Below are positions 1-64,000 of a stretch of 64,000 bases of DNA, one piece after another. Numbering within the stretch: position 1 is the first letter of the stretch; every line of letters starts with the position of its first letter. The position numbers and the translations under genes were made by a program. Under the pieces are notes generated by a model. It did no database searches. It saw only the letters and a program-made list of their open reading frames with translations, and was not told the origin of the DNA. Source of the stretch: Hypholoma sublateritium FD-334 SS-4 (lineage: Eukaryota > Basidiomycota > Agaricomycetes > Agaricales > Strophariaceae); the NCBI GenBank assembly GCA_000827495.1, contig KN817599.1, positions 1-64,000 of the forward strand, given 5' to 3'.

Positions 1-2
1 CC

Positions 3-753
3 ACAGCTCGTACCGTTTCGCTCGATGATCTTGTCCTGAAATATGGCGCCACTCATTTTCGCACTGCTCTAGAGCGGTTTGTTGCCCTCACCAATGAGCC
101 CGACCTTTCACGTGCACAACTCGAACGCAAATTATGGGGTATCCGCATTCCTTTCACAAAACTTCCTGTTTGGCACNGCATCAAGTTTACGACCCAAGAT
201 CCGTCATCACAACAAATTTCGACTGCTGATTCAATTCACTGTTATCCTGCGCGAACCGGCTTACAAGGAAGAGTACTTCCAGCTCGGTTTGATACTGCTT
301 TAATCAATGATGGCACAGGAGAAGACATCGGACTTGAAGGTAAGTGCTAATTTTGTAATTCGTCACTTCCAGCCGATAGACTAATATGCTTCAGGCTATC
401 ACGTTGGACGAATCCGTGTAGTCTTTTCCCTCCCTCGACAAGCATTGCCAATTATGTTCACTAATGGCGGTGAAGTGCCAGAACATCTTGCATACNTTGA
501 ATGGTACACCGCTCTTCCCGAGAGCCCGGAGCCCAATCATCTTCTCTTCAAAGTTTCACCTAAAATTGACAGAGATGGAACCCGCATATGCAGCATCATT
601 CCAGTAGCGAATATCCGTCGGAGNGTACATCTTTACCCAAAGTTTGGTGTATTTGCTCCTCAGGAATGGACAAGTAGCAATGTTTTAGACGTTTGTTATA
701 CATTTTTTCTCAACGATTTCACGGATATGAATATGTACAGAATTGCTTGCTAA
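3..753 (+). mobile_element. 3' part of a Plavaka-like DNA transposon protein (5' end outside window)
   Basis: Reading from base 3 gives an open frame that splices across a 55-nt intron at 340-394 (donor GTAAGT, acceptor CTTCAG) and ends at the TAA at 751-753, leaving about 233 residues of a C-terminus. Recognisable pieces are LWGIRIPFTKLPVWH, RTGLQGRVLPARFDTALIND, VGRIRVVFSLPRQA and VHLYPKFGVFAPQEWTSSNV. From memory, this tail occurs in many copies in Agaricomycete genomes at the end of Plavaka (CACTA-like) transposon proteins, in a region I associate with DUF6830; that attribution is not certain. Three single N bases fall inside the frame, as expected where reads from several copies collapse. 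No terminal inverted repeat or target duplication was found. The protein may still be intact to the left of the window. Confidence 0.5.
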
Positions 754-1081
754 ACAATTATATAGTGTTTGTTAATTTCATCCATCCATCGANGCCACTG
801 CCCAGTGACTGCGTAACATTCTCGTCCACTGTACATGTACGTGACATATGCCAATTCTTAATAAGTCCAAAACAAAGTATCAGAGAGACAGTCACAAAAC
901 TTGGTCTACTCAGTAGCATCCAACAGTAATTCTGACTCTTGCAATTAATCTCAGATTAAAATGTTGCCTATAGTAGCATGTACAGCAGCGGTGACCCCTT
1001 TGNGACCCCTCTGTGACCAACGTGACAAGTTCAAGTCACAGGGCATTTTAACTATCACCACCACCATCGATCATCTTGTAC
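754..1081. other. Intergenic, no gene seen
   Basis: AT-leaning spacer between the transposon-like fragment and the coiled-coil gene. It contains two single N bases and no supported ORF or RNA. Confidence 0.6.
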
Positions 1082-3070
1082 ATGCGTCCATCANCTGAAT
1101 CCACGCCAAGCCCTCCTACAGTCCCTCCAGGTCTCCCTCCCGGTTCCCCGTTACCACCTGGGTTGCAGTTCGCTTTGAAGGATTTTGGTGCTAATAAAGG
1201 TGGCTTGTCACTCCAACCAGAATCAGACCTNGAGTCAGAATTGTATTCTACGTCCACGAATTCAAGGCGGGCCTCTTCCTCCACATCCACAGGCTCAGGA
1301 GGGACTAGTCTTCACTATTCGTCAGTATCTGAGCTTGGTTCAGTCGCAGGATCAGTCCTATTGATTCCGGATGCAACTGCACCCGACCATCATCGCACGC
1401 CCGTGTTCAGTTCTGAAACTGCCACTCCCACCGTACCACACAGCATGGCTCCTCATTCAGCGGACNACATCGATGTAGCCATATCGCCTTACCCCCCATG
1501 CTCGACCACTCCTGGGCTGCAGTCACCTGGGCTACCTCTACACATTACAGATCCTATGATCTTCCAGCAATGGATGGTGCACCAGCAGCAGCAGGCGGAA
1601 GCGGAGAGAGCTGAGCGCCAGGCCGATAGATCTGAGCGCCAGGCCGATAGGTCTGAATACCTTGCAGTGGTTGCAAAGCTCGAAACCGTCAGCAAGAAGC
1701 TAGAGGTTGTTATGGCTGAACTTGAAACTGAGCGCAAAGGCCGGATCCAGGATCGTATAGACAGTGCGCAGGCATTAGCCGCCCTTGCCATGGTTTCTGA
1801 ACGAGACAGAAAAGCGGCCGCGGAGGAGAAAGCTGCCCTCAACGAAATGTTTGAACGCAATCGAGCAGCCGCAGAGGAGGAGAAAGCTGCCCTCGCCAAA
1901 GCGTATGAACGCGATCGAGCAGCCGCTGCGGCGGAGAAAGATGCCCTCACCAAAGCGTATGAACGCGATCNAGCAGCCGCAGAGAAGGAGAAAGACGCCC
2001 TTGCCAAGGTATACAGAGCAGCAAATGAGGAGCACACAGCTGCCCTCATCAAGAACCATGATAAAGGCCAAGCGAAATTATCGGCCGAGATCAAGGCTGC
2101 AAGGCATCGTATCACAACGCTGGAGGCGTTGACTCTCTCAAGGGTGGGGTTTCATTTTTTTTTCTGCCGCTGTTTGTCAACTGATCGCCTGCCTCTACGG
2201 TTACAGGATCATCGTGTCCTGACCGCACTACAGGGTCGGATCCTTTCTGATGACACTATGAAGCTCCTCTCCTGGTCTTTCGGCCTCCCCGGCCTATTGC
2301 CTGACATGTGGAACGGTGCACGTCTCTTCCGTCAGTGGCTCGACAATGAATATTCAGCTTTTGCCAAGAAGGGAGCCTATCGAGATGAAGATTCATGCNG
2401 CAAGGCAATCCTCAAAGCCAAACTGGCGGAGATCATTTTTGCGCCCCATGGAGCACCACTCGGCGATACACTCCTGGACGAGAAACCGTGGAAGAGGGCA
2501 GCGAAAATGATACACGATTCATCTGAGGCATTAGATGCGCTAACTATGAAGAAATACATTGTTCGGGAGGAGGGCAATTATTCTGCCCATACTCTCATCT
2601 CGCTACAAAATTTTGCAGAACAGCTGGCTGACGAAACTAATTACATGGGCGAAGGACCCACCAAGGCAATGGAGGTCTTNGTTGAAATTTTTTCCCGCNT
2701 ACCTGGTATAGTCCCGGTAAGACCGCCCCCCCCTGAAAGTACGATTTGGTCGCCAACACCNTCATCGACATCTGCGTCGTCATCTACTCCTGCATTGGCA
2801 CCTAGTCCTGTATCCGTACCTACATTTGCGTCATCGTCTGTTCCTGGAGCCCCATCATATGCATCTCTGGTATCTCATTCTGGAACCTCATCATCTGCGT
2901 CAGCATCTCTCGCTGGAGCCCCGTTGTCTGCAATTCATCCCGGAAACCCGGTATCAGGAGCTCAAGGAGGCCGTCCTAGAGGAGCCCCGGCTTCAAGAGC
3001 CCATCCTGGAGCCCCTGCATCGGCAGCTCNTCCCGCAGCATCAACTCGTCGTTCAGGTAAAAGGAAGTGA
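1082..3070 (+). CDS. Coiled-coil protein with internal repeats, unknown function
   Basis: The frame is open from an ATG at 1082 to the TGA at 3068-3070. A probable in-frame intron at 2144-2206 (63 nt, GTGGGG..TTACAG, branch-like CTGATC) would leave 641 residues. The N-terminal 150 residues are Pro/Ser/Thr-rich. A charged coiled coil follows (about residues 165-340), containing two copies of AERQADRSE-like sequence and four 18-residue repeats. After the intron comes a globular stretch (FGLPGLLPDMWNGARLFRQW to TNYMGEGPTKAMEVF), then a Pro/Ser/Ala/Gly-rich tail of PGAP-type motifs and a basic end (STRRSGKRK). I do not recognise the family. Its position beside a transposon fragment and its N bases suggest a repetitive, possibly element-associated gene. 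Small frame errors cannot be excluded because N positions hide bases. Confidence 0.5.
   Translation: MRPSXESTPSPPTVPPGLPPGSPLPPGLQFALKDFGANKGGLSLQPESDXESELYSTSTNSRRASSSTSTGSGGTSLHYSSVSELGSVAGSVLLIPDATAPDHHRTPVFSSETATPTVPHSMAPHSADXIDVAISPYPPCSTTPGLQSPGLPLHITDPMIFQQWMVHQQQQAEAERAERQADRSERQADRSEYLAVVAKLETVSKKLEVVMAELETERKGRIQDRIDSAQALAALAMVSERDRKAAAEEKAALNEMFERNRAAAEEEKAALAKAYERDRAAAAAEKDALTKAYERDXAAAEKEKDALAKVYRAANEEHTAALIKNHDKGQAKLSAEIKAARHRITTLEALTLSRVGFHFFFCRCLSTDRLPLRLQDHRVLTALQGRILSDDTMKLLSWSFGLPGLLPDMWNGARLFRQWLDNEYSAFAKKGAYRDEDSCXKAILKAKLAEIIFAPHGAPLGDTLLDEKPWKRAAKMIHDSSEALDALTMKKYIVREEGNYSAHTLISLQNFAEQLADETNYMGEGPTKAMEVXVEIFSRXPGIVPVRPPPPESTIWSPTXSSTSASSSTPALAPSPVSVPTFASSSVPGAPSYASLVSHSGTSSSASASLAGAPLSAIHPGNPVSGAQGGRPRGAPASRAHPGAPASAAXPAASTRRSGKRK
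1799..2014 (+). repeat. Four 54-bp tandem repeats inside the coiled-coil gene
   Basis: Units start at 1799, 1853, 1907 and 1961. Each encodes 18 residues beginning ER(D/N)R followed by an alanine/glutamate run and ending in AL-x3-(Y/F). The period is exactly 54 bp, so the repeat keeps frame. Divergence between units is moderate. Confidence 0.85.
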
Positions 3071-3761
3071 GTACGAGGCATGACTCGTTGCCATAAATCT
3101 GNGTCTACATGTTCCAAAATCGCTCCATATACACTGTAACCATATCATCCATCTTGGACAACTTGCGCTATCAGCCATACATGTTCCTACCTTTTTGCCC
3201 TTGTTTGTGTAGTACGGCGCGTTTCATACTCGGGAGTTTTTTGACAGTACGCCATAGTTTTAGCTGCAGTAGTTGTAATTGTAGTTGAAACACGATGTTT
3301 GTCCCACNGCCCAGCTGTCCGATCCGAACATTTCTGACAGTAATATGTTGATTTTATTCCAAGAGCGAAGATGCAGAACGAACCGTAATTGGCACACAAT
3401 TGGGGCACAATTGTGCACCAGCAGAAATCTGGATTTGAATGTCACCTTATATTGTATAAAGACCAGTAAATTGTAGTGTATAGTGCACGACTCTGAACTA
3501 TTTGTATAATCCAGTATCACTGAGATCCGTAGTGCAAAATTTTCATTTTGAGCTTTTCCTGATGCGTATACTATCTCATTATTCAATATTCATTTATTCA
3601 CCTTGTAATATGTTAATCAATGTCAAAAATATGCATGACCCTCAAATAACCGTATGAGCCTTGAGCTCGACCGTATATTTACTGTATACACATATATCCG
3701 TATCCATATACCACTAAATTCTTATGATTGTGTATCCAAGGCCGTCGCAGCAAAAGGAGAG
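3071..3761. other. AT-rich intergenic region upstream of tRNA genes
   Basis: No coding signal found. The right end (A run at 3752-3755 on this strand) supplies the T-run Pol III terminator of the minus-strand tRNA that ends at 3762. Confidence 0.6.
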
Positions 3762-3843
3762 CGACGCCAGCAGGATTTGAACCTGCGCCCTCAAAGAGGA
3801 ACAGATTTCTAATCTGTCGCCGTAACCACTTGGCTATAGCGCC
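3762..3843 (-). tRNA. tRNA-Ser (anticodon AGA), copy 1
   Basis: Read on the minus strand, an 82-nt intronless cloverleaf forms. The acceptor GGCGCTA pairs with TGGCGTC, the anticodon arm is ACAGA-TTAGAAA-TCTGT with anticodon AGA, there is a long class II variable arm (TCCTCTTTGAGGG), and the T arm is GCAGG-TTCAAAT-CCTGC. The discriminator base is G, as in eukaryotic tRNA-Ser. A TTTT Pol III terminator follows 6-9 nt downstream. The sequence is identical to the second copy 366 bp away. Confidence 0.96.
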
Positions 3844-4127
3844 TTAATTTCCGTCGGCGGGGTGTGCCACGCGGAACAGCGGTCTATGTTGTATCCCCCC
3901 AAACACGCCGTAAAGCCGATATGTACAAATCCTGTCTTCACAGAATCGTGCGGACGACTAAAAGCCACATTCTCGCCCTTTCCTGGCGTATCCACGCCTC
4001 TCCCCTCGCGCAGTGTAAGCATTCGAGCGTCGGGCGCCTATCATCTCTCGGATGTGCTCTTATTCTAAATATAGAAAACAACCGTATGTCTGCCTCCCCG
4101 TACCTTTCCGCAGCAACAAAAACAGAC

Positions 4128-4209
4128 CGACGCCAGCAGGATTTGAACCTGCGCCCTCAAAGAGGAACAGATTTCTAATCTGTCGCCGTAACCACTTGGC
4201 TATAGCGCC
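4128..4209 (-). tRNA. tRNA-Ser (anticodon AGA), copy 2
   Basis: Identical over all 82 nt to the gene at 3762-3843, with the same class II variable arm and AGA anticodon reading UCU/UCC codons. A TTTTT Pol III terminator lies immediately 3' (4118-4122). Short flanking similarity (a GGCGGG-TGTGCC-like stretch 5' and a CGCAGCAA-like stretch 3' on the plus strand) shows that the duplicated unit extends a few tens of bases beyond the tRNA. Confidence 0.96.
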
Positions 4210-5397
4210 TTATATCTCAGCCGCCGGGTGTGCCGTCCGGAGTGGCATTATATGTCGAGGGAGGAGCCAGGAGTGTACGGTCGAAAACGCTAATATGATT
4301 TACTTTTGACGACGAGGAATATAGTTTACTGTGTTTTATGTGGTTAGTCGTGTTACGGTCTCGTGAATTGGCTCTTATGAACCTGAGTCGTAGCTGGGCG
4401 CTTAGTTTTCCGAGGGCCGATCCTTCACGTTGACCGCTAATTATAGGTCAAAAAACACGCTTGTGCACACTCCCGAAAATCACAGTGATTGGTGCATATA
4501 TACTCAAAGAGTAGCGGATGATGAATGCGTGATTTAACAGTAAGATGACGAGGTTGCGGGTGGCCGGTAGGCGGCTCGAGCGAGGTGGCGTACATGCCTG
4601 TGGATGTCAATGGGAAACCGTGTCGGGATCTGCGACAGCACGGGAATACGGAAGTCCTCTGCACGGATTTTGTGCAGATGTACGGCAGTGGTATGTGGTT
4701 GGTGAACAACCGGGTGATGAGGCTGATGTATTCACAGGTAAGAGAAGACAGTGCGCGTTGGAGGGAATAGACTGAGTGGGTATATATTTTGGGCGAGACA
4801 ACTAGTCCACTCGAAGCGCATAGCTCAGCCGGATTCTGGAACCTTCATGCTTATGATTTCTTGCGCGATAGCGCTGGTTCGCTGGTTCACAGCTGCCTTG
4901 CCGTGAGAGAGCAGGTTTTGATGCTGTGCAGGAAAGCAGCAGGCGTGCAATTTGTGGACGCTGAGCCGTAGCGGACTGGCAGTCATCGACGCCTTTCTTC
5001 CGACATCTAAAAGGCTCGTTAAGCCACGGAATAAAAGAACGGGTGTTTTTGTGATGCATGTGTACATATGATTTAGATGGGGAAAAAAATCGTGCAGGAT
5101 AGGCAAAGAGCGGCCACCTCCGACAGCAGTTTGTTTGATGCATCGAGGCCCAGCGATTGCAATCCTATGGGACCTGGCATAAGTCTAAGTGACCCAAGGC
5201 AAAGAAGCTATGCATATCGTAGGCGATGATTAGGATTAGGTGTCGTCGTCCATTGTGGGAGGCTTCGATTGAGCCAGGTCGGCATCTTGCTTCGTAGCGA
5301 CGTCGTACGGGGATGATCTCCAGTGGCAAGCACATTCCTAGCCTGTATCCCCCCAACGGATGCCATTATGTGTAACGCACATTGCTTGTCACCGAGT
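4210..5397. other. Intergenic, no supported gene
   Basis: Several overlapping short ORFs exist on both strands but none shows a recognisable protein or splice-consistent extension. A 4585-4738 frame ending in a GTAAGAG donor-like site is the best of them but was not recognised. The right end is the 3' flank of the minus-strand gene at 5398. Confidence 0.5.
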
Positions 5398-6064
5398 TTA
5401 CTTCTGGGCCGCCTGCGATACCACCCGCACCGGCGCGTGGTCCATCGCCAGCAGGTTCGCAGCAACGGCCGCGCTATCCTGAGCGCGCTGCAGCCGATTG
5501 TACACCGTGCGCAAGTTCTGTGTCGTTCCCGCGAGCAGCTGCGCCTCGCTCGGAACCGCTGTCGCGCCGGACATGGCGCCATGCAGCACGGGCAGCGCGC
5601 CGACGCCCGACTGGCGCATCGTCTCCGTCACAAGCCCGAGCATCTGTTTGAGCGTCGCGATGTCCGCTGGGGCGCGCATCAGAGCACATGGAAGAGATGA
5701 CAAAAGGCGGCGCATGCGTACCTTCCGTGGTCGCGGGCGAGCTCCCCGTCTGGTACGCGTTCTGTCTGTAAGCGCGAAGTGGCATCCGGTCAGCGCGCGA
5801 ACGCCTCGCGGGGGATCAGGCGTACATCTTGGCGAGCACCCTCCTTGCGAATTCCTGCAGATCGAGCACCTGCTGCTGGAGCAGCTGCACGTTGCTCTTG
5901 AACAGCTCGGGCGAGTTGGGGTCGCCGCCCTGGTGCAGCGGGTCCTGTGAGAGGAACTGGGCCTGCGGGACGTTGGCAGCGTTGCTGAATGGCGAAGCTG
6001 GTCCGAAGCCGAAGGATGGCATCGGATGAACCGCAGCAGAGAAGTTAGGGGGCGCAGGAAACAT
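5398..6064 (-). CDS. Small unknown protein with helical segments
   Basis: Three exons on the minus strand: 5826-6064, 5722-5765 and 5398-5666. The introns are 60 nt (GTACGC..TTACAG) and 55 nt (GTACGC..CCCCAG). The joined frame is 183 residues, from MFPAPPNFSA to VSQAAQK. Residues 1-40 are rich in Pro, Phe, Ala and Ser. They are followed by amphipathic helices (SPELFKSNVQLLQQQVLDLQ; ATLKQMLGLVTETMRQSG; TQNLRTVYNRLQRAQDSAA) that look able to form coiled coils. An in-frame upstream ATG at 6154 would add 30 residues, but the chosen start opens a sequence typical of an N-terminus. The family was not recognised; the call as a real gene rests on clean splice sites and a kept frame. Confidence 0.6.
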
Positions 6065-6954
6065 TCCGGCAGCGGTGTAAACGTGAGATGCAAGCACAAC
6101 GCGACCAGGTGCGATTTTGTGGCACGGAAGTTGATCGGAGTCTGAAATATGCACAGCTTTCGCCGAGGGAGCAGAATTTGGTCACTGGCAGACGTGCAAT
6201 ACTCCAGCAAATACCCTTGCAAAGTGAATCAACCAGGAGTCGAGCAGAAAATACACAAAGTACATGAGCACCGAACGTGATATACGAGCAGAACAACGCT
6301 TATGCACAATAAACACAGCGTGGAGTCAATATATAAGCGACGAAAGGCAAACTAGGGGGTTGGCAAATGAAAGTGGTGTAATCTAAGGTAGAGTAAGTGC
6401 TAGGCAGAACAGGTGGAATAGGATATCAGTGTATGAAGAATGTTCTTGTATGCGTGCGTATCCAGAGTCCGATTAATTACTGCGGGTGGAGCGAGCATAC
6501 TGCGCCGGAGCGCGGCATCTCGCACCCTGAGTTCGTCGCATTTCGTGAGAGCCGCGGGGGCCAATAGGGTGCTTGTTTTTGAGCGTTGAAAGATCCGGGA
6601 GGCGGCGAATATATCGGCCATCGTACGGAGATGTTGAGAGCACAGGGAGATTTTCGAAAGGTGAAGGAAGAGATCGCAGTCGGTATATAGGGATATGAGG
6701 GTTGATTGACGGCTGGCGAGAGGGAAAGAGGCGGAAAGAAGACGTCGAGAAAGGTTGGGCCAAGGTCGCGATCTGCACGACGACGAAGGATAAAATCGAT
6801 TAAAAATATGGTAGCCAGGGCCGAAGGTTATATAGCGGGAGGGTATGACAAGCGCACCCATGTCCGCCGACTCCACACCGACAGAAAAAAAAGTAAAGCG
6901 CTCGCACTGAGATAGACGCTCTGCCCGCCTCCCAGACTCTGGCTCCAAACGCAC
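6065..6954. other. Intergenic between two minus-strand genes
   Basis: Contains the presumed promoter of the 5398-6064 gene and the 3' end of the membrane-protein gene. The ORFs seen here are short and unsupported. Confidence 0.55.
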
Positions 6955-9900
6955 TCAACCAGTGCTCGTGCGCGGCTCCGCCATAAGCCCCGCCGTCTCG
7001 TCCGCCGCTGTCGGTGTCTCCGCGCGGCGCACCGCCGTATACGCCGGCGGCAACTCGATCGTCACCGGCTCGTCCTTGTCCTCCTCCGGCATGGGCAGAC
7101 TCGGGCCCGCATCGTCGTGCTGTATATAATTCACCGCGCGCATCGGGCGCGGCGCGCCCTTCCGCCTTTCGCCGCCCTGGGCGGACGACCCCCCACCGAT
7201 CGCGCTGAGGAGCCCCGCGCCCGACGCCGTATCCGGCGTCGTCGCGCGCGTGTAGAAACTCGACGACGTGCCGCTCAGCGGGCGCGTGTCGTCCACGGTC
7301 CCCGTCCCCGTCTGCGAGCGGTGCGTCGAGCCGCCGTCGAGCGTCGGGTCGGGCACCATGAACGGCTCGGGCTGGTAGTACTCCGGGAGCTCGTTCCGGC
7401 GCACGACGGCGGCGGTGCCGTTCCGCGCGCCCGCGGGATGCTCGCCCTCGTCGTCCTCGTCCGCGTTGATGAGGTCGACAGGGCGTTCTTTGTACCGGTT
7501 CGGCGCACGCCCGCCGCGCCGCCGGAAGAACCACATGACGAGAATGAGGATGACAATGAGCGCAAGGCCGCCGAGCACGCCGCCGACGATCGCACCGACA
7601 TTTTTGGAGCCTCCGCTGCTTCCTGTCCCTCTGCAGTTGACGTAAGTACATGGACCAACGTGCTCATATCCGGAAGTTACTCACGCGCCAGTAGTCGACG
7701 TCGGGTAGCTCCCTCCAGCAGGGCTGCCAGGTGTCGAACTCGGACTGCTTCCCGACAAGCAACTGCCATCGTTATTGATGCCCGATGAAACCACATTAAG
7801 TGAGCTGCCCGCAGTGCCATTTCCTCGCGCATCACCACCAACAAGGATGAGAGTCGTGCCGCCGCGTAGAGAAGGCTCCCATGTGAAGCCGGTACCCTCC
7901 GCAGTAACGTTCGTGATAGTGCCCTCTGGAATGGAAAACGACTGTCCGCCAGGTATAACTCCGAGGAAGTTGGGTGTGCTGGAGTAACAAAAAAATAGAG
8001 ACTCGTGTTAGTCGAAGACAAAAACGCCAACAGAAAGAAGGCACGCACCCTTGCACCGTTGTTGGATCCCACCATATTCGCGTGTCCTGACATTGCACGA
8101 TCTGATTTGCGGGTTCGATAGAGAAGACGAAATCCGGTGACACAGAGACGGTCGAGTTGAAGCACGAAGAATCATTTGACGTCGCCACTTGCGCGGCGAC
8201 ACTCGTCCCGCCAGAGCCGAAGCCCGTTGCATCGCTGACCTATTTACGAAGATGATCAGCGGGAAATAAATATAAACCAGGTTATAAAAAAACACGACAG
8301 GTTGAATATAGAAGGTTTAGAAAAATGAAAAAGGAAGAGAAGAAAGCAGAAAGCAGAAAACAAATCAGTTAGCATTTCCTCAGTCAACAGAGGCGTTCGA
8401 TACCTATCCATACCGCAAAGCCAGTGTCGCTTCCAGAGTTCCCGGAAATAAACCGTCGACAAATATACACCTGGGACCCACACCTGCTGCGCGCGAACCT
8501 GCCTCTCCCACATAATCCACTATTATTAGCCCTTCGCCTCTGAGCAAAATCAGGTTCGGATAGCGAGCTGTGATGGTGACGGCATGACAAGGGAGTGTCG
8601 TAAGCGGGGAGTCTTCGACGAGCCAGAACACATTGTCCAGACACCTGCGTATTTGAGGGATCGAGGGAGATAGCCGGTGTGAAGACGCGAAGGGTGGGGC
8701 TGTGACTATGAATTCGAGTTCTCCCGCGGCCGTGCGTGCGTGGTGAGCGTAAGGCCAATTTGTCGGGCGCGGCGATGAAGTCGCCGTTGCCTATCAATGT
8801 ATTGCGGATAAGAATCGCTTGCCCGAGGTGTGCGTTGTCGATAAGGATGCACGGCAAGTGATCGGTGGCGGGATGCGGAGCAGAACAGGGCGGCGACGCA
8901 GCCAAACGACGTGACCGTATGAAATCTTCCAATCTTGAAATGACATGTGGCGCAGATAGATGTCGTGTAGCAGAGCAGGGCAAATTTATGAGAACGCCAA
9001 CGTTCGAACGATGGCGCCGCTGTTGTCGAAGTAATTCTCAGCTGGCTGGTGGACGTGGACCTAGACGTGCGCCCGTTTTGGAGGATCACGGGAAGTTGGA
9101 GCCGCAGTAATTTTGGCAGAGGGGCTTGGCGTACTCCACGAATGTTTAGCCGTCCAGTGGGTCATCGTCCTGGAGATGAATACATGTTGGGAGAAACGGT
9201 GAGCCGCTGGACCTGTGCTATATAGAACCAGGCGAAGAGCGCTAGATGTCCAGAGGGCCGCTAGAACATAGGCGCTTATCGGAAGATAAGTACTCCCGAC
9301 ATCTAGCATCAGCGCCCTTCATTCGCCCAGTCACTACCAGATGACGAGGCGATGGAGGAGGAGGAGTTGTGGCGCGTGCCGAAGTACGAGGGAGGAAGCG
9401 CGGCGAAGGGGCGGAAACACAGGGGCGATCGTTAGATGATCGACTGGATGATATCTGCACGGTTCAAAAGGGAAAGATGTCGTTCCTATTCGAGGGTAGA
9501 TTTGTTGCACCGGAACATGAGCTTGATGAGGCCGACGTGTCGTCTGTTGCTGCGGCTACGTGGAGAAAAGGAGCAGGAATGAAGGAAAGTAGAAGGAAAT
9601 ATGGACAACAACGAAAGAAATTGAAGAAACGAAAATTTTCTCGGACAAAAAAGGGATATGAAGTCACCGAAAGTGATTGATGGAAGATAATGCAACTAAC
9701 GAACGAATGGATGAAAGGTGAAGTGACCGGGAAATGATACTCACGACGGCGACGAACTGCGAGTTCCCTGGGTACGGTAGCTGGAACTGGACCGTAGTGG
9801 CGCTATTTGAAAAGGGTATGTCCATGATTTTCCGGGCCTCAATGTTGTTGGCAAGCGGGCTGGGGCCGAAGGGGATGATGAGGATGCGATATGGGGGTGT

Positions 9901-10050
9901 ACCGTCGCTACCGCTGATAGCGACGGTGAGGTTGCCGCACTGGGTGGGTGCTTCCTGGAATGACCATGTATACGCGTGGGCACCGTTGAGGACGGTGGCC
10001 GCGGTGAGGAAGAGGAGGTGGGCACCGCGGTGGGAAGGCGAGGGCGCCAT
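6955..10050 (-). CDS. Secreted or type I membrane protein with Ser-rich ectodomain and cytoplasmic tail
   Basis: Four exons: 9745-10050, 8049-8239, 7685-7978 and 6955-7630, giving 488 residues. The N-terminus is a signal peptide (hydrophobic LLFLTAATVLNG, cleavage likely after AHA), followed by an ectodomain starting YTWSFQEAPTQCGNLTVAIS with several N-glycosylation sites and paired cysteines. A Ser/Pro/Gly-rich linker leads to one transmembrane helix (VGGVLGGLALIVILILVMW), a basic stop-transfer RRRGG, and a roughly 200-residue cytoplasmic tail with a PPAY motif. This layout recurs in Agaricomycetes as an uncharacterised membrane-protein family resembling cell-wall sensors; no enzyme motif is visible. 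Two introns are normal (54 and 70 nt), but intron 1 (8240-9744) is 1505 nt. Joining its ends restores FVAVVSDATGFGSGG, so I infer the gene continues across it. A start at 10080 adds ten residues before the signal peptide. Confidence 0.72.
8268..9727. other. Possible insertion inside intron 1, flanked by 8-bp direct repeats
   Basis: The octamer CGGGAAAT occurs at 8260-8267 and 9728-9735, close to the two ends of the abnormally long intron. Removing 8268-9735 leaves a 37-nt intron beginning GTGAGT, with a branch-like CTGATC and ending TAG, near the size of other short introns here. This is the pattern left by an insertion with an 8-bp target duplication. No matching terminal inverted repeats, poly-A tail or transposase was found, so the element type is unknown. 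A minus-strand frame with no stop (about 8404-8778) lies inside it. Confidence 0.4.
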
Positions 10051-13000
10051 GATGGGAGGAGGTGGAAGCTGCCGGCCCAACTTGCCCGTCGTTGACCCTC
10101 ACGACGTCACCGTTGGCCATGTCACGCGTCCAATTAATTATTCCCATGTCGGCGTCAACCGTATTCCTATTTTTATTACCGCACTCACTAATTGAAGTCA
10201 ATCTCAACTTGAAATAAAACGATAAACATCTCACAGTGATAGTTGTGCACGTTTGGGCCCCACAACAAAACTCACCCTCGACTGCAGTGTCTTTACTTTA
10301 TCAATGGGCTCGGACTCCGCAGCCCTGATAAATTAAGCTCTATAAGTAAACTATCAAAAACAACCAAATACTCTTCGTATGTTATCAGACATATATCTGA
10401 GCTTTCTGAATAATACCCATGGACCCACAATACCCAACCCCGTGACCCCTGCGTCGCTGTCTTTTTTTTGCTATGAAAAAAAGAAAGAAAAGACAGGTCT
10501 CATGCCGACTTGAAGCGATCAGAATGAAATCCACACGCTTCAAGTTTCCGAAATATTGGTTGAACGACGTCTGGTGTCCGGACACAATGAGTGCTGTCAT
10601 TGTCCTGGCATATTTTCCCAAAGTTATATCACTTCGTCTGGTGCCAAACCTCTAATTGTGGGTTAGTATATGTATGGTGCGCTGTGTTAGTGCATGAGCC
10701 AGTATCCCGAATGGAGGCAAGCTGTTCGGTAGATTGCAATAGATGGGTTTGGATTGGGTTCAAAGTAGGTCACGGACTATTAAGTTCACTCGCAGCTAAG
10801 AGAACACAATTTTTAATGCCTAGTAACTTGGCAAAGTTGGGATGCGAAGGTTGTGGCCTGAGCCTGAGTAGAATCATCACGAAGCATTGTCGAAGATCTG
10901 CGGCTGTTTCATAATTAACCGTACACGTACCAATAATGCATAGGCACTTATCTAGGAAGTGTAGGATAATATAAATATAACAACAACGTCGAGCTTGTCA
11001 AAATCATAGAAGAGTGCACTTTATCTCTGGCTCCAATTCGCCGCGCACTGCTTCTTGAGTCTTCACTCAGCTGCACAAATACTAAGTTGCATCGAGTGTG
11101 GTCGCCCCCTCTCGCCCACTCAGGTATTTAGATGACCCAGAGACTCTTTCGTACCATCCGGGGTGTTCCAGAGTACCAGGACTGGAGCGTCCTGAAGAAT
11201 ATGTAGATGCGCTGCGAGCGCATGGTGCGATGCGGAACGGGAGCGCAGACCTGCGTGCGTGCGCCGATAAGGCCGACGTGCATGCGTTCCGAATGACGCG
11301 CTTTCTATTTTTAGCACACCGATTAGTGTGGCACGCACGGTGGACCCAAGGTGCACGCCGCACAGCAGTGCACAGCTGCAAAAAGTTGCATGTTATTCGA
11401 AGCGATACGGTAGTAAATATTGAAGATATTTCTTCAATCAGATTCCATCTAGAAAGGGAGGAGTTCGTCTATATCGCGGCCTCAGTGCTGAAAATGTGTT
11501 AGGCTCTTCTTTTGTATCCAGCCCGCAATGAATAAATTGCACGTCTGCGCCTGTCTGCGCTACGGCCGTAGTCGGCTAGAGAGATTTTTTGCCTTGAGGA
11601 CAACTCCCTCCATACCGACACATATTCCAAGCTGATTCTGATGAACTTCGATTCGCCATTATCCGCCTTCATCCGCCTCTCCATGATTGCAAATTTCGGA
11701 TTGGTATCGAAGCTTACCGACGCCGAAAGATTGGGACCACTACTACGGGTGACGACTGGTCTGGTCTGAGTTTCACTTTCAAATGTTGCGACTCATTTCG
11801 CAGTGATGCATGTCTACATACCACAGCATAATTCAATTTAATTCCCTTCCGACACACTACAGTAAATTATAATATACAATAGAAAGCTCGAAGCTAGCTG
11901 TAATTACTAGGATCTCCTCAAGAAAAAGAAAAAATTTCGTAATACGTTAACCATGTTACTCTGGAAGCCTGGTATATCCTGCCAGGTCTATTGCGATATC
12001 TGTGAACATTTACACATGGAATGTGAGAAAGTTATCCTACGTAATATCTTTGAAGATGGCCTGGCACGAGATAATCCACCGCACCCGGCTTGTGAAATAG
12101 CTGTGCTCCCGGCTTGACAACATATCATGACTACTCATCATCATTGCAACAGCTTAAGTCCCCGCATCCTGAATCCGATCGCTACATATCTTTCGGACTC
12201 CGTCTGGGGTCTGCCTTAGCATATTAGGCTTCCACAGTTCGCCACAGCGGCTACGATAAAATCCGATTGAAGATAAAAAAACGCTGCACCCTTTCAAGTT
12301 TGTGGATGCTTCTGTATACGTGTCAGAAACCCATGGCTTCAGCGCAACAGGGCTTCTTAGGTAATAATAACCCGCTGGACCACTGAGATTTCCCCAGTTT
12401 CAACGCCACAGCCATCCGCACCCGCACTATCGCAATGACAAAAAAAACCTCCGTGAGGGGAAACTCGGCACCCAACCCCGGACCCCAGTGTACGTACGTC
12501 CACCTCCCCCACTCTTCTATCAGAACATTCGTGCTACCCCGCTGGCGTATTTTTTCATCGCTTGGGTGCAATCCTGCGTGGCGCAATCAGCCTGCGTCTT
12601 TGCAGCACCTTGCTCTCAAGCGATAGCGAGCCTGAGCACCCGAGTCGCCGAGCGCCGGTTCTCACAATAACCTATCATTGTCACATTCCGCGCCTAGTGG
12701 CCTTCCATATCGAACATAACCGTCGTTTTTGTACCAGAGTAAGGTGTAGAAGTATGCAGACGCGTGAGGATCGAGACGCGGGTGCAGACGCAGGCACGCG
12801 CTGAACCACAACCTCTCACAACCTCACGCGGCCATAGTGGTCCTATCCCCGCGCGCCAGCCTGTGACGACCAGATGATGACGCTGCAGGATTTCGGCGTT
12901 TACAAAGTCCATTCCACCCTAGGGAGTCTGGTCACTGAACGAGCGGTCTAGAGCGATGAGTTTGATAGGAGGAGTACAATTTCGCGCGGCTTGTGTTTGT

Positions 13001-15278
13001 CGCCGTCGCCGCCGCCGAGGCCTGCAAACCGCGGGGCAGGCTACAGTGATTTCGGCGTTAAACATAACGACCCGGGCACGGTGGACGACCTTAATAATGT
13101 GTATTTTTAGACTTCGCAAGCGCACATGGCACTGATCGATCAAGCTCCAGTCAAAGGCTACGCGAAGTTGCCGACTTTCCCGTTTGGGACCACCACCTCC
13201 AAAAATCTGGACAAAGAAGCAGCCTGTGCGGTCGGAATGCAGATAAAAGGTGCGCCATTTTTCGTTATTTTGTCTGCTTGAGGCCGTTAACGCCGAGGAT
13301 AAATATAGCTCATCTAATCACATGGCGGTAAACCTTGGAGAACATCGAGGGGGTGGCGTTGGGTCCAATTAGAAGTTAAAGAATAAAACGCAACGAATGA
13401 CTGGCACGAGCGTATGTAAACTGAATCATCGTAATTTAATTGGATATTGCATGAGAGAGTCAGATGAGAAACTGATGTTTACTTACTAATTAGCTCCCGA
13501 ATATCCCGGCTCAGCTGCTCTATGCAGGTCAACTCGGTACGGGATTCTAACGCGAGTAAAAACAGGATTCGTTCCTTGATATATACGACATGAATCATGT
13601 GAGCATTATGTTCATGCACGTATGGTAGAATTAGGTGCGTCTCTCTCAAAAAATTGTGTAGTCGTCAGAACAAGGAAAGATGATCAAGTTATAAACTTGG
13701 CCTAGCTAAAGTTGTCAACTGCGGGCCTGCCTTGAGATGCTTTGCTCCGAGCCGTTGAACGCGAGCAATTGGTATTTTACGGTGACCACGGTGGCCACGG
13801 CTGAGCAGCATATGTCAGAGTTATTTAAACATACTAAACAAGAGAACTTGAAGAGAACATCCAATGTTGGGACAGCTGACGTAGTGAAGTCAAATGTAGT
13901 AGGCCTGAAACAATATGTTTAAAGCATGTGCATGATGGAGCATGAGAGGGAAGACGGCGTCTTTCGTGTGAGCATCAGTCAACGAAATCCCAAAGGCATA
14001 AATCAGCCCTCATCGTTAACGTGTTGCGATAAAAGGAGAAGTCTATATAGATTTAATGTCATAGAAGACAGATCCTACATTCGGAAGAAGGCAGATATTC
14101 CCGTGAACGTCCTCCGACGTCTGCTTGCCACGCATTTCCGTTAGAATTTTGAGTTGTCACAAAGTTGTCAGAAGTCTCGGATCCTTCTGCACGCGGTACA
14201 CATGTCCTCCGGGATAGGATATACAGTCCAATCACAGCAATATGCTATATCTTCTCAGCCTACGAAAATGGAAAAAGTCGACCTTGTACAATGGCTTTCA
14301 GAAACCCTTTTGCGTTCCTAAAGTTGCAGAAAGTACTACCACATAATTGAATAGCCATATTAGATCTCGATACTTCTGGCAGCACTGGCACGCAAGGAGC
14401 CTGCTGACCAGCAAACAACCAACGCATTCCCTGAGGTCGAGGCGATTGATTGTGTGCTCTGAATTTTCCAGGAATAGAAAAAATCAGCTGCTATATCGTT
14501 GAAGGAACGGGAAAATGGTATACTGAGCATTTGCTAGTAAAACATATGGCGACACTCGTCGCATCGGCAATGGATCTGGTTACATATGTAGCCAGGACAC
14601 TCGCTAAACGGTGTCACAAAGTTCACACGATTGCCAGTGACGTCTGTTATTTTCAATCCTTCCAAAAACTAACCAACCCCACCTAAAAACCATTTCCTAT
14701 GGTTATCGAGGGTAGCTCTCATGAAATGCTTGACGCATCTAATGCGGGTCTTAATGGGCTGCGATGTTTCCCCGCATTCAAGAGAAACCCGAAGATTCTG
14801 ACTCATATAATGACAAATTATCCATCGTTAAGGCCAAGGATTCATGTTGATTTTCGCAATGCAACAGCAAAGCTGCCAGTGAGCGTAATATCTTCTCACT
14901 TCACTTGATTGATATCGATTAACCACTTAACGCACATATCTCTGAGCGGGCTCTTTCGTATGGCATCCTGTACGTGTCTTGAACTCACAGCAATTATCAC
15001 GTTGCAGGACATTCGGGGACCCCAGAGGATCTCGACTGTGTCAGTTGACCAACTCAACTTGCTGTCCGTAGACGCGCACCTGTAATAATAAACATTATGA
15101 ACGGTCAGATCTATCCCGGCAAATTCAGGATCACTCTGGTGCCACGCGCTCGTCTGTCCTGGTGTACTCCTTGGATCTATCCTGACGATCTCCTATACAT
15201 GTTCCGATTCTATTTTTCGCACCTAGGTCATCCGGACGAATATCATGGTCTTCGGACAAGTTCTGTCTGCTGAAATCG
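10051..15278. other. Gene-poor block of about 5.2 kb
   Basis: ORFs are short, overlap on both strands and show no family signature. The longest (11098-11502 plus, 134 codons) was not recognised. A 41-codon frame from the ATG at 13126 ending at a donor-like site is equally unsupported. There are no tRNAs, long tandem repeats or obvious terminal repeats. The right end contains the promoter of the glucoamylase gene. Confidence 0.5.
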
Positions 15279-17599
<2,321 letters not shown>

Positions 17600-18317
17600 G
17601 CTTTTCAGTAGGAAATGTTTGCTCCGCCAAACTTTTAATGTTTCCAAATATTTCCCTGCTTTAAAGAAAAAATTCCTTGACGAAAATGTGCTACATACCA
17701 GATCGTGTATCATATACGGTGTTTTGTGTTGATTATTGTATAAAATCTACCAGTGGTTTTGAATGATGAAATTTTCTCGCCCCTGTACATGTTGCCTTGT
17801 CAAGGCCCCGTGCAACGCTCCAGAACACAAAAAAAGGAGCTCGCTCTCGTTTGTTTTCGCTTTTCTTCAAGTTTGCGCTTGGTTTGCTCTTGCTTGCACA
17901 TCTGGTTTGTTAGCTTGTGTAGTTTCACGAATTGAAATGTCGATGCTTTGAGGAAGAAATTCCTTTAGCTCAGGCTATGTCTGAATGTGGGACAGGTGAG
18001 AGGTGATAGAAAGCGTGTATATGAGTGATAGAATGAACCAGGACTTCCCTGGATACTCTCCACAAAAAGGCATCGACTTACGTCTCTGTCGATTCTCTAT
18101 AATTATGCAAAGGATTTTTTTTTTACCTGGACCTCAGCACCCTCTCAAATCTAGAGAAAACGCTGTCTAAAGCGCATCGTCGCTCCATCAAATTATATGT
18201 TGGTGCGAGATGACTGTCTCATTGTGCAGAAAATCGCAATCCTCATTGACAATGTTTTACATTTCAGCATGGCGAGCTACACAGGCCTTACTTCTGCTTC
18301 TCTGTTCGTCCCACACC
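17600..18317. other. Convergent 3' spacer
   Basis: Separates the 3' ends of the glucoamylase (plus) and pyrroline-5-carboxylate dehydrogenase (minus). It is AT-rich with poly-T and poly-A runs; no gene seen. Confidence 0.65.
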
Positions 18318-20375
<2,058 letters not shown>

Positions 20376-20858
20376 ATTGGTGGGGAGATTGGTGGAAGGA
20401 GGGAAAGAGTAATCGTGAGCTTTATCGGTGTCCAGGCGAAATACCGTGACCTCAGGATCCATCTATCGGATCTTGAAGCCGGTTCGCGGGTAAAAAATGT
20501 ATTGCATCGAATTGCGCTACCAACCAAAATTCTACCTCTAGCCCCTAGATTAAATTATTGTACGCTGGCTTGAACCACACCAAGTGGTTGGTTGATTGGT
20601 ATCACCAATAATGAGGCCTTAACAATGAGTCTTGAGTCCTGAGTATTGACTTCAACACATATGTGCTATGGCATTGGGGAAACGTTCGCTAAGGGGCTTT
20701 GCTGGAGCTGATCGATCCGAAAAAGTCTAATTTGATAATTGAAAATAGACGTCGAAGTTCACATGTTCACACGACTCGTGACGACAGGCCGCGTACGAAG
20801 GACAAACGAAGGAGAGATATGTGGCGAGCAATTGGTTCGTACATAAAAGCAAGCAATA
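20376..20858. other. Promoter region of PUT2 and 3' flank of the BTB gene
   Basis: No gene seen. The region lies upstream of a minus-strand gene and downstream of another minus-strand gene. Confidence 0.55.
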
Positions 20859-21728
20859 CTATGGAATGTCAACGTTGTCATCCAATGGATTCTCACCAAA
20901 CGTCACCGTCGACGGCAGTGCGTCAATAGCCGCCTTCAAGCTTTCCAAAACCTTCCACGAATTGAGCACGCTTTCTGGACACCGCGCGCACCCCGAGGCA
21001 CGCGCCATCCTAAACAGAAACTCCATCCCGAAAATGGTATCCGTTGTAGGCCGTAGAGATAATTCTTCCTGCGCCGCATGGGTGAATTCGTGCCACCATT
21101 TCGGCGCCTGGCGAACCGTAAACGCCGATGAATTGCAATTCGTGCACTCGAGGCTGGGCGTCGCGTTGAGCAAATCTGTCGCAGCCTTCGACCGCCGGCG
21201 GTGCAATGTTAAGAGACGATGGTAATCGTATGCCGAGATGTATCGGAGCTCTTTACACGGGGGCTTATCGAGAATGCTGGTGTTCAATGTACGCTGCGAT
21301 GCTATCTTGGCCTCTGCTTCGAGCTCGTAGCGACATGCTATGGCGTAGACGCGGACCGGAGATGATTGCAGAAATTGCGGCGAAACAAGGAGATTCCGTA
21401 GCACGCTGGTGGCAATTTCAAAGTCGTATTTGAGGGCGACACCAAGAGCGGCAGAAAGCTCGTCCAGCGAGTGTATCGTCGGGGCAGGGACGGGATAAAT
21501 GCATCGCAATACGATATCCAAATCATGGCTCGTTTCGGCGACAGAGATTACGGGTTGCTGTTTGGCTGGATTTTCGACTTCTTGAGGAAGGGTGAACATG
21601 TCGTAGAAAAATGGGGAGGCAGCGGCGAGAATGCATTTGTGGACGTGAAATTCAGTGGAGTGATCAATTTCGGTGGTGAGAAGGATGGCATCGGCGTCAG
21701 CGGAATCGAATTGGTAGGATATATTCAT
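20859..21728 (-). CDS. BTB/POZ domain protein
   Basis: A single-exon frame of 289 residues from MNISYQFDSADADAILLT to PLDDNVDIP. Residues 1-110 form a BTB fold: DADAILLTTEIDHSTEFHVH, KCILAAASPFFYDMF, and the LRCIYPV-type segment. The C-terminal half carries two Cys pairs (CTNCNS and CARC) spaced to bind one metal ion, with an intervening WWHEFTHAAQEEL segment. This arrangement is common in an expanded Agaricomycete BTB family of unknown substrate, presumably Cullin-3 adaptors or transcriptional proteins. The open frame extends 70 codons further upstream, but that part looks non-coding and contains an AG-ended tract just before the ATG. Confidence 0.82.
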   Translation of the reverse strand: MNISYQFDSADADAILLTTEIDHSTEFHVHKCILAAASPFFYDMFTLPQEVENPAKQQPVISVAETSHDLDIVLRCIYPVPAPTIHSLDELSAALGVALKYDFEIATSVLRNLLVSPQFLQSSPVRVYAIACRYELEAEAKIASQRTLNTSILDKPPCKELRYISAYDYHRLLTLHRRRSKAATDLLNATPSLECTNCNSSAFTVRQAPKWWHEFTHAAQEELSLRPTTDTIFGMEFLFRMARASGCARCPESVLNSWKVLESLKAAIDALPSTVTFGENPLDDNVDIP

Positions 21729-22922
21729 ACCGGGGGACGCAGTTTTGGATTCTGACAGGGGAAGAAAAAGATAAATGGTCTTACTTGCACAGGTTATAGG
21801 TAACCGAGGACTGCGACCTTGGAGCGGAGCGACAGATTGTATGGCGTCACTGTTGCTTACTCTCTTGAATGGGGAACAACACAGGTTATGAAGCTTCGAA
21901 ACGTCATGACATGACACAGTCTGGGATGTTTGGGGCATGAACTAGGCCAGGCATATATATATACCATCGTCCGACAGTCTATGACCAAAGCCACCAAAGA
22001 CTAAATATCCTTGTCAGGGAGTGGAGACAAATGGGCCAATTGGACTTGAAACCAGCCAGATCTTGAGTGCGCAGCCCGGAATCCGAGTCAGAGGAGGAGA
22101 CCAGAGCTCCTTACAGGTTCCAGTGGCCAGATAGCAAGTAGACGATACACGTCAGGCCCTGCGAATCAACCTTTTCAGGCTCGACCGACTCGGATGGCTC
22201 TGCTAAGGCCAAGGGACCGAGCAGAGCATATCTTGGCTATGCCGAAGTCCAGAGAGGTCAGAGTGAGCTGTCCAAGGCGTATCGAAAAGGCAGAACGCAG
22301 CAGATGAATGTATGCAGACTAGGGGTTGCATGCTTTGTGACGGTCGGACTAGGAGGGAGTCGTGACTAAACAAGAACTGGGCGGAATGCTCGACTTCCAC
22401 TTTCCCACACATCTCTGACCACCGTATCGCAGTCTCAACACGGTCTTCATGCACATGCCGCATCTCGACATCTGGATCGCAGCTTGACCCCGCGGCCGTG
22501 CTACAGCCTTTCTGAGTGTCTTATCTTTTGAAAGCAGCCAGAGCGCTCCTTTTTCTATTAATTGTTGATACTATTAGGAGTAGATATGATGTCGGGCAAG
22601 TAATCAGCTCACCAATTCCATCATTAGAAAATAACAATTCTTCTGAAGTCTTGCTCCTAAACGATTGTTGCAGACCCACCAGTATCGACTCTCGAGCCGT
22701 GTGTTGGGTTAGAGAGAGCGAATCTGATAAGATAAGATGCACTTCCTGATCTATGCTGGCGACACGGGCGACGCCCAGCAGCCGTTCCCAGGCCGTTCTT
22801 TTCTACACGTTGTCTCCCCCGCCGACTTGAAACAGATTTCCATGGTTTGAGGACTACTTTTACATAAAACTATCTCTCAGTGGACGTGGACGCATCATTG
22901 CACTGGCAATATTCAACGTCAG
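21729..22922. other. Divergent intergenic region
   Basis: Lies between the starts of the BTB gene (minus) and the methionine aminopeptidase gene (plus). Only short ORFs on both strands, some mirror images of each other; no RNA gene seen. Confidence 0.55.
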
Positions 22923-24189
22923 ATGCTCGGGGTCAGAATCAAAGGTCGGCCAGCGTGGACACGACCATTTATTTCCACCGTAAATGGCCGTAAGCTGCCT
23001 GCGAAGGCCCCTCTTCGACGATACACCACCGACGCGGAAGAGAATTCGGCAGATCAGGAACCGTTCGAGGATTTCGGCGAATATGAAGTCATTCTCCCGC
23101 AAGAGCCGTTTGTCTTCGGCGTCTCGCACATCCATACCCGACAGGTACCGGAAGACATCGTCAAGCCGCCTTACGCGCTGACTGTAGATGGCGTCCCAGA
23201 CCAGACACCGCGCCGTGACTCGGGGAAGATCAAGCTTGGGGGCGAGGCGGAATCCAGGGTTCGGCAGGCAGCGCTGTTGGCGAAGAAAGTGCGAGAGTTC
23301 GCTGGTACCCAGGTCAAGGTACGCGTAGAAAGTAGACGTGCAATGCAATTGTGCTTATCCACCCTGGAAAGGTTGGGGCAACGACGAAGGCCATTGACGC
23401 CGCGATACACGACTTCATCGTGGCCAACTCGGCATACCCGTCTCCTCTGCGCTACCAGGGCTTCCCTCGATCATGTTGCACCAGTATCAACAACATCATC
23501 GCCCATGGGATACCAGATGATCGGCCACTCCACGACGGCGACATTCTCAACATTGACATCACCGTCTATTTCAATGGGTACCACGGCGACACCTCCAAAA
23601 CCTTTCTCGTCGGCGACGTTGACGAGCGCGGCCGGGAGCTAGTGCAGGTTACAAACGAGGCCCTCGAACGCGCGATCGCCGTCTGCGGCCCCAACCGGCC
23701 GTTCAAGGCGATTGGGAAGGCAATTTACGGCTCGCTTGCACAGAGGAATTACTCGATCTCGGAGCAATTTACGGGGCATGGTATAAACAAGGTGTTCCAT
23801 TGCGCGCCGTGGATTCTTCATCATCGTACGTGCAATTAGACCTTCAAACCCCGGGTTATTACTGATAGGGATGGGCTTTCAGTGAATGATGAACCGGGGG
23901 TCATGGAGCCTGGCCATTGTTTCACGATCGAGGTAGGCAGGTCGTTAATTATAAGTGCTATACAATATATTCATCAGTCACTATAGCCTGCTATCATTCA
24001 GGGCAGGAACCCCCGAGGATGGATTTTCCCAGATGGTTGGACTGCTTCCACCGAAGTGAGTACCCAGTCTACATTGCTGATACCAGATACTATATCTTAC
24101 TGCACATCTCTCAGAATTGTGCGAGGAGTGCCCAAGCAGAACACATGGTACTCATCACAGAAAAGGGCGCAGACGTGCTTACGCGGTGA
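22923..24189 (+). CDS. Methionine aminopeptidase type 1, probably mitochondrial
   Basis: Removes N-terminal methionine from nascent proteins (M24 family). Five exons: 22923-23318, 23372-23825, 23883-23932, 23987-24055 and 24115-24189, giving 347 residues; introns are 53-59 nt. The first 40 residues are Arg/Lys-rich and lack acidic residues (MLGVRIKGRPAWTRPF...LRRYTTD), as in a mitochondrial presequence, and the N-terminal zinc-finger region of cytosolic MAP1 is absent. All five metal ligands are in place: D194 and D205 in NIDITVYFNGYHGDTS, H268 in TGHGINKVFH, E300 in FTIEP and E332 in QAEHMVL. The usual GHGIG is GHGIN here. The 3' end is only 94 bp from the convergent NUP188 stop codon. Confidence 0.95.
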
Positions 24190-24283
24190 ATTTGCTATTA
24201 TACATTTTCGTAACAGACTACTTTTGTCGATGCGCAAAGCGTACAAAAATGAGGAAAGGAAAAGCAATCTAGGACAAAATATA

Positions 24284-27200
24284 TCATGAAGGAAGCCTCT
24301 CGTGCAGGAAGTTGAGCAGTATCTGTGTTATGTCTACCGACGGCTTTCCAATAACCGTGTCGCTCGCAGTAATGATTGGTTTTGACTTTCCAAGCAGCAC
24401 TTGCAGATCAGCCGTCATCTCGCCCGTCATTCCCCGTCGCATGCGATTGGCCAGCGATGACCGCGGCGCCCGGCGCTCCTTCGTACTCTCCAGCCGTGAC
24501 GTGTCCATCACATGCTCATCCGCGTCGGCATCAACCTGCTCGCTCTCGAAATCGGGTTTGGACAACCACATCGCCAGCTGCGTCGTGGCGTAGAGTAGCA
24601 GCTCCTCGAGGTTCCGCCGCGCAATGATGACACCCTCCTTAACCCCAAGAGCGGTCGTGTACGAGCCTGACAGAGCGGAGGGGTCAGTTATGCTCTGGCC
24701 CGGGGGCCGCTGGACAAGGTTGCGAAGAATATCCAGAGTGCGATTGCCCAGCTCCAGCAGGGTGCCTAAAGATGCAGGCTCGCCCAGGACGATTTTAGAG
24801 TGCTAACAACTGGTCAGTTGCATGTATCATAATGGGGATGAGAGAAACGTACCGGTATAATCACAGCTTGGGTGACAGGCCAGTCGTCAGGGCCATTCAA
24901 GAGTACCTTGTCCGCGCGACTGATAGCCGCCAGCGTCCCAACAAGGCTGGAGGATAGTTGGAACAGGCGGTGTATCAGATGCGTGACGAAGGTTCGCTTC
25001 AGCGGATCTACCTGCGACTGCGCCTTCTCGAATCTTACGCGCTCATCGTGCGTCACCGGCTCGTACAGGCTTGCCAGGTGATTGGGGTGAGTGATGGCAT
25101 AGTTGACCTGTTGTAGGAGTTTCAACGCGTTGACTGTAAATCCGCTGAGAATCCGCTCGACGAGTGCATTTGACTTGGCCGATGTCGGGACGCTAGCCGC
25201 CAGTGCATAGAACAAGTTGACAACCTGGTCAATCTCCTCGAGCAGGGGCAAGGTGATGGGGTCCGCTGTAGTCCAGGAGAGCGCGCGGGTGATCTGGGGC
25301 CAGTATAGCGTAACAAAGCCAACAGCCTCCGCATCGAAGTAGTGATTTTGCTTTCCTATTGTGCTAATCACCATTGCAACAATCGAGAGCATCGAGCAGT
25401 GCGCCAGATGGGCGGGGCTGCGCTGGGTAGGCAGCTCAGGCAGCATGACGTCAATCATTCCTGAACTAATGGCAGAACTGATGAAGTTTGAGCTGTACGC
25501 TGTCAGAATACCTTCACTCGCAATGCGTTCGGCGGCAGCTGCGTTGGAGACCAACGCCATATGGAACAGTAGGACGTGAGGCGAGTACAACGGCTGTTTT
25601 CGGGAGAGGAGTAGCGGGAGATCCGAGAGGCCAACGAGGTCGATATGCGTATACAGTTCCAAACTACTCCTGATGACGTTGGTCTCCTGGCAGCGTGTCA
25701 ACCAGTATGTCGACGATGCATCGATATCGGGCCGTGTACACTGCTCGAATACAGACACGAGTAACTCCATGTCGCGATCGAGATCGATATCTGTTCTAGT
25801 ACGAGCGGCTATGAAGACTGTGCTCAGTGCATCAATGACGAATGAAAGGGTAGGTTCCACCGTCTGTGCAAATGTAAGACGTTGTTCCGCGTTCAAGGTT
25901 TTGGGGCGATTCAGCATGCTCCGGCCTTGCTTCGCGACAAAGTAGACAATTTGGAGCAATACCCTGTGGAAGGGAACAGGCAGTGCTGATAAAAGCGATC
26001 GGGAAGGGGACTGCGCCTCATTTGAGACGATGTCGCGAAGATTGTGTACTAGTTCCATAAATGACCCAATCTCTGCCTTCTTGTCTGTCGAAGAGAACCA
26101 GGCAACTTCTAGCAAAGCCAAGACTAAAGAAAGCCTGGAGCTGTGAATGGTCGACATCATATCGCCGCCACGATGTTCTGAGGCGATGTCGAAGGAAGTT
26201 GAGGCTGCGATCGCAAGGAGATGAGGACGGACCGCAGCGTCTGTTCTGAGATACGGGATGACTTGCTTCAGCAAGGTTACCCATGACTCGAGGAGCGCAG
26301 TCTCTGCATGCACAAGGGATAAGTTTAGATTGATCGAAAGCACGAGTTTCTCTGCCTCCTCAACGGGGTCGTCCATGCTGTCGAGCGCAGCAGGGTAGGC
26401 CGCAAGGCGCGTGCGGAGTAGGGGCGCCGAAAATGCGAACGAGTCACCGTAGTCCCGCTCGCTGACGTGTTCCTGTACCTCTAGCTGTTCCAGCGTCAGG
26501 CCAGGGAAGTGTGTGGATAGCAATGCGGCGCCCTTGTCGTGCAGATCCGGCGCATATGAGCTGGGCGCGGCCTCGGCCAGGAGATCAGCGAGTTTCTCCT
26601 GAGATTTTAGATGTGGCTCAAGCTTGATGTAGCTCAGGGGTTTCTTGAGTGGGACGTCGGTACCATGAAGCTGTAGATGCAGCCCAACGTCCTGAGTGAG
26701 AATGTGGGTGGCGTAAGACTTGACTACGGTTCGGTACGCATGGACCTGTATTGGTTCGTGAAAGGTTGAGCGCCGAATGCCCTCGATGGTCGTAATCTCC
26801 GTCGTTTCGTACGTCGGCACCGGGCCCACCTCCGCGCATGCAATGGAGACGACCATAGTCCAGAACTCGTCGTCCTCTCGCAAAGGATCGACCACACTCT
26901 TGTGCTCAACCGCGTGCTGCCATATAACATCCAGGAAACGGAAGATGCATGCGAGGAGGAGCGGATTCGCCTCCCAAAGTTCCTTCCAGCCAACCAGGAT
27001 CTGGCGCGCAGCCTCCAAGGCGCTAGAAGGGCGCATATTGAAAACATCCTCCTCCTCCTTCGGCTTCTCGTCCGCTTTCTTCTTCCCTTTGGCGTCATTC
27101 TGCCACTCGAGACCCTTAGATGGGTCGAACTCGGCCGGCGAGCGCGATTTGCCACTGACGAACAGCGTGGCCAGTGCTGGTTCGTTGTCAACCGACAGCG

Positions 27201-30200
27201 CGATGAAGAACCAGATGGCCTTGCGAAGTGACAGGTCGTCATATGGGTTGTGGATGATACGGATGAGGCCTGCCACGGTCGTCTCCGGGTTCGCCAGGTG
27301 CCCGATGAGCGTCGGGGCCGCGGGCTGCGACGCTTTCAGAGAGGCGGATAGCGTGTAGAGAAGCTGCGCGGCCTCGATAGGCACGAGAGGGCCGAGCGCT
27401 TGCTCGGGAATGTAGCTTGCGAGCACGTCGACGGGGTCACTCCGCGTGTGCATGCCGTCGTGCACCTGTGTCGCGATCACGCGGGCGCACAGCGCCTGCT
27501 CGAGGAGGCATGCGCGCCCGGACATGCCTGAGCGGGTTTTGTGCACAAGCACGATGCGACACAGATGCAGCTCCGCCTGCAGCAGCATGATGAGGCGTCG
27601 TACGTCGAGATGGCGCCGCGCAGCGAAGAGCATGCGCATGACCTGCATGCCCGAGCTGATGCCTGTGACGAGCGGGCTGATCGTCGAAGTCGTCGCCTTG
27701 AAGAGCAGCATGTCCGCCACCGCCTGGCTGAGTGCGGCAAACGGGCTCGCGGCGCTGCCTGGCGGCACGTTCTCCAGCACGTTGACAAATAGCGCCGCGA
27801 CGCGGTGCCCGATCTCGAAGCGGTCTCCCAGCTGGGTGTACTTCCACCCGAGGTGCTCGACCCAGATCTCGCTGTGCACGAAGCGCACCGCGCGCAGGAG
27901 CACCTCCTCCTTGAGTTGCTGTAGCTTTGCGTTCTCGGGCAGGATCGACAGCGTCGCCTCGCGCAGGAGCGCGGTCGCGAGTTGCAGCAGCGCAAGCGTC
28001 ATCGTGTACTGGCCCGCGGCGCGCTCCGCTGCGAGCGCGTGTGCGGCGAACCCCTGCGTACGCTCCGCACCGAAGAGCGCCGTCGTCGAGCGCATGTACA
28101 ACCACACCCGGTTTGCGTGGCTTGGGATCGCGAGCAGCGCAGTGAGCACGCTCAGTGCGGATGTGATGAGGCGCGTGGGGAGCGGCTGTCGTGAGCGCGT
28201 ACCGGCGCGCGAGAGTGCCTCCTCGAGGACCATCGTAGTGAGCTGCACGAGGTCTGGCGGGGCCGCCTCCGTCATCGTGTGGCACACAACCGGCTCGCCA
28301 TCCTCGAGCGACTGCAGGAGTAGGCCCGCCTCCACGGGGTTGCCCTGAACGAGACTGCGTACGAGGTCGAGCGCGTCCGTGATTGTTGCCTCGTCGCTCT
28401 CTGCGTCGATTTCGATGCCCACGTCCGCGATGCGCAGCGTCTTGACCTGAGCCGTGTTGCGTGCGTCAAACGAAACGTCTTGGTAGTTGCCGCCAGAGCC
28501 GAAGTCCATGCGCCGCCGGTTCACGTAGTCCGTCAGGATCTCGAGGATCACTTTCCACCCCGAGTGTTGGTGTTGCCAACACACGACAACGTGGTCGCCG
28601 CCGTCACCACTGAGGAGGCGCCCGGTGCACCGCGCGGGGATGGTCGAGCCACCTGGAATGCGAATTGGCCGGAGGTTGACGTAGGTCAGTCCAGGGTTTC
28701 CGGTTCCATATCGTTCCGTCTGTCTTTCATACAGAGCATGGGCGCCAGTGCAGGCGCTGATTGGAATGACTTGCGAGTACGTTGACAATTGCGAGAGGTA
28801 GTAGTACACGAATCTGTCGCACACAGCGCGCTGTTCGGTAAGTGGTCGTTCCTGGTCGATGTCCGCAGTGTATAGAGGGTCGGTATCGAGGAAACCAGCG
28901 CCCGTCATAGCACGGAGCAATCGGAGCAGTGGACGAAGTTGGATGGGAAACCGGGAACGTGCAACGTCAAAAATTGCGCGACGTGCAATGCCGTGATGCC
29001 AATCAGTAAGCCAAAATTGCACACATATGCCTGACACAGATGCGCTCTCACTACGCCCAAAGAGTGCGATCCAGACTTCAACCAACCCATCAAAATCTGG
29101 CACCAATTCTACGGGTACCAGTTCGACAAGAGCGGTGATGAAGCCTGTATATTAAATCAGAATAATGGCGACAAATGGGATAAATGTGGTAAACGTACCT
29201 TTGAGGACAGATCGAAACGCCATTGTATTTGATTCCGTTAATGCTGAGCCCGTTTTCAGGTACAAAGCGTTGACGAAGAGGGGGGAGTTCGTGAGGAGGT
29301 TTTGCAAGAGGCTAAATAAGCCAGCTTCGGGGTTAAGGCAGGCCTTCGCCATTTGAGTATGGATTGGTTCACGGTCTTTGGTATAAGATCGACCGGCAGA
29401 TGAGTTGACATGGTCGAAAAACGCCTGAAATGAGGCAGGAACATCGGGTGTATCTGCCGCCTTCGCGAAGAGTCGGGAAAGAACATATGACCAGGCGAGA
29501 TAAGTACACGAGTATTGACTGTCTGCATGATTTGTGATGAGGTCGTGGACGCTCTTCAAGCTTTCCGGCGACGAAAAGTACAATTCAGGATGCGACGGCG
29601 GATTTGAGAAATCGATGACGTCCACTTCGCCGACAGCCTCCAACTCCAAAACCTCGACCGTAATCAGAATCCATATAGCCCCACAGTCTTGCTGAAGTTG
29701 TTGGCTTTCATCATCCAACAACAGAGTGTTGTTGCTTTGGTTAGAACCAAGATTCGTGTTGTAGGCCGCCTCGAATATCTTGAGTATTATGGGCCCACCG
29801 CACGGCACGTACTCCCACATTGTCCAGAACAGAAGCTCCAACAGCACCAGTTGCTCCCTCAGATTCTGCTTTGCCCATGACGTCGCCGCTTTAGGGTCTC
29901 CGAGGTATTTATCTGGAAGTTTGGCCTGCGTTTTGAGGAGATATTCTTGTAGAATGGATTCAGCGAACTTCTCTCCGTCCGGAATGGCTCGTGGTAGCAG
30001 TGCAGCAGAAACTTCATACAGGATATCTTCAGCATTCCCTTTGGCACGGAATAAAGGGAGCAAAACGCGGAATGCATGGAGATACTCGGAGGAGAAAAAT
30101 GGCCCAATGGCTTCGACGAGCTCAGCAACCATTGAGTCGGAGTCGGTGGTTGGTGGAAGACCCTGATTGTAAAGGAAAGACCGCAGAAGGATGAAGGCCT

Positions 30201-30564
30201 GAACTTGGTCTATTTGGAATTTGTCGCTGACGGCAAAGACGTACTCCTTGTCTGCGTCCTCGACGCGGATCGACACCCCGTCTGCTAATTTCACATTGCC
30301 ACTTTCCACAACCTTTCTCGACGCGTTTGATGGCTTTCCAAATTTGTTGAATACAGCGCCCAGTACACCCTCGCGAGCTAACAGGCGTTTATTGAGCTCG
30401 GGGATCTGCTCGGCGCGTAGTCCTCCATCTTGGCCCGAGATCGTGAGGTGAAGGGAATAATAAGTTCTGGTTAAAAGATTGGTTGGTTTTGATATGCCTT
30501 GTTTCACGTATTGTGTTACTCACACATCAATTAGATCTGAACGTGTCGCAATATCGCCAGACAT
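24284..30564 (-). CDS. NUP188: Nucleoporin Nup188, inner-ring scaffold of the nuclear pore
   Basis: Four exons: 30524-30564, 29199-30466, 24853-29144 and 24284-24802, giving 2039 residues; introns are 57, 54 and 50 nt. The protein is almost wholly alpha-helical solenoid, as expected for the Nup188/Nup192 family. Nup188 rather than Nup192 is supported by the N-terminal MSGDIATRSDLIDV..LSGQ region, the conserved FWLTDWHHGIARRAIFDVAR and PLLRLLRAMT segments around residues 475-515, and an SH3-like beta insertion near residues 600-650 (IPARCTGRLLSGDGGDHVVV followed by WKVILEILTDYV). It acts in the nuclear pore inner ring, binding Nic96/Nup93. An acidic/Lys-rich loop (KKKADEKPKEEEDVFN) sits mid-protein. 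The 4292-nt internal exon is unusually long for this intron-rich window. The family paralogue Nup192 is the main alternative. Confidence 0.9.
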
Positions 30565-32744
30565 GGTACAAGCAGACGAAACTTGATTGGTGACCGTTGG
30601 GTGACCGCAGTGACCTCCTGCAGTTGTAACTTGTAAAAGTTTGAGGTGATTGCCAAGCTGAGCCAATCACAACCTTGTCCTGCCGTGCGGCCGGCCATAA
30701 GGTCGGAGTCTAAAGGTAAGTATGCCGCTTCCCGTTGGGAACTCGGCGTTCAGATTCTGTTTTCTTTGCGTCCGTGGCAACCCTAACCCAGATAGTACCC
30801 CGAAGCGAATCCCCCGGAACCGTGTGCACATATTCAGGCCACAATGTCTGCCTTTACTCCGAATCATAAACCACACACTGTGCTACTCAGTACTCACACA
30901 AGCACTTACTCTAGTAGGCTCTTGCGTCGCACCGTGACAGAGTATAAGGAACCTCATTCCGCCTAAATGCTCCCCACTTGCCCACGCGACAATGGTGTAC
31001 AATTCATCTATGGCATACACGGCGGACATCTAACTGTTCAATTGTCCGACGGCATGTCATGTTCATTGTGCTGTTCAATTCTCGGCATCTTTGCGACGGC
31101 CACACTCTTGGCGTTCACGGCGATCAATTTTATATTCAGAAGGTTTTTATTGGTTCTTACACTTTTGACCAACCTTTCCTTCATGCTCTGTGAGTGTGAG
31201 TCCGAGTCTTTGAAATTTACCTTCATGTCATCTGCACTACTATGAATTATAATTTTCACACAAAGTGCACGGCGAGGTGATTAGAGTCACGGACTGGCGA
31301 TTGGAAGGATTTGAAATGTAAAATACCGGCCGAAGGCCGGCATCAATGCGGCATCACGCAATTTACAAGGCCAACGGACAGTACAAGTTACTCTCTGTCC
31401 GCCTTGAAAATCAGACAACATCTTAGGCGCTACTAGAAAGTGACCAGGATAAATTTTGAGTGGCAAAATTGCGAGTGAGGGGACAGACAAGGGACAGAGA
31501 AGACGAATATCAATTGAACGATTGATCCTTTGTGACAGTTGTCACAGAACCCAAAATGAACAGTTACAGGACATGTTAGTGAACATGACACATCTCGGCA
31601 TCATTGAACAGTTAGTTAGATGTCCGCCGTGATACACAAGGCCTCAAGGCAATCCGGTCGGGGCGCGCCGGCATTGGCAGCTTTTAAAATAAATTGTTAA
31701 AAGTCAATTAAAAGTAAGGATTTTGAGCTCCGGACAAGCTCCGGAGCGACGCGCACTAAGTTCGCGGGCTGCTCCGTCACGTTGCCCGCGCGATATATAG
31801 CAGTAATAAATCCTCTGTGAGGACGCGACGTGCTTGAATAATCTGGAACACGATGTGTGNGGCTCAAGCGCGAGGTGCAAAAATGGCACTCANCATATTT
31901 ACACTGNCAATGGTGCACGCTCCGAGAGGCACCGGGAAAAATGAAATAAAATCCAAAANTTTTGGCNGACGCGCACGCGCACGACAGCGAACTTATATAG
32001 TGTACTCAATTTTTTAGATACATCACAACATCCGGCAAAAGTCAACACCCAAAGTCGGCGCAACTTCGTAAGGGCTGTGCTGAATGTAGGAATATTTCCT
32101 GATATGGTTCAGCGCCCGCCGCCCGCCGCCCGCCACGTAAACCCCTGCCCCGGGCAGTGGGATAACCATTTTAAAAAAAGAAAAATAACATATCCTAGTA
32201 AGCATCCTTACTTCAATGTCCGCAGAACAAACAACGATGATGCGGGGAGGGTTGGGTATAACTCATCGGCGAGCGGTGCCAATAAAAGTGCCCGATTGGA
32301 TCGAGTTATACCAATCGACTCAACACTGCTTTTTATACCGCATTAAGCCCTCCGGCAGACAACAATGCTTGATCATCATCTCATTAGGCACCCGAGTGTC
32401 AATCTTTTGCCCACATTTACGGCTATAAATTCATTGCTTCCATCTGAAGGTTTAACAGTAGTTCCGATGGCAATCGGGCCCAATGGAATTATGCCACACA
32501 GCTTGCACAGGCTTGCACACAGCACTCATAACAGATCTGTTATTGTAATATTAGAATGGTGTGCATCGCACGCGGCACAGCATCAATATACGACGCCCGA
32601 ATACCAATCAACATTCATTTCAAAAAGCTACAGGCCACTTCTTTGTTGTCAGTAAGCAGTGCACTCCACTCCGTTTTAACAAACGTTAAACTAATTTTCT
32701 GTCTTTCATCCTGCCCACTTTCACACACAAACTTGAGATCCAGC
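30565..32744. other. Intergenic, AT-rich, with N bases and short palindromes
   Basis: No convincing gene in 2.2 kb. It holds small inverted repeats (CCGGCC-GAA-GGCCGG-like near 31328; TGTGACAG/TTGTCACA near 31530) and, at 31860-31967, several single N bases resembling those in the transposon area, which may mark a repeated sequence. The right end is the upstream region of the DUF4419 gene. Confidence 0.5.
32114..32134 (+). repeat. GC-rich heptamer microsatellite
   Basis: Three perfect tandem copies of GCCCGCC in otherwise AT-rich intergenic DNA. Confidence 0.8.
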
Positions 32745-34353
32745 ATGCCCATAGAATTCCCGGTGGCTCCTTTCCACTCGACGCCAGTTCCAGAACCCAC
32801 GAATCCTTTACGCCAACCATGCGACCTATTGAACGAGCAGAATGGCCGGCTTTCAAATCCAGAGGACTGGGACTGCTCAAACGATGCCCCCGAACGGATG
32901 GATATAATTCAGAGTTCTTTCAAATCAAATACATTCCAAGCGCTTGATATACGCAGTCAAAGAAACGGATTTGTGCAAACAGTCACAATGGCCTACAATG
33001 ACCACCACCACCTCGTGATTCGGTGCGTTTTTCAATATCTTAACCTCTTAACCCAGTCTGATGAATGGCAATCCAGGCCCGATGATGTTTGGATCGCAAT
33101 TTTGAGCCAATTCAGCATACAGTAAGCTTTCACGAATCTCTCTGGCGTACGAACATAGGGCTGACCTGTTTTAATCAATTCAGCGTCAACAAGAACCAGA
33201 GAGAACTGAAGGATAAATTTGTCTCCCACAACGGCCAAAAGAAGCTGGTGGTTACTATGTCTAGCAACCGTGATACCGCTGACTTCGGCGAGCTCGCCAG
33301 ACAAATGTCAGGAAAGATTCAAGAGAATGTCAGATATTCACTGTCAGGAGCGGAAATCAGCGCGCTTATATTTCCGTCCTTTTTATAGGTCCTTGATCCC
33401 GATCTCAGGAAGTGGATGACGCCAAATTTTACCACAACTACAGAGGATGATACCGTGGTATGTTCGGTTATGATGATGGCATCAATGAAATCGTAAGTCC
33501 CCTCAGGTCCCGCCGCAGATCAGCGTAAAATAGACGCCTGGCAACAACAGCGCTAACATACCATCCATTACGTAGATACTTTGAATACGAGATGTCCAAA
33601 TGTGGGATCCCACGAGTTACTCTAGAAGGTGAACGATCTGACTGGGTCGATCTCCGGTCGCGCATCGAAAAGCTCGAGACCTTCGGCGAAGAACCCAGGA
33701 AGTGGGCTCGTCTCCTGCGCCCAATTTTCGACCGCTTCGTGTCCGCATTCGATGGGGATCACGATGTAGATTTCTGGAATAAAGTCAGCGTGCATTATTC
33801 TCTTGGGTCTGGCACGCGCTTCCTCTCTGGCTGGATCACTGCATTCTGTGTATGGGATAGCGAGGGCCAGTGGCAAGGCGAGCCATCGACGGAACCAATC
33901 GTGCGATTTGGGTCGACGCACTTTCATCCAAGACGGGAGATCGACAATGTTTTATACCCAAGTATCGATACGCAGAACATCCCCATGGGGTTTTGCCAGG
34001 TCGATGTAAAAGTCAACGACGATTACGGATCTACCGAATGCGTCATGATGTCGGGACACATGGCAACCCTTGTCGAAGGGCAGCATCGAGATATGGTCAA
34101 ACCACTCCCTTCTTGGTTCATATTTGTCAAGCCAGGAGAGAAGAAAGAACATCATCCAGTTGTTGCCGTGACCGTCAACGCGATAATAACTACCACCGAA
34201 AATCCGCGGCACATCAGAGACAACTGGTTCAATCCAGTACGAAAATGTGGAAATGAAATCGAAAAACATCGGACTTCAGGACGAGGATGGAACCCCCTCT
34301 ACTTAAGAAGTGACTGGATCATTTCAGATTCTGGAAGTAAACGTCGCTACTAA
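32745..34353 (+). CDS. DUF4419 domain protein
   Basis: Five exons: 32745-33022, 33077-33121, 33184-33328, 33389-33492 and 33576-34353, giving 449 residues; introns are 54-83 nt. The order of motifs fits DUF4419: NGFVQTVTMAYNDHHHLVIR, PDDVWIAILSQFS, KKLVVTMSS, CSVMMMASMKSYFEYEM, CGIPRVTLEGERSDWVDLR, FWNKVSVHY...SGTRFLSGWITAF, and GFCQVDVKVNDD. The biochemical function of this family is unknown; it is expanded in mushrooms and polypores. No signal peptide or membrane helix is seen. The ATG chosen (MPIEFPVAP) is the first giving a family-like N-terminus; the frame is open 63 codons further 5'. It converges on the NEDD8 gene. Confidence 0.86.
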
Positions 34354-35107
34354 TTGATAGCAATAATATCCCATAGAAAGCCTCGTTCCTGTCCTGAAAG
34401 TCGGTTTGCGCGAATAATTGATCCATGACCCATACCCTCCCATACCCATGACATTAATACTACATCATGTATACATGTATACAAACTGCTCGGCGGGCGT
34501 TTACTTACTTTTTATGTCTGGCTTACCCTGGGCCCAGATGGAGTTCAAATATCACGTCATATGTTGTCGAATTCACTTGGAATGCACCTTCCGGTTTCTT
34601 GACCTTTTATATTACCTATTTCTTTTCTAATACTTGTTGCCATTTACTATGAACTCGTATCTCAGATGTATACCTCGAAGAATGAAATGAAAACTCTTGA
34701 CACCATCAAGAACGGCCTCGCATGGCTCGAGCAGTCCAAATTTCAAGACAAACAAGAAAGAGTTTGAAATACATATTACTTGATGCAAAACTGTCCCTAT
34801 GTGCAAGGTATTTCTTGCACTGAGTTGCAAACCTCAGGTAACGTAATATGACCTAGAGTAAATTTGAGTTCAAATGCGGTTTCTGCGATTTTGCGTTCTA
34901 TGTTGAATACTAGTACAACCACCCTACTCAATAACTTGCGATAATCTCTCGCCCATTATGGGTTATGGCAGGTTTATCAGAATATGATGCACTTCAGGAG
35001 AACTTCAATGTTCAAAGAAGAAATAGCTGCAGCTAATAATGGGGTAGCGCACAGATAATATTACAAGTATTATTTCCTGAATAGAGAAGTACCGTGGTAC
35101 AGGTACA
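34354..35107. other. Convergent 3' spacer between DUF4419 and NEDD8 genes
   Basis: AT-rich; short ORFs only. Nothing else recognised. Confidence 0.6.
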
Positions 35108-35596
35108 TCATCGCCCTCCACGAAGTGCCAGAACAAGATGCAGCACAGCACCAGCGTTGATATTGAAATCTTTAGCTTGTTTATCGTCCGCCCTGTTGGC
35201 GATTGGAGATAGCTATGAGATCTAGATCCTTTATCTAAATAAGGACCTGGCACTCACATTTGACGACCACCAAAGATCAGACGCTGCTGGGGTGGGGGGA
35301 CACCCGATTGCTCTTCAACTTTCTCCTTTATCCTGGTAATCTGTGAGAAAATGGGTCATTTGATAGAACATGGGTCGCGAGCAGACAATATCTACCCTAT
35401 CCTCGGGATCGATGTCGAGTTCAATCTGGAGGAGATACGTAAGGTCAGCATGTGAGCTCAAACGCGAGGCAGGGTCAGATTGGGTACTGGAATAAATTTG
35501 CAGTACCTCTTTCCCTGTAAGTGTCTTCAAGCCCAGAGGTGAGCCCCAAGACGCGTTGGTAACGAGTCGATTGCTCACCTTGACTTTGATCAACAT
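35108..35596 (-). CDS. RUB1: NEDD8 ubiquitin-like modifier (Rub1)
   Basis: A 77-residue ubiquitin-fold protein conjugated to cullins. Five tiny exons on the minus strand: 35579-35596 (18 nt), 35507-35524 (18 nt), 35396-35425 (30 nt), 35258-35340 and 35108-35192, separated by introns of 54-81 nt. The product begins [20 protein letters not shown] and ends [14 protein letters not shown]8 rather than ubiquitin is shown by Ala at the position of ubiquitin Arg72 (LALRGG, not LRLRGG), by MLIKVK at the start, and by a single-copy precursor. The mature C-terminus is GG; one extra Arg must be removed by a processing protease. All key residues look intact. Confidence 0.97.
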
Positions 35597-35787
35597 GATA
35601 GTACTAAATCCACTGATTCAACGCGGATGAGGTGCGATCGCACTGGGTTTGTTGGTGTATCTTACGGTACAGCTCTTGTCCAGATAGAAGTATCCCGAGA
35701 GAATGTAGTAGCAAGATATAAGAAACGGAGCAGTATATGTGGTGGACGATGAGAGAGAAGGCGAGTCAGTTCTCATCATCCCGGACA

Positions 35788-35799
35788 TTACGTCACGTG
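35788..35799 (-). promoter_or_regulatory. Overlapping CRE (TGACGTAA) and E-box (CACGTG)
   Basis: On the minus strand CACGTGACGTAA lies about 192 nt upstream of the NEDD8 ATG. The first six bases form an E-box for bHLH factors and the last eight an ATF/CREB-type half-palindromic site. Both are established eukaryotic motifs; use at this gene is inferred from position. Confidence 0.4.
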
Positions 35800-36966
35800 G
35801 ACCAGCACACCTTACCAAAAAATAGCCACCGCCTTTTAGGTCGGAAAACGGCCACCTCTCATTGCGGCACTCTGTAACCTGTCTGCTTGCTGTCTGCAAC
35901 CCTCGAGTCTCAACCACACCTAGCTTGCGTTCCTCATTTGAACTCCTGACGTGAACTAGAATTCCCAACATCCCGCTGGAACACCGCTATACTTATTTCC
36001 AACCTGGCAGTTGGACAGTGGACTGCCAACTACTTACCGGCCACCGTTTGCACCGCACCTCCCGATTTCTTGTCTTCGACAAACTTTCCACCACTTTCCA
36101 TGGAACTCAAATGGAGCGAAGAGCTAGCTTTGTAGTCAATGCGTCTTTATATCAAGCTGTAAGCATCTCCGAATCATGTATGTATATGATCCACGAACTG
36201 GCTAGGACGGTGCTCCGATTCCGGTCCTACGGTCTTGTATACTCAAGCTCACAGATATCTCGTATCTACAATCGCATGATGTATCACGTCCATATCTGTG
36301 CGTTACACGCTTCGTGACCTCGTTCAACCTCTTGGGACAAATACGCCTTGGTTTCGCTTATTCTAAAGTCAATGGAGAAATGCCTGTCAACTGACCAAAA
36401 AAAAAACAGAAATAGATCAATCCAGTCTTAAATTACGAGCCCATGACAATCTGCTTACGCTATATTGATGTCTCCGGTCTGGTTTTCTACTCTCGGGCTC
36501 GGAATACATAATCCACGTGCAACATCACGCCGGGGCGCGAGTCTATTCGTTATTCATGCTTGACATTTTCCCTCTGTATCTAATCGACTCTAGCTAGACT
36601 CATGGATCGCCCAGTGTTTGTTATTTGTGGACGGAGGCTCACGGCCTTCAGAAAGAAAGTGCTTGGCGTCGACGTTGGATGGTCGAGCTTCCTGGGGAAG
36701 GCCTTCTGAAACCTGCGAGATTTTTCCGCTCAATACTGTCCTATGCTCTCCGCTAGCCTTGGTAGAAAATGAATAACCGATACTTGTCCTGACACTCAAC
36801 TGTGGAATTTAAAAGCGGGTGTCTCATATAACACTAGAGATCTGATTGTCGATGGCGCGCATCTCTATTTAACGATGGGGACTTTCACCGAAGCTATACC
36901 ATGCGATGTCCTTCCGCCGACATGACATTCTTCCTTCTTTCACTTCTTTATAAGCATAGTTCCGCG

Positions 36967-36973
36967 TATAAAG
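36967..36973 (+). promoter_or_regulatory. TATA box of the MFS transporter gene
   Basis: TATAAAG sits 65 nt before the last base ahead of the ATG at 37039 and follows a CT-rich stretch, as in many fungal promoters. Confidence 0.5.
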
Positions 36974-37038
36974 AAACTTTTCGGGTGGAAACGTTTCGGG
37001 TGCCTCCCGTATACTGCTAATCTTCTGCCTGGTACATT

Positions 37039-39286
37039 ATGTCCGACTCCATCGATTCAAAACCAGAGGACCAGAAAGTCGGTACACAAGCACCTACATC
37101 CCCTGAACTCGTTGTTTCTCGCCTTGCTCAATTGGATACGACACCATGGTATCGAAAACCCAATCTGAGATTGTTGTATCTCCTCTTGTTCCCGACGTGC
37201 ATTGGAGTTGAGATGACCAGCGGGTGACTTGATTCTTACTTTCAATACGGACAACTACTGAACCTCTTCTGATAGTTTTGACTCGTCGATGATGAACGGC
37301 TTGCAAGCCGTGAACTCCTGGGATACCTGTAAGTTCATCGATCATCTCTCATCTGCTCTGAATAGTCGCGCTCATCCATTTTCATCAGTTTATCACTCCC
37401 CAAGATCGACGCTCTTGGGCCTCATGTCCGCCATCTACTCCGCAGGGGCAATAATTGCCCTCCCATTTGTCCCTATAATTACCGATGGCCTTGGACGCCG
37501 TAGGTCCATAGCTTTCGGGAGCATCATTATGATAATTGGAGCTACCCTCCAGACTGCTTCTCAAAGCTGTCAGTTGAATTTACACTATACAGTGCTGATT
37601 ACTTACCAATGTAATCTCAGTTGCTATGTTTGTCGTTGCGAGGTTCATCTTGGGGTTAGGGATCCCTTTCGCCATTGTCGCGGCGTCTTCTCTAATTGGA
37701 GGTTTGGATGTTTACACTCCAGCACAGAACGTACAGCTCACGGGCTGAACGATCAGAGCTATCTCACCCGAAGGAACGTGCCATTATTGGATCGCTATTT
37801 AATTCGTGCTACTTCATTGGTATGAATGCTACATAATCAGAGAGTATGCAATTCTAACTGGTGCCATAGGTTCAATTGTTGCTGCGGGAGTTACTTTGGG
37901 CACGTTCAATATGCCGAGTAACTGGGGCTGGAGAATTCCATCGCTCCTTCAAGTGATACCCAGCTTGCTTCAGATTACCTTCATTAGCTTCCTTCCGGAA
38001 TCCCCTCGTTGGCTTATCTCAAAAGGTCGAGGAGATGAAGCGATGTCTGTCCTGGTCAAATATCATGCAGAAGGAGACGAGACATCCGAATTCGCCAAAG
38101 CTGAGTATATTCAGATCGAGCAGACGTTGGAATTAGAGAAGGAAACCTCGCAGGGCGGGTGGATGGAACTTTTGAAAACACCCGGTATGCGGCGCAGGGT
38201 GTTGGTCGGTGCTTTCCTGGGATTGGCGACGCAATGGAGTGGAAATGGACTGACTTCGTTCGTAGTTCCCCGAAACGACTGCGAAAAGCTATCTGACTTT
38301 TACCAGATATTTCCTTGCTCGTATTTTGGATAACATCGGGATTCACGATAACCGGACGAAGAACCTGATCAATCTGGCCAACACATGCTGGGGTTTCTTC
38401 AATGCCACAATACTGGCACTGACGATGTCTCGATTCAAGCGCAGAAATGCGTATCTTGTGAGTGTCCTTTCGGCGTGATATGCAGTGAACATGTTATAAA
38501 TAAGTCACTACAGACATGTACTCTGTCGCTTTTGGTTGTATTCACGGCATGGACGGTTGCCAGTGCCAGATATGCTATTGATGGAAGTAAAGCATCATCC
38601 AAAGCCGTCATCGCGTAGGTACTACATCAAACACGACGAAAATAGACTACTAACAAACTTGTCATACAGATTCATCTTCTTATACAGTCCTTGTTACAAT
38701 TTGGCGTATAACGCCCTCACTTACAGTAAGAGCTTGTTTCCAATGATTGAAATTTGAGTCCAACATAATTGAAAAATATCGTAGCGTTCCTGGTCGAACT
38801 GTTCCCCTTCCACGTTCGGTCCAAAGGCATATCGGTCTTCCAATGGTTTAGCCGCATGGCTGGATTCTTCAACCAATTTGTGAATCCCATCGGCATTGCA
38901 AATATTGGTATGCGTCGTTTACTCCCTAGATATAATGGATTATTGAAACGAGACCACTATGAGGGTGGAAATATTACACCAGGTAAATGAAGGCGTGAAA
39001 CCCTCTCATCGATACCTAGTTTCGCTAAACACCCTTGATCTCAGCTACTGCGCGTTCCTCGCGTTTGAGGTTGTGTTTGTATATATCCTGTTCCCGGAAA
39101 CTTCGGGACGAAGTTTGGAAGAACTTGCATTCTGTAAGTGCAGCGTTTATCATGCTTGGAACAGGGGCTCATTCTCTAACAGTGTACGAAGACGACGAGC
39201 TCACAGAACAAAGAAAGCGCGTGGAGAAAGAAATCCAGCGAGACACAGTGGATGATGTCGTCGTCTCTCACGAAAAATTGGAGTAG
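37039..39286 (+). CDS. MFS sugar transporter (lactose/hexose permease type)
   Basis: Plasma-membrane sugar:proton symporter family with 12 membrane helices. Thirteen exons: 37039-37223, 37276-37328, 37389-37568, 37621-37701, 37757-37819, 37870-38257, 38307-38457, 38514-38614, 38670-38725, 38785-38907, 38964-38982, 39045-39133 and 39183-39286, giving 530 residues; introns are 49-62 nt. Signature elements are GFDSSMMNGLQ in helix 1, the DGLGRRRSIAFG loop, the PESPRWLISKGR motif at the end of the first six-helix half, and PETSGRSLEEL after helix 12. Both termini are hydrophilic (MSDSIDSKPEDQK; DDELTEQRKRVEKE). Exon 11 is only 19 nt. One intron (37702-37756) has an atypical GTTTGG donor. The substrate cannot be fixed from sequence; lactose permease-like members usually carry disaccharides or hexoses. 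Confidence 0.93.
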
Positions 39287-39589
39287 TAATATCATTAATT
39301 TTTCCAGAAACCCGTTTCGATCAATAGTCTCGCCCCCCGTACAATAATGCCCACATGGAATTCAACTGTTTGACAAGATACTCAAAGGATGTATTCACGA
39401 ATACTGTGACCGGCGCAAACGATTTAATGTGATCTTAATATTGAATTCAGACCCAGCAGTTCATATCAGATAGAAGTTTATCACCCTCATGTTTTCCTCG
39501 AGCAGCAACTCACCTGCCAACGCGCAAAACACAAGCTCATTGTTGATATTAATGAAAAACATATGCCGACTGCATATGACTCTACCGCC
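39287..39589. other. Convergent 3' spacer
   Basis: A 303-bp gap between the transporter (plus) and amine oxidase (minus) stop codons; no feature seen. Confidence 0.65.
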
Positions 39590-42500
39590 CTACTCTCCCA
39601 GCCTGACACGCATGTACATCTCACTCGCTCTTCTCGCATCTGGGCTCTCCCTGAAAGATGCACTGCCATCGGTGCTGCCATGCACATATTCAAACGGAGA
39701 CGGTGGCTCCGGCGAGCAAGTGAAATCCTGCTTGACTCCATAATCATCGAAGGAGTATGCATCGCCTACATTCTTCGGGGGATGTAGCAGGATGGCATTC
39801 TGCAGTTCCATTGAGACATCATAATCGAAGTAATTCAATGGAGTCAAAACAAAGCTTAAAATTGTGGAGTTAAATGGATGCGAGCATAGCACGGTGGCGG
39901 AACCTACCTTGAAGTAGCGACAACTGCCTTGGTGTGTGGAGAATCTTCAGCTTGGGGCTGATGAACGAAAATGTGTCAACGAATCTATTAATAGATCATA
40001 TAGAAGTGACAACTCACGAGATGGTGGGTCCCCAAATTAATCCATGCCACCAGGTCGTGCTGTGTCAGGTTCTCGCCGTCGAAAAACTTGTGAAAGTCGA
40101 CCTTGGGCGCTCCAGGGAGGTTTTGGTTCCACATCGAGCTTGACGTGGGCTCGGTCTCCTTGCGTCGGGACACGGCTAGGTTGTACCGGGCCCAATTTGC
40201 GTTATGGAGCAGCCGCTTGCTGCCGACAACCGTCTATAATAGCAGCCCGGGGAATGTTCAGTATACTCCGTGGCAACTAAGGCGGTGGGGGAAGCAGAGC
40301 AAGGGAGTACCTCCACTACGTACGTTGTGTATGGCGTTATACCCGGGGTGAATTGCGTATCCTCTTGGGTAGCCCCACTTGTTTAGTTTATCCTGATTAA
40401 CAATGGCATATCCGCCCTGGAAGTTCTGCGGGTACTTCAACAAGGAGTCGTCCTCGGAAGTGATGTATTCCTTGGTGATTTTCTGCTGAATAACCTCCTG
40501 GCCCCAGTCGTCGTCCAGCCACGGGTGCACCACGCGCTCTTGATTTGTCGTTGTTTTCAAGAGGGAGTTTGCCGTTCCGGCGATATCGAAATCAACCCTT
40601 GAGTCACCATTGAAAAACAATTCTCTAGAGGGTTGAAGGAATGCAATGGACGCACTTATAGTTAATGACGTGATCATGAAGATTTCCCACTGGAAATAGA
40701 TAGTTGCGTCAAATGGCTGAAAGATATGTCGGAAGCAGTGCTAGATGACCTACTAGAGGTTTCATGAATCCTTGCGCCGTATCCTTCCTGCTCCGCATTC
40801 CAATACCCCCCTTGCATGTATCCAGATGCGGAGAGGCGTACTTCTATTGTCCCGTCAAGGTAGAACAGGTAATCAAACTGATTTAGATATTAGCATGCAA
40901 TGCAGCCCATATAAATAAAAACGGGCTTACCACTGTGATAGAGATAAATGGGCAGAGTTCGGTTAGTAAACTCGGTGATTCCTACACGAAAGTTACATAC
41001 AGTAATCGTAACTGCATGAGGGTATTAGCGAAAAAAAAACGATCGCACAGCCCGAGTACTCACTTGCCGACTGTGGTCGTACTCCTCACAGTCAAAACGT
41101 ATGACTTGGTAGCGCCAAACTCGCCCTCCTCGTACCCGAAGTGGCGCGTCAGCGGCTTCCCCGTGTCCTGCTCGAATATGCATATCGCGCGTTCAACGAC
41201 GACGTTGCCTAGCGAGGTGTGCGTGACTGCCGGGAGATAGACGGCCTCCTGAGGGCAGTCGTAGTGCGGGATCATGTTCCGCACGAGAGTGCCCATGCCA
41301 AAGTAGCGGTCCTGCCACGCAGTGGTAGCCTGCATCGGGTCGTTCCCGCCTAGCACGGACCGCCGTCCGAGTCAGAATAAGCCGCATATATGTACGGAGC
41401 GCACGGGCCTACGTACCGTACTGCGCCATTGCCTCCTGCGGAGCCAGCTGATAGACGATGCGTTCGCCGCGGAAGCGCACGTCCCAGAGGCTCAGGCCCA
41501 TGTCGCGGTCGAAGCCGAGGTACAGTGCCCAGCCCATCCAGCGCACGTGCTGTTGTGCGCGGTCAACGCGGTAGCGCAGCCCGGCGAACGAGACCGAGCG
41601 CGGGCCTGGACGGTCGTCGAGGTCGCGTGGGGGTCCGCGGCGCGTGCGCTCTGTCCACGACACGTCCGAGTCCGCATGCCGGTGCCTCACAACCGTGCCG
41701 TTGTTGAACGCCTCGATAAAGGCCTCGGTGCTGTCGAACACCTGCCCGTGGTAGATGTGCTACAGGTCGTTGAGCGCAGGGGACGCAGGGGGTGAAGGGG
41801 TGGGGACGTACCTTGAGGATTTTCCACTGCGAGGGGTCGGTGCCCGACGTGTCAAGGTATTGGTAGAAGTTCACGGGGAGGAGGAAAGAGCCCGCGCGGT
41901 TGCGCCGCCAGGACATCCACTGGCGACGAAAGCCACCGTCGAAGCTGAAGGGCCCGCTCATCCCACCGACGAGGGAATCATTTGCGAATCCACGTGCGGT
42001 GGCGCCGAACAGGACCTGAAATCGCGCGGTACGGGTTTACACCTGATTCAAGGAATACATATGACAATGACGACGTACCTGCAGAATGTCCGCAATGGGC
42101 GCGTTAAGCTCTGCGAGCACGACACCCATCTCATCGAGGTGAGAGACGCCGCGTGCGTTGAACGGGATCTCTCCATTGTGGTAGATCTCTGTCAACGGGC
42201 GCATGCTCGTCGCCGCACTGACTGGCAGCGGGCCCACGAGATAGTCTTTCACCACAGGCACCGCCCACCCGCCGTGGTGAATCGTCACTCGCGCGTGCCG
42301 CTCCGGGAGTGTCGCGGGCGACGGGCTTGCAAGGTATGCAATCGCCGCGTCTTTGGCCGGTTGGTACGCTTCGATGAGGAAAATGATGTTATCCGACGTC
42401 TTCGACGACCGCACTTCTGTAAGGTTGAGATCCCGTGCTGGGTCCTCAAGCCAGGCTCGAATATCGGCTAGCTCTGGGATTGTCAGTGACCTCCATGGGT

Positions 42501-42783
42501 TGACCGGGACCGGCGTCGAGTCAGCAGGAGGCTGGTTGTGCAAGGGTGCGCAAACCCCTATTTGGGTATCCTCTTCAACGGAAACTTTTTCACCGCCGTA
42601 CCAGCTCTCCTCGAAGAAAATCCGCTGGGAGAAGATGCCAGATAGCGCCTCCGAACGCCGCAGTACGGTGATGAAAGCAACGAAATTGAGAAAGACCGAG
42701 ACAAAAAGGAGGAGACGCGGGGCAGTTATTCGCGCTTTCTGGGCACCCAGCGCATGCACGGGTGGCTTAGAGGTGTGTGGCAT
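39590..42783 (-). CDS. Copper amine oxidase with N-terminal membrane anchor
   Basis: Oxidatively deaminates primary amines to aldehyde, ammonia and peroxide using copper and topaquinone. Twelve minus-strand exons: 42079-42783, 41812-42015, 41417-41759, 41064-41349, 41001-41011, 40931-40932, 40754-40877, 40656-40689, 40324-40597, 40018-40233, 39908-39957 and 39590-39854, giving 837 residues. One hydrophobic helix at about residues 21-41 (LLLFVSVFLNFVAFITVL) after a basic start suggests a type II anchor. Active-site residues are complete: base D431 in AWQDRYFGMG, topaquinone precursor Y514 in VGNYDYLFDY, copper ligands H563 and H565 in NLHDH, and H732 in GTHHLPQAED. Exon 5 (11 nt) carries the topaquinone codon; exon 6 appears to be just 2 nt (TG), needed to keep frame and to encode the conserved Leu517. 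An in-frame ATG at 42828 is an alternative start. Confidence 0.95.
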
Positions 42784-42895
42784 ACTGTCGAACTCAGCTT
42801 TGCCTCTGAGTCGCGTTGGGTGTTGCACCTTCCGGTATGTTGAGCGTAAGTCGGTCGCCTGGAAGTCTCTGGAAGTGCTCTTCTATATCGTGGGC

Positions 42896-42973
42896 GATAG
42901 ACTTATCTATCAACGACTCCTGAGAAGATAAGTGGCATCGGCATGTCGATAGTGATAAGGATTCGCTGATAAG
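42896..42973. promoter_or_regulatory. Cluster of six GATA-factor sites upstream of the amine oxidase
   Basis: HGATAR sites occur at about 42895-42900 (CGATAG), 42902-42908 (AGATAAG on minus), 42926-42932 (AGATAAG), 42946-42952 (CGATAG), 42953-42959 (TGATAAG) and 42967-42973 (TGATAAG). They lie 113-190 bp upstream of the amine oxidase ATG in a promoter shared with the divergent acetyltransferase. Fungal AreA/NIT2-type GATA activators drive nitrogen-scavenging genes through such sites; regulation here is inferred. Confidence 0.6.
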
Positions 42974-43300
42974 TACGAGTCATCGGGATTCTCAAGAACG
43001 GATGACTCGTGGCTTTAGACGTCGGACATATATCCGGCGGCAAGCTTGCAACGGCATTTGCCGCCCGCCCGCACCGTGCGAAATGGCACTTGCGCTTGAC
43101 TTGTGTTATAGTGAAGCTTGAGCTTGAGCGCTGAGCTCCTGTTGATGAACAACATTTAGGGGAGAAAAAATAATCATGACACAACGAAACCTACTGTTAA
43201 AGGACCCTGAACCTTATTAAATAATGAAGTGTAGGTGTCGTAAACATTGGGCCAATAATGATCGTTTTAATGGATTCCCTTGCGCATCGATCCGTGCCTC

Positions 43301-44195
43301 ATGGCGCTGAAGCAAGACACTCAGCAGTTGACCACCAACATGTCGCTTACCGAGCCCACCGCTGGTTCGATAGCCTCGCGGACATTCACGGTGACTTTAG
43401 GCAGTGATGTTTCCGATGAACATCTCGCGGATTGCGCAGCGCTTTTCAGCACCCACTATGGCGTTTGGGGCGCCAACGGCCCACACCCTGGTACGCGTTC
43501 CCCATGAATTGAGTAGGGAAAAGCAGCACGCGACTCACTTGCAGCCAGGAAGTGCCGTGAAGATGCCGCCCCCAAAGCTGCGGCGCGAGTGCGTGTCCGC
43601 CCCCCAGTGCACGGTCCTCTCTACCTGTATGCAGGACGGCATGCTCATCGGCCACGCATTCGGCACTGTATGGGACTACGAGAGCGGCCGCGCCGCGTGG
43701 GTCACGCAGCTCGTGGTCGCCGAGCCGTTTCGCAGGCAATACATCGCGACGCAGCTAGTGGACGCCTTCAAAACGCACCCACTTTTCCGCGGCGTCACCG
43801 CCATCGGCGTTGCCTCTTCTCACCCCGCCACCATCGCCATCGTGGCCAAGTACGGTAGTGAGCGCAGTCCTTTTGATTCTTAGCGGGTTGCTCACAGACA
43901 ACAAGATATCCCGGCGGGGCAGATCGACATTGCGTTTATCGCGGCCAACGCGCCGAAAATTCTTGCCGCGACGCCCGTCAAGTACCTCATGCTGGCCAAC
44001 GTTAAGCTGCGGGGGTCACTCTTCGAGTCCGACTGTACGACAGGCGCCGTGTCTGTTGTGTACACCCGGTTCTATCTGGACCATATGGTGCCACGGGCAG
44101 CGTTAGCGGAGTTCAAGAGTCGCGGGCAGTGGTGCATGGGCGAGCTAGTCGCTGGCCACGAGTTTCTGGCGATAGTTCCTGTAGAAGCGCCATGA
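43301..44195 (+). CDS. GNAT-family N-acetyltransferase
   Basis: Three exons: 43301-43490, 43549-43854 and 43906-44195, giving 261 residues; introns are 58 and 51 nt. The acetyl-CoA-binding strand and helix can be seen as AWVTQLVVAEPFRRQYIATQLVDAF, a relaxed form of the Q/R-x-x-G-x-G/A loop, followed by GVTAIGVASSHPATIAIVAKYG and the C-terminal PAGQIDIAFIAANAP and FYLDHMVP segments. This resembles fungal GNATs of unknown substrate. The second intron uses the acceptor ACAACAAG rather than the nearer CACAG, and the first uses GCCAG rather than TTGCAG; these choices are forced by frame. MSLTEP at 43340 is an alternative start. It is divergently transcribed from the amine oxidase. Confidence 0.75.
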
Positions 44196-44512
44196 TCTTC
44201 CTCGCGATGGGTCGGTGCTGGTCGAAGCGGATCCATGCACAGGGTGGTAGTAGCTAGCTGACAGAGCTAGAATTGGCCAGAACGCGCATCTTTTCGTTTA
44301 CCTGGCTGAAATTCACCAGCGACGTAGATGTGGATGTGGAAATTGTGTAGAGGTTGAATTTTTGATAATTCTTGAATGCATACATAGCGCTTGAGTATGG
44401 TTCATGCACGGTGGTTCAGTGTCAAGTTCGCGTCGAGTTCGCTCAGCACTGTGCATATCGCTTACGTAAAAGTCATAACCTCTCTCATCAACCACGTCGT
44501 CGAGCCGCCAAA
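44196..44512. other. Short intergenic region before the SAP18-like gene
   Basis: A 317-bp same-strand gap; nothing beyond presumed 3' and 5' flanks was recognised. Confidence 0.55.
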
Positions 44513-45554
44513 ATGGACGTTGACGAGAGCCCTCCCGCTGCTCATCCGGCAGTTGATAGAGAAAAGGTAGAAAACGACATAAACTGTACATATGCATTGC
44601 TCACATCTGACTATGTAGACGGCGCCGTTCCTAATCCGCACATTCGTGAAAATCGGCAGCTTCCACCGCTTGACGCTGTTTGAAGACAGCACGCTGCCGA
44701 CGACCGACGAGCAGCAGATCTTTACCTGGTGCGTCCGGATAGCTTACTTTTCTCTGCATATTCTGACTACCCGCAGGAAAGACGCCACGCTCCGGGAGGT
44801 GCTCACCACGCTCCGTAACACCGCCCCACACGTCGCAGAGTATCGCCACCCGCTCGCACGCTTCTCCTTCCGCACCGTTTATGCAGACCCCTCGAACAAG
44901 GGCCGCTTCGCGCAGAAGGACCTCGGCATGGTCTACTCGCGCGACATCCTCGGCGAGCCCGGCTCGCTCAGCGGCCCCGCGCCACGCCTCCTGCTCGACA
45001 CTGAGCCCGCGCCCACCGCGCCGCGCGAGCGTGAGACCCTCGACGGCCTCCGCGTCGTCCCAGGGGACTTCTTGCTCGTCGCCGTGCTCCTCCCGAAGAA
45101 TGTCACGCTCCCCACAGAGCTGAGCATCAAGGGCTCCGCCCCCCCGCCTCAAGGCGCAGGGTGGAAGGCCGCCGGTGCGTCGGCAGGCGGAAAAACCGAC
45201 GGAGGCTGGGGCCGCGCGGCGGCAGCGCCTCCTGGGCCCGGTGCCGGCCGTGGAGGTGGTCACTGGCGCGGCGAGTCGAATGCGCCCATTCGTGGGCGCG
45301 GGGGCGGTGGTCGGGGTGGCGGTGACGCCGGGCGCGATGGGCGTGACCGGGACCGGGATTTGGATCGTGACCGCGATAGAATTCCTCCGCCGCGGAGGAG
45401 TTTGTCGCCCTTGCCGAGGCGAGGTGACGGCTGGGGTGGACGGGGTGGACGTGGGGGCGGCAGGGGCGGTGACCGGGACAGGGACAGGGACAGGGACAGA
45501 CGGACCCCGTCACGCTCGCGGAGCCCTCCGAGGAGACGAGGGCGCTATGACTGA
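44513..45554 (+). CDS. SAP18: SAP18-like protein with long RGG/RD-rich tail
   Basis: Three exons: 44513-44566, 44619-44728 and 44777-45554, giving 313 residues; introns are 52 and 48 nt. Residues 15-150 form the SAP18 ubiquitin-like fold: REKTAPFLIRTFVKIGSFHR, the LPTTDEQQIFTWKDATLREV helix entry, ARFSFRTVYAD, KDLGMVYS, and DFLLVAVLLP at the end. In animals SAP18 belongs to the Sin3-HDAC complex and to the ASAP/PSAP complexes on spliced mRNA. The remaining 150 residues are Gly/Arg- and Arg/Asp-rich and end in SRSRSPPRRRGRYD, resembling RNA-binding RGG and SR tails; animal SAP18 lacks this. A GGGACA hexamer microsatellite near 45470-45500 encodes part of the RD run. Confidence 0.87.
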
Positions 45555-47768
45555 TTGAGCGGCGATGAATGTGCTGTACTGACTACAATGTACCCCTTTT
45601 CCCCGCTAATTTTGCATTGCTTTTGTGGGCAGCTATTCACTGTTCGTTTTGGGAATACAATCTCGATAATTCACTGTCTTCTTGTAATATTAAACCAGTG
45701 GGTACGTATCAACTGATGTAAGTTTTTAGTTTACGCTTCGCCCAACTACCGTGAATCAACATATTCAGGTTCCCAAGGGGCATTGCATCCGACTGGAGCG
45801 TGCTTGTGGCATGCTCCGTCTATGGGCGCCTGTAACTCAACAGAGCGTTCGCACGTCAGGATGCACCGCTGGCGCTCATGCGAGAAAGATTCCCCAATTA
45901 TTCTTTCATTGAGCTGTCGCATCGCATCCACTGATTACACTGGGAATGGTCGGAAATGATTAATGAATGGTCATTCACACTCAAGGATCAGGACGTCATT
46001 GTTGTAATTGCATATTGATGACTTTCCTTAACTAAAATTTAGATTGTTCTGTTATAAGCAGAGCAGAAAGATTAGACAGCTGTATCAGATGTTTTGTATT
46101 TGCCCAGTTGGCTACATATAACCTTCCATGCGTATCCGTCAATTTCTACTGTCTCGGCTGATCTTCTTCTTCCAGTGACAGGTTTACCCAAGCTTGACCT
46201 GAGCTTTATCTGTTGGAGTCCCTTGCAGTGCAGGCTGAGATTTCAAGCTATGTAGCGAGGTGTGGCTGAATTAAACCTTCCATATAATTATTCTGGTGTG
46301 CTTTGAGCAAGTTTGGCAGGTTCAAACCCACATATGCGGCCATACATATTATGTAGAGCCGCCACATCATGGAAACACACAGTTAGCCATTTCACCGGCG
46401 GGGAAAGGCAAATACTTATAGGGCTTTGCGCAGCGCTAGATCCACTAGCCTTGCAACCCTAGAATTATTTAATTGTCGCTTCCCACCGAAAAAGGTAGCA
46501 CGTCACTTCAAGCTGGGCTCAAGTTGGGCTGTGCCCAGGGCGACCATCTGGCAGTGGCTGAAATTCCGGCCAAATTGGATTGTATTTGACGAGAGATTGT
46601 TGAGAATAGGAAATGCGGTTTATTTATTGCTCAAAACCCGGAGTACGCCGACCGACCTTCGGAAGTGGGCGTGGGCACACTAAATAAATCCACACCAAAG
46701 CGTCACACTGAGGACAAGTCCAAGGAGGTCCGCGCCCACAGTCATGACACAAATCCTTGTTCTTTTCCGACCATATCAACACCTCATGCACCGCTGAGCC
46801 AGCGCCGCTGATGTCTCGATTCCCTGAAGAACCGCTCAACGCACCTACATCCGATCGATTTGGGTACTACTTACCAGCATAAGTATTCTGAACTTAAGCT
46901 CGACAATGGCCGTTGTGAGGTCGTTTGCAAGCTGGGCTTCGGTCCCCGGTCGTCCGTGTGGCTGGTGGTTGACTCGAAGTGCGGTCCAGCTTTCGCCCGT
47001 TCTCTGCCATGTTATTGAATTTTGGATTCCAAACATAGAGCTCAATACGCTGCGTTAAAGATATTGACTGTCTAAGCTACGAAGCACAAACTATCTGAGG
47101 TTAAAGTCCTGCAAAAGATCTAGAATGGCTGCTGTGATAAGGATCTTCCTAGTTTAAAATGATACGGAGAGCAGCGCGCACGGCACACACCTTTGCATTG
47201 GATTCCGAATTTTGGGGTCGTCCTTTGAAGACCTGCGGCTCTCGTCGCCAACAAAACGCCTTCTTATTTATGTCGTTCAGAATGCGATCGCCTCTGTAAT
47301 TGAGCCTCTTATAGAGCTTCATGACCGCTCTATCATAAACGGTGGTAAGAAGTAGTGTGTAGCCATGTACAATCCATAGTGGTTACTCGTATTCTAGCCA
47401 ATTTGAGTTTGTTCTTGATTTGTTGTGAATATTTGAATGATATTTTACTAGGACTCGAAGCTTGAGGCTTCTATACAAATTATTTAGTAGGTAATCAAAC
47501 AATCAAATAACCAAATTGAATAATTTGTGGAGTACGGAGGAATTTCAGAGCAAGGAGTGTCCAATGGGATCTTACCTGGATACAAGGAACGCATAAACGC
47601 ACAAAGTGTTTTCAGCGATCCCATTGGCTCACAACAAGAAGTCCTGATCAGGAGAAAAGATCAGGAGCACGTGACCTTGCGCGTCTTTGCTTGTTTGTGA
47701 TTGGTATGCGACACGATTTTAGGGAGCAGGAAAGTTACGAGTGGCGGCCATTCCGCTCCCCAATTTCC
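45555..47768. other. Gene-free 2.2-kb intergenic region
   Basis: AT-rich, with only short unsupported ORFs. A short inverted repeat (CAAATTATT / AATAATTTG) lies near 47480-47527. The right end is the upstream region of the AT-hook gene; a frame extension to an ATG at 47706 is possible. Confidence 0.55.
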
Positions 47769-50700
47769 ATGCCCACTACCTCAAATGCTATTTCGCAGCA
47801 GTCAGCGTCCTCATCCATGTCATCGTCTTCTGTAGCATTGAGTGCGTCTGAAACCACTCAGGCGCTGGCCAATAGCGTGCATCACATATCGCCATTTCCT
47901 GTTCCGCCGGAAGAAAGAAGAGCAGAAATAACCCATGCTGGTGGCAGCAGCAAGCGAGAGGCATCGCCTGATCCACTTACGGCGAACGATGTTATGTCTA
48001 TGCGTCGGAGAGTTCAAGAAATCTGCTCACAGGACGCTGGACGCCAGAATGGGTCAGGCCGAAACATCAATTCCGCGCCACACCTTAGTCCAAGAGAGAG
48101 GGAGCTCGTCGACATGGTATATCTCGTACAGCTCCTGTATTGAACCTAGCTGACCTCTGCGATCTTAGGTACTGCGTTTGACTGATCCGCTTCCAATAGA
48201 TCCTGTTCAGCTTGCTAGACAGGCAGATACTATCTCCAATTTGACAACACAGCGTGATTACATCATACGCGAAATAGAAGAGGAACGGGAACGATGGTGT
48301 GTCGAACGAGATGTGTGGGAGCGTACAGCAGAGGCCCTTTTGTCTCAGAGAGTGAAGCCTCAAAAGTCAGAAGTACGTACCGTGCTCTATGTTTGTGAAA
48401 TTTGGATCAACCATGCCACCTATAGGATGCTGGTCGCCAGCGAGACATATACGAGTCGGATTTACGTGTCCTTCGCCTGAAAGTGGGTGCTAAAATATAT
48501 TATTTCGGATAGTGGTCTCATATCCTTTAGCTGCACGAGACGCAACGAAGACTCTCCCAATACGAGTCTGAGCTTCAGAGACTCAAACCACTCCTACTCA
48601 TGCAACAATTCCCCAAGAGTAGAAATGAATCACGACATGACAAGGGAAAAGAATCCGCGGTCAACCCTCATTACCCCAATTCTCAACACCAAGATAAGGG
48701 AAAAGGGCGGGAAGGGGATCCTCAGCAAATTAATAACAACCCCGGAAGCCATGAATCTGCTCCCGAGAGCCGGGAACCAAATGCTTCAACTCCATTCACA
48801 TATACACCTCCTGCGTTTGTAACCAAGAACAAACCCCAACTACCTGTTGAAGCACCCCAGCGCCAGCCCAGGCCTTCCCGGGAGCGACCCACGGGTGCAT
48901 CCAAATCTTCGAAACGACGCCACACTCCCCTCACATCCGACGCGTATGCGGAGCACTTCCTCCTCGCTGCGAAGCGTATCGGACGTGTTCGCGCGACCCA
49001 TGTCTCTGGTGTCCTGCAGCACGCTGAGCATGAGAAGGAGATCCTCACCAGCGAGCAGCAGCGCGCACACGATGTGAAGGAACAGGAACGCTTGGAGCGC
49101 GAGCGGCTCGATCGCCTCGCGACCGGTACCTCCGGGCTGGCATACTACCGCTCTACCGCAGAGGGCGTTCCGCAGCGTGTCCCGGCTGCACCGCACACGC
49201 CGAAGAAGCAGATACACTACGGCCCCAGCGCGGGTACAACGCCGATTGTTTTCGTCCATACGCTCAGCCCACCCACACCCGTGGCCGGCCCGTCGAACGC
49301 GACTACTACCAATTTCGCTGTGGGCTATGTTGGCAGCCCACTGGCCACGTCGTCGCACACCGCGGTGCAGAACGAGGTAGCTGCTGGCCGCGCTTCTCAA
49401 GCGGCGAGCAACCCGCCAACGCCGCTTGATTCCTTGCTCGATGCGGCGCGCATGATGGACGATGGGCCGATCACAAAGCGGCGACGGACAGATGGGCGAG
49501 GACGTGAGCCGGAGGAACCAGAAAGCCCGGTGCCCAAGCGCCGACGGGTGTCTGCTGAGCGAGCGGGCAACCAATCGGCTGCGCTGAATGGGAGTGGCGA
49601 CGTCGATGGACGGGAACGGAGTATTGGCGCCACTGCCATGCAGCGGCGGGGTGCAGGCCCGGACCGAGTGCGAAGCGCGCTGGATGTCCTTGCGGACCAG
49701 GCTGCTGCCGCGTTCAACGAACCAGAACAGTCAGACCGGCGCGCGTCGCTCGCTGCGGCTGCCGTGGTGCCGAAGGCAAAGGGCCGCACTAGAAATGGCG
49801 CGCCGCACGACGCCCAACACGAAGATCGCCACCCGCCGACATCGACTTTCATCCAAGTAGATCCATCATCGTCCACGTCGGGCGGCCCCACTACGGTCCC
49901 CGCTCGCGGCCGCCCGCGCACCCGCGGCGGATCCGCAGGCGGCAAGCGCGCACCTGCAAACACCAACGTCCCCCCGGCCGCGCCTTCTCTCCCGCCCCTA
50001 TCATCCTCATCTACCCTATCTGGTACTGCAGCCATTCCTACCCAACCTACAATGACCGCGAGCGGCCGCCCCCAGCGCAACGCGGCGAAACGCCCCGCTA
50101 TCTCGCCCGACATCCCGCGCGGGGGTAGCAGGGCTCGCGGACGCCCGCGCGGAGGAGCGCCTAAGCGCGGCGTCGCGACGCCCGAGCCTACTGTCATTTC
50201 GCCTGCGCGTGCCCGCGTTATTGCGCCCGCGCCGCGGCTCGCCCCGGGGTCGGGCCCGACGCCAGGAGCCGATGCACAACATGTTGACGCGGCGATGACG
50301 TCGGGATCCGCCTCGGATGCACCATCTTTGCCTGTCCGCTCCGGCACCCCTTTTCCGCCCTCGTTGGATGCCGCCAACGAGGACGCGGCTCCTGCACAGG
50401 CCGTGCAACATCCTGACGGGCAAGAGCGCCAGAGCGGCAGCGTGGCCACCACGCCCACTGCAGAGGTGGAGGCAAACGGCCTCGGCCACGCGTTGCCTGC
50501 TGTTTCAGGTCCTTCTTCTGACCTAGATGTGGAGACGGCAGCGCCCGGCGCCAATGAGGAAGGCGAGACCGATGCAGACGCGGAAGCGGAGGAGGACCTC
50601 GACGCCGACGGCGAACAAGAGGACGATGCCGAAAGCGAGCCCAAGGACGCCGCGCCGCGGTCGAAGTCACCTCCACCGCCGCCCCCTGACGCGAACAGCG

Positions 50701-51131
50701 GACCGCCCCATGGGAATGACGACAACGGATCGGACGCGGACGAGGACGCCGAGGGTGAGATGGAATTTGAAGATGGGGACGACCCTTCAGCAGGCGGCTC
50801 ACGCGCATCAGGCACGCAGCAAGTCATGCAAGACGCAATGGCAGTTTGTACTTCATATCTGACGTTGCAATCTCCTACCCTCGTGCGGTACCCTGTTGCC
50901 TCCCAGGCGCTACGTGTGTCGCCAACAAGTGATTGTGTCACTGTGTTTTCACCAACGGAATCACATATAGCCAATGGAGGCTGGAAGACGTTTGCCAAGC
51001 CTAACTTATTTGGTGTCGAGAGCGAGAGGTCGCAAATCATGTCGCCCATATCCCAGAGACAGTCTCTGGTCAAATGGGGAAACATCAAACATCAATTTAC
51101 ATCCGTATGTTTTCTTTGCTGCATGTCGTGA
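47769..51131 (+). CDS. Large low-complexity protein with coiled coil and two AT-hooks
   Basis: Four exons: 47769-48116, 48169-48372, 48426-48482 and 48531-51131, giving about 1069 residues; introns are 52, 53 and 48 nt. Residues 1-90 are Ser-rich. A coiled coil spans about 120-225 (QADTISNLTTQRDYIIREIE through HETQRRLSQYESELQRLK). A conserved-looking block follows, LTSDAYAEHFLLAAKRIGRV and a Glu/Arg helix. Two AT-hook-like motifs, ARGRPRTRGG (about residue 660) and RARGRPRGGAPKRG (about residue 735), imply AT-rich DNA binding, and KRRR clusters can serve as nuclear signals. The C-terminal third is acidic and Asp/Glu/Ala-rich. The last 80 residues change composition and may include an unrecognised intron, so the 3' end is uncertain. 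The family was not recognised; a chromatin role is inference. Confidence 0.7.
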
Positions 51132-52337
51132 AAGAAACTCGTATTCACTCTTTGATACAATTTGTTAGATGGGAGCCACGAAGCAGTGCGACACCCGCAA
51201 TAGGCCGCCCAGTGTTTTGAAACAAAAAAGTGGACTCCAACTCTGTCCAGCCATCTGTTAGGTGTGATGCTTCTTTTACAGAAATGTGCTTAAATGCTCA
51301 TCAGCAGTGACCGTTTTCCACGTGCAGAACGCTGATCCACTATACCACCCGTTGCGAACCTCCATTTAGAACCCTCGTTCCCTTAAACCTCCCTATTGTC
51401 GAGGTCGCATAGCGCCGATGCCTCCGCTGCTTGCTTCACAGTATCTCTTTGTCGGGACCTGATCACCACTGACATACTCACCCGGTGCGCCTGCCGGACC
51501 GCAGACACCTGCCTACACAAAACAAATCTGAGTATATTTATCTACATCGAGCCATTATTTCTTTTCCTTTGATATCCCACATGTCCCTCTGTATTTTCTA
51601 TCACATCTGATCGTTATCTTACTAAATAGGTTGTATTATTTTTGTAGTACAAGATACCAGGTTCTTGCCTCACCACAACGCAATATTTTGGCCAGTTATA
51701 TATGTACAGCATGCCACCACGGCCGCTATCACTGACGAAATTTGCGGAGATTCGGGACCAAGAACTTATGTAACTGAAAGCCTGGACCGTCCAACACTGA
51801 AATTAGTTGGGGGACTGTTCGTAAACTCGAACCGCTCACAAAGCAGATTATAGATGTCCTCAAGTCATCTATTAGCAAAACGACTGGAAATCAACTTATA
51901 CTGACCGATATATAACAGTCCCTTAGCGCTATGAATGGGGTAAAATGTGCCTTGAGTACATACAGCACTAGAAAGGAATTTCCAGCCCTTGCAAGCGGTA
52001 CACGGCCTGTGCCGCGTTGTGAGCCAAATTTCGTAACTACTGGTTCCTTCGCAAGCTGAATTGTTTATTACCAATCTTCACGTTTTTGAGATCCACATCA
52101 GATTTTTGCCGAGTGCGCGACAAAAACGAGAAGGAGTGGCTGATGAAGTTCGTCAAACCTTTTCTCTGAGATGGTCCCGAAATGACTTACCGTCTGCATT
52201 CTCATGGCATCCCGTCATGGCTCCCTTTTCTTTTAGAATAGCCCCGGACCTTGGCCGGTCGTGCCTTCGGGGTAGACGTTGTTTTCTTTTATAAAACTAC
52301 ATTTCACAAATCTGGCGCCGCGATCCCGCTCTCAAGG
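51132..52337. other. Intergenic, no gene seen
   Basis: 1.2 kb of mixed composition with short ORFs only. Nothing recognised. Confidence 0.55.
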
Positions 52338-53285
52338 ATGGCATTTCCAGCTCGACCGAGTCCGCGAATTAATCGGGGCTTCCTAGACTTCATAGAAACC
52401 GCACAGTACAATCCCCCCTCCGGATCGCACCCTACAGGAAGCTCGAGGTGCGCCCTAGATTTTTTGCGTCGCTTACCGCCACCCACTGCGCTCTTTCAGC
52501 CAGGCTGGCCTTCCCCGCTCGTGGCGCCAGTACCAGCACCCCATTGGAGACATCTATTTCCACAACCAAAGTCTCCACCTCACCACGGCCGAGAACGTAC
52601 GACACCCCGACACCCTGCGGTACATCCTTGACGCGCGCGACGACCATATCCAGTGTGTTGCGGGCGATCCACACCGAAATCGACTCCCACCCGATATCGA
52701 GCTCGTTATATCTGACGTGAGCGACGCGGCGGCGGTGGTACGGATGTATTCGAGGATGGCGGCGACGGTGTACCACTACTCGGAGGATACAGGTAGCCCC
52801 TTACTTACGACGGTGCGTGCAGCGCTTACTCCTGTTTTCCACAGGTCTCCGAGTCGGTTCGAAGGAGGAATTTTGGTCCCACATAGCGGAATTTCCGTCT
52901 CATCACCGGGATTTGCCCCCCAACGCGGAATCAAATTTCGCGCAGTCCCTCAGGAACGGTGAAGCTGCTTTCTACACTTCGCTTGCAATTAATTGACGTC
53001 GACTACCACAGCCAAACTAGCCGTCGGCGAGGGCGCTTTGTTCTGCTTTTCCGAGGGGCAAATCGACAAGATTATTGCACGATATCAGGAGCTCGTAGGT
53101 ATGTTTTATCCGGTAAATTGTTATGTCTTGCATGTGGTGATCGTCTTGCAGGTCTACGTACGCAAGGCAGGAATGTCACCTCATCGCTCTCGTGGCTTAT
53201 CGGCGTCGTCATGCCCCTGGAACCGATCGGCAGAGAAGTTGGTGGCCACAACATTGACCATATATTGAATTCGGCCTACCGCTGA
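52338..53285 (+). CDS. WW-like domain protein of an Agaricomycete family
   Basis: Five exons: 52338-52447, 52500-52792, 52845-52958, 53012-53098 and 53152-53285, giving 245 residues; introns are 52-53 nt. Residues 40-75 resemble a WW repeat: LPRSWRQYQHPIGDIYFHNQ, with the usual HPxGxxYFxN core. They are followed by DTLRYILDARDDHIQCV, an SKEEFWSHIAEFPSHHRDLP segment, and SEGQIDKIIARYQELV. The end, LSWLIGVVMPLEPIGREV, resembles the membrane-proximal end of related basidiomycete proteins. Function is unknown. In genomic reading the middle appears frameshifted, but a 53-nt intron (52959-53011, GTGAAG..CCACAG) removes the break. Family placement rests on memory of similar proteins. Confidence 0.68.
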
Positions 53286-54446
53286 CATCGCTGATACTCT
53301 ACAACGCAAAGCATGCAAGTCTCGTTTATCGCTGTGAACATACGCACATATACACCATCTAATTTTTGCGCTTTGCTTTCGTTGGGTTTCGCTATTTCGT
53401 CGCTATTACCAAACCCCGCATCATTTTAATTGCCTGTCTGTGATATTAATCATAATCTAATGACGACCTTCACGGCAGTTCCAATTGTGTGAGATTGTAG
53501 TATGTACACATTGCATCATCGGTCTCCGCGCTCAGCCTACCCAGGAAAAAAATACGCAGGGTACGTTTCTGTGGCGTAATCTATCTCCATCGTCCGTAGA
53601 CCGGCCTTAGACGCCTAGTTTTCACTACATCACACTGTCCGCAACAGGCGACGGAAGCAAACGATGTCCATAGACAACAACGCGGACAAGGGTTAACAAA
53701 GCCATGTGGGTATTTGGTTCCGCGTAGTGTTTGCCTCCGTCACCAGGTCCTAGATCGATGCTCCAGGGCCAGAGCCTGCTAGAGTATGCACCAACACGAT
53801 GATGGAGAAGCTATTAGCTGATGGTTTGCCAGCCGCTGTACACACGGCTGAAGGAGCGCGTTGTATTTGACCAAATGCCCCCGGAGAAAGGTGTTCTGGT
53901 AATGGAACAGACTTCGGTGAATAACTACCTGATTTAGACCGCTCCTGTGTGACGTATTGAAGGGCCGCAAGGATGTGATCTCCTTCCCATCACATTTAGC
54001 GACCTGAGAGCTTGTTAGGCCGTTATTTTTATGTGAGGCGAGCGTAAAAGAGGCTTATCAAGTTGCTGAAGGTTTACCCGTATTATATGCCTCCTATTGG
54101 CAGATTTTAGCTGTGCGTTATGTAAAGGCAGGAATAGCCACTGCCAGTATGCCTTCAATCGTTTGGGACCACGCTTAGCCGAATGGAAGAGTCCAATGGC
54201 ACGGTATGTATTTTCCAAATGAAAACTGACGAGCTGCAATGTGGACGCGATTCTAACACACCCTTACGTGCCGGCGACGTATAAGCAGTCAACTGACATC
54301 GCTGACCAACGAGGGAATACAGAAGTATAATGGCTCACATAGCGACGGCGTGGTCAAGAATACAGCCTATAAGAATACATAGAACCTGTTCTGTTTAGCA
54401 TATTATGCACGGTCCATGGGATAATGGACAGGACAGGAAGACCTGT
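53286..54446. other. Convergent intergenic region
   Basis: Lies between the 3' ends of the WW-like gene (plus) and SKI8 (minus). No ORF or RNA supported. Confidence 0.55.
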
Positions 54447-55750
54447 CTATGAACCACCTGATCCCGCACCCCTCCACCATCGCACCACACCGTCTTCTCC
54501 ACCGCTGATAAATGCACCAGGGCTGCCCACAGCGGGGACCTTGGGTCGCCACGAGACTGACCAGACTTCCCCCGTGTCTTGTATGGTAGACACAGCGGCA
54601 CGCGCCCCAATATCCCAGACTTTGATACTTTTATCCGCAGATCTAGAGAAAGCATGAGTCATCGGATGAATTGGCGAAGACGACGAGATCTACCCAGAAA
54701 GGCCCAGTCGTCCATCAGGAGAGATATCGGTGCTGAGGATCCAAGAGGTGTGCCCAGAAAAAGAAGCCACTGCCGCACCAGGGGCCGATCGCACGTCGTG
54801 TAGCACGAGGCGCTTGTCCTCTGAACCGCTCAATAGCAGCTTTGAGGACTATGTCAGCACCGGTATTTCGGATATATATCTGGACGATAAGAACGCACAT
54901 TTGAGTCAGGCGACCAGGCCAGGGAGCGCACAGACATAGCATGGGATGTGAATGTAAAGGATAGGGCGCTGGATTCAACATCAAAGATGTATATTTGCCC
55001 TGTTTCCGAGGACATTGCAATCCGCCGACCGTCTGGACTCTATTGGGATGTTAGCGAGTGCGGAGGGAACAGAATGTCTGAGAATAAATTGCATACATAA
55101 GCGCACGCCATCCCGAACTTGGGTCTTCCAGAAGACAAGGTCGTACGCCGCTCTCCAAAGCTTTCGGGTTTAGCGGAGTGTATTAGGACGTTTCCGGAGG
55201 CACCAGTGGAAGCATATGTCTCTCCTGAAGGATGAATAGAAACAGCCCATGCTTTACGAGAAGATCAACGGTGAACGGCGTTCTCTGGGACATGAATCTG
55301 CAGGGCTGGCTTACAAGGTTCAGATTCATCTGTCTTCTTCGTGAAGCTCTCAAAGGTCCCGATCACTTCGCCGTTCTCGAGATTCCAGAGACTCGTGAGC
55401 CCTTCGATACTGTTGTATAGTGCCTTGCTCCCATCGGGTGTGACAGACAACGACACTTGCGCAAGGGTGTGGGGTGTGGGGAAAGCTGCGTTCGGAGGGT
55501 GTGGCTGGCCCACGATTGAGGACCATTGTTTCACAGAACCATCGGCAGAGATTGAGATAGCCGTGTCCTTTGCTGTCCATGCGACGCCCCAAACCGCGTC
55601 AGAATGGGCTAGAGGGGTAGATAAGCCTAAACATTGGCAAAGAGGTGAGCAACACAAGCAGTACGTTCTGAACAGTCATGCGCGTGTAAGAATGCGAGAC
55701 TCTACGCGTCGTCAGCAATGGATAATGTAACTTTTGCTGCTGCTCACCAT
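54447..55750 (-). CDS. SKI8: Ski8/WDR61-type WD40 protein
   Basis: Seven exons: 55748-55750, 55665-55701, 55315-55626, 55097-55251, 54899-55039, 54694-54848 and 54447-54642, giving 332 residues. The product starts MSLAFLHAHDCSERLSTPLA and has WD40 blades such as HSDAVWGVAWTAKDTAISIS, GSVKQWSS, AMSVRSLAWSPDS, SGSEDKRLVLHDVR, HTSWILSTDISPDG and GSADKSIKVWD, plus the C-terminal SGGEDGVVRWWRGAG that closes the propeller. Size and start match Ski8, the scaffold of the Ski complex that feeds RNA to the cytoplasmic exosome, also found with the Paf1 complex. The coding part of exon 1 is the ATG alone, and intron 2 (55627-55664) is only 38 nt. Another small WD40 family member is the alternative. Confidence 0.88.
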
Positions 55751-56053
55751 GGTATATCAAAATCTATGACTATATGCTCTGCCAGCAGTGAGCCTGAGTG
55801 AGGTTGGTACTGCTCAAGGGCGCGTCGCCGTCGCCTGACGCGATGAGCGTGACTTCACATTCCGGCTATCGCCGAGTCTGAGAATGAATCTAGGAGCATA
55901 AGCTCACCACTGAACCTTATTTTTTCCTCACATCAACGAAAGCGGACGAAGACATCCACAAATCTTGTAAATCCCTTAACAGCTTTATAACTACAAAAGT
56001 GCGTCGATTTCTGTTTAGAATGAACTGGTAGAACTGATTCTGGTCGTTGTAGG
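55751..56053. other. Divergent promoter shared by SKI8 and eS12
   Basis: 303 bp between two start codons on opposite strands. An AG (GTTGTAG) ends three bases before the eS12 ATG and may be the acceptor of a 5'-UTR intron, a common feature of ribosomal protein genes. Confidence 0.5.
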
Positions 56054-56540
56054 ATGTCTGACGCTGGAGATGACATTCCTGTCGAGAACGTTGAGGTTGA
56101 AGTGACCGCTGAGGCACCTAAGGGAAAGCTCTCTGTTGAGGATGCTCTCCAAGTTCGTGGCCTATCTAATCTCATCAATTTTCATGCTGATACCCCCTCA
56201 GCAAGTCCTGAAGAACGCCCTCGTCCACGACGGTCTCGCCCGCGGTCTCCGTGAGTGCGCCAAGGCCCTCGACAAGCGTCAGGCTCATCTGTGCGTCCTC
56301 GTCGAGACCTGCACGGAGGCCGAGTACATCAAGCTCATTGAGGCTCTCTGCGCCGAGCACAAAATCAACCTCATCAAGGTCGGAGATGCTAAGGTCCTGG
56401 GAACCTGGGCCGGTCTCTGCAAAATCGATCGTGAGGGCAACCCCAGAAAGGTGGTCGGATGCAGCTGTGTCGTCGTTAAGGAATACGGTGTCGAGTCCGA
56501 GGGACTCCACGTCCTCCTTGACTACTTCAAGAACCGCTAA
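56054..56540 (+). CDS. RPS12: Ribosomal protein eS12 (40S subunit)
   Basis: Two coding exons, 56054-56152 and 56202-56540, joined across a 49-nt intron give 145 residues. The product begins [20 protein letters not shown] (acidic tail, as usual for eS12) and continues with [20 protein letters not shown], the L7Ae-like core [33 protein letters not shown], and [13 protein letters not shown], ending LLDYFKNR. The third positions are strongly C-biased, typical of highly expressed genes. The stop codon is followed directly by GTGAGT, the start of a probable 3'-UTR intron. Confidence 0.98.
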
Positions 56541-57238
56541 GTGAGTGTCTTATCTCGTTTCCCGAACAAGCAGTCGCAGCGTTGCGGCATCTTGTGATGA
56601 CAATACAGACTCCCTCAACTGAGGATTCATTCATTGACGAATCATGTCTATCCGGAATCATTATTACTTGTCTGACTCTTCTTTTTTTCACTTGGGGGTT
56701 TTTTTTGAACTCCTCGCTAACTTCCTATCCATAGTCCTTCCTCATGGCTGAAGTCGTTCGTACATGGTCAATAACGTATGTAAATGCAATACAAACCACT
56801 AAAAACATCACAAATGGGAGGAAACAAATTTGCCTGAGATGACTGCGTACACATGCGTTCTTGCATGGTCGTTCTCCACCGGTAGTGGCTATCAAATAAA
56901 CGAACGAGCCAGAATTTCGAGCATTTGAGATGCTACTAGGACTACTTACTCGGCCAATATGCGACTTTGTCACGATCCATAAATTCAACAGGGCTAGACG
57001 CTCGTCTCGCCATATCATTACCATTTCCACTCAATAAGCGTGAAGGCTATCTAAGCGGTAGTAGGTGTTATATTTCTGAGATATTCTAGATGAAGTCTCT
57101 GTTTCAGGTGCAGATACACCATGGCTTCAGAGTAAGTGGAAAGTTCAAGTGTTTTGACTTGGATCTGAGCGTTCGCACTCAAGGTGTCTACACACACAGG
57201 AGTGTTACAGCAGCGCGGGGCTGCATACGATTGCAAGA
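56541..57238. other. 3' flank of eS12 and convergent spacer
   Basis: Contains the presumed eS12 3'-UTR intron and snoRNA candidate in its left part. The rest is AT-rich without a supported gene, up to the stop codon of the minus-strand Nudix gene. Confidence 0.6.
56590..56680 (+). ncRNA. Candidate box C/D snoRNA in a 3'-UTR intron of eS12
   Basis: The intron inferred at 56541-56734 (GTGAGT, branch CTAAC at 56717-56721, CATAG) is 194 nt, about three times the local norm. Inside it are GTGATGA (box C, 56594-56600), CTGA (D', 56619-56622), TTGACGA (weak C', 56634-56640) and CTGA (box D, 56672-56675) in the right order and spacing. Ribosomal protein introns often host snoRNAs. No clear terminal stem or rRNA target was found, so this is tentative. 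Confidence 0.35.
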
Positions 57239-58613
57239 TTAAAGTTTGGCTTCCCTCCTCGGTCTTTCTAATCTTTCCTTCCGTTTCCTCGCTCCTTGCT
57301 TCTTTTGAAAGGCATCTACAATTCGACGAGCAACCTTCATATCGATGCCCTCCTCCTGGCATGCCGCACGAAATGCTGGGCGGTGAAGTAGCGCCCATGC
57401 TATTCTCTCCTCCGTCGTGGGGGTGTTCGGTGCTTGCACCTCAAAATCAGGCTCGCGCGCATATCCGATCGTGGCAACGCGTATCATCATCGCACTGTCA
57501 TATATCATCGTAATTAGCCTTCGCTGAGGCGGTCAGGTTGGCCGGTGGACAAACTCACGCGGTGAGCCCAAACACCGGCTTTATACCGCCTGCTTCGCGC
57601 CCTGTGAGGAATTGGTGTACGCGAAAAGTCGATATAGTTCGTTCGTGCCCCGTAATCTCGTAAGACGTATGGTACGGCACCTCGAGCGTGTCGGGCTCGG
57701 ATGGAAATGGCGGGTTTGAGCTCAGGAACGAGACAAGAGGGTGCGAGAACAGACTGGCCACTTCATCGGCGTTTAATATTGGCTAGTAGCGATAGTCAAA
57801 AACAAAACCCGATTGAATAGGATGGAGAAGGAGCATACTCTGAGGGTATTGTCGAGGATGAGAACGACTACGCTTTAGAGGTCATCGTCAGTGTCATGGG
57901 AATGTACAACATGAAGGTATCACTTACGGAGTGACTATTAATTCGGCAGCGAGAAATGGCTCCAGGATACAGAGCAAGGGAACCTTTGTCCTGTCTTTTG
58001 GCAGACCAATCTACTACCCTTCAATTAACCCCATTCCAACACGGTCGCGTTAGTTATGCTGACCTCTTCGAATGCTTCCCGGCGCTACAGTGAAGCATCC
58101 AAGCTCAGCACACATAGCCTCGATGTGGAGCATATACTCACTGCCGTATCCTCGATCGACCGATCCTCTGTGTCTGCCTTCCCGCCGGGCAGCGATGTAT
58201 CTCCAGCATACGTCCTTAGAGTTGACGAGCGCCTATCGAAACGTGAATCTGTGTCAGCCCAGTCCGCACGAACGCGCCTGGCAGCGCACGGTTCCGCATA
58301 ACCCACCTACCGGTTGAGTAGAACATAGAGGTCACCGTGGCGCCCCACGAATAGCGCTACAAGCACCGCGGCGCAGCGGCTGCGCGGGACCTTCAGCCGC
58401 GGCTTCGGCGTGCGATACGCAGCGAGGTTCCGCAGACACCTGCAATTGATTCAACTTGGTTGTAAGAAACTAGTATGACAGGTGGCCGAACACAGGGGCG
58501 TACCGTTTCGACTCGCGGCTGAGCGGCGGTATCCGCGCCTCGCCGCTGTTCCATGCAATCTTCGGCCTGTGATATTTTAATTGGTTCGTCGTTCGCGGTA
58601 TTGTTTTGGGCAT
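57239..58613 (-). CDS. PCD1: Nudix hydrolase of the coenzyme A diphosphatase type
   Basis: Eight exons: 58504-58613, 58311-58439, 58142-58232, 58064-58084, 57928-58010, 57839-57872, 57559-57782 and 57239-57494, giving 315 residues; introns are 53-78 nt. The N-terminal NUDT7/8/Pcd1 features are SRCAAVLVALFVGRHGDLYV and LLNRRSSTLRTYAGD. The CoA-type Nudix box runs from LPGGKADTEDRSIEDTA into RREAFEEIGLP (residues 94-121), with the catalytic glutamates intact. Family members cleave CoA or oxidised CoA to phosphopantetheine and adenosine 3',5'-bisphosphate in peroxisomes or mitochondria. The terminal residues PRREAKL end in AKL, a variant of the SKL peroxisome targeting signal, which fits a peroxisomal Pcd1 orthologue. 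The 21-nt exon encodes exactly RREAFEE. The N-terminal start is the first in-frame ATG. Confidence 0.88.
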
Positions 58614-58989
58614 GGTAGTAGGTGGGTGGATAGGAACGTTGTGACAGGTTATTAGTAAACCCCAGACGGTCTATATCATCATGGGAGAGAGAGCAGAAAA
58701 GGAAATACTTATGACCGCACACAATGTTATGAGTGACGGCGATTCGGCAAACTCGGCTCGACTTGGGCTCAACATATGAATTATACAGCACTTGCAAATT
58801 AGGGTATCAGTGTATTGGTACATTTGTTTTACTATACAGTCGACAAAAGCTTGGATGGAAGAGAAATGGGTATAAATATAGCAAGCCAAAAACAATTTCC
58901 TGGAGCCTGGAGGCGGAGAAAAGGTTTCCTGCTCTAAGCCATCCCGCTCCGAGATATAATACAATGTAACCTTGAGGTAACCCGTTCCA
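58614..58989. other. Upstream region of the Nudix gene and 3' flank of the phosphatase gene
   Basis: 376 bp; no gene recognised. Confidence 0.55.
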
Positions 58990-60584
58990 TCATGATCGTT
59001 GAATCCGAATGAATGAAGTCGACGTGCTTTTGCTTATCGAAGTGAGGGCCTCTCCGAACGCTTTCATGTCAAGCCCAGTGTCGTGGATGATGGACGACGC
59101 CGTCTTCTGAAGCTCGCTCGATGACTTCGGAATGTCTGCTAGCTCCTGGCGACGCCGAAGTCCATCCCTCGCAACAACCAGAGCAGGGTTATTCAGGGTT
59201 GGCTGACAACCACAAGCCTGGAACAGATCTAGAGTGCGAATAAAGGTGCGAGTAGAATTAAAGAGAGGAAGGACTGTTGGTGATAAAACATTGAGTGTTG
59301 GTCATCAAAGATTAGGGCGAAAACATACTCTCTTGAATTGACCTGCGAGCTTTCTCCGCAGAATAACGCTCATAAGACATCACTGGTGCATGTTAGAATT
59401 GATTAATCCATAGACCGACGAGAACCAATGACTATGGACACTTACAGTAAGCGCAGGCGGCGAGACAGGCCCGCGATTCTGTCATAGACTGGACGAGGAC
59501 CAACCCCCTTCCATTCATTGCTTTATGGATGTACGCACAGATACCTGGCAGTGCCATGAGGAGATCCTCTTCCGAATCGCTGACGGTGATATGATGGTGG
59601 ACCACTGGCGGGACGCGTGAAGGAGTTTTAGCAGGTGAGATCGACAGAACATGTGTTATGCCCAGATCGAGCAGAAGGGATTGCGATTGCGTGCAGTCAG
59701 TTGGGAATTCACTAGTCAATGAAAATGACAAATGTGATCAGCAACTGAATTGAGTGCGTGAAAGGCGGAATTGTGTCCCAGTGTTGTGGAGCAGAATCTT
59801 GGAAGCACCTACCTGGTGAGAAGAAGCTTGTCTGGGATGATGGAGACAGTGTCGGCCATATAATTCAGATAGCGGGTGGCGTCTTGGATGTGCCGCCGCT
59901 TCCATGAGATATATACAGGGTGGGAGACTGAGGGTTGGAACTCGCACTTTGCGAAGACGTCAAGTTGCTTGATGAAGCCATAATTAAGGTGCACCTGTGG
60001 ACGCGCTATATTTACAGGGCGTTGCATTAGGACGGGCCTCGTGGAGTCAACAGACACATGTACCTTTCTTGAGCTGGAAAATGGCTGCCGATAGCGACAT
60101 ATTTTTGGTCTTCATCACTAGAAACACCGGTCAATAGGCTGTCGACGCGAAGGAGCTTGGGAAACGTACAGAACGCTGCTACCGCCGCACTGCTACGCGA
60201 AATGCCCATGACACAGTGCACGAGCACGCGCCCTCCGTGATCAAGTGCATCCTGGATGAACGCGCACACCTGAGGCAGATTGATTAAGAGGTCGTCGTAC
60301 TCCGTGTCTTCAATCGAGATGTTCAAGTGAGTGGGTCCAGTCGACTGGTAGTTTGGACAAACGGATACGATGTGGGAGATCGACAGCCTCTGCTTCTCTT
60401 CAACAGAGAGCGCAGCCGACAAACTAATGGAGATTCAATTATCAGCCATAATGAACAATCTATGTCACGGTGGGGTTCGATTCTTCGAATTGGACGGCTC
60501 TTACTTTCCAAGATACAGTTTGTTTTTCAGGATTTCCGTGATGCTTGGTGTGCTCGTACTAGAGCTTGCAGTAGTGACAGTCAT
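58990..60584 (-). CDS. Tandem dual-specificity phosphatase, second domain degenerate
   Basis: Seven exons: 60505-60584, 60170-60423, 60064-60117, 59813-60005, 59446-59711, 59329-59382 and 58990-59273, giving 394 residues; introns are 52-101 nt. The first DSP domain (about residues 18-150) begins ITEILKNKLYLGNLSAAL and has the signature VLVHCVMGISRSSAAVAAF with nucleophile C97 and R103. The second (about 185-300) repeats the fold, LLLDLGITHVLSISPAKT and LPGICAYIHKAM, but its loop reads LVLVQSMTESRACLAA: His-Cys are replaced by Gln268-Ser269 while the Arg is kept. It therefore cannot form the phosphocysteine intermediate. The tail includes LPLFNSTRTFIRTLDLFQAC. Tandem DSPs of this type occur in Agaricomycetes; substrates are unknown. 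Confidence 0.87.
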
Positions 60585-61469
60585 GGAGTGTCTTGCTATG
60601 TGCTGGGTATGGGTATTGTTGGCAGAAGACAATGTTGTAGTGGTATATGTCCAAAAGTCAAGTGGGGGGTGGAAGCAGAGAAACACATGGGCGCGGAGCG
60701 CGGAGAAAAAACTCAAGCTGTTTGTCCATCCGACTCCAAACTCCAAACTAACCCAAGTCGCCGGCGCCCGGCCCCCACTCCACGTGTAGAGGAGCGCTCA
60801 GCGAGGATGAACGATCGAGATCAGATGTCGTCACAAGTATCATTTGGGACGGGTGCCGCCGAGAGGTCCTTGATGCAAGGAAACGAGCAAGTTTGCGCGC
60901 ACTGCAGTCCAACTCCAACAACAAAGGTTCCAAGTTGGTTTCAAGTGAAAGGTGGGAGACTCGATAAAGCCTGATCAGGCCACGTTTACAAAGGATTACT
61001 AAGTAGTAACACTCTGACAAGAGAGGGTGAGCATTCCACTGAACAATAATTCATCCCGTATTGCCACATACTTCATTGGTCGTGGTTTTGCGCAAGATAG
61101 AACTGAGGGCCCTTGAATCAAGAGCAGCAACGGGAAGAAATTTCGGCCTCAGTGAGTCAGGCCCAGGTCCCATCAATTACCTGAGAGACAAGCCTGAGAT
61201 CACCGAGTCGCTGGCCCGATGTGCCGTGCTTCACAGGCCCGCCTTGTCTCCCAAGTTGAACTCAGTTTTACATGTAACCACGTCCTTGTCAACTCTTTTC
61301 ACGTTGTTCCGTCTCATGAATACAGACTTGATTACTCTCTCTTGAAACCAGGCAACGCGGGGCAAAAAAAACCACCTAAACCCACGATAGACGTGTTGCA
61401 CAGGTGCCATGATCGATTTGTCGGCTTCTAGTCCAGGGGTTCTTAAGTGAGTACTAACTCGATTTGCAG
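60585..61469. other. Intergenic region, probably including exon 1 of the F-box gene
   Basis: Upstream of two divergently oriented genes. The F-box frame must start from an exon here, because a perfect TACTAAC branch point and TTTGCAG acceptor precede 61470, but no convincing first exon was identified. Other ORFs are unsupported. Confidence 0.45.
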
Positions 61470-63101
61470 TTGGTCTACGGCGCTCACGATCACAGAAAAC
61501 TAGAGCCTTCATCTATTAATGAATATGTAACAACACAGAAATGTCCTACCTGCGGCACTCAAGATTTCTCTTGCAAAGACGCGAGAGCCATCTCCGAGAC
61601 TTCCCTGTCCCAATTGCGGTTCGGGTATACGGTCCCTGTGGAAGAAAGGTCGTCAGTCTCAGCCAATATCCGGGGATTCTGCTCAGACGTCAAAACCTTA
61701 AATCATGAATTGGCAAAACTTCATTCACGCATTAGATGCATCGAAGCTCAGCGCGCAGATCTCGAACTGGCAATCAGCTATCAACGCGCTCTTCTGTCCC
61801 CCATCCGCACTCTACCTCAGGAAATATTGGTCGAAATTCTGACATTTTGCTCTCACGGACGAGTAGATGTATGTTCTCCTCGGTCGGAAATATGGCAATT
61901 CGACAAGGTCTGTAAAAGGTGGCGAGATGTCATTCGTTCGACGCCAACAATATGGAGTTCCATTGACATATACCTCGGAAGTTTGACACCTTACAGAGGC
62001 GCTGTCCCACTGTCCACTGTACGACATCTCATCGGACGATGTATGGAATATTCAAGAGACACCTCTTTATCCATTAGATTCGTGGAAATAGGATCCCCTG
62101 GCCACTTTCACCACGTCTTTGGGCTTCTTTCTCAATCCTCCCATCGTTGGAAGGATATGTCGTTTGCATTATCCATGCTTTCTGAAGCACCGAGTCTCGA
62201 ACACGGCCTTCCCAGACTTCGTACACTCGGTTTATCTGGAGCATATAACGGCGAAAAACCATTTGACTCGTTTCAACACGCGCAACAGTTGACGGAACTA
62301 CGCCTATTCAGCATCCTTAAACCCTTCCATACGCTGATCATACCTTGGTACCAGTTGAGGTACTTTCAAGCCGTTTTCTGTGATTTCCGCACAGGAGAAT
62401 TCATGGAACTCCTCGCGCACTTGCCAAGTCTGGTAAGCCTTTGTTCGAAATGGAGCAAAGGTTTGCTCAAGAACCATAGAAAGCCCATCCCGCCCATTAA
62501 ATTCCGCCATCTGACAACAATCGAAATCGAAGCATCTCCTGCTGAGATTTGCACTGTTCTACAACCTCTGTTCGTCCCAGAACTGACCGATCTATACCTG
62601 GTGTCCCACCAATTTGCGAAAGCCACCGGTAATTTCGAGCGTTACATGATCGCCGACAGCGTAATTTCCTTGATACAGCGTTCGCATGCTTACCGAATAA
62701 CGAAGCTCAGTCTGTCCGCCATGGACGCGCCCACCGTCTCGCGCATCCTGGCCGAGACTCCCGCTGTCACGAATCTCATTCTCATTCACATTTCCGACCT
62801 TGAATCCATCCTCCGCGAATTATCGACCTCCGAAAGCCTAGCTCCCCGAATGAAAACATTTTCCCTGACATGTAAAGGAAACCAAGCAATGTTCAGCGTC
62901 GGTCCTCTATCCGGAATCATCCGCTTTCGGGGTGCTCAGCGTGCTGTCCTTAATCCGCAATCTGCATACTCAGCAGACCCAGGGCGTTTAAGTGCCCTGA
63001 ACGTGACTGTACGGGAAAGTGGTGGTTTTCAGAATTTTGCAGAACTACTGCAGTCTTTGAGCCGCGACAACGGGGTTTCTATCGCAATCCACTTTTTGTA
63101 G
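61470..63101 (+). CDS. F-box protein with leucine-rich-like repeats (5' exon missing)
   Basis: The open exon of 543 residues starts at the splice acceptor TACTAACTCGATTTGCAG and has no ATG near its beginning, so at least one upstream exon is needed. A CPTCGTQDFSC Cys motif and a coiled coil (SDVKTLNHELAKLHSRIRCI) precede the F-box, LSPIRTLPQEILVEILTFC then VCKRWRDVIRSTPTIWSSI. The rest is a series of diverged leucine-rich segments such as LPRLRTLGLSG, LTELRLFSILKPF and RITKLSLSAMD. This Cys/coil/F-box layout is one of the largest protein families in Agaricomycetes. Such proteins are presumed SCF ubiquitin-ligase adaptors. Confidence 0.77.
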   Translation: MVYGAHDHRKLEPSSINEYVTTQKCPTCGTQDFSCKDARAISETSLSQLRFGYTVPVEERSSVSANIRGFCSDVKTLNHELAKLHSRIRCIEAQRADLELAISYQRALLSPIRTLPQEILVEILTFCSHGRVDVCSPRSEIWQFDKVCKRWRDVIRSTPTIWSSIDIYLGSLTPYRGAVPLSTVRHLIGRCMEYSRDTSLSIRFVEIGSPGHFHHVFGLLSQSSHRWKDMSFALSMLSEAPSLEHGLPRLRTLGLSGAYNGEKPFDSFQHAQQLTELRLFSILKPFHTLIIPWYQLRYFQAVFCDFRTGEFMELLAHLPSLVSLCSKWSKGLLKNHRKPIPPIKFRHLTTIEIEASPAEICTVLQPLFVPELTDLYLVSHQFAKATGNFERYMIADSVISLIQRSHAYRITKLSLSAMDAPTVSRILAETPAVTNLILIHISDLESILRELSTSESLAPRMKTFSLTCKGNQAMFSVGPLSGIIRFRGAQRAVLNPQSAYSADPGRLSALNVTVRESGGFQNFAELLQSLSRDNGVSIAIHFL

Positions 63102-63294
63102 TAGCTCGAATACTGCACTTTGAGATTGATCTGGACATGTTCCTGCATCGTTGTGATTTCTTGCTTAGTAGATTATATACATGCCTATGCAATACCTATG
63201 TATCAACAACATACCTGCCGCTGCTACTAGTACATGTGCAGTCAGTGACATTTCCATAAGTGTGGCACCGAATACGAGGCGGGGGCTGCGCAAT

Positions 63295-64000
63295 TCAGAT
63301 AGGAATTGTCGACAGTGCGCCCATCATCTTTAAGTACGTTGCCGGAGAACTGGATGCTCCTTTGCCTTTGGCACCAATGAAGGAATCAATCAAAGATATT
63401 CCTCCTTCACGCCCAGAGTTATAATCTGCGAGATACTTTGCCGCCGTAGCTTCCTTCGTTCCTGTGATCGAAGCGATACTTCTGCTAATCGATGTGTTTG
63501 TTTTTGACCCGGATGCATCGGAAGATGATGTTGACAGTTGATGTAAAATGGCCAAGAATGTTTGTGGGCGACCATTGACAACCAACAGCGCTGGATTAGT
63601 GAAAAATCTATACCTCTTGGGCAAGAATCGAATTCGGGGATGCAGAGGAAGCGTTGACGCACTCGTCGTGCCGGGGTGGGAGAGTTCCAGGCCGATTCGC
63701 GGGGAGAAGTATATCGGAGGAGGTTTTTTGGGAGTGGCGACTACGGGTTTCAAAAAAAGGCAGACAGCTTGCTTGTCATCCTCCTCGGAGAGAAAAGCGG
63801 ATATGTTTTTGGCCCATTTCTCATCGACAAGTTCTTCGATGCTAGATGCACCGCTAGCACCCAGAATCAGGTCGACGAGCAACGAAGGCCCTGATGTAAC
63901 CTTGCCAGTGGCAACTTGGCGAACTGAGCGCAGCAAAACGCCACCTCGTAGAAGACGGCCTTCGTTAGTGACTGAGCCTGAGCTGGACGCTGATGGGGAA
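63295..64000 (-). CDS. Methylpurine-DNA glycosylase (AAG/MPG type), 3' part; 5' end beyond window
   Basis: A single open frame runs from the right window edge to the TGA at 63295-63297, about 234 residues. NEGRLLRGGVLLRSVRQV corresponds to the GGVLLRAV-type strand of MPG, VTSGPSLLVDLIL to its SGP-x-LL helix, PIYFSPRIGLELSHP to the substrate-pocket strand, and YRFFTNPALLV to the PLRFY segment. The enzyme excises alkylated purines from nuclear DNA. The catalytic glutamate region would lie in the missing upstream part. The C-terminal 90 residues (Ser-rich, ending GASSSPATYLKMMGALSTIP) are not part of the core fold. Identification is from motif order only. Confidence 0.65.
   Translation of the reverse strand, partial: SPSASSSGSVTNEGRLLRGGVLLRSVRQVATGKVTSGPSLLVDLILGASGASSIEELVDEKWAKNISAFLSEEDDKQAVCLFLKPVVATPKKPPPIYFSPRIGLELSHPGTTSASTLPLHPRIRFLPKRYRFFTNPALLVVNGRPQTFLAILHQLSTSSSDASGSKTNTSISRSIASITGTKEATAAKYLADYNSGREGGISLIDSFIGAKGKGASSSPATYLKMMGALSTIPI

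Follow-up and report, generated by a model that had tools for sequence, protein, structure and literature searches.

Can two nucleotides lodged between two introns be a genuine exon of a gene coding for a working enzyme, and can they be so at the cofactor site itself? The question is raised by a copper amine oxidase gene of the agaric fungus Hypholoma sublateritium FD-334 SS-4, found in the window, that is, the whole 64,000-nucleotide stretch of DNA analysed here (contig KN817599.1, positions 1 to 64,000). The arrangement is real as sequence, and it is very probably real as biology. In the splice-path model the open frame stays intact over all 12 exons (Table 1), and the 11 introns are all of the GT-AG type, with sizes of 52-90 nt. 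The predicted protein carries the catalytic domain of the Copper amine oxidase family at residues 357-764 (Pfam PF01179, Cu_amine_oxid; E=3e-121, 405.6 bits against a cut-off of 27), and solved amine oxidases align across most of its length, the top one being 3pgb (residues 79-797, 2.6e-141), which we take to be an Aspergillus-type enzyme. The best protein matches among those listed come from Pholiota molesta (80%) and P. conissans (79%), which by themselves would point to an agaric close to Pholiota. The structural alignment runs through the cofactor motif, where the predicted NYDY pairs with GNYDY of 3pgb and 1n9e. In particular, N513, Y514, D515 and Y516 form the N-Y-D/E-Y motif, which is whole only when an 11-nt exon is included and in which Y514 is presumably the tyrosine that turns into the cofactor. 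In parallel, HDH (563-565) and HH (731-732) align with the HDH and HH of the solved enzymes, so that a His-X-His and a distant third histidine are in place; we take these to be the copper histidines. Exon 8, which codes for HDH, is short too.

Three intron sites, designated A, B and C, are packed into 13 coding nucleotides at the motif. The first-pass annotation had laid out these introns with the 11-nt exon and the dinucleotide TG between them, and on re-reading the sequence every one of its coordinates and splice signals turned out to be right. Both introns beside TG bear full signals, with GTATGT, CTAAC and CACAG in B and GTAAGC, CTAAT and AATCAG in C, and among the 11 introns of the gene the CTAAY motif occurs only in A, B and C. 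The placing of TG two codons past the cofactor tyrosine holds in the sense that two codons lie between, and needs amending as a count, Leu517 being the third codon after Y514 (Y514, D515, Y516, L517). When A, B and C are all spliced out in silico, the translation reads TVGNYDYLFDYLFYLDG, and the mature join is predicted to be GGCAA-TTACGATTACT-TG-TTTGATTAC.

Table 1. Features of the predicted copper amine oxidase gene (positions of the window) and of a second amine oxidase in the same genome
Feature	Position	Strand	Length	Description
Copper amine oxidase gene	42783-39590	minus		12 exons, 837 aa, ATG to TAG
Exon 4	41349-41064	minus		ends ..ACAGTCGGCAA / GGCAA; phase 2 within the Asn codon of NYDY
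Intron A	41063-41012	minus	52 nt	GTGAGT..CTAAT..ATGCAG; phase 2 in Asn
Exon 5	41011-41001	minus	11 nt	TTACGATTACT; carries the presumed cofactor Tyr codon TAC (41010-41008, Y514)
Intron B	41000-40933	minus	68 nt	GTATGT..TTTACTAAC..CACAG; phase 1 in the Leu codon
Exon 6	40932-40931	minus	2 nt	TG, bases 2 and 3 of Leu517 (T/TG)
Intron C	40930-40878	minus	53 nt	GTAAGC..TGCTAAT..AATCAG; phase 0 after the Leu codon
Exon 7	40877-40754	minus		begins TTTGATTACCTG; FDYLFYLDGTIEVRLSASGYMQGGYW..
Exon 8	40689-40656	minus	34 nt	codes for the presumed copper-binding HDH
Second, distant copper amine oxidase	L010 2608-3978 = contig C4 262607-263977			51-nt intron inside the cofactor motif, at NY/EY

How far the reading frame depends on TG was computed by enumerating splice paths of at most three introns (GT/GC-AG, GC donors included, 35-200 nt) from position 41090 to 40850. 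Fifty-two paths remain open and in frame into exon 7; two of the 52 keep NYDY, and a single one, through the 11-nt exon and TG, keeps NYDYLFDY, which bears out the earlier claim that only T plus TG yields the family sequence. The companion claims stood as well, since skipping TG gives NYDYF and a stop, and retention of either B or C ends in a stop each time. Retaining intron A likewise brings in a stop, skipping the 11-nt exon gives GNV and a stop, and dropping both mini-exons shifts the frame towards a later stop (TVGNLITCSTLTGQ before it). TG is required for the reading frame. From the sequence, the unique frame and the signals, which are read or computed directly, we infer the splicing itself, and TG would in all likelihood be a genuine and constitutive 2-nt exon in a copper amine oxidase gene that works.

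The role of chance was gauged with 20000 dinucleotide-shuffled versions of the 123 nt between the neighbouring exons. In 243 of them an AG-NN-GT arose that encodes L, I, M or V and leaves neither intron shorter than 45 nt; adding YAG and GTRNG left 9, and the strictest criteria, with a CTRAY branch site in each intron as well, left 1. This last count speaks against taking the locus for a decaying pseudogene or an assembly error in which the fit of TG would be coincidental. Such an account can point to the odd micro-anatomy and to the stretch being found once in the assembly, with no second copy for comparison, and it has to reckon with intact remaining exons, with GT-AG introns, with CTAAY in three successive introns at the cofactor site and with peptides of relatives that fit the same arrangement, all of which make it extremely unlikely. 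The search of the 46.1 Mb assembly (281 contigs) matched only this locus, and no second allele or close paralogue was found there. The second, distant copper amine oxidase of this genome has its motif intron at another place (NY/EY) and is therefore uninformative on sites B and C.

If the 2-nt exon is genuine, what do deposited proteins of relatives look like at this site? Homologues number 531 in total, and the counts given here rest on all 120 among the matches listed. By motif, 41 of the 120 are intact, with L (33), I (6) or M (2) in the place of Leu; these are no proof of a 2-nt exon, because some lineages have B only, C only or neither. The other 79 of the 120 are not intact, 8 of them through one residue alone (Q, R, C, Q, E, G, S and S in the place of Leu), and these eight may include true variants. 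NY(D/E)(Y/F) is kept with a damaged junction in 24 of the 120 and is missing altogether from 47, and the intact motif is found in none of the 10 closest homologues among the matches listed.

In at least 17 of the 120, Pholiota molesta and P. conissans among them, VGNYDY and the next residue are dropped, a lower bound because the expressions used for the dropped motif may miss variants. A gene finder that paired a donor at the Val codon with the intron C acceptor would produce just this join. It could also be read as the trace of a usual mRNA with one 194-nt intron, running from the poor donor GTCGGC at 41071 to the intron C acceptor, whose in-frame protein (..VRSTTTFDYLFYLDG) lacks VGNYDYL and so the cofactor tyrosine; the deposited proteins of this kind would then be real isoforms. 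The path enumeration confirms that such a path exists in the present gene and stays open, and its annotation in so many homologues adds to its appeal. Yet GTCGGC does not conform to GTRNG, the path comes free wherever an in-frame V-G goes with a phase-0 intron C, and the 194-nt intron removes the very residue that defines the enzyme. Moreover, the 120 listed include 8 long homologues of source lgn or jgi, and all 8, P0013 among them, keep the motif and read NYDYLF(D/E)Y, so that the 194-nt intron is a very unlikely description of the usual mRNA.

The six lgn homologues among these 8 have unbroken open reading frames of 818-846 codons, and their longest contigs measure 2964-5740 nt; judged by these contigs, some lgn sequences are probably cDNA, the clearest being those of about 3 kb. 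One of the six, P0013, shares 84-89% identity across almost its entire length with five Armillaria/Desarmillaria models in which the cofactor motif is absent or damaged. The reading of TG as a 2-nt exon, first put forward in the first-pass annotation, is thus supported by the sole path that gives the family sequence, by the peptides of relatives and by these 8 homologues, some of them cDNA-like.

Between an NYDY-type motif and FDY/FEY, 2-45 extra residues were caught in 17 proteins among the 120 listed. The models P0006 (Cyclocybe aegerita) and P0010 (Agrocybe pediades) read through the B donor and end in a way that fits YA(G)/TG/GT, a fit made without a control, and in P0058 (Fibroporia) the insert agrees with retention of intron C. 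The remaining 14 of the 17 inserts were not decodable, some beginning like a B donor yet being too short for an intron. With 79 of the 120 listed not intact, the copper amine oxidase family looks widely misannotated in Agaricomycetes, and a conserved 2-nt exon would explain the wrong public gene models at the cofactor site. A literature search made largely without subscription journals found no report of a misannotated cofactor site in these enzymes.

Whether the 2-nt exon is shared by relatives was read from short open frames (P0121-P0225, many of them on genomic contigs), whose peptides run into introns and expose intron bases; the intron DNA of relatives is here deduced from peptides rather than read as DNA. 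No genomic DNA of relatives was found among 3 pattern matches in viral contigs and 16 in genome contigs. The donor of intron A is marked by open frames ending in (V/A)GK in P0126, P0131, P0132, P0134, P0138, P0139, P0144, P0146 and P0147. Of these, P0126 has 91 residues, lies on a contig of 998 nt and shares 97% identity with exon 4, its final VGK falling where the exon 4 donor lies; it may come from this species, or from a sister of it, in a different sample. The acceptor of intron A is found without B or C in P0171 and P0172. These two and P0201, which contain SYDY, look like intron A acceptors without B or C, so that site A also varies between lineages. B occurs alone in P0121 (NYDY-C-ES..SV-FDY, fitting T/GTGAGT .. 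AG/TG TTT) and in P0149, and A and B without C in P0194 (SYDYRK..), from whose peptide the 11-nt exon can be derived in the same frame. C alone is present in P0123 and P0215, C donors are seen in P0219, P0223 and P0225 and, by eye, in P0218 (I/GTNAGY), and all three sites are empty in, for example, P0122 and P0156.

For B and C together, a script collected 16 fragments in which F(D/E)Y is preceded by K, Q or E; 8 of them have enough upstream peptide. The pattern YAG/TG/GTAWGY, which was sharpened after the peptides had been seen, fits 5 of these 8 informative fragments (P0152, P0182, P0184, P0188 and P0190), with an intron C of 50-56 nt. When the upstream residues are shuffled, the strict pattern averages 0.063 fits and none of 2000 shuffles reaches 5; the broader pattern YAGTN/GTRNGN also fits 5 of 8, where shuffling yields 0.53 on average and again none of 2000 at 5. 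Conservation of both introns, a matter that the first-pass annotation had referred to orthologues, thus finds a divided answer in these peptides: five of eight agree, P0151 does not fit, and P0123 and P0215 carry C only.

The fragments can be placed only roughly, as their coding stretches are short. The coding part of P0152 (41 residues) is nearest to the agarics Gymnopilus, Agrocybe and Flammula (85-88%), P0182 to Phanerochaete (95-98%) and P0184 to Rhodofomes, Fomitopsis and Phanerochaete sordida (90-93%), while P0190 is equally near to Phanerochaete sordida, Amylocystis and Irpex (90%) and P0188 is without placement. On our assumption of which orders these genera belong to, one fitting fragment is agaric-like, three are polypore-like and one is unplaced. 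Since the fitting fragments resemble both agarics and polypores, the 2-nt exon seems to be conserved.

How might so small an exon be spliced? Recognition across a 2-nt exon is implausible, as U1 sitting on the donor of C would overlap the AG that closes B. Simultaneous handling of B and C is hardly possible, since the acceptor of the one and the donor of the other are confined to the same few nucleotides. Being short and having complete signals, the two introns can each be recognised separately, and it is most likely that each would be recognised alone, via intron definition. As to the order, we infer that B and C would be removed in succession, not together, the first excision joining TG to one of its neighbours and so providing a normal exon for the second. 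From outside, two adjoining units excised consecutively look similar to a nested intron, or stwintron, and the locus might be described as such instead of as two introns around an exon. In a stwintron no exonic base is left between the units; here each unit has its own complete donor and acceptor, and this description is exceedingly improbable. Excision of the whole 123-nt unit (41000-40878) leads to NYDYF and a stop, which sets the locus outside the stwintrons. It likewise falls outside the recursive, zero-nucleotide splice sites, as two coding nucleotides separate AG from GT.

Several known systems resemble the predicted TG exon in part, to judge from the available portions of the sources. 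In plants, APC11 and VPS55 have 1-nt exons, and these share with TG a size of 1-2 nt, a place between two introns, the necessity for the frame and the oversight by annotation (PMC4674806; PMC8831610). Guo and Liu suggest stepwise intron definition for the 1-nt exon in APC11 of Arabidopsis (PMC4674806). Those cases concern plants and other genes and were tested by mutagenesis (APC11) or RT-PCR (PMC4674806; PMC8831610), whereas the predicted TG exon has 2 nt, is fungal and belongs to a catalytic-site codon. Nearer in kinship is the Agaricomycete Phlebia radiata, for which 2-nt exons are stated generally for predicted genes; in the available part of the paper the remark comes without a named gene with such an exon, and without conservation or catalytic context (PMC6540522). 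Microexons, the shortest of 6 bp, are described in P450 genes of Phanerochaete chrysosporium, which, like the present gene, come from a basidiomycete and combine numerous short introns with tiny exons (PMC1184071). The ratchet points of recursive splicing, juxtaposed sites inside long introns, have an acceptor followed at once by a donor, as in AG-TG-GT, but the present case differs by its two coding nucleotides and its short introns (PMC8605326). Stwintrons, in which an internal intron splits a donor, likewise involve two consecutive splicing reactions in one place, while here both introns are complete and TG stays (PMC9024468). The available parts of PMC11590231 and PMC3990503 held nothing decisive. 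A named conserved fungal 2-nt exon was not found in the literature search, with subscription journals mostly outside its reach, and absence by phrase search is weak because the Phlebia radiata paper words 2-nt exons differently (PMC6540522). All in all, exons of 1-2 nt are already known as a kind, and the TG exon of the copper amine oxidase is a new case that is apparently conserved.

What is new here, as far as the sequences of this gene and its relatives indicate, is the crowding of the sites A, B and C into so few coding nucleotides, with different subsets of them in relatives. Judging by the peptides, the TG exon arises from the separate sites B and C, which lie 2 nt apart and either of which occurs alone in other relatives. 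One may speculate, with rather more doubt than confidence, that B and C are old sites that coexisted for much of agaricomycete history, with the 2-nt exon present in at least two orders (agarics, polypores), and that the survival of B alone or C alone mimics the sliding of an intron by 2 nt. If this were true, apparent intron sliding would have its missing intermediate in the 2-nt exon. Neighbouring introns are usually expected to disappear together when cDNA recombines with the gene, and B-only and C-only genes could thus also be separate gains. Genes with B only, with C only and apparently with both bear on the origin of introns at nearly the same place.

For the enzyme, the loss of two bases would mean the loss of the frame and hence of the enzyme itself. 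A conserved 2-nt exon would therefore test cleanly how small an exon the spliceosome handles, with enzyme activity as the read-out. For the family, the number of listed homologues without an intact motif, or without any motif, means that surveys of active and inactive copper amine oxidases drawn from deposited proteins may mislead.
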